From a virus: 39,196 bases of DNA. The DNA lies in the IMG/VR virus record IMGVR_UViG_3300022745_000084, positions 1 through 39,196 of that record; one strand, 5' to 3'. The notes under the pieces were generated by a model that was not told the origin of the DNA, made no database searches, and saw only the letters and a list, made by a program, of their open reading frames with translations. Position numbers and translations under genes: made by a program. Below are positions 1 through 39,196 of the stretch, one piece after another (position 1 is the first letter of the stretch; the number at the start of each line of letters is the position of its first letter).

Positions 1-12
1 CTTATGGTCACC
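1..12. repeat. Left copy of 12-bp terminal repeat (cos candidate)
   Basis: CTTATGGTCACC occurs at the very first and very last bases of the window. A 12-base identity at both ends is not expected by chance. It would arise from a 12-nt 5' cohesive end filled in during library preparation, or from a circular assembly overlap. The neighbouring HNH-terS-terL order supports a cohesive-end site here. The 61 bases before the first gene stop contain nothing else I can name. Confidence 0.6.
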
Positions 13-61
13 CGTTTTCCTATTATTTCGGGAGAACCTATAGCGGTGGGGGCGCATACCA

Positions 62-547
62 TCACAGCGTATTGTAATACTCCACCAACGGCTCCAACTG
101 CTTCTTTATCGCTAACTTATCAGAGTCTTGCTCTACTTTGGCAATAGCCTCGCGCACCTTTCCGATGCGATTGCACAGCACGATGTATGGCGTCATATCG
201 CTCGCCTTGGGCGCAGTTGATTCGGGGATTGATAGCAGCCCTGCCGTCTGGAAGTCTATCTGCATCACCGGCCTTGCCTCGTCTAGTGATTGGGCTGGCG
301 CGGGCAGTCGGTTAGCTATACGCACGAACCTGTTAAGCTGTTCGTAGTCGCCAAGGTCTTTGGCGTGCTTCTCCACGAATGTCAGGTTAAACGTGCCCTG
401 TGACCACTCTAGCAGCAGTATGCCTATCTCCCGCGCACTGTTAACGTGTCCTACGATGTCCGTTGCCAGCGTATCGCCGTGGCGTTGGAATTCAGCGATG
501 CGGTCTTTGATGGTGGCTGCGAATGACTGCTCAATATCTTGTTTCAT
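62..547 (-). CDS. DUF3102-like protein
   Basis: Product of 161 aa, unknown function. Residues about 36-85 (HVNSAREIGILLLEWSQG, then a region ending NRFVRIANRLP) resemble DUF3102, a helical domain of phage and plasmid proteins that pairs an 'aREiG.lLle' helix with a recognition-helix-like segment, so DNA binding is plausible. Its start codon overlaps the stop of the HTH gene upstream (ATGA), so the two are translationally coupled. It is the second gene of the leftward transcript and the last before the genome ends; on a joined genome the HNH-terminase genes follow. Family assignment is by pattern only. Confidence 0.6.
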   Translation of the reverse strand: MKQDIEQSFAATIKDRIAEFQRHGDTLATDIVGHVNSAREIGILLLEWSQGTFNLTFVEKHAKDLGDYEQLNRFVRIANRLPAPAQSLDEARPVMQIDFQTAGLLSIPESTAPKASDMTPYIVLCNRIGKVREAIAKVEQDSDKLAIKKQLEPLVEYYNTL

Positions 548-900
548 TTACACTTTCCTTTGCGGGTTTTAGAGAACTTCTTGCAGGCTTCAGTTGAGCG
601 TTGTCCGGGCATAGGCTCAATACCAACAATCTCGTTGCCGAACCGCGCTTGGATCTGTTTGACGCAGCGAGTGACAGCGGCGCGGGTGACTCCTAGCCGG
701 ATGGCGAGCGCGGCCTGCGTCTCTCCGCCAGTTATACCAGTGCGCCCGAAGGCGATGGCTAGGCAATAGGCGGACAGCGTCTTGTTATCCGCTTCGATGA
801 TGAAAGAAAGCACGCGGTCGAGTTCGGCAACGAAGTGGACGGCGGCTTCGCGGTAAAGATTCGGCTCGTCGGATTCGTCAAAGAAAGCTTCTTCGGACAT
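544..900 (-). CDS. Helix-turn-helix DNA-binding protein, putative switch regulator
   Basis: Product of 118 aa from ATG at 900; an in-frame TTG at 918 would add six residues but has no better ribosome site. The stretch GETQAALAIRLGVTRAAVTR (about residues 61-80) is a classic helix-turn-helix of the sigma-70 region 4 / MarR kind, followed by a basic tail (KTRKGKCK). It is the first gene of the leftward operon and faces the divergent ERF gene across about 225 bp that hold a 16-bp palindrome. I infer that it controls this region, either as repressor of the early promoter or as activator of the late one. The sequence does not decide between these. Confidence 0.7.
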   Translation of the reverse strand: MSEEAFFDESDEPNLYREAAVHFVAELDRVLSFIIEADNKTLSAYCLAIAFGRTGITGGETQAALAIRLGVTRAAVTRCVKQIQARFGNEIVGIEPMPGQRSTEACKKFSKTRKGKCK

Positions 901-986
901 TGAAACACCATAATTCAAAACATTTTTGCTTGCAACATTCGCGTTGACTTGGCAGCGAGTGGCGTTTGGCTCAATAAAATCAACGG

Positions 987-1002
987 TTTTAGCGTGCTAA
1001 AA
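987..1002. promoter_or_regulatory. Palindromic operator candidate
   Basis: TTTTAGCGTGCTAAAA is an inverted repeat with 7-bp perfect arms (TTTTAGC/GCTAAAA) around a GT centre, in the divergent control region between the HTH gene and the ERF gene. The size and symmetry fit a dimeric HTH repressor site. It lies about 18 bp upstream of the -35 of the best rightward promoter candidate. I saw no second full copy in the window. Confidence 0.55.
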
Positions 1003-1019
1003 ATAAATGAAAAAAGATG

Positions 1020-1047
1020 TTGTAAAGTTTTTGGTAGGTGATAAAGT
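1020..1047 (+). promoter_or_regulatory. Candidate early rightward promoter
   Basis: TTGTAA at 1020-1025, a 16-bp spacer and TAAAGT at 1042-1047, with a TG at 1039-1040 making an extended -10 (TGATAAAGT). It would start transcription about 70 bp upstream of the ERF start. The host sigma consensus is unknown, so this is only a pattern match. Confidence 0.35.
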
Positions 1048-1125
1048 GTCGCTGTTAGATGGAAGTCGATTAAATGAAACAAGGCATTAAGTACGCACAA
1101 CAACAATTATGTTTAATTCAGATTT

Positions 1126-1869
1126 ATGAGTAAAATCCACCAACTAATCCCCGTCATCATGTCCGAAGTCGGGGCAATCGCCAAGGGGCGAAAGAATCAG
1201 CAGCAAGGCTATTCATTCCGGGGCATTGACGATGCCTACCAAGCGTTTCAGCCGGTCTTTGCCAAGCATGGCGTGTTCGTCGTTCCGAACGTGCTTAAAT
1301 CCACCCGCGAAGAGCGGCAAACCAAGTCAGGCGGCGCGTTGATTTACACCACGTTAGAGGTTAAACACACGTTCTACTGTGCGGAGGATGGCACTAGCTT
1401 TGATGCCGTGACAATCGGCGAAGCGATGGATTCTGGCGACAAGAGCAGCAACAAGGCGATGAGCGCGGCGATGAAATATGCTCTTTTGGAAGTGTTCTGC
1501 GTGCCCACAGAAGCGGATAATGACACGGAGAACCATTCTCACGAGCCTGCGCCAAAAGTCGCTACTAGCCCCATTCCCGCCCCGGCACGGCCTATCCTTA
1601 AACGCATTGATGATGCGGATGTGCCCGCCAAAAAGGTTAAGCCCGTTCCGCATAGTGAACGGCTGGCTAAGATGATGACTAAGTTTAGCGAGCTAGGCGT
1701 ATTGCCAAAAGAAGTTCAGGCGTTCGCCGTGGAAGGCGGCTATATCATGCCGAACGAAACGGCTGAAAAGGATTGGCCGGAGAGCAAGATGCCCGCGACG
1801 AAACAGGCTTTCGACGATTTGTGCGAGGAGCTTATCGAACACGCACAGAAAACAGACAACATCCCATAA
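1126..1869 (+). CDS. erf: ERF-family single-strand annealing protein
   Basis: Product of 247 aa. ERF proteins bind single-stranded DNA and anneal complementary strands for phage recombination and end repair or circularisation. The N-terminal 130 residues match the family: 'YSFRGIDDAYQAFQPVFAKHGV' at about 29-50 and the diagnostic GEAMDSGDKSSNKAMSAAMK at 99-118, followed by Y-A-L. The C-terminal part (about 135-247) is variable linker and a helical tail. It is the first gene of the early operon, and a small protein with an SSB-like tail follows 18 bp later, a common pairing. The ATG at 1126 has no obvious Shine-Dalgarno site, unlike its neighbours. Confidence 0.9.
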   Translation: MSKIHQLIPVIMSEVGAIAKGRKNQQQGYSFRGIDDAYQAFQPVFAKHGVFVVPNVLKSTREERQTKSGGALIYTTLEVKHTFYCAEDGTSFDAVTIGEAMDSGDKSSNKAMSAAMKYALLEVFCVPTEADNDTENHSHEPAPKVATSPIPAPARPILKRIDDADVPAKKVKPVPHSERLAKMMTKFSELGVLPKEVQAFAVEGGYIMPNETAEKDWPESKMPATKQAFDDLCEELIEHAQKTDNIP

Positions 1870-1887
1870 ACGAAAAAGGAAAACAAA

Positions 1888-2163
1888 ATGAGTGAACAAA
1901 AACAATACCTGCCCGGAGTGTGGATTCGCGAAAAGCAATTCGCAAACGGCGGCAGCGTCTTAAACGTGTCGGTTAAACGTGAAGCCATCGCCGAGCTTGC
2001 CAAGCTTCTCAACGAAGTGGCGGCGGAATCGGGCTGGGCGCGGCTCGTCATCTCCGGGAGAAAGACGCCGGACGAAAAGAGTACGCATAGCATCTATGTG
2101 GACACATGGAAGCCGACGGGGCAGCCGAAGGCGAAAGCCCCGGACGCAGACGACATCTTTTAA
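1888..2163 (+). CDS. Small recombination-associated protein with SSB-like acidic tail
   Basis: Product of 91 aa, preceded by AAAAAGGAAAAC. The body looks like a small beta-rich domain (GGSVLNVSVKREAIAEL, then ARLVISGRKTPDEKSTHSIYVDTWKP) of a type often found next to RecT/ERF annealing genes. A Pro/Lys linker leads to the C-terminus PDADDIF. An acidic run ending in a terminal Phe is the hallmark of the SSB C-terminal peptide that recruits repair enzymes. I infer a single-stranded-DNA-binding or recombination accessory role alongside ERF; no OB-fold was demonstrated. Confidence 0.6.
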   Translation: MSEQKQYLPGVWIREKQFANGGSVLNVSVKREAIAELAKLLNEVAAESGWARLVISGRKTPDEKSTHSIYVDTWKPTGQPKAKAPDADDIF

Positions 2164-2199
2164 CCAACGCTGGGAAGCGACTAACCGGCCTCAAATCAA

Positions 2200-2484
2200 A
2201 TGAGCTTTTTTGACGACCATAACGACCAACTTCCCGCCGACTTCGAGGACAACGGCCATTGGGCTAACCACACCGCGCTTAAACGCCGCGTCCGGCGCGA
2301 GACTATGCGAGCGATTGCGGATCTATACGCTGTGCCCCCGTTGCCGACGTTGCCCGAAAAGCAACTATTCACGCTTGACGAACTGACTCCGGCGGAGCGC
2401 ATTGAACGCGATAGGCGCATCGCCGAACAAATGGCTCAGCATGAAAAGATGTGGGCTGAACGCGACGACTACCGGCACGTTTAA
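2200..2484 (+). CDS. Hypothetical protein, charged
   Basis: Product of 94 aa. It is rich in Arg, Asp and Glu, with a helical C-terminal half (TPAERIERDRRIAEQMAQHEKMWAERDDY). The N-terminus is acidic and Asn-rich (MSFFDDHNDQLPADFEDN). I recognise no family. It lies 36 bp after the SSB-tail gene in the early operon. There is no strong ribosome site before the ATG. Confidence 0.65.
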   Translation: MSFFDDHNDQLPADFEDNGHWANHTALKRRVRRETMRAIADLYAVPPLPTLPEKQLFTLDELTPAERIERDRRIAEQMAQHEKMWAERDDYRHV

Positions 2485-2498
2485 ACGAAAGGAATCAA

Positions 2499-2738
2499 AT
2501 GAAATCAACTGCATCAAAACAAGGCAAGCGCATCATGGAACTGCTACTAGACAACGCGAACGACGAGTGCCGCGCCATTGACCTGCACCACGCGGGCAGC
2601 GGCTATAAACGCTCCGGCTTCGTCGCCAGCCTGTCCAGGCGCATCTCTGACCTGCGCGACGCTGGCAACAACATCACCTGCCGCCGAGAGACGCAGCGCG
2701 ACGGGCAGGTGTTCACGTTCTACACGCTACACCTGTAA
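2499..2738 (+). CDS. Small winged-helix-like protein
   Basis: Product of 79 aa, preceded by GAAAGGAATCAA. 'SKQGKRIMELLLDN..NDECRAIDLH', then 'FVASLSRRISDLRDAGNNI', then 'QVFTFYTLHL' has the helix-helix-recognition helix-beta-wing order of small phage winged-helix proteins in which an 'R-I-s-dLR..G..I' helix contacts DNA. A DNA-binding regulatory role is inferred from shape only. Confidence 0.6.
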   Translation: MKSTASKQGKRIMELLLDNANDECRAIDLHHAGSGYKRSGFVASLSRRISDLRDAGNNITCRRETQRDGQVFTFYTLHL

Positions 2739-2774
2739 CCTTACCACCCCCGCCAAAACCAAGGAGAGTTTGCC

Positions 2775-2978
2775 ATGCGTAAACAACCAACAACCATTAA
2801 CAAAAACAATAAATCGCTTGCGTCAAGTGCTGCTGCGGGAACTGTTCTTGAAAAGGTGGGTGACGGACTTACTCGCGTACCTGCAAACATGGCGAGCCTT
2901 GGCGGGGGTAAATTTAACCGCAAGACGATGGCTGGGCGACTAGCCTATCAGGGCAGCATCTTCAATCACACTGTATGA
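2775..2978 (+). CDS. Hypothetical protein
   Basis: Product of 67 aa with a good ribosome site (AAGGAGAGTTTGCC). It is basic and low in complexity at the N-terminus (many Asn, Lys, Thr). I recognise no family. Its stop overlaps the next start (ATGA). Confidence 0.55.
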   Translation: MRKQPTTINKNNKSLASSAAAGTVLEKVGDGLTRVPANMASLGGGKFNRKTMAGRLAYQGSIFNHTV

Positions 2979-3448
2979 AGCCATTTATCGTTGATATTCA
3001 GCCAAACCTACAATGGGTCGGCAAAGACCGGTCAGACCGCAAGCCGGAGCGCATAGCTAAGGCGATGGGATTCTTTGCGCGGCAAATCGCCATGCGTAAA
3101 GACCCGTCGCGTTGCCCGCGTTGCGGCGCAGACCGTGGCGCAGAGTTTAGGACGTGCGACAAGTGCCGCGCATCCATCCGCAAATCAAAGCTCCGAGCCA
3201 AGGGCATTGCCGTGGTCAAGGGCGGCGAATACTCAAACTCAGACCTAGCCGCGATGGTGCTGCAAATGCGCCGCGAGATGGACAAGATGCAAACCCGATT
3301 TAAACTCTGGCAGAGGGCCGCCGACTATCGTAGAAACCTGCACTACCGAACGAACACCATGCGGAAAAAATACCTGAAACAATTCAGCAAGGCCGAGGCG
3401 ATGGACTATCTGCAACAATCAAATCACGCTTATGAAAATGAAACCTAA
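2975..3448 (+). CDS. Zinc-ribbon and helical hypothetical protein
   Basis: Product of 157 aa. CPRCGADRG..FRTCDKCRAS at about residues 47-68 is a four-Cys zinc ribbon. Then comes a helical, strongly basic region with many Met, Arg and Lys residues (LAAMVLQMRREMDKMQTRFKLW). A nucleic-acid-binding role is likely but no family is recognised. It overlaps the next gene by 17 bp. Confidence 0.6.
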   Translation: MKPFIVDIQPNLQWVGKDRSDRKPERIAKAMGFFARQIAMRKDPSRCPRCGADRGAEFRTCDKCRASIRKSKLRAKGIAVVKGGEYSNSDLAAMVLQMRREMDKMQTRFKLWQRAADYRRNLHYRTNTMRKKYLKQFSKAEAMDYLQQSNHAYENET

Positions 3449-3812
3449 TTGGCGATACACGCCGGAGAACTGGCTGCGCGTCATCAACACATGGCTGGCA
3501 CGCCATGACAACCTGCCGCTTGGCTGCTTGGCAAAACACCTTAAACGCATCCTCTACGTCTCAGCCATAATCGCCATGCCCGCACACGCCTGCGTCATCA
3601 CGCTGACCAACGCGAGCTATGCCAACGGGTTCTCCTGCCAAATCAACCGCTCCGGCGACTGCGCCTATGTCGTCGAGCGCAGCGCGGACATGGTGACATG
3701 GCAACGCGCCAGTTGGTTTGTGGACGCGGATGAGGCGTGGTTCTACGACGCTACGGCACAGCGGATGTTCTACCGTGCGCGAGTCGTTGATGTGAACGAA
3801 CCATTGCAATGA
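3432..3812 (+). CDS. Exported protein with Verrucomicrobiota-type C-terminal domain
   Basis: Product of 126 aa. A membrane segment or late signal sequence lies at about 40-55 (ILYVSAIIAMPAHACVITL). It is followed by a beta-domain reading 'FSCQINRSGDCAYVVERSADMVTW' and ending 'FYDATAQRMFYRARVVDV'. The order 'Y-V-V-E-x-S-x-D-x-V-x-W ... F-Y-R-A' is the C-terminal signature I know from many secreted Verrucomicrobiota proteins. Here it stands alone, so it looks like a host domain captured by the phage. It sits between a zinc-ribbon gene and an HNH gene and is coupled by overlap to both. Its function is unknown; acting in the periplasm or at the cell surface is plausible. Confidence 0.6.
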   Translation: MKMKPNWRYTPENWLRVINTWLARHDNLPLGCLAKHLKRILYVSAIIAMPAHACVITLTNASYANGFSCQINRSGDCAYVVERSADMVTWQRASWFVDADEAWFYDATAQRMFYRARVVDVNEPLQ

Positions 3813-4198
3813 AAAAACTAATTGATGTCATACCGGCTGCGCTTGGAGAAAAGTCTTTTTCAAGCCAATACTCAGACCCGCGATGGAAGAACCGCGCACA
3901 GCAGTTCAGGCGTTCAATCGGAAGCTATTGCCAATCGTGCCGACGTGGAGACTTGCCAATTCAAGTGCATCACGTTAACTATTCGCCCGGAGAACTTATT
4001 TGGGAAGCAGACGACCAAAACCTTGCTCTGCTTTGCGAGCCGTGCCATAAGTTAATCCACAAATCAATCCGCGTTTTCAGAGCTACCGTTGGCCGCGCAA
4101 ACGCATCTAACTCAGCATCCATCGCCGGGATTCTGTATCAACTCGTTAAAAAGCATGGCGACCAAAGAACCGCAATCAAGCTGGCATCACTTCTATGA
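3809..4198 (+). CDS. HNH endonuclease-like protein
   Basis: Product of 129 aa. The HNH core is 'YCQSCRRGDLPIQVHHVNY' at about 41-59, then 'DQNLALLCEPCHKLIH', giving two CxxC zinc knuckles, the HH pair, the central Asn and the final His. This is a compact phage HNH of the kind found in replication modules. The start overlaps the previous stop (ATGA), and the stop overlaps the start of the DUF1376 gene. Targets unknown. Confidence 0.75.
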   Translation: MKKLIDVIPAALGEKSFSSQYSDPRWKNRAQQFRRSIGSYCQSCRRGDLPIQVHHVNYSPGELIWEADDQNLALLCEPCHKLIHKSIRVFRATVGRANASNSASIAGILYQLVKKHGDQRTAIKLASLL

Positions 4199-5010
4199 AA
4201 CCACCCGCATTCCAATTCTATGCTGACGACTTCTTGGCGGGCACGTTTTCAATGTCAAACGAGGAGCGCGGCCTTTACATAACGCTACTATGCCGACAAT
4301 GGACACAGGGATACGTCACAAAGGAAGAAATGGCTAGGCTATCGGCAGGAATGGCACAGCCATTGGTTAGCCATGTCTTAGCTAAGTTCCGCGAGACTGA
4401 ATCTGGCGTATTTCAGAACGCAAGAATGGAGTCCGAACGCGACAAGCAAGCTCAATTCCGCGCAAACCGTTCAGAATCAGGCAAAGCAGGCGCAGACAAG
4501 CGATGGCACAGCCATAGCACAGCCATAGCACAGCCAATGGCAAACACTATGGCAAAACATAGCTCTCCGTCTCCGTCTCCGTCTCCGTCTCCAAGTAAGA
4601 TGCTAAAAGAAAGAAATAGGCATCCGAGTTTGGATGAGGTTAAGATGAACGCGGCAAGAATCGGGCAATCGGACGAAGATGCAGAATCGTTTTGGCATCA
4701 CTTTGAATCGTCTGGATGGATTGACAAGAACGGCAACCCGGTTGTTAAGTGGCAATCAAAGCAGGCCGGTTGGAAAAACACCACACAAGCGAATAAATTA
4801 CAAGAATCACAATCAGTCGGCGGAGCGGCTGAAATGATTCTAATGTCAAATGAATACAAGCGCGTCTGCGAGCGCATAACAAAGATTCAAACCAACGCCG
4901 CTCAAGATGCGATGGGCGCAAAGCTGTACACGCAATCTGAAAAGGCTGAACTTGTCAAGATGCGAGCGCGGCGCGATGAGTTGAAAAAGAAATTGGGCAT
5001 TACGATTTAA
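4195..5010 (+). CDS. DUF1376-containing replisome-organizer-like protein
   Basis: Product of 271 aa. Residues about 1-95 match DUF1376 (FYADDFLAGTFSMSNEERGLYITLLCRQW), the N-terminal domain of many phage replication-initiation proteins. A low-complexity linker (about 102-137, Ser-Pro repeats) follows. Then 'FWHHFESSGWIDKNGNPVVKW' and 'QAGWKN' at about 158-186 match the C-terminal motif of replisome organizers, and a helical tail ends the protein. I infer a role in origin recognition or helicase recruitment. No DnaC-type loader or helicase gene is present, so replication probably uses host machinery. Confidence 0.75.
   Translation: MKPPAFQFYADDFLAGTFSMSNEERGLYITLLCRQWTQGYVTKEEMARLSAGMAQPLVSHVLAKFRETESGVFQNARMESERDKQAQFRANRSESGKAGADKRWHSHSTAIAQPMANTMAKHSSPSPSPSPSPSKMLKERNRHPSLDEVKMNAARIGQSDEDAESFWHHFESSGWIDKNGNPVVKWQSKQAGWKNTTQANKLQESQSVGGAAEMILMSNEYKRVCERITKIQTNAAQDAMGAKLYTQSEKAELVKMRARRDELKKKLGITI
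4565..4592 (+). repeat. CTCCGT hexanucleotide microsatellite
   Basis: Four complete CTCCGT units plus CTCC, inside the DUF1376 gene, encoding alternating Ser-Pro. Unit changes keep the frame, so slippage would only alter the length of the linker. Just upstream (about 4508-4540) an AGCCATAGCAC segment is also repeated. Confidence 0.9.
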
Positions 5011-5055
5011 TGCTTGCACAAACACAAACAAAGATTACACTACTAGGAAGATTAA

Positions 5056-5265
5056 ATGAAGATTGATACTAACATACCGATTCCGCCCAAGTTCCCGTAC
5101 AGCAATCAACGCATTTTACGCCAAGCGTTGAAGGAAATGAAATACGGCGATTCGTTCATAGTTGATTATTGTCAAAAGGCGCATCACGCGGCGAAATGCG
5201 CCGGAGTTAAAATTTTAACGCGCAAGGTCAACGGCGAAGGGTTTAGGGTGTGGAAAATCAAATGA
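5056..5265 (+). CDS. Conserved small phage protein
   Basis: Product of 69 aa, with TAGGAAGATTAA before the ATG. 'LKEMKYGDSFIVDYCQKAHHAAKCAGVKILTRKVNGEGFRVWKIK' follows a pattern common in small phage proteins: a GdSf.v strand, a helix with Ala repeats, then 'G.kv..R...g..RvWr'. No function is known. Preceded by a 45-bp gap without features. Confidence 0.65.
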   Translation: MKIDTNIPIPPKFPYSNQRILRQALKEMKYGDSFIVDYCQKAHHAAKCAGVKILTRKVNGEGFRVWKIK

Positions 5266-5280
5266 CAACAAAAGGAAATT

Positions 5281-5535
5281 ATGAAACCATTCGATCCAAC
5301 TAAAACGGCTGAATGGTATTTTGATTTAGACCCGGTTACTCAAGGCACGGACGCAAAAGCCGTATTTAGCGTAACTCAAATTCAAGCAATCCAACTAGAC
5401 GCCATGCGTGAAGGGATGCGGAGAGCGGCGGAGACAATTAACCCATGTTCTAATCCGAATTGTGGAAATGACGAGTGTGATTTAGGAAGAAAAATCCTCA
5501 CCGCCGCCGAGCAACTAACGACGAAAGATTTATGA
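5281..5535 (+). CDS. Hypothetical protein with Cys cluster
   Basis: Product of 84 aa, preceded by AAAGGAAATT. CSNPNCGNDEC at about residues 57-67 could bind metal, and helices flank it. No family recognised. Coupled by ATGA to the next gene. Confidence 0.6.
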   Translation: MKPFDPTKTAEWYFDLDPVTQGTDAKAVFSVTQIQAIQLDAMREGMRRAAETINPCSNPNCGNDECDLGRKILTAAEQLTTKDL

Positions 5536-6056
5536 CAAATATCGAACAAAAACTGAAAGACGCAGCCGAAAAAAGTATCCTAAAAATCATCAGTGATGGC
5601 GGATGGATACAACCTGACTGCGCGAACCGTATCCAACTGCCGCGAGACCTGATGAATGAAGTCTGGGCAATGGTGGACAGGGATACGCTCAAGCTAAAAC
5701 TCAAAGAACGAATCGAGCAAGAACTCGCTGACCGAATCGTGAACCAAATCGCGGCGGAACTATCAACCGACATCAAGCAAGTGTTGTCCGTGCCGGAACG
5801 CCGGGAAGCTGTCCGCGCAATCGCACGCGTACACATGACCGCTATAATGAAAACTGAAAATCCACAAGCCGACCACTGGCAAAAAGCCTACAACGAAATG
5901 GCTGACACTGCGACGGTGCTAATGAACGCGCTCTGCGAAATCCGAGACAAAGCCGACCCATACACGCACCAAATCCACTGGTGCAGGCAAACCGCATCTG
6001 TCGCCATCGAGAAAGCAAACGCCGCACTTCGGCCTAACGAGAAAGGTCATCGATGA
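5532..6056 (+). CDS. Hypothetical helical protein
   Basis: Product of 174 aa. Long amphipathic helices (LKLKERIEQELADRIVNQIAAEL and WQKAYNEMADTATVLMNAL) with charged, coiled-coil-like spacing. No motif or family recognised. ATGA overlaps on both sides place it firmly in the early operon. Confidence 0.6.
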   Translation: MTNIEQKLKDAAEKSILKIISDGGWIQPDCANRIQLPRDLMNEVWAMVDRDTLKLKLKERIEQELADRIVNQIAAELSTDIKQVLSVPERREAVRAIARVHMTAIMKTENPQADHWQKAYNEMADTATVLMNALCEIRDKADPYTHQIHWCRQTASVAIEKANAALRPNEKGHR

Positions 6057-6325
6057 GCGCCGCCAACCAACCATACTCCGAAGCACAAAAAGCCATGATA
6101 AAAAAGTTCAACGCCCATATCCGCGAGGACTCAAGCTCATTCGCTGCACCGTCTTGTTCGGCTCGGGCAATAGAAGGCGAAACGCACGAAATACCTGAAC
6201 GGGAATGCTCAATCTGCAAAGGCAATGGATTCATTGATGTTGAAAAGCATGATCGAGTAGAGCAAGAGGACTGCCGCTGGTGCGGCACAACCGGAATCGA
6301 GCCGAACAAATGTTCCAACGCTTAA
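6053..6325 (+). CDS. DnaJ-type zinc-knuckle small protein
   Basis: Product of 90 aa. The C-terminal half holds CSICKGNG and CRWCGTTG, two CxxCxGxG-like knuckles as in the cysteine-rich domain of DnaJ, with Gly spacing partly kept. There is no J domain. A metal-binding role is likely; its partner is unknown. Confidence 0.6.
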   Translation: MSAANQPYSEAQKAMIKKFNAHIREDSSSFAAPSCSARAIEGETHEIPERECSICKGNGFIDVEKHDRVEQEDCRWCGTTGIEPNKCSNA

Positions 6326-6353
6326 TGTTACCAATGAGGATGATTATAAATTT

Positions 6354-6482
6354 TTGGAATGGGACAAAAACTCAGAAGTTTTTATAAACAATGACTTCCC
6401 CGGAAGAATCCATGTCGGTGACAAGACCTATCGCATCGTAACCGTAACCAACATCTCCGTAGAATTGAAGGAGGCAAAATGA
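6354..6482 (+). CDS. Possible small gene lacking an ATG
   Basis: A protein-like open frame (EWDKNSEVFINNDFPGRIHV, then GDKTYRIVTVTNISVELKEAK) ends at the TGA overlapping the next ATG. The frame is open back to about 6261, but no in-frame ATG or GTG exists. TTG at 6354 is the only usual start, giving 42 aa, with GAGG 14 bp upstream. Gene tiling and the ATGA junction favour a real gene. Its start may be unusual, mutated, or reached by frameshift from the upstream gene. Confidence 0.35.
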   Translation: MEWDKNSEVFINNDFPGRIHVGDKTYRIVTVTNISVELKEAK

Positions 6483-6745
6483 ATCTCATAGAATTTCCAG
6501 AGCAGACAGTTGTAATCGCAAAAGACCAAGCTGAATATCTGCCGTTGCCCGCTCACCGATTCGAGGATTGTCCGCGGCAAGGACGCATCGCGTGTTGCTG
6601 GCAATTAACATGGCGAGAACGATTCGCCGTTCTAATTAGGGGCAAACTATGGCATCAAGTGTTGACATTTAATCAGCCATTGCAGCCTCAATTTTTCAGC
6701 GTTGAAAAACCCCAAATGCCAATAAATGAAAAGGAGGTAAAATGA
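6479..6745 (+). CDS. Conserved small environmental-phage protein
   Basis: Product of 88 aa with a strong site (GAAGGAGGCAAA). 'MNLIEFPEQTVVIAKDQAEYLPLP' and 'GRIACCWQLTWRERFAVLIRGKLWHQVLTFNQPLQPQ' match a small protein I recognise as recurrent in uncultured phages and some bacteria. Function unknown. Trp, Cys and basic residues cluster in the middle. Overlaps the next gene by ATGA. Confidence 0.75.
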   Translation: MNLIEFPEQTVVIAKDQAEYLPLPAHRFEDCPRQGRIACCWQLTWRERFAVLIRGKLWHQVLTFNQPLQPQFFSVEKPQMPINEKEVK

Positions 6746-7152
6746 CACCCACGCCGGAGAGTGATTCGTTTAATGAAGCTGGCTGGACTTCTAATTGCCG
6801 GGATGAAGATGACCGTATCCGTGAATGTCTCGACTTCGCCCGCAAGCTGGAGCGCGAACGGGATGAGGCGAGACTGCAACTGGAAATTGAAACCAAGTAC
6901 AAAGAGAAGTGCATCAAGTGTGGACATGGCTGGAATCCATCTTTGGTTGAATCGGGTTGGTGCATATTCTGTATCCAACGAAAGACGAGAGAAGAACGCG
7001 ACAAACTCCGCAGCGTGTGCGATGAGTTGGCGGGTTGGCTTGCTGACTTAACTGATGCTTGCGACGGAAATTTTGAACACTTAGTTAACGCTTGTAAACA
7101 CGCCCTCACCGCCTACAACAACCTGCCGCACGTTAAGGAGAAAAGCATTTGA
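6742..7152 (+). CDS. Coiled-coil protein with zinc motif
   Basis: Product of 136 aa, preceded by AAGGAGGTAAA. A coiled coil (ARKLERERDEARLQLEIETKY, about 33-55) leads to CIKCGH and CIFC (about 58-77), a split CxxC pair likely to bind zinc. A second helical region follows. Ead/Ea22-like phage proteins share the 'ARKLERERDEA' style of helix, but the match is loose. Function unknown. Confidence 0.6.
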   Translation: MTPTPESDSFNEAGWTSNCRDEDDRIRECLDFARKLERERDEARLQLEIETKYKEKCIKCGHGWNPSLVESGWCIFCIQRKTREERDKLRSVCDELAGWLADLTDACDGNFEHLVNACKHALTAYNNLPHVKEKSI

Positions 7153-7195
7153 CAACTGTGACCAAACAAACTACGCTGCCGAAAGATTAAATCAT

Positions 7196-7381
7196 ATGAG
7201 TGATATTACAATGTGCCTAGACAACCAGTGCCCGATGCGTGAGCATTGCCTGCGATTCACCGCGAAGGCCAACGCGCAAGGCTGGCAATCATACGCGGAC
7301 TTCTACCGTGCGCCGGGCGCGGACAAATGCGCGGACTTCCTCGCCAATGGCAGCAACCACTACGCAAAGGCTGGCAAGTGA
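7196..7381 (+). CDS. Small Cys-rich phage protein
   Basis: Product of 61 aa. 'MCLDNQCPMREHCLRFTAKA' followed by 'QSYADF' and 'KCADFL' is a recurrent small phage protein with four Cys placed as in a metal site. Function unknown. Its TGA overlaps a GTG start for the next gene. Confidence 0.65.
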   Translation: MSDITMCLDNQCPMREHCLRFTAKANAQGWQSYADFYRAPGADKCADFLANGSNHYAKAGK

Positions 7382-7596
7382 ACTCAACGATTGAACACAA
7401 TGGCGAGAGCGTGACGCTGTGCAACGGCTATCCGCACAAGCAATCAGGCTTCATTGGCGTGGGCGAGACCATCACAGTCTGCGCTTGGTGCGATAAGGAT
7501 AAGCAATGCACGCGGCAACTCATCGCCAATGGATTTGTCACATCACACGGCATTTGCACCGAACACGCGAAAGCATTTTTCCAACATGAATCATAG
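7378..7596 (+). CDS. Small metal-binding protein (CxxC ... SHGIC)
   Basis: Product of 72 aa starting at GTG 7378 (GTGA overlap). The longer in-frame extension to 7246 reads through the previous gene and looks non-coding. 'VCAWCDKDKQCTRQL' and 'VTSHGICTEHAKAFF' form a CAWC...SHGIC.xH pattern typical of small zinc proteins in environmental phages and bacteria. Function unknown. Confidence 0.65.
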   Translation: MNSTIEHNGESVTLCNGYPHKQSGFIGVGETITVCAWCDKDKQCTRQLIANGFVTSHGICTEHAKAFFQHES

Positions 7597-8098
7597 CCAC
7601 ATCATCACCACGCTCGAAAAGATTTGCCGAGGGCTGGCAAAGAAGCCGTCTGCCGTCAAAATCGTTTCGTTCGTCGTCGGCCATAAAATCATCGCGTCCG
7701 TCAAGTGCGACAAGTCGGACGCCGGAAAGATTATCGGCGCAGCGGGCGCGAACATCCGTGCCATTGGCAACATCGGGCAAGCGATGGCTGATAACATCCA
7801 AATGCGGATGATTATCACCGTTGACGCAGGCGCGGAATCTAAAGACAGCTTCATCAAATACGCCGCAAATCCTAAGTACGATTGTACGCCAGAGGCGGAG
7901 TTGTTGGAAGAAATTGGCGCAACCATCTTCAACGATGGCGTAAAAGTGTCCGTGATTGCCGAGGATGATGTTGTCGTCCTAGTGCTGAGTTATGACGGCC
8001 AGAATGACGAACAGCTTGGCGCAGACCTTAACACCATCTTCAACGCCATAGGCAAGAACAAGGGCGCGAATGTGATTGCGGAATTGGACTCTCAATGA
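7586..8098 (+). CDS. KH-domain protein, putative RNA-binding
   Basis: Product of 170 aa from ATG 7586. The region 'HKIIASVKCDKSDAGKIIGA' then 'AGANIRAIGNI' (about 35-67) fits a KH core with a GxxG-type loop (IIGAAGANI), as in KhpA/NusA-type KH domains that bind single-stranded RNA or DNA. The rest is an alpha/beta region without a recognised family ('SVIAEDDVVVLVLSYDGQND'). Overlaps the previous gene by 11 bp and the next by 4. A role in phage mRNA or host RNA control is an inference. Confidence 0.6.
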   Translation: MNHSHIITTLEKICRGLAKKPSAVKIVSFVVGHKIIASVKCDKSDAGKIIGAAGANIRAIGNIGQAMADNIQMRMIITVDAGAESKDSFIKYAANPKYDCTPEAELLEEIGATIFNDGVKVSVIAEDDVVVLVLSYDGQNDEQLGADLNTIFNAIGKNKGANVIAELDSQ

Positions 8099-8439
8099 AA
8101 GGCATCCTTTTTAACGGCGTTTTAGCGGGCGCATCTACGCGGCAAGATGGCAGCTTAGGACTGCGCGTGGACACGCCGGAGTTAACGCCGGAGGAAAAGC
8201 TCGCCGTGTTCGCGTTGCAAAATGTGCCGTGCGAAATTACGTTCAAGCCATCGGACGAAGCTTCGCCGCCAAAGGAAGTAAAGGGAGAGTTGAGCCGCAA
8301 GACCGTGAGCCAACGATTTCGCGCCGTGGTGTTCGTGTGGTGGTCGCAGCTAGGCAGTCCCGGCGACTTCGCGCAGTTCTACGAGAGCGAGGGAAATAAA
8401 GTGGTGGAATCGTACAAAACGAAACTGAGGCCGTTATGA
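8095..8439 (+). CDS. Conserved phage hypothetical protein
   Basis: Product of 114 aa. An N-terminal beta region (ILFNGVLAGASTRQDGSLGLRVDTPELTPEEK), then a C-terminal helical motif 'KTVSQRFRAVVFVWWSQLG..GDFAQFYESE.NKVVESYKTKL', which I know from many phage early regions. No biochemical role is known. ATGA junctions on both sides. Confidence 0.7.
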   Translation: MKGILFNGVLAGASTRQDGSLGLRVDTPELTPEEKLAVFALQNVPCEITFKPSDEASPPKEVKGELSRKTVSQRFRAVVFVWWSQLGSPGDFAQFYESEGNKVVESYKTKLRPL

Positions 8440-8525
8440 CAACGATTATGATACCGATTGCTTTCTTCGCCGGGATTGGTTTAGGCGTGGCGATTTGCTT
8501 TTACGTCATCAAAGGAAAGCTATGA
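8436..8525 (+). CDS. 29-residue single-span membrane peptide
   Basis: ATG at 8436 overlaps the previous stop, and TGA at 8523-8525 overlaps the next ATG. The product is MTTIMIPIAFFAGIGLGVAI then CFYVIKGKL, one hydrophobic span with a Gly-rich face and a positive cytoplasmic end. Tight ATGA coupling on both sides and the ribosome site of the next gene inside its end argue that it is translated. Function unknown. Confidence 0.6.
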   Translation: MTTIMIPIAFFAGIGLGVAICFYVIKGKL

Positions 8526-9028
8526 GCTTTAAAGAATGGAAGATGGAAGATGTGCAGAAGCACAATGCAAAGATTTCGCGGGCGCGTAGCTCAACGGTAG
8601 AGACGTTGGCTTCCCAACGAGATGCGGGTTCAACTCCCGCCGCGCCCCGCAAACGCAAGCCCGCGTACACGGAGGAACAGGTGCGGGCGTGGTGTGTAAA
8701 ACATAGTTTGCCTGAGCCGGTGTTTGAGTTGCAATTCCACCATACTAGGAAGTGGAGGTTTGACATTGCGTGGACTGAAATTAGAGTCGCAAAACATTCA
8801 GACGGAACTGAGGACACGGATTTTCGATTCACATTTAGCGGCGTTGCTATTGAGATTCAGGGGGGGATTTGGGTTGGCGGAGGTCATAGTCGCGGAGCGC
8901 AAATGAAAAAGGATTGGGAGAAGTGGATGGAAGCGCAGCGGCTAGGATGGAAGATGGCGTGGTGCGAACCGAAAGATTTGCTAAGGGACGCGACGGCTAG
9001 AATAGTGCTTGATTTATTGAGCGCATGA
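8522..9028 (+). CDS. PD-(D/E)XK-like nuclease with an embedded tRNA-like segment
   Basis: Product of 168 aa; ATG 8522 has AAAGGAAAGC just upstream. The C-terminal domain (about 50-168) reads 'RKWRFDIAW', 'VAIEIQGGIWVGGGHSRG', 'EKWMEAQRLGWKMAWC'. This is the order of small phage nucleases of the Vsr/DUF559/Holliday-resolvase-like superfamily, with Asp in FDIAW and Glu in AIEIQ as catalytic candidates. The usual second acidic/Lys position is Gln here. Residues about 20-45 (RARSSTVETLASQRDAGSTP) are encoded by the tRNA-Gly-like sequence at 8580-8648 and are not expected in homologues. Confidence 0.7.
   Translation: MSFKEWKMEDVQKHNAKISRARSSTVETLASQRDAGSTPAAPRKRKPAYTEEQVRAWCVKHSLPEPVFELQFHHTRKWRFDIAWTEIRVAKHSDGTEDTDFRFTFSGVAIEIQGGIWVGGGHSRGAQMKKDWEKWMEAQRLGWKMAWCEPKDLLRDATARIVLDLLSA
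8580..8648 (+). tRNA. tRNA-Gly-like sequence inside a coding region, anticodon arm abnormal
   Basis: Acceptor arms GGGCGCG (8580-8586) and CGCGCCC (8641-8647) pair fully. D arm GCTC-AACGGTA-GAGA and T arm GCGGG-TTCAACT-CCCGC are canonical apart from one D-stem mismatch. The anticodon stem CGTTG/CAACG (8604-8608/8615-8619) encloses only six bases (GCTTCC), and the whole is 69 nt, about two short of a normal tRNA-Gly. The TTCC/TTCCC region resembles a UCC or CCC glycine anticodon. No CCA is encoded. It may be a decayed tRNA, a tRNA-derived attachment site, or an unusual functional tRNA. Confidence 0.6.
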
Positions 9029-9501
9029 TGAATAATACAACGCACATGATTAAAACAATTTCCGCCTCACTTGTAATAGCGGCTGTGTTAGTCGCCGCGC
9101 CGAATCTATCTGGGCGCGAAGCGGGGCGGGATGCTTTGGCTAGGCCGGGGGACAAATGCGCCCAGCGTGTGACCGTGAAGTATGGAGATGGCCGCCATGT
9201 GATAGCGGCTGACCCCGGCTTGGCCTTGCCTGAATTGAATCGCATCGCCGACGTTATCTGGCGCATTGAGGGCGGCGCAAAGACGCGCCATCCTTACGGC
9301 GTGATGTCCGTGGCGACGAGCAACCCGCGCCAAGTGTGCATCAACTCAATTCGCAATAACTACGCACGGTGGAAGCGGGCTGGCAATCCTGGGCAGTTCT
9401 CGCGATTCATGGCGAACCGTTGGTGTCCTATGGCGTCTGATCCGGTGGGAAATCGGAATTGGATTAACAACTTCAACAAATTGGCGGGAGAAATACAATG
9501 A
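9025..9501 (+). CDS. Exported muramidase/transglycosylase-like protein
   Basis: Product of 158 aa. A signal peptide or anchor lies near the N-terminus (MIKTISASLVIAAVLVAAP). The mature part contains 'ADVIWRIEGGAKTRHPYGVMSV', 'RQVCINSIRNNYARW' and 'FMANRWCPMASDPVGNRNWINNFNKL'. I associate this order with small phage proteins of lysozyme or transglycosylase type, where the Glu of 'IEGG' is the catalytic candidate. Two Cys could form a disulfide outside the cytoplasm. It is a possible endolysin, although it lies in the early operon rather than beside the late membrane proteins. The assignment is tentative. Confidence 0.5.
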   Translation: MMNNTTHMIKTISASLVIAAVLVAAPNLSGREAGRDALARPGDKCAQRVTVKYGDGRHVIAADPGLALPELNRIADVIWRIEGGAKTRHPYGVMSVATSNPRQVCINSIRNNYARWKRAGNPGQFSRFMANRWCPMASDPVGNRNWINNFNKLAGEIQ

Positions 9502-9722
9502 GCGACCTTATCAAAAAAACCATTCGCGAAGTGATTGAACAGATTGCCGACGTTGACAGCGAAGCCCCGGCCTGCCCAATCGCCGCCGATGACGCTTATC
9601 AAGCCATTGACCGCGAGCTTGAGTTTCAACTGTACGTCCTCAGCCAAATCGCCAAGAACAAAGACTTTGAGCCGTGGGCGGCGAATGTAGCGTCTGACTG
9701 GCTTGATGAGAACGGATATTGA
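9498..9722 (+). CDS. Hypothetical acidic protein
   Basis: Product of 74 aa; helical and acidic (MSDLIKKTIREVIEQIADVD, ending WLDENGY). No family recognised. ATGA overlap with the exported protein gene; the next ATG is one base after its stop. Confidence 0.6.
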   Translation: MSDLIKKTIREVIEQIADVDSEAPACPIAADDAYQAIDRELEFQLYVLSQIAKNKDFEPWAANVASDWLDENGY

Positions 9723-9723
9723 T

Positions 9724-9900
9724 ATGGCAGGCAAAGGCTCTAAACCGCGCCCGATTAAGTCTGTGCAAGACTGCGGCGAACGATTTGACTACATCTTTAG
9801 GAAGCAACATGAATCCCAAAAAACTTGTGGAAATGGCGGAGCAGATACTAAAACACGCAACGGAATACAATACCACGGCAGACATAAAGGCCTTGACTAA
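9724..9900 (+). CDS. Small 'MAGKGSKPRP' phage protein
   Basis: Product of 58 aa. 'MAGKGSKPRPIKSVQDCGERFDYIFRK' matches a very common short phage protein (MxGKGdkpRP...y..nfd.If). In most relatives the protein ends soon after 'IF'; here the frame runs on for some 25 residues overlapping the next gene, so the tail may be an accident of stop-codon position. Function unknown. Confidence 0.6.
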   Translation: MAGKGSKPRPIKSVQDCGERFDYIFRKQHESQKTCGNGGADTKTRNGIQYHGRHKGLD

Positions 9901-9970
9901 AGCGCAGGTGCGAGCAAGGAACTTCATGGCGGCGGCGTACACCGTTGAGGAAGAAAGACGCAAGAAATGA
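9809..9970 (+). CDS. Hypothetical helical protein
   Basis: Product of 53 aa from ATG 9809, with TTTAGGAAGCAAC as ribosome site. Helical and charged (MNPKKLVEMAEQILKHATEY, ending VEEERRKK). It overlaps the previous gene by 92 bp in another frame; the ribosome site and the ATGA junction with the following gene favour it being real. No family recognised. Confidence 0.55.
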   Translation: MNPKKLVEMAEQILKHATEYNTTADIKALTKAQVRARNFMAAAYTVEEERRKK

Positions 9971-10134
9971 AGCCCCGCGACAACTCCAAATCCGCCGCCT
10001 ATTTCAACCGACGTTACAAGCTGGAGCAAGCGAAGAAAGAACACAAAGAACGCTCACGCCGCGAGTTTTTTGACTACGAAAACAAGCTGAAAGAAGAATG
10101 TAAAAACCACTCGTTGAAAGACATCATCCCATGA
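9967..10134 (+). CDS. Small basic charged protein
   Basis: Product of 55 aa: highly charged, mostly helical (KLEQAKKEHKERSRREFFDY), ending HSLKDIIP. Its ATG overlaps the previous stop and its TGA overlaps the next ATG, which supports translation. No family recognised. Confidence 0.55.
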   Translation: MKPRDNSKSAAYFNRRYKLEQAKKEHKERSRREFFDYENKLKEECKNHSLKDIIP

Positions 10135-10427
10135 AATTAAATGAAATAGCGCACTGTGATTGCGGGCGAGTGGCGTATCGCAAATACAACGGTTGGCCTA
10201 CTTGCCAGCGGTGTTTTGAAATCGAGATGCAGTTCCGCCGGTGGAACGATAACAAAGACTGGCGATTGAACTTCAAGCACGAACCCGAACCGGAGCAGCC
10301 GTCTAAATACCTAGACTGTGCGCCGATTGTTGGCGACTCGCTCAAGGTATTGGACGCTAGGCTGGCGGCGATTGCGGGCGAGTGCGCGGCGGATTTGGCC
10401 GTGCTGTCAAGTCTTGCCTGCGTTTGA
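10131..10427 (+). CDS. Zinc-knuckle hypothetical protein, last early gene
   Basis: Product of 98 aa. CDCGRVAYRKYNGWPTCQRC (about 9-28) is a four-Cys zinc ribbon; the rest is helical. It is the last gene of the rightward operon and ends inside the 3' end of the leftward gene (21-bp tail-to-tail overlap). I saw no hairpin terminator at this convergent junction. Confidence 0.6.
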   Translation: MKLNEIAHCDCGRVAYRKYNGWPTCQRCFEIEMQFRRWNDNKDWRLNFKHEPEPEQPSKYLDCAPIVGDSLKVLDARLAAIAGECAADLAVLSSLACV

Positions 10428-10661
10428 ATCGTCTGAGCCGTAGCCGGTCTGCGCGTCCGCCTGCCGGTCAACTTTCATCTCACGAATCTTTTCCTGAAGC
10501 TGATAGGCGTCTTGCAGAATCATCCTAGCGTGTTGCTCGGGGCAGTTGGAAAAGATGTTGTCCGCGACGATGACGACGTAACTTAAATTTGTTTCTCCCA
10601 AGTAATGTAGAGCAGACGTTAGCAGCCTTCCGACAATCACCTGTTGTTTGTTCGTCGCCAT
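10407..10661 (-). CDS. Hypothetical protein, last late gene
   Basis: Product of 84 aa from ATG 10661. An in-frame extension to 10694 overlaps the zinc-ribbon micro-gene and is less likely. The start is coupled to that gene's stop (TAATG). Helical, with 'YVVIVADNIFSNCPEQHARMILQDAYQLQEKIREM'. No family recognised. It ends the leftward operon. Confidence 0.6.
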   Translation of the reverse strand: MATNKQQVIVGRLLTSALHYLGETNLSYVVIVADNIFSNCPEQHARMILQDAYQLQEKIREMKVDRQADAQTGYGSDDSNAGKT

Positions 10662-10756
10662 TATTCGCTGAACAGTTTTCCGCAATCCAGACACCGCCAG
10701 TCGTCGTCATGCTCCGTCACCATCGGACTGCCGCAGTATGGACAGAATACTTCCAT
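10661..10756 (-). CDS. 31-residue zinc-ribbon micro-protein
   Basis: ATG at 10756 with GGAGTGATT before it; TAA at 10663-10661 shares a base with the next ATG. Product: MEVFCPYCGSPMVTEHDDDW then RCLDCGKLFSE, a minimal rubredoxin-like zinc ribbon (CPYC ... CLDC). This is close to the smallest size a zinc ribbon can have. Short, but with a good ribosome site, coupling and motif. Role unknown. Confidence 0.7.
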   Translation of the reverse strand: MEVFCPYCGSPMVTEHDDDWRCLDCGKLFSE

Positions 10757-10758
10757 AA

Positions 10759-10842
10759 TCACTCCATGAATAACCACAGGACAAAGCCTAGCACAAGCGT
10801 ATAGCAGACGCAATCGGCTAGGATGTCAGCTATGCCGGTCAT
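10759..10842 (-). CDS. 27-residue single-span membrane peptide
   Basis: ATG at 10842 overlaps the upstream stop (ATGA), and TGA ends at 10759, with the ribosome site of the zinc-ribbon gene at its end. Product: MTGIADILADCVCYTLVLGF then VLWLFME, one hydrophobic helix with two Cys. Position and coupling support translation. Function unknown; a small holin-like or regulatory membrane peptide is possible. Confidence 0.5.
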   Translation of the reverse strand: MTGIADILADCVCYTLVLGFVLWLFME

Positions 10843-11093
10843 GCGGTGAATTTGTAATATGGGATTTTCTTAACCGCTCGCGTGGTCTTGGTAAAAAAGT
10901 CTTTACGTTCGCAAAGACCTAGCTTTGTTGATTTGCTGGCTATGTCAAGAAACACGAACCGCGAAACGCCAAAGTCTTTGCACCATTGCTCCGCTGATTT
11001 GAAACCCGGCTCTGGCTTTTCAACATTGCCGTTTCTAATGGCGGTAACCAGCTTTTTAAAAAGTTCGTTGTTGTTCACAGCGGAAGCCTCCAT
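10839..11093 (-). CDS. Small winged-helix-like hypothetical protein
   Basis: Product of 84 aa. 'SAEQWCKDFGVSRFVFLDIASKSTKLGLCERKDF' looks like a helix-turn-helix (W-x-K-D-F-G-V-S-R) and the C-terminus 'RAVKKIPYYKFTA' like a wing strand. It overlaps the phosphoesterase gene upstream by 19 bp. DNA binding is an inference. Confidence 0.55.
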   Translation of the reverse strand: MEASAVNNNELFKKLVTAIRNGNVEKPEPGFKSAEQWCKDFGVSRFVFLDIASKSTKLGLCERKDFFTKTTRAVKKIPYYKFTA

Positions 11094-11806
11094 TCCGTTT
11101 GATTCTGCGGCTGTTCATGCAACCAAAACACCGCCCGTTCTTCACAGTATTCCCCCCAAACAAACCCGCCCGCCCATGACAGCGTTGAGCGACGAGCCGA
11201 TGCGTAGTCCATGTTCGGGATGTTTGACAACGTGCCGACGCAATATCCTGTTGGTGAATCATCGCGCCTGCCCTTTGCCATGCCAGCGCGGTGAGTGTGC
11301 GCGAAGATGATATTGCCATGAGCCTCCGCGTGGTCTCGGCAAGCGTTCTCGCCGTACATATAGCCGTGCATTAGCTTGTAATTGCCAAGCGTGACAAACG
11401 AGCGGATAGACCAATCCTCAACGTAATGCGCCTTGCTCAACGCCATGCGTGTTCTAATGCGTTCAATGAGTCCACCGGCACACTCTTTGACAATGGCATT
11501 GTGATGTTCGGCCAAACGCCACAGGCGGGCTTCGTGGTTTCCGTTCAGGACAACGGTGGGGCGCAGCTTCTTGATGAAGTCTAGTCCGGCGTTGAAGTCT
11601 GGATTGATGGCGCGGGATTCGTCACTAGTGCCTTTTGCACCCGCCCGAAAAGCCGCCGTGTCCAAGAAGTCGCCGAGATGGACGACTGATTGCGGTTTCC
11701 ATTTGTCCCGGAATTGAAGCACTGCCGACGATGCTTTGGGGTCTATCAAATCGCCATGTGAGCAGCCGACTATAAACGCCCGTTTCCACGCCTTGACAAT
11801 GTTCAC
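11075..11806 (-). CDS. Calcineurin-like metallophosphoesterase
   Basis: Product of 243 aa, the usual length. Two-metal site motifs in order: GCSHGD (14-19), LGDFLD (44-49), NGNHE (88-92), MHG (146-148), AHTHR (169-173). All five canonical blocks are present, although the first Asp-x-His is replaced by Ser-His-Gly-Asp as in several phage members. Phage enzymes of this class hydrolyse phosphomonoesters, phosphodiesters or nucleic acid ends; the substrate here cannot be told. The gene is in the distal part of the late operon, coupled to a Lys-rich small gene. Confidence 0.85.
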   Translation of the reverse strand: MNIVKAWKRAFIVGCSHGDLIDPKASSAVLQFRDKWKPQSVVHLGDFLDTAAFRAGAKGTSDESRAINPDFNAGLDFIKKLRPTVVLNGNHEARLWRLAEHHNAIVKECAGGLIERIRTRMALSKAHYVEDWSIRSFVTLGNYKLMHGYMYGENACRDHAEAHGNIIFAHTHRAGMAKGRRDDSPTGYCVGTLSNIPNMDYASARRSTLSWAGGFVWGEYCEERAVFWLHEQPQNQTEWRLPL

Positions 11807-12000
11807 TTCTTGCCTTTCTTCTTGGATTTTTTAGCGCGAGTGGCGGCTTTGATTGAACGGAGTGAGGCGGCGGAGATGGAAGCGTTGAATCCACCCGGAA
11901 CTTCCTTGTTGACGTAGCCACAAGCTTCTAAAAGCACTCGCAAGATTTGCCCCGCCTGTTCGTCGCCGTAGAGTTTTGCCCGCCTTGATTTTGATTTCAT
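11803..12000 (-). CDS. Small basic protein
   Basis: Product of 65 aa; basic at both ends (MKSKSRRAKL ... ATRAKKSKKKGKK) with a short helical middle (AGQILRVLLEACGYV). A nucleic-acid-binding role is possible. ATGA coupling with the phosphoesterase gene. No family recognised. Confidence 0.6.
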   Translation of the reverse strand: MKSKSRRAKLYGDEQAGQILRVLLEACGYVNKEVPGGFNASISAASLRSIKAATRAKKSKKKGKK

Positions 12001-12024
12001 TCGGGCTATTTATTCACATCTACC

Positions 12025-12423
12025 CTACCGCTTGCAAGGTTTAAAAGAGGAACGTCCGCCTAGCCTAACCGCCAGAAAGATAATCCACCGTTTCAACCAC
12101 CCCACTCCCTGCGATTCTAAAGCCTCTAGCAGCAGCCTGTCGCTCTCCAAGCGCGTCGGCTGATAGTTTTGCCAGCCGAGGTCTTGCAATCGCTCTAAAG
12201 TACCCCTATAGGCGGCGTCATGTAAAATTCCTGAAAACCATTCTGAGCCGGTCGGCGGTATGATGTTTTGAAAGAGACGCGGCACACTTAGCCCGTCCGT
12301 CGTCGCGCAGTCCGGCACACGGTACGCCGCGCCATTGTTCGCGTCGTAGTAAAGGTTCTCCATCAACTCATCGCTGCGCCCGTCTGAGGTGCGGACTTCA
12401 AGCGTTGAATTGCGGAACGGCAT
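12025..12423 (-). CDS. DUF1353-family protein
   Basis: Product of 132 aa. 'YRVPDCATTDGLSVPRLFQNIIPP' followed by 'WFSGILHDAAYRG' is the DUF1353 signature: a TDG-x-S-x-P segment, then an HD-like 'iLHDaaYR'. This family is common in tailed phages, often near lysis or tail-fibre genes, and its activity is unknown. The conserved His-Asp suggests metal binding. It follows the lipoprotein and the small hydrophobic gene, which supports a lysis-region setting. Confidence 0.8.
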   Translation of the reverse strand: MPFRNSTLEVRTSDGRSDELMENLYYDANNGAAYRVPDCATTDGLSVPRLFQNIIPPTGSEWFSGILHDAAYRGTLERLQDLGWQNYQPTRLESDRLLLEALESQGVGWLKRWIIFLAVRLGGRSSFKPCKR

Positions 12424-12424
12424 A

Positions 12425-12616
12425 CTAGACTACGCCAGCGGCGGACTTGGCGTCGGCGCGATATTTCTCGTAGCTCGTCTGCGACACGGCACATAGTTGG
12501 TTCACTTCGTCAAGCGTGAGTGAATCTTTGTGCCACACGGCGGACAGCTTGGGGATGAGTTCAAGCGCGGTCGGACCAAGCGTGAGAATCAGTTGGGTGA
12601 TGATGGCGGCGGACAT
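12425..12616 (-). CDS. Small protein with hydrophobic N-terminus
   Basis: Product of 63 aa. The N-terminal 18 residues are hydrophobic (MSAAIITQLILTLGPTALEL), and a charged helix follows. TAATG coupling to the lipoprotein gene upstream and a one-base gap to the DUF1353 gene. It might be a pinholin-like or lysis accessory protein, but no family signature is visible. Confidence 0.55.
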   Translation of the reverse strand: MSAAIITQLILTLGPTALELIPKLSAVWHKDSLTLDEVNQLCAVSQTSYEKYRADAKSAAGVV

Positions 12617-12963
12617 TATTTTTCCTCCTGTGTGATGAGTTGAACCAAACCGGATTGCGATGCGACGAGGGCGGCAGAAGCTTGTTCCCAGCCCGTCTTA
12701 TCCTTTGAGATGACAGCGGCGTTGTACGCCTGCAATGCGGTGTTGAACGCCACCTGATACTTTTTGTATGCAATCTGCACGTTTATTTCGCGGATGTTAT
12801 TGTCGGCAATTCCCATGCGAACGGAATACGCTTCCCATCCTTTCATTGCGCTATCGGCGGTTTGGGCGATGGTGATGAGTGATTTGCCTGCGGCGTCTTG
12901 CCAAGTGGTAGCACAGCCGCACAGATAGCAGGCAACGAGAGCGGTGAGAAGGAAGTTTTTCAT
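12616..12963 (-). CDS. Lipoprotein, spanin-like candidate
   Basis: Product of 115 aa. MKNFLLTALVACYLCGCATT is a lipoprotein signal with lipobox L-C-G-C (Cys at about 17). The mature chain is helical (AAGKSLITIAQTADSAMKGWEAY, then YQVAFNTALQAYNAAV). An outer-membrane lipoprotein among small membrane genes suggests an o-spanin or superinfection-exclusion protein. The length is on the long side for an Rz1 type, and no clear inner-membrane spanin partner is adjacent. It is the first late gene after the plus-strand insertion of block A. Confidence 0.65.
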   Translation of the reverse strand: MKNFLLTALVACYLCGCATTWQDAAGKSLITIAQTADSAMKGWEAYSVRMGIADNNIREINVQIAYKKYQVAFNTALQAYNAAVISKDKTGWEQASAALVASQSGLVQLITQEEK

Positions 12964-13018
12964 AGACGTTTAGACTTAGTGACTTGTACTTCATTTTAAA
13001 TTTAGTTGCAACTTTTTC

Positions 13019-13047
13019 TTGCGTTGATTGGGTTCGTTGTGTATTGT
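13019..13047 (+). promoter_or_regulatory. Candidate promoter for block A
   Basis: TTGCGT at 13019-13024, a 17-bp spacer and TATTGT at 13042-13047. It stands in the 130-bp gap between the leftward lipoprotein gene and the first plus-strand gene, just before the first attC-like hairpin. The short palindrome AGTTGCAACT followed by a T run lies about 13004-13017; nothing else is evident in the gap. Confidence 0.4.
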
Positions 13048-13055
13048 TTTCCTGT

Positions 13056-13165
13056 GATTAACGCAGAACTGAGCGAACCGCCGACCAAATAATATGAAAC
13101 AACCTGAGACTCTAGCGAACAAAAGCGAAGCGCCAACGGCGGTTCGCTCCGGTGACTGGTTAGGT
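13056..13165 (+). repeat. attC-like imperfect hairpin 1
   Basis: A 13-bp perfect inverted repeat (GAGCGAACCGCCG 13071-13083; CGGCGGTTCGCTC 13137-13149) encloses 53 bases. Outside it CAG (13064-13066) pairs with CTG (13156-13158), and TAAC (13059-13062) with GTTA (13159-13162), separated by asymmetric unpaired bases. The right end, GTTAGGT at 13159-13165, matches the attC simple-site consensus GTTRRRY; the left end GATTAAC differs from RYYYAAC at one base. On the minus strand it reads NQSPERTAVGA, a peptide I recall from dispersed Verrucomicrobiota repeats. Confidence 0.5.
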
Positions 13166-13423
13166 GACTTCGTGAACCAACTCCATGAGCGCAAGGCAAA
13201 GCTCCGCAAAGGTGCAAAGACTGTGTGCAACATGGAAACAATGGTGCTTCGACATCTGCCGACCGTCGAAATCCAAGTGAGCGCCCGCAAATGGCTGCCG
13301 CTGAAAATGCCAACTGACAACTGGTATTTTGAAACCAATGAACAGCGCGACGAAATGCTGGAACTGCTCACCGGCAAGCTGCTCGCAAAGGCAATGTCAC
13401 CTAACGCCAAAGTGAGCGAATGA
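13094..13423 (+). CDS. Hypothetical protein, cassette-like gene
   Basis: Product of 109 aa. The first about 22 codons lie inside attC-like hairpin 1 and may be untranslated or recently added; no in-frame ATG lies nearer than residue 47. The body (GDWLGDFVNQLHERKAKLRK, then METMVLRHLPTVEIQVSARKWLPL and NWYFETNEQRDEMLELLTG) looks like a genuine small alpha/beta protein. No family recognised. Two attC-like hairpins bracket it, so it has the form of an integron gene cassette of about 332 bp. Confidence 0.55.
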   Translation: MKQPETLANKSEAPTAVRSGDWLGDFVNQLHERKAKLRKGAKTVCNMETMVLRHLPTVEIQVSARKWLPLKMPTDNWYFETNEQRDEMLELLTGKLLAKAMSPNAKVSE

Positions 13424-13497
13424 CCACCGCGCCCCAGATGCCCGGATTCACGAAAACCGTCAACGCGGTGGTCATTCGCTCGACTGCCGGGTTCGGG
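13399..13497 (+). repeat. attC-like imperfect hairpin 2
   Basis: An 18-bp perfect inverted repeat (GAGCGAATGACCACCGCG 13414-13431; CGCGGTGGTCATTCGCTC 13464-13481) with a 32-base loop. Outside it AGT (13411-13413) pairs with ACT (13483-13485) past a single bulged G at 13482, and AAC (13403-13405) pairs with GTT (13491-13493). The left box ACCTAAC (13399-13405) fits RYYYAAC exactly; the right box GTTCGGG departs from GTTRRRY. The stem starts with the same GAGCGAA as hairpin 1. It could instead act as a terminator, but there is no T run. Confidence 0.5.
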
Positions 13498-13562
13498 TGT
13501 CCGGACAGAAAAGCCAATGAAATCAAGGCTCTGGATGATGTGAAAATAAATGCCGATTTCGC

Positions 13563-13590
13563 TTGCAATACCCAGCGATGGGTATATGAT
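13563..13590 (+). promoter_or_regulatory. Promoter with palindromic spacer, possibly leaderless
   Basis: TTGCAA (13563-13568), a 16-bp spacer, then TATGAT (13585-13590). The palindrome ATACCC-AGCGAT-GGGTAT (13568-13585) fills the spacer, as expected for a repressor site. The ATG at 13597 is seven bases after the -10, where transcription would start, so the mRNA may have no leader. There is no ribosome site before that ATG. Confidence 0.45.
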
Positions 13591-13596
13591 TAAGCC

Positions 13597-13869
13597 ATGA
13601 AAACGAAAATCAATCTGGCGTGGGTAAAAAACCTCAACGAAGTCGGCAGCCCAATCCGCAACGGTGCGGAGATCGTAGCCAATCAAATCGAAGCCGCCGA
13701 CAAGCGGCTCAAGGAAGCGCAGCAACTCCATGCGGAGTGCCTCGCTGAAATCAAGCGGCAAGCCTCCGGGCTGGAGCGGGAAATCGCCCGGCTCTGGACA
13801 CCCGCCGAAATAGACGCGGCCAAGCGCGGCGTGATGCTGCTCGAAGATGGCCGGGAGGTGGTGCTGTGA
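13597..13869 (+). CDS. Coiled-coil hypothetical protein
   Basis: Product of 90 aa. Helical, with a coiled coil (EAADKRLKEAQQLHAECLAE, then GLEREIARLWTPAEIDAAKR). No family recognised. First gene of a three-gene set ending with the PAPS-reductase-like gene; the junction to the next gene is GTGA. Confidence 0.6.
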   Translation: MKTKINLAWVKNLNEVGSPIRNGAEIVANQIEAADKRLKEAQQLHAECLAEIKRQASGLEREIARLWTPAEIDAAKRGVMLLEDGREVVL

Positions 13870-14042
13870 AGTGCCCGCACTGCGGCGGCGAGATAAATCC
13901 CGCCGCCCTCCTCGGCAGCATGAGCAGCCCGACCAAGGCGCGGGCTGCTCGTGCAAATGCAAAACTCGGCGGCTGGCCGAAAGGAAAGCCGCGAAAACCT
14001 AAACGCGCCGCCCGGCACTCGAACGAAAAAGTCCAGCCATGA
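13866..14042 (+). CDS. Small zinc-knuckle protein with GKxGGxPKGK motif
   Basis: GTG start at 13866 (GTGA overlap), TGA at 14040-14042 overlapping the next ATG; 58 aa. MKCPHCGGEINPAALLGSMS has one CPHC pair, followed by 'ARAANAKLGGWPKGKPRKPK'-style basic sequence (KARAARANAKLGGWPKGKPR). This matches a frequent phage micro-protein with a CxxC and an 'A..NgklGGRPkk' tail. Likely nucleic-acid binding; function unknown. Confidence 0.6.
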   Translation: MKCPHCGGEINPAALLGSMSSPTKARAARANAKLGGWPKGKPRKPKRAARHSNEKVQP

Positions 14043-14977
14043 GTGCCGCCACCCTGACATCCGAATTGACGAGCAGCCCAGCGCGGCACTCATTGGCTGC
14101 GACGCTTGGTTCTGCCCCGTCAATCAATCCACAAATCGTCTCATTCAGTGGTGGGCAAACGTCCGGCTATATGCTGCGGCGTCTGCTAGATGAAGTCGGC
14201 GCGGAAAATCTGACTGCAATCTTCTGTAACACCGGCAAGGAATATGACGAAACGCTAGACTTCGTGAACGACGTTCAAACCGAGTGGAATGTGCCGGTGA
14301 CGTGGCTGGAATACTGCCGCGTGAATGACGAACACTCATGGCGCGTGGTGAGCTACGAAACCGCCGCTCGCCGGAATGATGCCCGCACGCCGTTCGATGA
14401 AATGCTCGAATGGGGCGGCACGCTGCCGAACGTGCGCGGGCGCGGATGCAGTGGACAACTCAAAGTGCGGACGATGAAACGCTACCTGCTCGCGCACGGG
14501 CTGGAAAAGTGGGATAGCTACATCGGAATCCGCGCTGATGAATCTCACCGCACGCTGGAAATCCTCGCGCAATGTCCCAAATACATCACGCCACACTTCC
14601 CGCTGAATGACGCAGGCGTGATAAAGAAAGACGTGGACGACTTCTGGGATGCTCAACCGTTCAAGCTCAACATCCCGAATCACAAAGGCAACTGCGACCT
14701 GTGCTTCCTGAAAGCGAAATGGAAACGGCTCTCAATCATGCGCGAAGAACCCGCCGCCGCAAACTGGTGGATCGGATGGGAACGGAAGATGAAAGCGCGG
14801 ATGGAAGCTGCCGGAAAACCAACTGGCGGCGCAATGTGGGTGGATGGCGTCAGCTACGAAGGACTGCTCGCGGAATCCCAACACCCCGAATTTGATTTCA
14901 ACGAACAGGACGTGCCCTGCTCCTGTGCGGTCGGTGGCTATCGTGACGCCGACGATGAGGGGCAGAACAATCATTAG
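14039..14977 (+). CDS. PAPS-reductase-family (adenine nucleotide alpha-hydrolase) protein
   Basis: Product of 312 aa. SFSGGQTSGYMLRRLLDE (about 35-52) is the PP-loop of the PAPS reductase/DndC superfamily, which binds ATP or PAPS. 'FCNTGKEYDETLDFV' and 'GCSGQLKVRTMKRYL' (about 136-150) match the later family motifs. 'CDLCFLK' and the terminal CSC resemble the extra Cys of phage members and may bind zinc or iron-sulfur. Phages often carry such genes, without a proven role; sulfur transfer to DNA or tRNA, or altered host sulfate reduction, are possibilities. The first about 30 residues are low in complexity. It is the last complete gene of block A. Confidence 0.8.
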   Translation: MSAATLTSELTSSPARHSLAATLGSAPSINPQIVSFSGGQTSGYMLRRLLDEVGAENLTAIFCNTGKEYDETLDFVNDVQTEWNVPVTWLEYCRVNDEHSWRVVSYETAARRNDARTPFDEMLEWGGTLPNVRGRGCSGQLKVRTMKRYLLAHGLEKWDSYIGIRADESHRTLEILAQCPKYITPHFPLNDAGVIKKDVDDFWDAQPFKLNIPNHKGNCDLCFLKAKWKRLSIMREEPAAANWWIGWERKMKARMEAAGKPTGGAMWVDGVSYEGLLAESQHPEFDFNEQDVPCSCAVGGYRDADDEGQNNH

Positions 14978-15108
14978 ACACAACGGACAATCCTAAAACT
15001 TTGAAAATGCTTCAAAAGCTTCTAGGTCATAAGAGTGTTGAGACGACCATGATATACACTCATTGCGTTGATTTAAACGCCGTAAGAAGCCCACTAGACC
15101 AACTCTAG
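14977..15108 (+). pseudogene. 3' remnant of an integron-type tyrosine recombinase
   Basis: The frame ending at TAG 15106-15108 encodes LKMLQKLLGHKSVETTMIYT then HCVDLNAVRSPLDQL. The LLGH histidine and the active-site Tyr of 'IYTH' are the C-terminal catalytic motif of tyrosine recombinases. The ending 'VRSPLD.L' is what I expect from integron integrases (IntI) rather than typical phage integrases. Only about 43 codons remain; the Arg-Lys-His-x-x-Arg part is absent from the window. The stop shares bases with the stop of the leftward gene at 15105, so the remnant abuts the late operon exactly. Confidence 0.75.
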
Positions 15109-15317
15109 GGCTTATCAATCTTCGTAGTGTTGAAGCTCACGGACTCCGCAGGATTCTGGCGCAGGAATAGCAACACATCCTTCGCCACCGACGCTAGGCA
15201 TATCAGCACGCCTTCTTTCCATGTCATTGAAGTGACGATTGCGCCGACGCCAAAGGCGGTTGCCAACCCCGTCAATAGAGCAACGAACAAGCCTAACTTC
15301 CAATGTTTCCAGTCCAT
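15105..15317 (-). CDS. Two-span membrane protein, holin candidate
   Basis: Product of 70 aa from ATG 15317. 'WKLGLFVALLTGLATAFGVGAIVTSM' and 'WKEGVLICLASVAKDVLLFL' are two membrane segments joined by a short turn, with charged ends (MDWKHWK; NTTKIDKP). Size and topology suit a class II holin. It neighbours a coiled-coil plus membrane protein and a lipoprotein gene on the other side of block A. No family signature beyond topology. Confidence 0.6.
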   Translation of the reverse strand: MDWKHWKLGLFVALLTGLATAFGVGAIVTSMTWKEGVLICLASVAKDVLLFLRQNPAESVSFNTTKIDKP

Positions 15318-15318
15318 G

Positions 15319-15540
15319 TTAATCGTGATGTGCGGTTTCGATGTCTTTGGTCTTGATGTAAACAACGTGCGGCGGGAAGTCGCGATGTTCAGGATGTTGC
15401 ACCCTCATATGTGACTGAAAATTCCGCAAGTTCCATGCAAAGTATTTGCAGAACTGACAGCATAGCTTTGCTGTATGTCTCACTTTGTAAGAGCGGACAG
15501 CAGCGCGGCTAATCGGAAATTGGATTGTCTTTCGAGCCAT
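15319..15540 (-). CDS. C2H2-type zinc finger small protein
   Basis: Product of 73 aa. 'CQFCKYFAWNLRNFQSHMRVQH' has Cys-x2-Cys-x11-His-x4-His spacing, a C2H2-like finger as seen in Ros/MucR-type or phage small proteins. Basic N-terminus. It ends one base before the holin-candidate start. A nucleic-acid-binding role is inferred. About 54 bp upstream without features. Confidence 0.55.
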   Translation of the reverse strand: MARKTIQFPISRAAVRSYKVRHTAKLCCQFCKYFAWNLRNFQSHMRVQHPEHRDFPPHVVYIKTKDIETAHHD

Positions 15541-15594
15541 GTTCGGTAAACGCGAGGCCGGGAATGACTGCGCCCAACCATCGCCATTATCTGT

Positions 15595-15945
15595 TCAACG
15601 AGCAGCGTGTTCATTTGCCTTTTGCGCCTTAGTTATGGCGAACCAAGCGCACGTTGCCGATGACACGCCGCTAACGCCTACAATGACCGCTCCCGCTACG
15701 CAAATGGCCTTCCACGAACCCAGCACAAACGCCCGGTCAGTCTTTAGTGTCAAGATGTCAGAACTGTTACGTTCAACCTCCTTGCGATTGTACTCCGCCG
15801 ATTGCATGGCAAGTGCGAGAGTCTTGGCCGTGTCAATTGACGTATCGGCCAGCTTTCGGGTGATGTGCGTGAGTTCCTCGATAGCCCGCTCAACTGAGTT
15901 GAGCCGGACGGAGTGCGCGGCAGTAGTGTTCTCGTATTCTTTCAT
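15595..15945 (-). CDS. Coiled coil plus C-terminal membrane protein (XhlA-like)
   Basis: Product of 116 aa from ATG 15945. A long helix (SVERAIEELTHITRKLADTS ... AEYNRKEVERNSSDILTLKTD) leads to one C-terminal membrane span (WKAICVAGAVIVGVSGVSSATCAWFAI). This is the layout of XhlA/haemolysin-type lysis accessory proteins. It lies next to the two-span holin candidate. Start overlaps the upstream stop (ATGA). Confidence 0.6.
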   Translation of the reverse strand: MKEYENTTAAHSVRLNSVERAIEELTHITRKLADTSIDTAKTLALAMQSAEYNRKEVERNSSDILTLKTDRAFVLGSWKAICVAGAVIVGVSGVSSATCAWFAITKAQKANEHAAR

Positions 15946-16169
15946 AGGGGGATTGCGTTTTGATAAAAGCGATGGCGGACATGATGCGGTTTGCAACGGG
16001 TCGCCATCGTGTGAATGGAGCAGCCGCAATCCACGCAGAAATGCTTTTTCTTCAAAGCCTGCTTTTCGGCAGACAACTCGCGCAGCCGCTCGCCATCGTC
16101 GGCAACGTGAGCGCGAACCATTTCCCGCTTAATGCGGGTTAGCTCGCGTTCTTTTAATTCGGCGGTCAT
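15942..16169 (-). CDS. Zinc-knuckle small protein
   Basis: Product of 75 aa. A charged helix (TAELKERELTRIKREMVRAH) is followed by 'CVDCGCSIHTMATRCKPHHVRHR', a Cys/His metal site. No family recognised. Coupled to the XhlA-like gene. Confidence 0.55.
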   Translation of the reverse strand: MTAELKERELTRIKREMVRAHVADDGERLRELSAEKQALKKKHFCVDCGCSIHTMATRCKPHHVRHRFYQNAIPL

Positions 16170-16173
16170 TTGA

Positions 16174-16596
16174 CTACGGCTGTCTTTTCTTCGCTGGCGC
16201 AGGCAACACCCCCGGCCTTGGGCGTTCGATGCGCGTCACCGGTTTGACCTGCCCCGAGCCATCAGCTTGTCCGCTGATGATGAAGCCCGGCGATTCCTCC
16301 ACGAAAACATAGTTGGTCATAAACGCGATGGCGTTCGTGTTCGCCAGCTTGAAGGTGCAGGTCACGCTGACGAGGTAGTTGGAACTGCTGTCCACGACAT
16401 ACCCGGCTTGGTAAACCATCGCGGGCGCGCACATCGCAAAGAAGTTGCTCTGCACCGTGGTGAATTGTTCCGGCGTCACGACCGCATTGGTGGCGACGGC
16501 CACCGTTGCCAGAACGTGCTGCCGTTCTTGTTTCTTGGATTGCGCGGATGCGGTCAATGCCACCGCGAGCGTGAGGGCTGTGATGATTGTTTTCAT
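16174..16596 (-). CDS. Exported small protein
   Basis: Product of 140 aa from ATG 16596; the longer frame to 16701 lies inside the tail fibre gene. MKTIITALTLAVALTASAQS is a clean Sec signal peptide. The mature part is beta-rich (NYLVSVTCTFKLANTNAIAFMTNYVFVEESP) and ends in a Pro-rich basic tail (RIERPRPGVLPAPAKKRQP). No family recognised. It starts eight bases after the tail fibre gene, which also has a signal peptide, so it may act with it outside the cytoplasm. Confidence 0.65.
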   Translation of the reverse strand: MKTIITALTLAVALTASAQSKKQERQHVLATVAVATNAVVTPEQFTTVQSNFFAMCAPAMVYQAGYVVDSSSNYLVSVTCTFKLANTNAIAFMTNYVFVEESPGFIISGQADGSGQVKPVTRIERPRPGVLPAPAKKRQP

Positions 16597-16603
16597 AATT
16601 TGG

Positions 16604-19054
16604 TCAGTATGTGCCGATGTAGATTCCATTGATGAACCGCAGGTTGCTGCCAGAAGCCACATCCTCGGTTGCGCCCTGCTGCGCGGTGTCATTCGGGTCA
16701 ATCACCACTGAGCAATTTAAGTCGAGGTATAAAACTGTCGCGCCATTCATGCCCCCCTTGATGACCGGGTAGCCGCCAGCTATCTCAAGCGAGACTGAGC
16801 TTTCTCCGCTGACGAGGGCGGTGCCATCAGATAGAACTCCGACGTCCATTGCTCCAACGCCATTGTCAACATGAAGGGTCGTGACGCCGCCGCTGGAATT
16901 GTAGAAGTTCGCCATGATATATCGGACGTTGTACGCAAGGCGGTCATACACCACGATGCTGTTCGTGCCGGTGAACTGCTCCGTACTTGTAGTGACCGGA
17001 GTCCCAACCTGCACCCGGCCATCATCCACCCAGAGATACGCGGGGGTGTTTGAATTCATTCCGCTGGTTTTGGACGGCGGGCTGATTTTGATGTAGGGAA
17101 CGCTGAATCCGCCGATGTACGTCTTCGAGATTCCGGTGTTGTATTTCTTCGCCACCGAGTTCGTGTAGATGACGTAGTGGCCGTTCTCATCGGGATGGAT
17201 GTTGCCGCCGTCGAAGGTTATCGGCGTTCCCCGGTGGTCAATGTAGGTCGTGTAGTAGCTGGTGTTGGTCGGCCAGTAGTTGTTGAAGTTGGTCAGGTTG
17301 GCGGCGTTGGCGGATAAGCCGCTGTTCGGAATCGAGTGCAACCAGACCTGCATCTGCGGCGAGTTGGTCTTGAAGTAATAAAGCAGGTTGGTCATCCATT
17401 GGATTGCGAACGAGCCGTCGTTGTAACCCATCATCACCTGAATCACGCCGTTGGTGGAGGGGAAGTATTTGAAGCTGCCGAACATCTGCTCCCGGTACTT
17501 GAAATAATTGGAGACGGTCTGCGTCCCTTGGGCGAAATTGTACTCACTGATGTACGGCCCGAAGTTCGTGTCCTCAATCATCCGAATCGGCCACGACTTG
17601 AAGCCGGTGAAGCCTTCGCCGCCCGAGCCGCTGTTGTTGCAAGAGATGGAATCGCCAATGATAAAATGCTGCTGCTGCATCTGCGCGGGATTGGTGATGG
17701 ACGAGCCGCCTCCCGTGCTGGCAATCGTCCAGTTCGTCCTGCTCCCGGTGACGTTGGTGGTCACGGTGATGTTCGCTCCGGCGGTGATGGATGGGAGGTT
17801 GGTGCGATAGGCGGATTCAGTTCTAAGAGCTAGGTTTGTTATGCCGATTTCAGAAGACGTAAACGTAGAATTTCCGGGCGAGCTTCGGTAGGAATATACA
17901 AGCGTGTCGTACGGCCAAGTATCCCCAGAGTTATGCGTGAAAGATGTTGCCCTAACATCATCGTAAACATTCATCGGATTGTTAAACGTGCTTGAACCAT
18001 TCACCGTCAAATTACTATTCAACGTCACCGCGCCCGCGTAGTTATTCGTCAGCGTCTTGGCGAGTATGCCGTTGCTGGTCGTGGTCAGATTTCCGGCGAC
18101 AACTGTTTTTAAAGCGAGATTTGTGACGGCGGTTTCTGAATTTCCCAAAAGCCCGGAATTGCCGAAAGCGGCAACTCCGCTGTACGGAAAACCAGAGTTT
18201 GCAACAGTAAGGTTGGCGACGGTCAATGAATCAATGTTTGTGTGGTTGTTAACGTAGTTTATTACGCCGTTGCTCAAAGCGACATTGCCGGTGAGCGTGG
18301 CGACATTGGATATGGCGATAGATGTGTCGTTGATTGTCCCGTCCGTGTCGAATTGGGCAACTACAGCGTAGATTGAATCGTATCCCGGAACGCGGAAACT
18401 GCCGCCGGAAATTGTCCCGCCCGCGTCCACGTTATTCGTCACATGGATGTTGTTGAAATTAGTCGTGAACGCGCCGCCGCTGGAAAGTGCGTTCGTGGAA
18501 AGCTGCGACCAATTGGTTAGGTTTTGACTGCCCCACTGAACCCGCGCCGCAAGCGTGTTCGTCGCATCCCGCGCCACCTTAATCGCGATGTTCGTCGCCG
18601 TGCTTGCGCTGATGCCTCCGCCGTTCACCATGTCAATCGTCGCAAACTTCGCATCTGCCGACGCCTGCGAATAGGCGAGCGAAGTCGGCCCTAGATTCGT
18701 TGAAGCTGAAATGTATAAGTGCGCGTCAAACGTCGTATCCATCAAGTTCGTTGGAAAGCTGTTCGTGAACACGGTATCAGACAACGGGCCGGACAGCGTG
18801 ACGCGATAGGCATAGCCGACGATTATGTTGGTGACTAGCAGCGTGCCGTTGGTGGTCGTCTGGCGCACGATGGCGTCTGATGCTATCACTGAGCCGTTAA
18901 CAACGCCGTAGGGATACAGCGGTTTTATTGTTACGCGGCGCACGGCAACGGCATTGGTGGTGAAGTCAGCGAACGTCCACAGCGCATTGCCAACGCCCGC
19001 AGAGGCGGTCATGGTGGCGAGCAGAAAAAAGAAAGGGAATAGCCTTTGCATCAT
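16604..19054 (-). CDS. Tail fibre-like protein with SGNH hydrolase domain and signal peptide
   Basis: Product of 816 aa. The N-terminus MMQRLFPFFFLLATMTASAG looks like a Sec signal. Residues about 25-450 are Thr/Asn/Ser-rich fibre-like sequence (TTNGTLLVTNIIVGYAYRV). An SGNH/GDSL esterase domain follows: block I 'IIGDSISCNN' (about 466), block III 'MMGYND' (about 541) and the catalytic pair in 'DGGNIHPDENGH' (about 613-624). The C-terminal part is beta-rich. Phage SGNH domains typically remove acetyl groups from surface polysaccharide. Most likely the receptor-binding or depolymerising fibre. Thr/Asn-rich texture resembles host Verrucomicrobiota secreted proteins. Confidence 0.75.
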   Translation of the reverse strand: MMQRLFPFFFLLATMTASAGVGNALWTFADFTTNAVAVRRVTIKPLYPYGVVNGSVIASDAIVRQTTTNGTLLVTNIIVGYAYRVTLSGPLSDTVFTNSFPTNLMDTTFDAHLYISASTNLGPTSLAYSQASADAKFATIDMVNGGGISASTATNIAIKVARDATNTLAARVQWGSQNLTNWSQLSTNALSSGGAFTTNFNNIHVTNNVDAGGTISGGSFRVPGYDSIYAVVAQFDTDGTINDTSIAISNVATLTGNVALSNGVINYVNNHTNIDSLTVANLTVANSGFPYSGVAAFGNSGLLGNSETAVTNLALKTVVAGNLTTTSNGILAKTLTNNYAGAVTLNSNLTVNGSSTFNNPMNVYDDVRATSFTHNSGDTWPYDTLVYSYRSSPGNSTFTSSEIGITNLALRTESAYRTNLPSITAGANITVTTNVTGSRTNWTIASTGGGSSITNPAQMQQQHFIIGDSISCNNSGSGGEGFTGFKSWPIRMIEDTNFGPYISEYNFAQGTQTVSNYFKYREQMFGSFKYFPSTNGVIQVMMGYNDGSFAIQWMTNLLYYFKTNSPQMQVWLHSIPNSGLSANAANLTNFNNYWPTNTSYYTTYIDHRGTPITFDGGNIHPDENGHYVIYTNSVAKKYNTGISKTYIGGFSVPYIKISPPSKTSGMNSNTPAYLWVDDGRVQVGTPVTTSTEQFTGTNSIVVYDRLAYNVRYIMANFYNSSGGVTTLHVDNGVGAMDVGVLSDGTALVSGESSVSLEIAGGYPVIKGGMNGATVLYLDLNCSVVIDPNDTAQQGATEDVASGSNLRFINGIYIGTY

Positions 19055-19070
19055 CTTTTAATGGGTTGAG

Positions 19071-19313
19071 TCAATACGGGTATCTCAGGTTATATTCAGT
19101 CTGCCTAGCCGCACAGCCGCACGGCACACCTAGCAACTTCGCCGTGCGCTTAAATTCCTCTCCACCAACCTTTGCAAACAATCGGCGCAGCGTATCGCCA
19201 ACGCCGCCGTCTGACTCATCGGCCATCGCCTTAACCGCCGTTGCCCATATCGGCCATGCGACGCCGGTCTTTGGCGACGTCCTTAATTCGTGATGGGCGT
19301 TGCTCCACGGCAT
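19071..19313 (-). CDS. Small Cys-containing phage protein
   Basis: Product of 80 aa. The C-terminus 'LLGVPCGCAARQTEYNLRYPY' matches a recurrent phage motif (f-G-x-x-C-G-C-x-x-R-q-x-x-l-N), often found next to tail-tip genes. One base separates it from the large tail protein stop. Function unknown. Confidence 0.65.
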   Translation of the reverse strand: MPWSNAHHELRTSPKTGVAWPIWATAVKAMADESDGGVGDTLRRLFAKVGGEEFKRTAKLLGVPCGCAARQTEYNLRYPY

Positions 19314-19314
19314 A

Positions 19315-22300
19315 TCAGGAACATTTGCAATCTATCCCTTGCCGGATGTACGCATCTGACATATCCAGCCCGTCACATACACATTGCCGCTCCGCCAAGA
19401 AAAAGCCGTGTTCGCTAGGGAATGGTTTCACAGTGATAACGCCGTTGTACACGCCATCTCCGGCGGGTGATAGCGTGACGGCATCCACGCCGTTAATCTC
19501 TTTGTCCGGTAGATATACCGGCAACGTCACGCCAGTTGGAAACGCCGGGAAGTCGTCAACATCGCATCGTGCCTCAACGGGCGGATAATGCGGGTAGTAA
19601 TAAATCAGCCCGCCGGTCATTGAAGTAGGGTCAAGCGCGGACAGCGTACACGCGCCATAGTCCATCACCCATTTGGACGATTCCGCACACTCCACCCCTC
19701 CCGGATGATGCGGATTTTGCCATAGCGGGTCAGGCATGGTGAACGTCGGCATACCCTGCCACAGGAACGGAAGCAGGTGGTCGGCAGCATCGCCGACATA
19801 GCTTGCGCCGCTGTAATGAAGCACGGAAGCCGATGGCAGCGTTTCAATATGCGAGTTGTCAATCGCGCCATGTCCAACAGGCAACCAACCCACTATGCCC
19901 GGAGTACATGGCTCAAACGGCAGGCAATGATTGGCGCACGTTTGCGATGCCACCGGCTGACCGTTGATTATGGTGACAGTTGCGCCGTCCGCGTGGTCAT
20001 GCGTCCATGTATGCAAAGCATAGTCGCCTTTGCGCTGGTCGTCGTTCCACTCATAAGAAGCCGCGCCGTTAGACGCCACATATCCGCCACTGACGTACGC
20101 CGAAGAAAGTGTTCCAGCAACCTTGAAGTGCGTGCTGTCCACTATCGCGACTACGGCCAAGTTCGTTCCAAGCCCGGCAAGCGTTCCGGTAAAATCAACG
20201 TGGTCAGTGAGCGCGGCGTGGACGACCAATTTGGAAGCTGCTGCCGATTCAATGATGACATTGCCGCCATCTTGAACAGCGGAAACGATGTCATAACGTC
20301 CGCACAGCGCGGGCTTGTCTGCGAACCTTAACTTGGCGATGAAATAATCTGTGGTATCCGGCGTGAAACGGTACGGCAACGCGGCAATCAACGCGCCATC
20401 CCGAACAAAGTTATGGTCATCCGTGCGGGTGATTTTGTAAATGCCGGGGTTGGTGTCGCTCTTGATATAAACCAAGTCGCCGGTCACGCCGCTAAATGCC
20501 GCGTCTGTCGTCAATGCCGAGCCGTCGTCACTCAACACGCACGTTGATGTTAACTCATCCGGCAACCAGCGGTCATCGCCACAAGGCCGGGCGAAGTTGT
20601 ACGATGGTCGGCGAATCTGCGTGAAGATAGCCCATTGAACTATCACGCCGTCCGGCGTTGCCATCACCCATGCGCCGGGGCGGAACTGGCAGGCGTTGTA
20701 ATTGTTCGTCCATTGCGTTGCTTGTTTTGGAACAGCCGCATCTGTTTCGTCGCCATCTTCAATCGCTCCCGTGCTTGCGCCGAGGCCGCGCAGATACGGC
20801 ACTAGGAATCCGAACACATCCACCTGATTCGAGGCGGTCGTGCCGTTGCAGCCGAACCATGTTTCGTGTTCGTAGTCGAACACCCGCGCTCCGGGTTTGC
20901 CGGAGGGTTGCCCCATGATCGCGCCAGTGAAGCGGTCGGTGTGCAGCGTGCCGGTCGTCCACACGGCTTTGCCCACATCGCTCAACGCCAGCCATTCATC
21001 CGTCGTGCCGGGAAAGCCGCCGGAAGGCGTGGCGGGGAATTCCCACCGCACGCTATTCGGGTCAACGCCGTCCAAGGGCAGCCAATAGCCGGAAACCCGC
21101 CAGTCGGTCGTGAACGGCTCGTAGTCCGGCCAGAACGACCCCCATTCCGTGAAGGGATTGACGGGGGAAGAATAGTCGGCGATGCCTTCGCCGGGCGTGG
21201 ATTGCGCAGGCCACTCGTTCAGGTGTAGGCAGGGGGCGATTGCCCCGCGCTGATAGCCGCCCGTTGAGTCGAACGTCCGCACGGTATCGCGGGAGACGAT
21301 GGGCGCGACGCTCAGGTATTCATCATGCCGCCACGGATATTGCACGTTGTCGTTCAAATCCCAGCCGGAAGCCGTGGCAAGGTTGTCCATGCCATCAATC
21401 AGGTCTTGGATGGTGACGGAATCATCCAGTTCAACCGAGTAGTGGATCGTGCCGGTCTGGAGATAGTGCAGGGCGTGGGCGCTGCCCTCCGGGTCTGTAC
21501 CCCAGTAGGCGCTATCGGGAATCCGCCACGTTTCTTGCGACCATTCTACTTGCAGTTCAAACGTGGTTTCGGAAAGTGTGGATGCCAGCACGTCGTAGGT
21601 TCGGATTATCTTCTGGTCGGTGGTGGCGGTTACAGAGGTGTGCGGGGTCGCGCTGCCGTTTTCGTAGAAGTAGGTGGTGTTGTTGGCCTCGATCTCCGTC
21701 ACCACTTCCGCCATCGTGGTTTTTTCAATCGGATAAATGTTGCCGTTCGGGTCGCTGGGGTCTTCGATGTTGTTGAAATTGATCCCCGGAATCTTCACGC
21801 GGATGGGGCAGCCGATACTGAACACCGTTCCGTCCGGGTCGTAATAGCGGAACGATGCCTGCGTCACCGCTGACGAAGGCTCGATGTCGCTGGTGTAGGA
21901 GTTGACGTAATTGGCAAGCGTCCGCAAGCCCGAGTTGGCGTCAACGGTGGTGGTGATTTCCTTGTGCTGTTCCGAGGTGGCCACATGGACGAGGCTGCCG
22001 CCGACCTCCAGACTTTGCTGGTCGGTCACGGTGATGTTGAACGCCACGGTGGCGGTGCGGTATTTGATGGAGTAATCGTTCGTGGTGCAGAAGTTCAATG
22101 GGCGATGGCCATGCCAGACGGCGACGGCTTGCAGGTTTTTGTGGCCGATGTTCTCGCAGACCTGATAATCCCCCTTCGCCTCGTTCTCGGTGTACACCTG
22201 CGTCACCCGCAGATGACGCGGGAACTCGCCGCAGAGGGTATCGCAACCGGACGCGGCATCGTGGCAGTTGTCGCCGGTAAGTTCACGCTCGGCGAGCCGG

Positions 22301-22443
22301 TTGGCAATCGTCGGCTCGGTGATGTTCGTGTATTCGGTGACGGTCTTTTCCGATGACTTGCCGTGCTGAAATTTCTTGCCCGCCCATGCGTGCGTCCAGC
22401 CCGCGCAGGGAGTCCGGTACGGTGGCCGATTATTGCCGCTCAT
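19315..22443 (-). CDS. Large tail-tip/virion structural protein
   Basis: Product of 1042 aa, among the longest here. No domain recognised with certainty. It is rich in Thr, Asp, Tyr and Trp, with beta-type segments (YRTATVAFNITVTDQQSLEVGG; ETTFELQVEWSQETWRIP), and has Cys clusters at both ends (NCHDAASGCDTLCG about 60; RQCVCDGLDM and IDCKCS at the C-terminus). Its place between tail-tip genes and the fibre suggests a baseplate hub or adhesion protein. In uncultured phages of similar layout proteins of this size occupy this slot. Confidence is high for coding, low for role. Confidence 0.65.
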   Translation of the reverse strand: MSGNNRPPYRTPCAGWTHAWAGKKFQHGKSSEKTVTEYTNITEPTIANRLAERELTGDNCHDAASGCDTLCGEFPRHLRVTQVYTENEAKGDYQVCENIGHKNLQAVAVWHGHRPLNFCTTNDYSIKYRTATVAFNITVTDQQSLEVGGSLVHVATSEQHKEITTTVDANSGLRTLANYVNSYTSDIEPSSAVTQASFRYYDPDGTVFSIGCPIRVKIPGINFNNIEDPSDPNGNIYPIEKTTMAEVVTEIEANNTTYFYENGSATPHTSVTATTDQKIIRTYDVLASTLSETTFELQVEWSQETWRIPDSAYWGTDPEGSAHALHYLQTGTIHYSVELDDSVTIQDLIDGMDNLATASGWDLNDNVQYPWRHDEYLSVAPIVSRDTVRTFDSTGGYQRGAIAPCLHLNEWPAQSTPGEGIADYSSPVNPFTEWGSFWPDYEPFTTDWRVSGYWLPLDGVDPNSVRWEFPATPSGGFPGTTDEWLALSDVGKAVWTTGTLHTDRFTGAIMGQPSGKPGARVFDYEHETWFGCNGTTASNQVDVFGFLVPYLRGLGASTGAIEDGDETDAAVPKQATQWTNNYNACQFRPGAWVMATPDGVIVQWAIFTQIRRPSYNFARPCGDDRWLPDELTSTCVLSDDGSALTTDAAFSGVTGDLVYIKSDTNPGIYKITRTDDHNFVRDGALIAALPYRFTPDTTDYFIAKLRFADKPALCGRYDIVSAVQDGGNVIIESAAASKLVVHAALTDHVDFTGTLAGLGTNLAVVAIVDSTHFKVAGTLSSAYVSGGYVASNGAASYEWNDDQRKGDYALHTWTHDHADGATVTIINGQPVASQTCANHCLPFEPCTPGIVGWLPVGHGAIDNSHIETLPSASVLHYSGASYVGDAADHLLPFLWQGMPTFTMPDPLWQNPHHPGGVECAESSKWVMDYGACTLSALDPTSMTGGLIYYYPHYPPVEARCDVDDFPAFPTGVTLPVYLPDKEINGVDAVTLSPAGDGVYNGVITVKPFPSEHGFFLAERQCVCDGLDMSDAYIRQGIDCKCS

Positions 22444-22459
22444 AAATTAAACGGGGATG

Positions 22460-22541
22460 GGTCGCGCGAAGCCCGCGAAGGGGGCGAAGGTTGGAAAAAG
22501 AATTTCTTCCTTCGGTCTTTCTTCGCGTCCTTCGCGCGACC
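22460..22541. repeat. Long imperfect inverted repeat in a 140-bp intergenic gap
   Basis: GGTCGCGCGAAG (22460-22471), CGCGAAG (22474-22480) and CGAAGG (22485-22490) pair in order with CCTTCG (22509-22514), CTTCGCG (22521-22527) and CTTCGCGCGACC (22530-22541), leaving an A/T-rich loop. It separates two late genes and lacks a T run on the minus strand. The TTCGCG/CGCGAA unit resembles dispersed palindromes of host chromosomes, so it may be an acquired intergenic repeat; it could also be an mRNA processing or stability hairpin. Confidence 0.65.
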
Positions 22542-22583
22542 ACCGCCTTCTACTCCGCTATTTTGGCGCGCGGCGACCATAAA

Positions 22584-23024
22584 TCAGGTGCAGACTTGCG
22601 AGGCCGAGATGAGCCACCAATAGTTCGCGGCATTGCCGGGGTCGGTGGCATCGGGCAGCGGCCAAGTGGGCATTGTCGCCGTCGTGCCATCCGTCGCCTG
22701 CGTGCAGACCCACAATCCCGCCACGGCAAAGACGGTCGTGCCGCCGTTATCAATGCCGGTGGTCACGAGGGCGTGCGTGGGTTGGACAAAGACAACCTGC
22801 TGGCGCGAGTAGGTTTTCGTTTCGTCGTAAACTTCCTCTCCGCTAGGCCAGTACCAGCCCTTGCCGCCGCCGCCGATGGATACACTGACTGTCGCGCCGT
22901 CCGGGCTTTCAGCGACGATGCATCCGCGACCGCCGCGCAAGCGGCAGGACTGCGCGAAGTCTCTTAGCTCATTTAGCCATCCAACCAGCGGATGATTGCC
23001 CGTCAATTTTCCGGGTAGTTTCAA
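22584..23024 (-). CDS. Minor tail protein-like
   Basis: Product of 146 aa if it starts at TTG 23024, whose TTGA overlaps the upstream stop. An in-frame ATG at 23063 is possible but lies inside the upstream gene. 'KLPGKLTGNHPLVGWLNELR' resembles the first residues of small tail-tip proteins in uncultured siphoviruses, and the rest is beta-rich with Gly and Trp (VSVSIGGGGKGWYWPSGEEV). Function inferred from position. Confidence 0.55.
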   Translation of the reverse strand: MKLPGKLTGNHPLVGWLNELRDFAQSCRLRGGRGCIVAESPDGATVSVSIGGGGKGWYWPSGEEVYDETKTYSRQQVVFVQPTHALVTTGIDNGGTTVFAVAGLWVCTQATDGTTATMPTWPLPDATDPGNAANYWWLISASQVCT

Positions 23025-23815
23025 GTGATGAATTCGTAAAGTCCGCCGTGCCAAAGTCCCCACTCATATTCCAAAGTGATTTGCCACTGACCGTCCGCCA
23101 ACTGCATCACGGAAATGGGCTTCTTAAACCAGCCGTATTTTAACAGTGCGCCCATCGAGTCTGTTCGCGTAGCAGTGTACGCAGATGGAAGCGTAAAGTT
23201 AATCGTTGCCGGAACGCCTTCACGCGATTGAATCAGTGACGCGCGGATTATCTTTCCAACTGATGAGATTGAGTCTTTGATGTTGTAGTTGCTAGTTACC
23301 ACGCGGACGCGCCGGAGCGTGGGCTGGAAGATGCGGGTTGAGCGCACGCCGCTTGTAATCAGCCGCGTTAGCTTTTCTGCCGACGAACCGCCCGCGTACG
23401 GATACGGCTTGCGGCTTGGGTCGCCCATTAACTCTTTTAAGTCTTTCAAGTGAATATCGAATTGCGACTGACTGCCGGACTCCGTGAAAAGCAGATTCAT
23501 CAACGCCGTATCGCTTTCCAGCAAATCCTTTTCAACGATGTTCGTGGACTGCTCCCAAACGTCTGAAAGCGGCGTGACGTTGCTGATTCCGGGAATGGAC
23601 AAAAGCGTATTCTGCTCCGTCCATTCAATCTCCCATTTAGCGCCCAAATCCTTGACGCGATATGCCCAGCCGCTTTGTTGCAACAATGCTTCCTGCGTCG
23701 CCAGTGCCGCCGCCGTCGTGCCTTCCATGCGGCGCGTCTTGGCCATGCCGCTGAACGGAGACCATTCGCGGGTGCTAATCTGTTCTGCTGAGGTTTGGCC
23801 GGTGGCGATGCTCAT
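23021..23815 (-). CDS. Tail protein downstream of tape measure
   Basis: Product of 264 aa. No family recognised with certainty. Beta-rich C-terminus (DGQWQITLEYEWGLWHGGLYEF) and 'RRVRVVTSNYNIKDSISS' suggest a distal-tail or tail-tip protein. It follows the tape measure gene (ATGG-type 4-bp overlap), where distal tail proteins normally lie. Confidence 0.6.
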   Translation of the reverse strand: MSIATGQTSAEQISTREWSPFSGMAKTRRMEGTTAAALATQEALLQQSGWAYRVKDLGAKWEIEWTEQNTLLSIPGISNVTPLSDVWEQSTNIVEKDLLESDTALMNLLFTESGSQSQFDIHLKDLKELMGDPSRKPYPYAGGSSAEKLTRLITSGVRSTRIFQPTLRRVRVVTSNYNIKDSISSVGKIIRASLIQSREGVPATINFTLPSAYTATRTDSMGALLKYGWFKKPISVMQLADGQWQITLEYEWGLWHGGLYEFIT

Positions 23816-25098
23816 GGTACTTTGATTATTCCTCCGGCTTGGGCGGACAACACATCAGAGATTGTTTTGAGATACATATTCGCCATGTCATGCGCCTTGT
23901 TAGCGGTCAACTGCGTTTGCAATTGTTTTTGGGCGATGTCCTCAATTGTGGTAGATCTACCCGCGCCCAAGAAGTTGCCGACCGATAAAAGCGAATCGGA
24001 ATAATTCCCAATCGGTTTTCGAGTTGAGATTGCGCCGACGTTTCGCGCCCGCTCGTTGGCAAAAAAATCATCCCATTTTGAGTTTAGTTCAGCATTTGCG
24101 GCAGCGTCCTTTTCGGCCTGCTTGTCCCTGAACATATCGCCGACGGTGGTTGATTCTTTCAGCTTTGCTGGCTTGTATAAATCAAACTGGCGGCGGCTCA
24201 ATTCTTCGAGGTCGTCATAAAGAGTTTTTGTCTTGAAATCATCATTTGCGAAATCGGGACGCTGGCCGGAGTACTGGCCGGTTATGTTTTTGAAAAGCAA
24301 ATTGGATGCATATGCCTCAATTTCCATGTTGCTAGGCCCTCCGGCCTGCCCGTTTTCCAGCCGCTTAATGGCAATGTCCTTTGCAATCTGCCACGCTTCC
24401 GGTGCGTGTTTAAGCGCGAGCAACCATTCCTCAGTCTTTGCCAATGCACCAACAGATTCTTTCTTGGCGCGGTTCATCAACTCTTTTAGCTCAATGTTGA
24501 ATTGGCGGATGATGTCCAAATCTTCTTGGTCAATGATTTTGATTTTACCTTGAAGCGCGATTTGCTCCATGATGCCCAAAATTCTAACGCCACGAATCCC
24601 GACTAGCTCAAGCATATCCGCGTCCGTCTGTGCGTTGACGCCGACTTCTTCAAGACCTTTGGCAAATTGTTGCGCGAAACGAAATGCGTCCAGTTCGGAG
24701 TTTTGAAGCTCGCGCATTGAGATGCCGTACTTGGCAAACATTGCGCGCTTATCCAAGTCGCCTTCCGCCGCCTTTCGGCGAGCATCAGCCAAACGAAACA
24801 CGGCGTTAGCCGCCGTCTCCGCCTCAACTCCAATCCGTCCCGCCGCCTTCATCAATCGTTGCGCTTCTTCGGCGGTCAAGTGATATTGCTCCGCGAGATG
24901 GTTAATCTCCATCGCGTAGTCATTAACCTTCTTGGCAAACGCAACCACCGCGCCGACCGTGAACGCCGCCGCAATCTTTCCCTTCAATGCTCCGATTGCG
25001 GATGAGAAAGCGGACGTTTCGTTTTTAACGTCGTCCATTCCTTTCTTCCATCCGCTGCCGTCCAGAGCAATCTCGCCAATGAGTTTTAGGCCGGGCAT
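23812..25098 (-). CDS. Tape measure-like tail protein, short
   Basis: Product of 428 aa. The N-terminal 'LIGEIALDGSGWKKGMDDVKNETSAFSSAIGALKGKIAAAF' is the tape measure start: a beta strand, an amphipathic helix and a hydrophobic segment (IAAAFTVGAVVAFA). Long helices follow. Position after a chaperone-like gene and before tail-tip genes supports it. Tape measure length sets tail length at about 1.5 angstrom per residue in known phages, so a tail near 60-65 nm is expected. That is unusually short for a siphovirus. Confidence 0.75.
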   Translation of the reverse strand: MPGLKLIGEIALDGSGWKKGMDDVKNETSAFSSAIGALKGKIAAAFTVGAVVAFAKKVNDYAMEINHLAEQYHLTAEEAQRLMKAAGRIGVEAETAANAVFRLADARRKAAEGDLDKRAMFAKYGISMRELQNSELDAFRFAQQFAKGLEEVGVNAQTDADMLELVGIRGVRILGIMEQIALQGKIKIIDQEDLDIIRQFNIELKELMNRAKKESVGALAKTEEWLLALKHAPEAWQIAKDIAIKRLENGQAGGPSNMEIEAYASNLLFKNITGQYSGQRPDFANDDFKTKTLYDDLEELSRRQFDLYKPAKLKESTTVGDMFRDKQAEKDAAANAELNSKWDDFFANERARNVGAISTRKPIGNYSDSLLSVGNFLGAGRSTTIEDIAQKQLQTQLTANKAHDMANMYLKTISDVLSAQAGGIIKVP

Positions 25099-25652
25099 GG
25101 CTGCTCCTTTCCGGCTTCAATAAATTCAATCTCTGCCTGCGTCATCAAACGAATTGCACCCTCGTTTTCCGCGTGTTTGAAATAATCCGCGAAGGCCTTG
25201 GAAAGCGGGTTGTTATCTATCTCATCGTCCGTCCAGCCGAGTTTAGAGCGCAGCGTGACTTCTACGCATTGCGACCAGTGCGCGCCAGATGGGCTGCCCT
25301 GCTTTTCTTCCCAATAGGCGGGCACGGCGGAATGTGCTTCGATGTATTCCTTGAACAGCTTCGCCTTTTCGAGTGCATCAAATGAGCCAACCTTTTCGCC
25401 CCATGCCCGCATGGTCTCAATGCAATCATCTGAGTCTATCATCGCCATGAAATCGGCGGGTTTCATAGAGCAGACGAGGATGCCAAAGATTAAATCTTCG
25501 CGGGTGGCTTCAACGGACGCATCGTCCACGAAGCCGCATTTGAACCGTCGCAAGATGCGATAATGGCCAAGGCTAAACGGCCTGAGCCGTAGCCCTAGAA
25601 TTTGCCACGGCTCAGGAATCGCCGCCGTGAAATAGTCGGCGGTGGGTTTCAT
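25086..25652 (-). CDS. Tail assembly chaperone-like protein
   Basis: Product of 188 aa. Mostly helical, with 'ILGLRLRPFSLGHYRILRRF' at the N-terminus and 'MTQAEIEFIEAGKEQPCPA' at the end. The slot between major tail protein and tape measure normally holds the assembly chaperone, and the 13-bp overlap with the tape measure gene is typical. I saw no clear slippery frameshift site. Role assigned by position. Confidence 0.6.
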   Translation of the reverse strand: MKPTADYFTAAIPEPWQILGLRLRPFSLGHYRILRRFKCGFVDDASVEATREDLIFGILVCSMKPADFMAMIDSDDCIETMRAWGEKVGSFDALEKAKLFKEYIEAHSAVPAYWEEKQGSPSGAHWSQCVEVTLRSKLGWTDDEIDNNPLSKAFADYFKHAENEGAIRLMTQAEIEFIEAGKEQPCPA

Positions 25653-25658
25653 GTTTTA

Positions 25659-26078
25659 TCAGGCGGCGTTGGCGGTGATGTTGGCGTGCTGTTCAAGGCC
25701 GAGCGTGACCTTGCTCGCGCCGGTGTTTGAGCCAGCAGCCTTGACGGATGTGCAAAACCAAAGCCCGATGAGTTGCGGCTGCGACGCACACGCGGAAACG
25801 GAAATGGTCTGGCGCATCAATCCAAGTAGGGCGGTCTGTGCGGTGACGGCGGCGGTGGCGGTCGCGCCGGTGGGGATGACTTCCAGCGTCGCCTTCTTGT
25901 TCAGGTTGGCGAAAATGCGCGTCACCAAGTCGCCCGCCGCGTTCTTGATTTGTTCCTCGTCATGACCCGGCTCGTAGTCTGTGGATTGCAAGAGCATTGT
26001 GCCCGTCAAGCCGACGGCGGCGATGCCGTCTGTGCCGGTGAAACCGAATGAAATTGGACTTCCAGTTTGTAAACTCAT
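25659..26078 (-). CDS. Major tail protein candidate
   Basis: Product of 139 aa. 'SPISFGFTGTDGIAAVGLTG' and 'KKATLEVIPTGATATAA' suggest the beta-rich tail-tube fold; Ala, Thr and Gly are abundant. It lies after the tail completion genes and before the chaperone-like gene, the usual major tail protein position, and is about the length of small tube proteins. Confidence 0.6.
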   Translation of the reverse strand: MSLQTGSPISFGFTGTDGIAAVGLTGTMLLQSTDYEPGHDEEQIKNAAGDLVTRIFANLNKKATLEVIPTGATATAAVTAQTALLGLMRQTISVSACASQPQLIGLWFCTSVKAAGSNTGASKVTLGLEQHANITANAA

Positions 26079-26090
26079 AGTTTTTTAGTG

Positions 26091-26453
26091 TTAAGGTTCG
26101 ACCGCGATTACGTTGCAAACGCATGATGCCGTATTCGCCCGCCAGTAAAGCGTTGCCGCCGGGTCAGGCGTCAAAAAGCATCCGCGCCCGGCGGATAGCT
26201 TGGCGAAAATCTTCGCGCTCGCGTTGTCTGTCGCAAGCTGGATGTAGTTCGTCGCGTCCGTGTTCTTTATAAAAATCAAGTCAAACGAGGCGAGGGCGTC
26301 CAGCGGAATCGCCACCCACGAAGTCGTAACCGTCCATGACTTCGCGTAGTAGTCTGTGCCGCTCAAATCCTCTGACAATGCCAACGTATCGGACACGCTA
26401 AGATTATTCTTAGAAACGCGGAAATTGATTGAGGTTTGCTTTTCGCCAGCCAT
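26091..26453 (-). CDS. Small structural protein
   Basis: Product of 120 aa. Beta-rich; 'DLIFIKNTDATNYIQLATDN' and 'LSAGRGCFLTPDPAATLYWRANT' read like a jelly-roll decoration or tail protein of the 'kN.d.tn.i.lg' kind. Position between tail terminator and major tail protein candidates. Role unproven. Confidence 0.55.
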   Translation of the reverse strand: MAGEKQTSINFRVSKNNLSVSDTLALSEDLSGTDYYAKSWTVTTSWVAIPLDALASFDLIFIKNTDATNYIQLATDNASAKIFAKLSAGRGCFLTPDPAATLYWRANTASCVCNVIAVEP

Positions 26454-26465
26454 TACTTTTGCGCG

Positions 26466-26921
26466 TCAAGTCAATTTGCACGAATAGACTTTGAGACTCC
26501 AGCCAGACACCCACGAAGATTCATCCTGTGACCGGTGCGGGCTTTTCTCCGTGATGGAATAGACGAGCAGCGAGGACGAATTGAGCGAGGCGATTAGAGT
26601 GGTGTCGTTGATGGCGTTGCTGAGGGCGGCGGCGTTGGCTTGGTGCGATAGCAAATCCGCGTCCGGGTCGTCCGGGTCAACATTGAACGGCGTCTTTAGC
26701 TCAACTGTGAAGTCCGCCCAGCGGTTGCCTGAAAAGGCTATATCCTCAGTCAAATCGGAACAGTAGCAGAGGATACACGCGCCGTCTTTTTCGAGGTTGT
26801 TTTCGCCGGGGAAGATTCTGAGTCCGATTGTGCCGGACAGGTTCGCATCCCACGGCGAGGGGGAGATGCCCAAAAGATAATCAACGAAAGCCGTCTCTAA
26901 TAATTCAGCGTGTTCAGCCAC
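26466..26921 (-). CDS. Tail terminator-like protein
   Basis: Product of 151 aa. The N-terminal helix (LLETAFVDYLLG) and a region of paired strands with 'WADFTVELKTPFNVDPDDPD' plus helix 'ALSNAINDTTL' follow the layout of tail completion proteins (gpU / Neck3 type). Assigned mainly by its place between the gp10-like and major tail genes. Confidence 0.5.
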   Translation of the reverse strand: MAEHAELLETAFVDYLLGISPSPWDANLSGTIGLRIFPGENNLEKDGACILCYCSDLTEDIAFSGNRWADFTVELKTPFNVDPDDPDADLLSHQANAAALSNAINDTTLIASLNSSSLLVYSITEKSPHRSQDESSWVSGWSLKVYSCKLT

Positions 26922-26936
26922 GCATTATACAAAGAG

Positions 26937-27488
26937 TCAATTCGTGCGGATTCCAAACGATTTTGCGCCCTCGCGCATTTTCTTTTCAATGTATTGCTTC
27001 ATTGATGCAGTCTCTGAATCAAACGCCATGCTTAACGCTTGCGCCCCGTATTTTTCCAATGCTCCGCGATGCTTTTCCATTCCTCCGGCTGAGTTCCAGA
27101 AAATAGCCTTTGGAGTCAGCGTGCGGGCGGGAGATACAGTTGCGCCGCCCTTTTTTGAGCCCTTGATATTTGCCACCTCAGATTTGCCGGGAATGTCTGC
27201 CGACCTTCCTCCATACTTTGAGTACCGAGCGAAAGCTCTAATCGCCGGAAGCCAGCCGGAGCGAATGAATCCAACCGCTTTCAATCTCAGTGCCAAAACG
27301 GTTTTGATGGCTTTACGCATCTCGTCGCCATAAAGTCCCTTTTCTCCGTGCTTTCCTCTGACCTTGTTTATGATTAGAGCAAGCGCGGGAACTTTGGAGT
27401 TTTTCCTTGAGCCGACGTAAGTTTTATGGCCGTAAATGGCGCGGCCTTGCTTTGTTCCGTATGTATATTTAGGAGAGTTTTTAGCCAT
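26937..27488 (-). CDS. Head-tail/tail completion candidate
   Basis: Product of 183 aa with a strong ribosome site (AAAGGAGGCTTAATA). A basic N-terminus (KYTYGTKQGRAIYGHKTYVG) and a helix 'MRKAIKTVLALRLKAVGFIRSGW', where the terminal 'a...RSGW' resembles HK97 gp10-like completion proteins. The C-terminal helix contains 'YIEKKMREGAKSF'. Assigned by position and weak pattern. Confidence 0.5.
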   Translation of the reverse strand: MAKNSPKYTYGTKQGRAIYGHKTYVGSRKNSKVPALALIINKVRGKHGEKGLYGDEMRKAIKTVLALRLKAVGFIRSGWLPAIRAFARYSKYGGRSADIPGKSEVANIKGSKKGGATVSPARTLTPKAIFWNSAGGMEKHRGALEKYGAQALSMAFDSETASMKQYIEKKMREGAKSFGIRTN

Positions 27489-27490
27489 TA

Positions 27491-27805
27491 TTAAGCCTCC
27501 TTTCGGATGCCACCAAATGCTCTAAGTGTTGCGTTCAAATCGCGGCGAAGCTGTTCGGCTCTAAACTCTTTTTTAGTAATAGACTTAATCCGATAGCCGA
27601 TTATTTCCCGGCCAGTCTCGCCGAGTTCTTTTTTAATCTTGGCGATGTCAGCCTTGTGCGTGAATCTGAGCGCAGCACGGGCGATGAAGAAAGCTTTCTC
27701 ATTTACAATCTGTGGAAGTGTGCGCGAAGAATACTCAGCGTATTTCCTGAGTGTTTCGTTGAAGTTTTTAAGCGAGTCCGGGCTTATTTTAAATTCAGTT
27801 TGCAC
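27491..27805 (-). CDS. Small head-tail connector candidate
   Basis: Product of 104 aa; helical and basic. 'LKNFNETLRKYAEYSSRTLPQIVNEKAFFIARAAL' resembles the first half of HK97 gp10-like proteins, with the next gene resembling the second half, so the two may form one function split over two genes. Follows the ligase gene directly. Confidence 0.5.
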   Translation of the reverse strand: MQTEFKISPDSLKNFNETLRKYAEYSSRTLPQIVNEKAFFIARAALRFTHKADIAKIKKELGETGREIIGYRIKSITKKEFRAEQLRRDLNATLRAFGGIRKEA

Positions 27806-28480
27806 CTACTTGGTGAGCAAGTCACTTCGCCGCCTCACAAACACCGGCTCGCGGAACTTGCCGGAGCGGTGGACGGAATGACATGATACCTCGATAATAT
27901 CACCCGCCGCAAGCTGATCGCTCACCTTGCAACGCCCGCGACCGTCGGCAAGCTCAACGGACATTTTATCGGCGTCAAACGAGATGACGCGGCAATCATG
28001 GGTTTCCTGCCGCTTGCACTTCACCCATGCGCCACCCTTGCCAAAGAATGAGCCTAGATGCTTGGCAACGATGCCCTCGCCGCCTTCGCTCAGGATGGCT
28101 TCTAGGAACTCTCCGCCGTTGCCGCGACGTATCGGGCGCATCCACTCCGCAAAGTGCGCCTGCGCCGATTCTAGCCACGGCAAGCGTTCGTCTAGCGCAA
28201 GCCGCCACAGCGGGCGGTTGCCTTTGTGGATGATGTCGAAGGCGTGGAAGATTCCGGCTTTCAACTCGCCGACTAGGCGGCAGTCTTGAAGCTCTATCGG
28301 CAGCGTGGACGGCAACGGCTTGGAAGTGTTCCTGAAATACAGGCCGGACGCATCTAGCTCGCAATACCAGCCATCAACCTTTTCCTCGTAGATATAATCA
28401 CCGCCGCCATGCCACGATAAGCCGACTTCAAGCGGCACGGATTGGAAGCTTGGCAACTGTCTATTTAATCTCGTATTCAC
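27806..28480 (-). CDS. ATP-dependent DNA ligase, compact
   Basis: Product of 224 aa from GTG 28480; a TTG at 28588 would add 36 residues of poor quality. Nucleotidyltransferase motifs: I 'YEEKVDGW' with Lys 34 as adenylation site, III 'VGELKAG..FHAFDI' (70-82), IV 'EGIVAK' (135-140), V 'WVKCKR' (152-157). An OB-like end follows (DIIEVSCHSVHRSGKFREPVFV). It seals nicks using ATP and is close to the minimal core size. Its location between head-completion and tail-completion genes, far from the replication genes, is unusual; nick sealing at packaging or injection is one idea. Confidence 0.8.
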   Translation of the reverse strand: MNTRLNRQLPSFQSVPLEVGLSWHGGGDYIYEEKVDGWYCELDASGLYFRNTSKPLPSTLPIELQDCRLVGELKAGIFHAFDIIHKGNRPLWRLALDERLPWLESAQAHFAEWMRPIRRGNGGEFLEAILSEGGEGIVAKHLGSFFGKGGAWVKCKRQETHDCRVISFDADKMSVELADGRGRCKVSDQLAAGDIIEVSCHSVHRSGKFREPVFVRRRSDLLTK

Positions 28481-28517
28481 GGCGGTATCATAACCCGCCC
28501 GCCGATTATTGCAAGCC

Positions 28518-28850
28518 CTAAACGCCTTGATTCGCGTCGTTCGCCGTGATGGTATATTGCAGGCCTCCGGGCGCGATTTGGACGGCAACTATGTTGTAGT
28601 TGTTTCCATCCTGTCCGGGATATTTGAACGGCTGGCTAGACTTCGGAACGGCTGTGAAGTCCGCTGCGAGGCAAGTCACAGTCAAATCACAATCCAGCGA
28701 TATGCCGCCGACTTCGTTCTTGCCGCCGCGCGAGGCGTCTCCGGGCAGGCATTTAATCAGCGCACCGCGATAATAAATCATCGGGCAATCTGAGCCAAGT
28801 TCGGCCTGTAATTCCGCGATGCCGTCCGCGTGGTCTGCGTAGAAATTCAC
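28518..28850 (-). CDS. Head closure/connector candidate
   Basis: Product of 110 aa with a GTG start (28850). 'PMIYYRGALIKCLPGDASRG' and 'VPKSSQPFKYPGQDGNNYNIVAVQIAPGG' follow the small beta-barrel pattern of phage head-closure proteins. The start is only five bases from the start of the divergent plus-strand glycosyltransferase, so its leader was probably replaced when block B arrived; transcripts must cross block B antisense unless a promoter lies there. 37 bp separate it from the ligase start. Confidence 0.6.
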   Translation of the reverse strand: MNFYADHADGIAELQAELGSDCPMIYYRGALIKCLPGDASRGGKNEVGGISLDCDLTVTCLAADFTAVPKSSQPFKYPGQDGNNYNIVAVQIAPGGLQYTITANDANQGV

Positions 28851-28855
28851 ACTCT

Positions 28856-30187
28856 ATGGAACAAGTCAAATTGACTTCAAACTGTGATTGCGTGGATTCA
28901 AGATTACAACAATTTCAAGCGGCCTATATTGCGGCGGGTGACGACAAATCAAAACTTTCAAAAGTCGCCTTAGAATATCCTGACAAGTGGGGAGAGTTTG
29001 CGGCGGAGCTTGCGAAAGAGGGCGAGAGCGTTTCCGCGATTAACCACTTCCAGCTTGCGGCGGATGTTCACAAGCACGGCTTTGTCCGGGCGTGTGCGGT
29101 GAATGAAATTGGTCGAATCCACGCAAATTCAGGCCAAACCACCGCCGCGCTCGGACACTTCAAACAGGCTCTATCATTCGCTCCAGACCACGCCGGAATC
29201 ATGTGCAATATCGGTCTTTGCCATCGTTGGCAGGGACGGCTAGACGAGGCGGAGCGATGGCTTAAACGCGCCCTCAAAGTGAACCCGTGGGAGTCCAATG
29301 CCGCGCTTGAGTTGTCGTTTGTGAAGATGTTGCAAGGCGATTATCTGGACGGCTTCAAACGCTACGAGACGCGGTTCAGGACGCCGGGCGGTGCGCTCAC
29401 GAAGTTGGTGCGCCCATTCCCGGAATGGGACGGAACGAATGGCACAAAGCTCCTAGTGTACGGCGAGCAGGGCAGCGGTGACATATTCCTGATGCTACGA
29501 TATGCCAAACTGATTAAAGAGCGCGGCGTCCATCAATCGTGGGTGGTTCACGCGCCGATGTTGCCGCTTGTCAAGACGGTGGCTGACATTGATTATGCGT
29601 TTGAACCGGGCGGCACTGAGCCGGACTTCGATTGCCACATCCCCGCCGCTTCGCTCCCACGCCTGTTTGAAACTACGCTGAAAAACATCCCGCCCGCGAA
29701 GTGTATTCCAATGCCGGACGCGGTAGACTATGGCGATGGTTTCCACGTTGGCATTGTATGGCGCGGTAGCAAGGCGCAGGCAAACGACGCCATCCGGTCA
29801 ACGAACTTGAACCAATGGTTACCGGTGCTGAACACGCCGGGCGTGACATTTCATTCGTTGCAGGTGGACGGCGCAGAGGAGCGGTTGGCGTATCCGCAAA
29901 TCACCGCCAGCGAACCGCCGAAAGACTGGCTGGAAACGGCGCGGCGCGTTGCCGGATTGGATTTAGTCATCTCCGTTGATACTTCAATGGTTCACTTGTG
30001 CGGCTCGATGGGAGTCCCGTGTTGGTGCGCCTTGCATTGTAGACCATACTTCGTGTATCCTTTAGTGACAGAAGATTGTCCGTGGTATCCGTCAGTAAAA
30101 CTGTTCAAGCAGGAAAAAGAATATGAATGGCAACCCGTCTTTGAAAGAATAGCAGGTGAGTTATGCAATTTGATGAAGGAAAATTAA
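28856..30187 (+). CDS. TPR plus GT9-like glycosyltransferase
   Basis: Product of 443 aa. Residues about 60-170 hold TPR helices (AINHFQLAADVHKHG; ALGHFKQALSFAPDHAGIMC; DEAERWLKRALKVNPWESNA). The C-terminal domain has 'LLVYGEQGSGDIFLMLRYAKL' (about 200) and 'GLDLVISVDTSMVHLCGSMG' (about 370), matching the heptosyltransferase/GT9-like half of bacterial TPR glycosyltransferases. It likely transfers sugar to a protein or cell-surface glycan. First gene of block B. There is no ribosome site before its ATG. Confidence 0.8.
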   Translation: MEQVKLTSNCDCVDSRLQQFQAAYIAAGDDKSKLSKVALEYPDKWGEFAAELAKEGESVSAINHFQLAADVHKHGFVRACAVNEIGRIHANSGQTTAALGHFKQALSFAPDHAGIMCNIGLCHRWQGRLDEAERWLKRALKVNPWESNAALELSFVKMLQGDYLDGFKRYETRFRTPGGALTKLVRPFPEWDGTNGTKLLVYGEQGSGDIFLMLRYAKLIKERGVHQSWVVHAPMLPLVKTVADIDYAFEPGGTEPDFDCHIPAASLPRLFETTLKNIPPAKCIPMPDAVDYGDGFHVGIVWRGSKAQANDAIRSTNLNQWLPVLNTPGVTFHSLQVDGAEERLAYPQITASEPPKDWLETARRVAGLDLVISVDTSMVHLCGSMGVPCWCALHCRPYFVYPLVTEDCPWYPSVKLFKQEKEYEWQPVFERIAGELCNLMKEN

Positions 30188-30366
30188 AGCCGACACTGCA
30201 TGATGTGTATTCAAAGGCATGGTATGCTTCGTGGATTCATAATTGTGAACACGGATGTTGTCTAACTGCCTACTCAAAGATTAGCGAAGAAGATGCGCTT
30301 GCGATGTTGAATAAAGCAATTGAAACCAGCGTGCCGCCGTGCCAAGAAAACCCATGCAAACCATAA
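30163..30366 (+). CDS. Small hypothetical protein
   Basis: Product of 67 aa; preceded by AGCAGGTGAGTT and overlapping the glycosyltransferase by 25 bp and the methyltransferase by 13. Several Cys (NCEHGCC; PCQENPC) and a helix 'EEDALAMLNKAIE'. No family recognised. Confidence 0.5.
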   Translation: MQFDEGKLKPTLHDVYSKAWYASWIHNCEHGCCLTAYSKISEEDALAMLNKAIETSVPPCQENPCKP

Positions 30367-31190
30367 AAACAAACTTCAATCAAACATCGCTAGTTCCGAC
30401 GCGCTGGGGGCACATGGTCGCGCTGAACTGTGACCCGTTCCAAACGGTTAGCCTCGCGCTTTACGGTGAGTGGGCAAAGGATGAATGCGGAATCATCTGC
30501 TCGCTGATTAAAGAGGGCGATTTCGTTTTAGACGTTGGCGCGAACATCGGCACAATCACCGTTGCGATGGCGAAGCGCGTCGGCAGTACCGGGCGAGTGT
30601 TCGCATTTGAGCCGCAAACGGCGGCTTACTATTGCTTGTGCGGTAACGTCGCGCTGACTCACGCCCTGAGCAACGTCCGCGCACTGAACATGGCGGTGGC
30701 AGATTTTGACGGCGTTATTCAAGTGCCGGTGATTGATGTGAACCAGCCGTTCAACGTCGGCGGAGTGCGGCTCGCTGACCCGGTTTATGACGCGGCTTCT
30801 AACCTGCCCAAAGAAGATGTTGCCTGCGTCAAGATTGATTCGTTGCAACTGCCCCGCGTGGATTTTATCAAGATTGATGTGGAGACGATGGAGGCGAAAG
30901 TTTTGGCGGGGTCGGTGGAGACGGTTAGGCGTTGCCGCCCCGTCATCATGGCCGAGGCTTTGCTGGGTGAGTTGTCTAGCGTTGAGTCGTTGAACGTGGC
31001 TGGCATGATTGCGTTTTTCAAGGAACACAATTATGTTTTCCGCGTGTTGCGGACGGATTTGTTTTCGCCGGACAACATCCGGTATTGCCCTGATAACGTG
31101 TTTCCCGGAGACGACCAAAACATCCTAGCCATCCCAGCGGAGAAACCCAAGCCGGAAGGTTTTGACGACCTGCCCAAACTCATTCCGTGA
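30354..31190 (+). CDS. FkbM-family methyltransferase
   Basis: Product of 278 aa from ATG 30354; a GTG at 30339 is possible. SAM-binding motif I 'VLDVGANIGTITVAMA' (about 59), acidic loop 'FAFEPQTAAYYCL', and 'VDFIKIDVETMEAKVLAG' (about 167) are the FkbM pattern. These enzymes O-methylate sugars or small molecules. Between two glycosyltransferases, methylation of the glycan made by this cassette is likely. GTGA coupling to the next gene. Confidence 0.85.
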   Translation: MQTIKTNFNQTSLVPTRWGHMVALNCDPFQTVSLALYGEWAKDECGIICSLIKEGDFVLDVGANIGTITVAMAKRVGSTGRVFAFEPQTAAYYCLCGNVALTHALSNVRALNMAVADFDGVIQVPVIDVNQPFNVGGVRLADPVYDAASNLPKEDVACVKIDSLQLPRVDFIKIDVETMEAKVLAGSVETVRRCRPVIMAEALLGELSSVESLNVAGMIAFFKEHNYVFRVLRTDLFSPDNIRYCPDNVFPGDDQNILAIPAEKPKPEGFDDLPKLIP

Positions 31191-32170
31191 AGAAGCTTTA
31201 TTATCTAGGCAAGCCTGCTGACGGCTTCGGCTGGGGGGTGGCGAATACCAACCTCGTGCGCGAGCTTTCCAAACTGTGCAATGTAGTAGTTGACGATTCC
31301 AATCGCGACCGCTATGACGCGCCCGTGTTCACGCCGATTGCCGACCATGCGCTAAACCCGATTCGCAAGGTGAAAGCCCCGCGCCAAATCGGCTACTGCT
31401 TCACGGAATGGCCGTTGACGGAGCAGGCGCGGATTAACGCCCGGCGTTATGATGTAATCTTCGCCGGTTCAACGTGGAACACGAAGCAGTTAACGGACGC
31501 GGGCATTAAGCGCGTGGAAACACTGATTCAGGGCGTGGACTTTGAGCGGTTCACGCCGCAGCCGCCGACGGAGCGCAAGGGCTTCGTGGTTTTCAGCGGT
31601 GGCAAATACGAGTACCGAAAAGGGCAGGACTACGTTCTCGCGGCGATGCGTCACTTCATGGCTAACCGTGCCGACGTGGTGTTAATCGCGGCGTGGCACA
31701 ATCCGTGGCCGCAAACAATGGCGAGCATGGCGTCATCGTGGCTGATTAAACACGGCGAAGATTACGCTGGCCTGCCGATGGACAGGGTGATTCAGTTGCC
31801 CGCCATCGCCAACGAAAAGATGCCGCAGATTTACGGCATGGCGCACGTTGGTTTGTTCCCGAATCGATGCGAGGCCGGGACAAACATGGTCATGTGCGAA
31901 TTCATGGCGAGCCAACGTCCGGTGATAGCGTCATACGCGCACGGTCACAAAGATGTTTTAGACTCGTCGCAGTATCTGCTCAAAACCGGCAGCTATGACA
32001 ACGCCGGATGGTTCAACCCAGAACTGTCTGACATAATCACCCACCTAGAACACGCCTACAATCACCGCGAAGGGCTATTAGAGCGCGGCAAAGAGGCTAG
32101 ACGGCTCGTTGAGCGGTTCAACTGGCGCGACGCCGCTTTGCGGGTGTACGCTGCGGCGTTTCCGGGATAG
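31187..32170 (+). CDS. GT4-like glycosyltransferase
   Basis: Product of 327 aa, GTG start (GTGA). 'YYLGKPADGFGWGVANTNLVREL' at the N-terminus; C-terminal Rossmann domain with 'VVFSGGKYEYRKGQDYVLAA' and the EX7E-type motif 'EAGTNMVMCEFMASQRPVIA' (about 227-246) typical of GT-B family 4 enzymes. Donor and acceptor unknown. Its last 53 bases overlap antisense with the end of the small head gene at 32118, so the cassette end is fused tightly to the late operon. Confidence 0.8.
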   Translation: MKKLYYLGKPADGFGWGVANTNLVRELSKLCNVVVDDSNRDRYDAPVFTPIADHALNPIRKVKAPRQIGYCFTEWPLTEQARINARRYDVIFAGSTWNTKQLTDAGIKRVETLIQGVDFERFTPQPPTERKGFVVFSGGKYEYRKGQDYVLAAMRHFMANRADVVLIAAWHNPWPQTMASMASSWLIKHGEDYAGLPMDRVIQLPAIANEKMPQIYGMAHVGLFPNRCEAGTNMVMCEFMASQRPVIASYAHGHKDVLDSSQYLLKTGSYDNAGWFNPELSDIITHLEHAYNHREGLLERGKEARRLVERFNWRDAALRVYAAAFPG

Positions 32171-32345
32171 GGTCGCGCTGTTCAAACACCGGCTCACGGT
32201 TCACAATCACTTCTTCATATTCAAACTTCGCCGCATCTTCGCTGACCAGCATCGCTGCAACGCCCGGTTGAACGTCCACGATGTCGCCCTTTTTAACGCC
32301 GGGATGTCCGCTTACAATCACGTTTCGTTTGAGTTGTATTTTCAT
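32118..32345 (-). CDS. Small head-region protein
   Basis: Product of 75 aa. 'QLKRNVIVSGHPGVKKGDIVDVQPGVAAMLVSEDAAKF' is a short beta-barrel motif often found in the small gene next to the major capsid gene. Basic tail (TPQRTPAKRRRAS). Function unknown; a head-completion or decoration role is possible. Follows a strong terminator, so its expression is expected to be lower than that of the capsid. Confidence 0.65.
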   Translation of the reverse strand: MKIQLKRNVIVSGHPGVKKGDIVDVQPGVAAMLVSEDAAKFEYEEVIVNREPVFEQRDPIPETPQRTPAKRRRAS

Positions 32346-32349
32346 AAGT

Positions 32350-32382
32350 AAAAACCCGCCGCCCCATTGCTAGGGCGGCGGG
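32350..32382 (-). terminator. Intrinsic terminator after the capsid gene
   Basis: On the minus strand a perfect 10-bp GC stem (CCCGCCGCCC / GGGCGGCGGG) with an 8-nt loop (TAGCAATG) is followed by TTTTT. It lies 19 bases after the stop of the protease-capsid gene. It would end a large share of late transcripts there and give high relative capsid yield. There is no T run in the other direction. Confidence 0.9.
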
Positions 32383-32400
32383 CTGAATCGTTCACTCGGC

Positions 32401-34239
32401 TTAGATGATGCCGCCGAGAACGGCGAAGCTGGCCGCATGGCGAACTCCGATGTCCACCCACCGGCGAGCGTACAAGCGGACAACGCCGTTCGCGCCTGCT
32501 GTATATGGGTCTACAACGAGGTCGGTGCCACCGCCTGAGAAGTTTGCGACCAAAAGTTCCTGCCAATTTCCGAAAAATACTGGCGTGGTGATGGTGGACG
32601 CAGTCCCCGTCGTCAACAGGTTGGAAACCTGATTGCTGACTTCGGCGCGGTAGCCGTTGATAGTCCCGTTTTCAAACACGGGCGTGTTCGTGGAGGTGAA
32701 CCGTTGCGTAGTGCGGAGCGTTCCGCGCACCGACGGACGGAGCAGATACGCCAGCGAGCCGTTGTCGGCGTTCGCAGCAGCGACGGTGGATTCCAGCGAA
32801 ACCATAGCCGGATAAGCCGTGCTGTTGTTGATGGCCAGACCGTTCGTGGCGAGCAACACTGATCCGATGCCCGAAGTGCTGATGATGCCGGTCGGCTGAC
32901 CCGAACCAGTGCCGTGCAACGCCGCGAGGTCAATCGCGATGCCGAGGATGTTGGTGATGTCGTCACGGAGCAGCGCGTCAATCGACGGGTTGTTTTCCAT
33001 GAGCAGCATCTTGGCGTACTGCACGTTCGCAGAGATGGCCTGCGGCGTGAGCGTCAACTGTTGGAGTTGAATCCCGGACAGCGTGGACGCAACCGTTTCA
33101 CCAACCCAGTTGGCAGTCGCAGCGGCGGACTGGCGCGGGATAGTCACCTGACGCGGCAGATTCAACACCCGTGCGCCAAGGTTCAACACCTGCGATTTGT
33201 TACGCAACACTTCAATGAACTCCGCCGCGAGGTTGTCGGTCTGCACCAACATACCGCCCAGCGTGCCCGTGCCAGCGACGGCGTTACGAGCCATGATTTC
33301 GTCAGGAATCCAAAAGCCGTTCGCGGAGCGTCCGGTCTGCTTCGCCCATTCCTGATTCATTTCCGCCTCGAAACCTTCCAAGCGACCATTCATCTGACCG
33401 GCGATGGCGCGGCTGATGGAATAGCGGGAGGCTTCTTTCGGCTTGATGTCCAACTTGGGCGCAGCTTGAACAGGTTCGGCGTTCGGGATGGCGTTCAGCG
33501 CAGTCGTGCGGAACGAATCCACGGACACGCCCTGCTTCACAGCGTCGGCGGCGAGGTCTTTGATGTTGCTAACGCGGCCTTCCAAGCGGGAGGCGATGGC
33601 GTTAATTTCGTTGATGCGAGACAGTTGCTCGCGGTTGGCTTGTTCGCGGATGGCTTCCACATTGGGAGCGGGCGCGGTGTTTTGGTCTGACATAGTCTGA
33701 TTCCTTTCGGTTTCCAGTCCCGTAACCGGGACTTCAAAGTTTTCGGTTGCGCTCCGCCCGATTCCTACCGATGGGTCGGCAGGGACGGAGACAATGCTAA
33801 TTTCCATGGGCGTCCAAGAAGTAGCTCGCAGCGTTTCCACGCCTTTTTCTACTTTGTCCGTAACCATTTTGTTGATTCGGTATCCAACCGAAACCAACTT
33901 TCTGATTCCGTCTTTGACGTCCTGAAAAATCTCTTGGGCGCGGGCGGAGTTGCCGAAGCGAACGGTTGCCCGCCCTTTCTTATCGTTGCCGATGCTTGCC
34001 ATCTCTACCACGCCAACTTGGTCGCGGGTGTCATGGTCAACGAGCAATGCGCCGCCGCCGTTCAATCGGGACAAATCCACGCTGGCAGGATTGTGGTCAA
34101 GAATCTCCACGCCCCAGCCGCGTTCAACCGGAAGCTCGCTCGAAAAGGCTAGGTCAACGGTGCGCTTCTCAGCGTCCATCGCCGCGCAATCAATCGGCGA
34201 GGAACGGAATTGCGTTGTGATTTTGAGAGTTTTATCCAT
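32401..34239 (-). CDS. Prohead protease fused to HK97-type major capsid protein
   Basis: Product of 612 aa. Residues 1-165 are a prohead protease (U35/S78 type): 'ALLVDHDTRDQVG' with catalytic His about 69, 'LVSVGYRI' with Ser about 117, and 'WTPMEISIVSVPADPSVGI'. A helical delta-like region (about 190-250) leads to the HK97 capsid domain (about 290-612; 'VLNLPRQVTIPRQSAAATANWVGE', 'GIAIDLAALHGTGSGQPTGI'). Protease and capsid are usually separate genes. An internal ATG with ribosome site at residue 183 may release capsid on its own. Overlaps the portal gene end by 8 bp. Confidence 0.9.
   Translation of the reverse strand: MDKTLKITTQFRSSPIDCAAMDAEKRTVDLAFSSELPVERGWGVEILDHNPASVDLSRLNGGGALLVDHDTRDQVGVVEMASIGNDKKGRATVRFGNSARAQEIFQDVKDGIRKLVSVGYRINKMVTDKVEKGVETLRATSWTPMEISIVSVPADPSVGIGRSATENFEVPVTGLETERNQTMSDQNTAPAPNVEAIREQANREQLSRINEINAIASRLEGRVSNIKDLAADAVKQGVSVDSFRTTALNAIPNAEPVQAAPKLDIKPKEASRYSISRAIAGQMNGRLEGFEAEMNQEWAKQTGRSANGFWIPDEIMARNAVAGTGTLGGMLVQTDNLAAEFIEVLRNKSQVLNLGARVLNLPRQVTIPRQSAAATANWVGETVASTLSGIQLQQLTLTPQAISANVQYAKMLLMENNPSIDALLRDDITNILGIAIDLAALHGTGSGQPTGIISTSGIGSVLLATNGLAINNSTAYPAMVSLESTVAAANADNGSLAYLLRPSVRGTLRTTQRFTSTNTPVFENGTINGYRAEVSNQVSNLLTTGTASTITTPVFFGNWQELLVANFSGGGTDLVVDPYTAGANGVVRLYARRWVDIGVRHAASFAVLGGII
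33691..33707 (-). promoter_or_regulatory. Internal ribosome site and start codon for the capsid half
   Basis: On the minus strand AAAGGA (33707-33702) precedes ATG at 33693-33691 by eight bases, in frame in the fusion gene. The product would start MSDQNTAPAP and comprise the scaffold-like delta region plus capsid (430 aa). This would let capsid be made in excess over the protease. The main start at 34239 has no equally good site. Confidence 0.6.
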
Positions 34240-35746
34240 TTGTTTTAGGTGCGGGAGTCAATTCTTCTTTCGGTGGCGTCTCCGTGTCCATCGGTTGTTG
34301 CGGATTCAGGCCGATTGGAAATTCCAACTCGTACTTGTCCGCCAATTCTTCATCCTCGTACTGTTCAAGGAACACTTCCTCAATGTCGCCTCCCATTTCG
34401 GAAATTGTTTCGCGGCGCGACTTCAATCCCTTTTCAATCAGGAACACGGCGGCGTCGGCGTCGGCCTTCGGGTCAACCCACGGCCAGCGGCGCGGCTTCC
34501 AGTCCGGCGCGTTGAACTTGTCTAGCTTCGTGAGCGGGAGAGCAGACCCGTTACCCATGCGAAGCGAGCCTGCAATCAAAGACATTTCCAGCCAAGCGGT
34601 GAACACGGGAATGTGCAACGATTCAATCAGCCACCCCTGAACATTCTTCCATTCCTCTACTTCTTCAAGGCGGCTTGCCCTCATGCTGCTGAAATTGGCG
34701 TCTGACCAGTCGTTGGCCAAAGAGGAATATCCTATGGACAACCCTCCCGCGATACCGCGCAACGAATCTTTAACGAATCCGGCGGCGTTCGGGTTCGGAT
34801 TTGACGGATTGATGACGTTGAGTTTCTCGCCGGGATTCAGGCGCATACTCATGCCGGGCGTCATCTCCTGCAGCTGCTCGCCGTTCGCGCCGATGTCGCC
34901 GGAGAATGAATCCGGGGCGGTGGTTTCAACAACGTAGCCAGCGCAGGCAGAAACCCGGGCTGCGACTAGGTGACTTTCCCGATATTTGCCGAGATGCTCC
35001 AACGCCTGCATGACGCTGGTGAACCACGGCACGCCCGCGCTTTGGCCGGGGCGTTCACTCCAAAAGATGTGCAAGATGTCAGACGCCGGGACACGCTCGC
35101 GCTGCCGCCCGTTGTTCACGTTGTCGCCGGGGTGATTCTTGAACAGGTGCATTGCAACCGGCTTGCGCCATGCATCAAACTCGATGCCGAAACGAATCTC
35201 ACCACCGTTGGTCAATCGTAGGTTGAGCGTATGGTCTAGGTGGTCAATCTCAAGCGGTTGAACGGAGAACGAAAACGGATTGTCCCAGCCGCGAATCAGG
35301 CGCAGCAGAATCCCGCCGTCACACGCGGCGCGGCGCAGCACCATGCCTTCAACTTCGCGCCAACACATTTGCCCGCTGGGTGTGCAGTAAGCCCGCTGTG
35401 ACCATTTATCCCACGCCTTTTTGACAACATCGTTCGCCAGCTTGTCCAGAGTGCCCGACGGGTCGGCAATCTTCATTTGCAATCCAACGCCACAATGCCC
35501 GAGTACGTTGTTGTCTAGCAGCGAGAGATAGCGTTGAACATATTCGTTGTTGCGTTCAAGCTCCCGCGCCCGCCCGCGCAACGCCACCAAGCCCGCCAAC
35601 ACTTCCGCGTCCGCGCTCGTCTGCGGCATGAGCCAGTCGGAATTGAGCCGGTTCATGTTCGCGGCGGTGTAGCCGCGCTGCAATTGCTTGGCGGGCGCGT
35701 CGCCAAGATTCACGCGGAGTTTGCCGATGGAAAAATTAAAGTTCAT
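34232..35746 (-). CDS. Portal protein, lambda type
   Basis: Product of 504 aa, usual length for lambda gpB-like portals. 'RARELERNNEYVQRYLSLLDNNVLG' (about 55-80), 'PFSFSVQPLEIDHLDHTLN', 'ILHIFWSERPGQSAGVPWFTSVMQAL' and 'GYSSLANDWSDANFSSMRASRLEE' are family landmarks. It forms the dodecameric DNA entry pore at one capsid vertex. It follows the joining protein and precedes the protease-capsid gene, as in lambda-type packaging clusters. ATGA junction upstream. Confidence 0.9.
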   Translation of the reverse strand: MNFNFSIGKLRVNLGDAPAKQLQRGYTAANMNRLNSDWLMPQTSADAEVLAGLVALRGRARELERNNEYVQRYLSLLDNNVLGHCGVGLQMKIADPSGTLDKLANDVVKKAWDKWSQRAYCTPSGQMCWREVEGMVLRRAACDGGILLRLIRGWDNPFSFSVQPLEIDHLDHTLNLRLTNGGEIRFGIEFDAWRKPVAMHLFKNHPGDNVNNGRQRERVPASDILHIFWSERPGQSAGVPWFTSVMQALEHLGKYRESHLVAARVSACAGYVVETTAPDSFSGDIGANGEQLQEMTPGMSMRLNPGEKLNVINPSNPNPNAAGFVKDSLRGIAGGLSIGYSSLANDWSDANFSSMRASRLEEVEEWKNVQGWLIESLHIPVFTAWLEMSLIAGSLRMGNGSALPLTKLDKFNAPDWKPRRWPWVDPKADADAAVFLIEKGLKSRRETISEMGGDIEEVFLEQYEDEELADKYELEFPIGLNPQQPMDTETPPKEELTPAPKTNG

Positions 35747-36312
35747 GGCGAGGTAAACTGCGCGTACACATTCCGGCGGCTAGGCTTGCCCAATTGCGAG
35801 CGGAGCATCGCATCTTCCCGCGCCACCAACCCGGCGTAATAGTTTCGCAGGTTCAGCAAGTCGGCAATCGGGGTGCGCTCAAGCGTCGTTCCGTTGACGA
35901 TGGAACGCAGCACGGACGAAGATGCCCGCCCTTCAATCACCGCGCAGATGTTTTCAAATGTGCGAAGGTTCTGGCTGCGCGTGTCCTCGCCTTGAACGGC
36001 GGTGGCGAGGTTTTGCGTGACGGTGATTTTGCCCGCATACACTTGCACCCGGCTGCCGGTCTTTTGCGCGTACCCGGACACGGTATAAATGCCGGGCAAA
36101 AGTCCCGTGCTGGCGGATGTGGAGAGCGTTGCGAGATGACTCCCGCCGCTAGTGGTCGTCGTGATGTCCAGTGTGGAAAGATTCAGGCCGCGAAAGCAGT
36201 AGAGGATAGACCAACCATCCGCCGGGAGATAATCCGCCAGCGTTTTAGTCCATGACAGAGAATCGCCTGCGGAAAAAGATTCCGGTTCAGCGGTCAATAC
36301 GGGTTGCGCCAT
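35743..36312 (-). CDS. gpW-like head-tail joining protein with N-terminal beta domain
   Basis: Product of 189 aa. N-terminal about 90 residues form a beta-domain (SLSWTKTLADYLPADGWSIL; GIYTVSGYAQKTGSRVQVY). The C-terminal about 75 residues, including 'TPIADLLNLRNYYAGLVAREDAML', resemble gpW, which in lambda lies in the same place between terminase and portal. gpW alone is about 68 aa, so this is an extended version. Confidence 0.65.
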   Translation of the reverse strand: MAQPVLTAEPESFSAGDSLSWTKTLADYLPADGWSILYCFRGLNLSTLDITTTTSGGSHLATLSTSASTGLLPGIYTVSGYAQKTGSRVQVYAGKITVTQNLATAVQGEDTRSQNLRTFENICAVIEGRASSSVLRSIVNGTTLERTPIADLLNLRNYYAGLVAREDAMLRSQLGKPSRRNVYAQFTSP

Positions 36313-36333
36313 TCTTTTTTACGGTTGAGTCAA

Positions 36334-38217
36334 CTACCATCCGCCAATCCAATTGCTTTGCCGCCGTGGAACAAACGCCGGGCGCGGTGGTTGCGGCTTC
36401 GGTTGCTCCGGTATGACCGGCGATTCTTCCACCGGCTTTAGGATGTACTCCTTGACTTCTTTGCGCGACTCCAAGTTCTTTTTCAACTGCGCCCAATTCA
36501 CATTTAAGATGTGCAATGCGGCGTGATTGTAAACGCGGATGTCTAACGCCTCATTGCGGCGGTTCGTGCGGATGTTCTCCCACGCCTGCGTCATCACGCC
36601 CTTGACGTATTTAGTTGTCACCCGCTCCGCCGTTAGCTGGGCAAAGAACTCGTCGTCGTAGTCTTTTGGGAAGTGGCAGTACCGTGCGCCCGGAGTGATA
36701 TTCTTTAGCCGCGAATAGATGGCGGTCTTGAACTCTGCCGTGTCAATGAGCAGGGCGGATGAGCGGGAGTTGCGGCGCGGGGCTTCCACGGGCTGCCGCA
36801 GGCGATTCTTAGAGCCTTTGATGGCGTGGACGTTGCCGGGCTTTTGGGTGCGGACGAATTGATACGCGGCGGCGGTGGCATAGCCGGAGTCCACGCAGCC
36901 ACAGCTTGCTTTCATCTTGCCGTAAAGCGGGTGGATAAACTCCATTGCTGCGAAGTCTGCTAGCTGCCGCCAAACATCGCGGGATGTGTTCGGGTCGCCC
37001 AAGAAGTAGCCGCGCTTGATGCCCCACGATTCTTCGCCATCTCCCCAGCCTATCATTTCTGCTTCTATGCGGTCGCCCTGAACGTCCGCCGCCCATGTCA
37101 ACACCATAACGCCTTTTGGAAGTTCGCCCGCGTAGTCCTCGCGCCGCGAGCTAATGTCTCCCGCGTCTATCTTGTCCCCCGCTGATTCCCATGTCTCCGC
37201 AAGGAACGTGTTCACCCATGCTTTGAGAGTTTCTTCGCCGCCGTGTTTGGCTTCTAGGAACTGCGCCGCCATCTGGTGCAGCCGGTTCTTGTAACCGCGC
37301 TTGCATTTGAACGGCGAATAGATCCCGTTGAGATGATACCCGCGCTTTCCGGAGAAGTCAGCCGTCGCCCGCCATTCTCCGCCTTGAATCATCCGCACCC
37401 GGTCTTTGTCGTCTAGCGGCATAGCGCATTTATCGCAGCGCAGGTGAGCCTCATCCGGCCTGCCTTCCGGCCATACGACATTCGACCACTTCAACGTCTG
37501 ATACTCGCCGCATTTTGGGCACGGGCAAAACCAATAGCGCTGGTCGGTCTGATTGAACTCCGCTTCGATGCGCGATAATCCCTTGAGTGTCGGCGTACTC
37601 GTCAACACAATCACGCTGTTGTAAAATGATTCTGTACGCCGGATTGCCAACGCGCACGGGTCGCCCTCGCTGCCCGCGCTCATCGGGAATCTGTCCACCT
37701 CGTCAAGCAGCACCACGCGGCGCGGCCTACCCGCCAAGCCCGCCGGAGCGTTTGCACCAACGATGGCGATATTCCCGCCGACGAATGATTTGTGCAGGAT
37801 GGTGTTGCCAGAGTCGCGGCTGCGGTTGTCTTTAACCTTGCCATGAAAGCAGGCGCAGTCTCGCAGCATCGGCACAAGCCGCTCTTTGCTCCATGACTCC
37901 GCAAATTCAATCGTCGGCTGCACTACGAGGATGGGCGCAGGGTCGGCGTCTATGAAGTAGCCGACGATATTGTTGATGCACTCAGTCTTGCCGGTCTGAC
38001 TGGCGAACATGGCGCATATCGTTTGCACCGATTCGTCATGCACCGCGTCCATGACTTCCGCCTGATACGGCGCAGATGCCGTGCGGTATTTGTTCGCCTG
38101 CGCTGATGACTCCTTGGAAAGATACCGGAACTGATTCGCCCATTGCGAGCAGCTCAAATCAGGCGGCGGCGTCATCACCCGCCATGTCGCTTTCAATGCT
38201 TTCGTTACTTCGCTCAT
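36334..38217 (-). CDS. terL: Terminase large subunit, GpA family
   Basis: Product of 627 aa. ATPase motor: Walker A 'FASQTGKTE' (71-79), Walker B 'RRVVLLDEVDRF' (166-177). The nuclease half follows, with zinc-type Cys pairs 'CPCPKCGEY' and 'LRCDKCAMP' (about 232-262), 'WAADVQGDRIEAEMIGWGDGEE' (nuclease-type Asp, about 378) and 'GCVDSGY' (about 456). GpA-type terminases cut at cos sites in lambda. It overlaps terS by 59 bp. The Pro/Arg-rich C-terminus probably contacts the portal. Confidence 0.95.
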   Translation of the reverse strand: MSEVTKALKATWRVMTPPPDLSCSQWANQFRYLSKESSAQANKYRTASAPYQAEVMDAVHDESVQTICAMFASQTGKTECINNIVGYFIDADPAPILVVQPTIEFAESWSKERLVPMLRDCACFHGKVKDNRSRDSGNTILHKSFVGGNIAIVGANAPAGLAGRPRRVVLLDEVDRFPMSAGSEGDPCALAIRRTESFYNSVIVLTSTPTLKGLSRIEAEFNQTDQRYWFCPCPKCGEYQTLKWSNVVWPEGRPDEAHLRCDKCAMPLDDKDRVRMIQGGEWRATADFSGKRGYHLNGIYSPFKCKRGYKNRLHQMAAQFLEAKHGGEETLKAWVNTFLAETWESAGDKIDAGDISSRREDYAGELPKGVMVLTWAADVQGDRIEAEMIGWGDGEESWGIKRGYFLGDPNTSRDVWRQLADFAAMEFIHPLYGKMKASCGCVDSGYATAAAYQFVRTQKPGNVHAIKGSKNRLRQPVEAPRRNSRSSALLIDTAEFKTAIYSRLKNITPGARYCHFPKDYDDEFFAQLTAERVTTKYVKGVMTQAWENIRTNRRNEALDIRVYNHAALHILNVNWAQLKKNLESRKEVKEYILKPVEESPVIPEQPKPQPPRPAFVPRRQSNWIGGW

Positions 38218-38605
38218 TCTTCACGCTGATTGACTCTCCAAGCCGTCTCAAATTATTTATCAAATCGGCTTTTTCTTCCTTCGTTTGACCGCTCGCCAGT
38301 ATCGCTGAACGTATCGCCACCAGAACCGCCGACAGGTGCGCCGTCACATCGTCTTTGGGCAATAGCTCCCGCCGCGCCGTCGCGTTCTTAATCGCTTGCG
38401 TGTCCGCCTGTTCGCGAATCAGCCGCAGCTTCTCGCCCTCGATGTCGCCGAACACTGCCGAGCATATATCCACCGTTGAGTACTTGCCATCCGTGCCCGG
38501 CAACACGCCAGCCGAGGCGATGCGTTTAGATAAAGTGCCACGGTTTATGCCAAATTCCCGGCTGGCCGCCTCTGTTGTCCATCGGATTGTTCTTGTTTTT
38601 CCCAT
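38159..38605 (-). CDS. terS: Terminase small subunit, Nu1-like
   Basis: Product of 148 aa. An N-terminal helix-turn-helix ('TTEAASREFGINRGTLSKRI', about 10-29) as in lambda gpNu1, followed by an oligomerisation helix region ('LRLIREQADTQAIKNATARREL') with 'LVAIRSAILASGQTKEEKADLI'. It recognises the packaging site and recruits the large subunit. It overlaps HNH upstream (61 bp) and terL downstream (59 bp). Confidence 0.85.
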   Translation of the reverse strand: MGKTRTIRWTTEAASREFGINRGTLSKRIASAGVLPGTDGKYSTVDICSAVFGDIEGEKLRLIREQADTQAIKNATARRELLPKDDVTAHLSAVLVAIRSAILASGQTKEEKADLINNLRRLGESISVKNERSNESIESDMAGDDAAA

Positions 38606-39135
38606 TTGTCTGACTTAGACCAATTATCGATTGCCCAAAGCGGCTGAAGGTTTGTGTAATTAAAGGCCTCTTTTTGTTGGGCTATAATTGTTAGGTCGAA
38701 TTTTGAAAGCGGTTTTATGTGGTCTATGTGCCACTTTCCATAGTTGTTCCAAGACATTCCAAGTGCAAATTTTTGTTCTATGTGTTTTTTAAAACAATCA
38801 ACAGTGCATCCCCAAAGGCTGATAGACGATTCCATTTTAGCCATCATTCCTTTTCTGCACAGTTCTTGTATTCTGTTTCGGTGGCGATGGGCTATTCTCC
38901 ATTGAATAGACTCTTTCCTTTTTAATCTCCGAACTCTCCATTTTTCCAAGTTTCGTTTATACGACTCTCTATTCCAAATCCTAGCCCTTTCCATTCCAGA
39001 CTCATTAGATCTCGCGACTTTGTTATTGTGCGCGTTTCTGCACCTATCAGAGCAGTACACGCTTCCGCTAAATCTCCTAAAAACATCATGCCAACCACCG
39101 CCACAATGTTTGCATTTGAATGATTCAACGGTCAT
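38545..39135 (-). CDS. HNH endonuclease next to terminase
   Basis: Product of 196 aa. A zinc pair at the N-terminus ('CKHCGGGW', 'YCSDRCRNA') and an HNH core at about 135-180: 'KWHIDHIKPLSKFDL' and 'FNYTNLQPLWAIDNWSKSDK' (HIDHI, Asn, final Asn-x-x-Lys). HNH proteins beside terminase genes stimulate cos cleavage in several phages (HK97 gp74 family, established knowledge). It could instead be a homing-type nuclease. The bases 39136-39196 between its start and the end hold no gene; they contain the T-rich stretch before the terminal repeat. Confidence 0.85.
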   Translation of the reverse strand: MTVESFKCKHCGGGWHDVFRRFSGSVYCSDRCRNAHNNKVARSNESGMERARIWNRESYKRNLEKWRVRRLKRKESIQWRIAHRHRNRIQELCRKGMMAKMESSISLWGCTVDCFKKHIEQKFALGMSWNNYGKWHIDHIKPLSKFDLTIIAQQKEAFNYTNLQPLWAIDNWSKSDKWEKQEQSDGQQRRPAGNLA

Positions 39136-39184
39136 ATCGGTTGTCTATATTTTAGAAAATTGCTATCGCTAGCGGCTTTTTTGG

Positions 39185-39196
39185 CTTATGGTCACC
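39185..39196. repeat. Right copy of 12-bp terminal repeat (cos candidate)
   Basis: Identical to bases 1-12. If the ends are joined through one copy, the joint lies about 50 bp upstream of the HNH gene and about 60 bp downstream of the DUF3102-like gene, in a gap of roughly 110 bp. This would be the terminase cleavage site. Confidence 0.6.

Follow-up and report, generated by a model that had tools for sequence, protein, structure and literature searches.

A tRNA-derived sequence read in frame in the linker of a phage nuclease gene

A nuclease gene of a phage in the IMG/VR record IMGVR_UViG_3300022745_000084 is read in frame through a tRNA-derived sequence, which lies between a short N-terminal module and the nuclease domain. 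Neither the tRNA-encoded residues nor a tRNA at this position was found in any of the homologues examined. Because the linker is absent or unrelated in these homologues and none of them has a tRNA there, the gene probably captured the tRNA. That is, we think it likely that a whole tRNA entered the linker of the nuclease, lost 3 nt, and is now read as about 23 tolerated residues. The evidence for this arrangement comes from one contig. In this report, "the window" means the whole stretch of DNA that was analyzed (39,196 nt), and the features discussed are listed in Table 1.

Table 1. Positions of the features in the window.
Feature	Position	Strand	Remarks
Shine-Dalgarno-like sequence AAAGGAAA and start ATG 8522	8510..8524	+	AAGGA, 5-nt match to the anti-SD
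Nuclease gene, 168 aa, PHROG 503, VSR/DUF559-type	8522..9028 (including stop)	+	profile and structure matches
N-terminal module MSFKEWKMEDVQKHNAKIS, residues 1-19	8522..8578	+	common to phage DUF1064 nucleases and the PHROG 503 relative L035
tRNA-derived segment	8580..8648	+	69 nt, in frame; ARAGORN, Rfam, folding
Anticodon arm GTTGG-CTTC-CCAAC	8605..8618	+	3 nt short in the loop compared with a canonical 72-nt tRNA
Nuclease domain, residues ~46-168	8657..9025	+	conserved E69, D81, E111, H122, D131
Possible internal start, GGAGG then in-frame GTG 8681	8671..8683	+	follows closely on the tRNA; possibly fortuitous

Detection and structure of the tRNA-derived segment

An earlier note on this DNA had described a cloverleaf at 8580-8648 with perfect acceptor and T arms. 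When the window was scanned with ARAGORN, a tRNA-like gene was found at this place on the plus strand, and it was the sole tRNA-like call in the window. The program reported it as "tRNA-???" with an incomplete anticodon. The Rfam tRNA model RF00005 matched identical coordinates over its full length (model positions 1-71) with a score of 49.6 bits (E 7.9e-8 for the window), the gathering score of this model being 29 bits. Because the match is full length and its score is well over the threshold, a chance origin of the segment is unreasonable. These results confirm that the segment is a genuine tRNA-derived sequence.

We find it scarcely credible that the arrangement is an assembly chimera or a product of chance. 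It was seen on a single contig, and no donor tRNA was identified; however, chance is excluded by the Rfam score, and a chimera would rarely put one whole tRNA precisely into a linker between domains, and in the open frame at that.

The folding z value of the segment was -2.7. All seven pairs of the acceptor stem and all five pairs of the T stem are of the Watson-Crick type, as the cloverleaf had been drawn, and three of the four pairs of the D stem are formed (G10-A25 is a mismatch). The conserved tRNA bases U8, A14, G18G19, A21, U33, T54T55C56, A58, and C61 are present. Neither CCA nor RCC follows position 73, where the sequence reads C-GCA. The G+C content of the segment is 67%, compared with 54% in the window, 40% in the codons preceding the segment, and 51% in the remainder of the gene.

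Anticodon arm and tRNA identity

The anticodon loop had been described as having 6 nt. Such a loop can be drawn with the stem CGTTG/CAACG, but a loop of 4 nt closed by the 5-bp stem GTTGG/CCAAC can be drawn equally well. The predicted fold of the arm is CGTTGG-CTTC-CCAACG. The drawing with GTTGG/CCAAC restores position 26 and a variable loop of 5 nt, and thus gives a canonical 72-nt tRNA minus 3 nt. We inferred the ancestral arm by enumerating the small insertions that restore a canonical anticodon arm. A 72-nt tRNA (stem GTTGG/CCAAC, U33, and a 5-nt variable loop) from which 3 nt of the loop were lost explains the segment with all standard spacings. We also considered a Gly(CCC) ancestor of 74 nt that had lost 5 nt, and set it aside, since the 72-nt ancestor keeps all of these spacings.

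Whichever way the arm is drawn, the loop has 4 or 6 nt in place of the 7 nt of a decoding-competent loop, and the anticodon is incomplete. Because the loop is 3 nt short of a canonical one and no usable anticodon is left, the segment cannot decode.

The segment had been called tRNA-Gly. Bacterial tRNA-Gly typically has C-G at the pair 2-71. In this segment, the pair is G-C, and neither a CCC, UCC, or GCC anticodon nor the C2-G71 identity pair was found. The short D loop favors Gly, whereas G2-C71 speaks against a normal bacterial tRNA-Gly. In addition, the loop remnant CTTC is compatible with Gly(UCC), Glu(UUC), or Arg(UCU). Since CTTC is ambiguous and G2-C71 is atypical for tRNA-Gly, the assignment to Gly is plausible but unsecured.

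Reading frame through the segment

As had been pointed out earlier, the segment shares strand and frame with the gene, is situated near its N-terminus, and adds about 23 residues without breaking the gene. The open reading frame 8522-9028 indeed reads through it, with the greater part of codons 20-42, and the first base of codon 43, lying in the tRNA. The residues encoded are RARSSTVETLASQRDAGSTPAAP. Both other sense frames through the tRNA contain TAG, and the frame used is the sole sense frame free of stops. The length of the segment is a multiple of three.

The nuclease domain

The open reading frame matched PHROG 503 over the nuclease domain in a profile search (E 6.2e-22). The residues E69, D81, H122, and D131 were conserved in the first alignment of homologues. 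The top structure match was 3r3p, the catalytic domain of I-Bth0305I, and it was weak (profile E 0.001/0.0024; Foldseek E 0.09, prob 0.95). I-Bth0305I is an EDxHD homing endonuclease whose structure is given by 3r3p (PMC3943268). Although no solved structure comes closer to the nuclease domain, whether by sequence profile or by fold, the match is weak, and no evidence of an intron or of homing was seen at this gene. Some homologues of the nuclease also matched DUF559, weakly. The description of the protein as PD-(D/E)XK-like is therefore fair in the broad VSR/EDxHD sense, as indicated by 3r3p and DUF559, but family-level support for it is weak.

In the AlphaFold2 model (mean pLDDT 84.9; the input alignment left out three rows from the phages collection), residues 3-31 are predicted as helix and residues 32-50 as coil, and both lie outside the nuclease fold and precede it. 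Two genes upstream of the nuclease (7454-8098, plus strand), a KH RNA-binding domain was predicted (PF13083, E 5.6e-8).

The N-terminal module and the start of translation

Residues 6-18 of the protein (WKMEDVQKHNAKI) resemble the N-terminus of L035, a PHROG 503 protein (MPWLTPEQYAQHQARV). Using a degenerate DNA pattern for W..E[DE]h..HNA, we obtained exactly three matches in IMG/VR, all of which were N-termini of DUF1064 nucleases. The three proteins matched Pfam DUF1064 with E values of 6e-16 to 4e-25, and an example of their N-termini is MSNGFEDWTIEDVLKHNARI. Judging from these sequences, residues 1-19 very probably belong to the real protein, with 8522 as the start of the gene. The matches of the N-terminal motif and the Shine-Dalgarno-like sequence ahead of the start together support the view that ribosomes begin at 8522 and read across the tRNA to the nuclease domain.

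The phage DUF1064 nucleases (PF06356) share with our protein the arrangement of a module W..EDV..HNAKI followed by a variable linker, but they have another nuclease domain, and their linker contains no tRNA. Since the linker after the module varies in the DUF1064 proteins as well, the tRNA is placed where variation is known.

Comparison with homologues

The homologues from viral and phage records aligned mainly from residue ~43, directly after the tRNA, and their linker was absent or unrelated. An ARAGORN scan of 62 nuclease loci found no tRNA within or just upstream of the nuclease. Homologous nucleases that carry the same residues in DNA of no tRNA likeness would speak against a capture; we looked for them among the homologues found, and there were none. 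A tblastn search of the phages with residues 1-46 gave no match. We also sought a syntenic sister with an empty site, and the neighboring regions 8095-8436 and 7454-8095 had no relatives in IMG/VR. In the closest phages by terminase (76-100%), the nuclease was absent or, in records that are fragments, its region was uncovered.

The comparison also bears on another explanation, a gene fusion, which we regard as unlikely. According to it, a phage tRNA gene stood after the broken start of a DUF1064-type nuclease gene and ahead of a PHROG 503 gene that was then independent, and all of these were fused into one frame; the ancestral start of the latter gene would then have been downstream, perhaps at GTG 8681. 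Such an origin would agree with the observation that the best match of the N-terminal module is to a different family of nucleases, DUF1064, and with the GGAGG that stands ahead of the in-frame GTG just past the tRNA. Most PHROG 503 homologues, moreover, begin near residue 48. However, the PHROG 503 relative L035 has a similar N-terminal module without a tRNA, and the relatives L010 and L011 also have N-terminal extensions, which are comparable. We prefer an insertion into an existing two-part gene to a fusion seam.

Search for a donor tRNA and for traces of insertion

No exact donor was found when both halves of the tRNA together were searched for in the GTDB genomes (0 matches), and neither the 5' half nor the 3' half had a match in IMG/VR (0 each). 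A relaxed pattern retrieved 28 tRNAs for Lys, Ile, or Val from Patescibacteria, Chloroflexi, and Acidobacteria, none of which was a tRNA-Gly, and these share the 5' part. Kinship with these 28 tRNAs was dismissed, because the pattern itself forced 23 shared nucleotides. Neither a target-site duplication nor a flanking repeat was seen around the segment.

Origin and possible roles of the segment

Three readings of the segment had been proposed in the earlier note: a decayed tRNA captured by insertion, an attachment or recombination site derived from a host tRNA, and a dual-use RNA that is cut out of the mRNA. The first is the best supported of the three, in that the homologues lack the segment and that a conserved N-terminal module and the nuclease domain flank it. 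We infer that an insertion took place, and its steps can be considered as follows. A complete tRNA gene sequence of about 72 nt, or 24 codons, would have entered the linker between the N-terminal module and the nuclease domain, and the sense frame of the tRNA that is free of stops, of which there is just one, would have coincided with that of the gene. A loss of 3 nt from the anticodon loop, which keeps the frame, may have occurred after or at the insertion and would have given the present 69 nt. The ~23 residues encoded by the tRNA would then extend the helix and loop of a tolerant and flexible linker, and most likely this linker is neutral and inconsequential.

The acceptor and T arms are the minimal recognition elements of RNase P. 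In this segment both arms are perfect, and a possible internal Shine-Dalgarno sequence and start (GGAGG, GTG 8681) follow. It is thus conceivable, though very unlikely, that RNase P and 3' nucleases excise the tRNA-like element from the nuclease mRNA, yielding a small RNA or a switch to the internal GTG. Against this, the 3' end has no CCA-like sequence, the element is conserved in no homologue, and the Shine-Dalgarno-like GAGGAA consists of ordinary Glu-Glu codons. It is highly improbable, too, that the element has been kept for a role at the RNA level, in which a cut by RNase P at its 5' edge would give a long form and a short form from GTG 8681 that has no N-terminal module.

Phage attP sites, many of them matching host tRNA genes, are known inside repressor genes in systems of integration-dependent immunity (PMC5559632). 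Our gene resembles these cases in that a tRNA-derived sequence lies within a phage coding gene, and a related phage, G003, has a tRNA 3' part, tRNA-Glu-like in appearance, immediately upstream of the integrase gene that it carries. Nevertheless, we see very little prospect that the segment is an attP site matching a host tRNA gene inside a coding gene, and the attachment-site reading is hard to sustain. The segment is a whole tRNA with the 5' acceptor strand included, not a 3' part alone, the gene is not a repressor, no integrase adjoins it, and no match to a host tRNA gene was found in the donor searches above. The sole trace of a recombinase is the C-terminal fragment of an integrase 6.4 kb away, and there is no serine recombinase. 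This tyrosine recombinase fragment (14972-15108, plus strand; LLGHKSVETTMIYTH...VRSPLDQL) lies directly after a PAPS-reductase-like open reading frame; no complete integrase was found in the window, and the fragment is likely a remnant of a lost integrase. In G003, the tyrosine integrase gene is at L127:1501-2808, and the tRNA 3' part upstream of it is probably an attachment site, which gives a probable picture of such tRNA-derived sites in this group of phages.

Relation to known systems and significance

Structured elements inserted in frame are already known: Rickettsia palindromic elements (RPEs) occupy such positions in protein genes (PMC10969869). The capture that we propose resembles them in that a short structured DNA stands in frame in an otherwise normal protein gene and is tolerated. 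It differs in that RPEs are mobile, occur in repeated copies, and measure ~150 bp, whereas here there is a single recognizable copy of a tRNA and no repeats. In a literature search of partial coverage, we found no phage gene described as being read in frame through a whole tRNA.

We think of this gene as a well-defined case in which an RNA gene has turned protein-coding in a phage, recently enough that the cloverleaf is still legible. It shows that a tRNA, read in the only one of its sense frames that is free of stops, can be tolerated as a linker. The gene also offers a concrete case for asking whether RNase P is drawn to an mRNA that contains a tRNA fold, and it warns that tRNA calls within genes need not be functional tRNAs.

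Two further observations were made in the course of this analysis. On the minus strand of the window, two large open reading frames of 816 and 1042 aa (16604-19054 and 19315-22443) had no Pfam matches. In the relative phage G005, a small open reading frame that looks like a membrane protein (L126:1417-1737) reads in frame through an intact tRNA-Met (1501-1576), and this is possibly a second case of a phage open reading frame running through a tRNA.

Follow-up and report, generated by a model that had tools for sequence, protein, structure and literature searches.

The stretch of DNA considered here, referred to as the window, is the whole of the IMG/VR virus record IMGVR_UViG_3300022745_000084, a contig of 39,196 nucleotides. 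It encodes lambda-type terminase, portal and major head proteins (phrog_15, phrog_21 and phrog_617) along with other phage genes and is therefore a tailed phage, with replication genes lying rightward on the left part and head and tail genes lying leftward. Within the leftward late operon, between a lipoprotein gene and a membrane-protein gene, lies a block of about 2.1 kb in which the genes are on the plus strand. This block contains five predicted genes, three attC sites and the 3' end of an integron-integrase gene (intI), whilst a fourth attC site lies alone in the early region. The features are as follows, with positions given on the window.

12616-12963, minus strand: lipoprotein gene, the left flank
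12964-15108: the insert
13056-13165, minus strand: attC1, R'' ACCTAAC, R' GTTAATC, its ATGA is lost
13094-13423, plus strand: gene of cassette C, 109 codons, no known family, starts in attC1 and stops in attC2
13399-13497, minus strand: attC2, R'' CCCGAAC, R' GTTAGGT, ATGA at 13420-13423 on the plus strand, perfect stem without an extrahelical base
13420-13593, plus strand: 57-codon ORF of cassette B, its start overlaps the previous stop in attC2
13597-13869, plus strand: KleA/KleC-like gene of cassette B
13866-14042, plus strand: small zinc-ribbon-like gene of cassette B, stops in attC3
14018-14115, minus strand: attC3, R'' GCAGAAC, R' GTTCGAG, ATGA at 14039-14042 on the plus strand
14039-14977, plus strand: gene of cassette A, PAPS-reductase-like, starts in attC3
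14962-14968, minus strand: 5' box of cassette A (GTTCTGC), the complement of its own R''
14959-15108, plus strand: intI 3' remnant, with homology from about 14989
15105-15365, minus strand: membrane-protein gene, the right flank, its stop shared with the CTAG at the end of intI
6032-6162, minus strand: attC4, solitary, in the early region, ATGA at 6053-6056 on the plus strand
6053-6325, plus strand: gene of solitary cassette D, starts in attC4, cassette 5' box GTTCGGC at 6307-6301

The insert and its genes

The limits of the insert are set by a related phage, L147 (a contig of 38,082 bp), in which the lipoprotein and membrane-protein genes are 56% and 76% identical to those of the window and are adjacent, with the membrane-protein stop overlapping the lipoprotein start as ATGA. 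The insert is therefore 12964-15108, 2,145 bp, and L147 presents a precise empty site. No attC was found by the covariance models described below at E 0.001 in the whole L147 record, or in five other records found by terminase or portal-side similarity. The right edge of the insert is the stop codon of the intI 3' end, and the neighbouring phage gene now takes its stop from the same CTAG.

The intI remnant matches TIGR02249 (3e-8, 33.4 bits, profile positions 279-315 of 315) over about 39 codons (14989-15108), and scores better with IntI than with XerA, XerC and XerD (29.2, 28.6 and 24.9 bits). Only this 3' end of intI is present in the window, which thus has no functional integron-integrase gene, and no attI was recognised on reading the sequence by eye, without an attI model. 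A search of the window with the Phage_integrase family finds only the intI remnant, so this phage may be virulent or use a host recombinase, whilst its relative G005 has a tyrosine-integrase-like gene (L093, 7600-8691), judged by its sequence alone.

Of the genes of the insert, the KleA/KleC-like gene matches PF17383 (5e-9) and the PAPS-reductase-like gene matches phrog_424 (7e-49) and PF01507 (6e-6). The family match of the zinc-ribbon-like gene is weak, although it has homologs of 43-70% identity in other phage contigs, and the 57-codon ORF has homologs of 44% identity in the viral contigs G426 and G409 that also start inside an attC. No homolog of the 109-codon gene was found in viral contigs, 387 Verrucomicrobiota genomes, plasmids or phages, but codon usage supports it as a gene (0.30 log2 per codon) and does not support the overlapping 323-codon minus-strand frame (-0.04). 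Searches for relatives with two tail-region proteins found none in the viral scans or, for one of the two, in the phage records, and no DNA similarity to phage records was found. Elsewhere in the window a tRNA gene lies on the plus strand at 8580-8648, and a second plus-strand block (28856-32170; TPR protein, methyltransferase, glycosyltransferase) stands inside the leftward late region, the TPR and glycosyltransferase genes of which are also found in the related phage G408 (49% and 62%).

The attC sites

Integrons are frequent in Verrucomicrobiota, with 107 of 387 genomes passing the IntI cut-off. Strict regular-expression scans for attC missed the sites in the window and found few chromosomal ones, thus covariance models were used in their place. 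The first model, R1, was built from 27 attCs of Verrucomicrobiota assemblies, chosen by regular expression from loci L097-L171 with a pattern that matches 6 of the 387 genomes, and 9 of its 15 pairs show two-sided changes. Over the window with filters off, R1 gives four clear hits, all on the minus strand: attC1 (43.4 bits), attC3 (36.6), attC2 (36.6) and attC4 (29.4), with the next hit at 14.5 bits. The E-value of the best site is 3e-10, although E-values rest on a short calibration and are rough, and eight other phage sources give no hits. On 13 chromosomal regions R1 gives 148 matches at E 0.001, a few of which are opposite-strand twins. A second model, R2, built from 23 viral attCs without those of the window, agrees, giving 29.4 bits for attC1, 54.8 for attC2, 77.9 for attC3 and 51.5 for attC4.

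The initial annotation had noted an insertion of plus-strand genes in the late operon, two attC-like hairpins with a gene between them, and an IntI-like 3' end at the far side, and this observation is confirmed, albeit with corrections. The two hairpins, attC1 and attC2, are attC by covariance model and fold better than most shuffles (z -2.45 and -6.08 on the minus strand, -2.11 and -5.38 on the plus strand). However, they read as attC on the minus strand, with plus-strand R1 scores over the same places of only 7.4 and 12.4 bits, so that the plus-strand reading is rejected and the outer boxes belong to the opposite polarity from the one that had been assumed. Two further sites, attC3 and the distant attC4, had been missed, the gene between the hairpins starts inside one attC and ends inside the next, and the IntI homology covers about 39 codons rather than 43. 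Folded as single-stranded DNA, attC1, attC2 and attC3 are better than shuffles (z -2.3, -5.0 and -2.6), but attC4 is not (z +0.74). With three attCs within 1.1 kb and no complete intI, the insert fits the definition of a CALIN, an attC cluster lacking an intact integrase.

Cassette boundaries and gene orientation

In integrons the first bases of a cassette complement its own R'' box. Within the window cassette A starts at GTTCTGC (14968-14962) with R'' GCAGAAC, cassette B at GTTCGAG with CCCGAAC (6 of 7), cassette C at GTTAGGT with ACCTAAC and cassette D at GTTCGGC (6307) with GCCGAAC. Chance matters for A and D, as these 7-mers occur 3 times per strand and 8 times on the minus strand of the window, respectively. 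Across viral arrays R'' fits the cassette's own start better than the box in place in 62 cassettes and worse in 11, of 96 testable (61 and 11 in the non-redundant set), and chromosomal arrays behave alike (54 and 5 of 110). This is the mark of units exchanged at the box.

The viral arrays were found with an exact pattern for this attC type, in which the plus strand reads AACG, 13 bases, ATGA, as it does in attC2, attC3 and attC4 of the window, where the TGA ends the upstream gene and the ATG starts the next. The pattern occurs in 34 stretches on 33 IMG/VR contigs, whilst a complemented control pattern occurs in none and there were no pattern hits in shuffles. Of these 34, 20 join two open frames of at least 40 codons, some others being cut by the end of the stretch examined. 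The 141 viral attCs (134 distinct sequences) and 133 chromosomal attCs used for statistics were selected by hand from overlapping lists of 133, 164, 148 and 133 model matches, leaving out opposite-strand twins, rows from the window and some weak rows. As the viral loci were picked by the ATGA pattern, the 107 viral attCs not matching it are the fairer set. Of these 107, 17 show a stop/start overlap, against 4 of 133 chromosomal attCs (Fisher 8e-4), and on the opposite strand the same test gives 8 of 141 and 1 of 133. A frame of 60 or more codons that enters in the AAC phase and stops in the site is found in 45 of 107 against 15 of 133 (7e-8). Part of the phase bias follows from where stops lie in the attC sequence, so it is the count and not the bias that is the evidence. 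The site thus codes C-terminal tails such as PNEKGHR, SNEKVQP or QNEKGQR.

The five predicted genes of the insert lie against the attCs, unlike a canonical cassette, in which the gene runs in the same direction as its attC and the attC follows the gene. By codon usage both decided cassettes of the window are antisense. In viral arrays, of which the 25 of 34 loci with two or more attCs at usable distance enter the counts, 52 cassettes are antisense, 4 sense and 49 undecided of 105, whereas in chromosomal arrays 37 are sense, 1 antisense and 82 undecided of 120. With a codon model trained on window genes only, viral arrays give 57 antisense, 7 sense and 41 undecided, and chromosomal arrays 54 sense, 3 antisense and 63 undecided; in non-redundant sets the figures are 57 antisense against 7 sense of 102 and 52 sense against 3 antisense of 114. 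The one chromosomal antisense case of the first count is in locus L245 (2189-14060; Verrucomicrobiota assembly G379), a prophage-like region with inverted attC cassettes including a DNA-methylase-like gene, where genes weakly similar to phage terminase and portal lie on either side (24% and 26%), so it is probably a prophage in this phylum. Plain ORF length is less clear and proved misleading as a measure of polarity: by the strict rule it calls viral cassettes 31 antisense and 20 sense, chromosomal ones 74 sense and 9 antisense, and both window cassettes sense, the last because of the 323-codon frame.

Related phages and cassette content

Of the 33 viral contigs searched, 6 match TIGR02249, of which one is over the cut-off (G408, 353 bits), two reach 229.5 bits (G426 and G428) and three are weak or partial, leaving 30 of 33 with no full-length IntI. 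G408 is related to the phage of the window (terminase 48%, major head 57%) and has six attCs (minus strand, 12814-15754) directly left of an intact intI (plus strand, 15980-16948), with plus-strand genes such as a C5 DNA methylase between them, which is the layout of the window with intI whole. G428 carries a zinc-ribbon-like gene, attC and PAPS-reductase gene in the same order as the window. Terminase, portal or major head genes are found on G408, G426, G424 and G403, and terminase on G412 and G419. By model R1 the longest arrays in the stretches examined have 15 attCs (L198), 12 (L189), 10 (L182) and 8 (L194), unusually many for phages. The intI remnant of the window is 57% identical to G408 IntI over 37 residues, less than its identity to some bacterial IntI (up to 70%), and an IntI tree leaves the phage proteins on long branches and does not place them.

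Nineteen antisense cassette proteins were scanned, 18 taken from among the longest of 63 ORFs called antisense and one (L257, 13670-14515) added by hand, and 16 match known families: N6/N4, MT-A70 and C5 DNA methylases and two further DNA methyltransferases, a Mom-like protein, PAPS reductase, RNA ligase, AAA, helicase loader, acetyltransferase and one of unknown function. Many are DNA-modification enzymes, although a role against restriction is inferred. The host is likely to belong to Verrucomicrobiota, as suggested by the R1-type attCs, an R2 match in 52 of 387 genomes and the prophage-like region of G379.

Integron parts in phages are already known. Qi et al. 2023 (PMC9892861) report 3 complete integrons, one In0 and 17 CALINs in 10,705 phage genomes, describe phages that carry pieces of host integrons, and found five of six tested phage attCs to be recombined by IntI1 with attI1. 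The cassettes in TJE1 and PH101 are described as oriented in the same direction, typical of bacterial arrays, and models R1 and R2 hit none of TJE1, P12002L or the first 50 kb of H101. The phage record Rctr41k (KX853513; L274, 4680-10101) has an IntI-like protein (43% to G408 IntI) with weak attC-like hits beside it (best 21.3 bits), possibly an unannotated integron, but there hits and genes lie on the same strand, the usual gene polarity. The sedentary chromosomal integrons of Verrucomicrobiota share with the window attC sequence and structure, the polarity of attC relative to intI (as in chromosomal locus L137) and a cassette start complementary to its own R'', but differ in that their genes run with the attC and that few of their attCs hold the ATGA overlap. 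Literature searches for phage integrons, inverted orientation and attC with stop/start codons listed nothing on the architecture seen here, although they did not cover preprints and most subscription journals and, PMC9892861 aside, rested on listings.

Interpretation

The best explanation, held with fairly good confidence, is that the insert is a decayed phage-borne integron with inverted, translation-coupled cassettes. Reading leftward it consists of the intI 3' end, cassette A (attC3), cassette B (attC2) and cassette C (attC1), with cassette D (attC4) sitting alone in the early region. The polarity of attC relative to intI is the usual one, but the genes point the other way, toward and along with intI, starting inside or after their attC and ending inside the next. 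In this view an integrase, once phage-encoded as in G408 or else that of the host, would move the cassettes by the normal folded-single-strand attC route, and because the reading frame crosses the exchange point in a fixed phase, a cassette could be set before another without breaking either gene. As intI is broken here, the array would be fixed or depend on a host IntI. The attCs, gene polarity, stop/start overlaps, cassette boundaries, intI remnant, empty site and the relatives with the same layout are all demonstrated by the analysis, whereas the excision, insertion and movement of cassettes in phages, the integrase that acts and the coupling of translation and expression are inferences from sequence alone. 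Several findings sit less easily with this reading, namely the shortness of the intI remnant and its closer identity to some bacterial IntI, the IntI tree that does not place the phage proteins, the lack of a recognised attI, the poor folding of attC4, the lack of the extrahelical base in attC2 and of the ATGA in attC1, the ORF-length counts and the scarcity of full-length IntI in the viral contigs.

The initial annotation proposed that integron material, probably from a Verrucomicrobiota chromosome, had entered a phage genome, and this interpretation is partly supported. It is right that integron material lies inside a phage, with attCs matched by a model of Verrucomicrobiota attCs and a recombinase remnant that scores best with IntI, and it thereby survives the two conditions that had been set to refute it, the absence of attC model hits and a remnant grouping with ordinary phage integrases. 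That this is simply a piece of a bacterial chromosome, such as an intI end and first cassettes carried in by illegitimate recombination, is not supported and is thought unlikely. Whilst the attC matches, the identity of up to 70% to bacterial IntI and the pieces of host integrons described by Qi et al. favour it, decided chromosomal cassettes are sense by 52 to 3 where those here are antisense, the inverted layout recurs in other phages, one of which has an intact intI beside such an array, the solitary attC4 is left unexplained and the 109-codon gene has no homolog in 387 Verrucomicrobiota genomes. A chromosomal origin of the lineage long ago is not excluded. It was also considered that the intI end might be a phage attachment-site copy of a host gene, but this was set aside since the array lies beside it and G408 has the whole gene in that place.

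It is similarly unlikely, though possible, that the hairpins are no longer recombination sites but fixed RNA or DNA elements of phage operons, translation junctions descended from attC. The stop/start overlap inside the site, the lack of a full integrase in the window and in 30 of 33 contigs, and the departure of attC2 and attC4 from the ideal form would fit such a role, but R'' boxes keep fitting the cassette's own start and not the box in place, which needs exchange at the box, and related cassettes occur in distant phages. Chance hairpins or an assembly chimera are very unlikely. Although the intI piece is short and the contig comes from a metagenome, the E-value of the best site, the absence of hits in eight other phage sources, in shuffles and in the complemented control, and the same layout in G408 all speak against this.

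A bolder reading, about as likely as not, is that there is a phage class of integrons in which attC has two jobs, as a recombination site and as a protein-coding stop/start junction in a fixed frame, with tails such as PNEKGHR or QNEKGQR, then stop, overlapping the next ATG. Genes would become exchangeable, operon-ready modules, many of them DNA-modification enzymes, so a phage could swap its anti-restriction set, and because the mRNA-like strand is also the recombining bottom strand, transcription itself could expose and fold the sites.

Integrons are known as bacterial gene-capture platforms whose cassettes run with the attC and depend largely on one promoter. Phage integrons with inverted cassettes would be a second way to express captured genes, by riding the phage operon and restarting translation at the recombination site. 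This would make it testable whether one short sequence can evolve under two constraints, as a folded recombination site and as coding sequence, and would help explain how phages take up and shuffle DNA-modification genes, and would link phage and Verrucomicrobiota gene pools.
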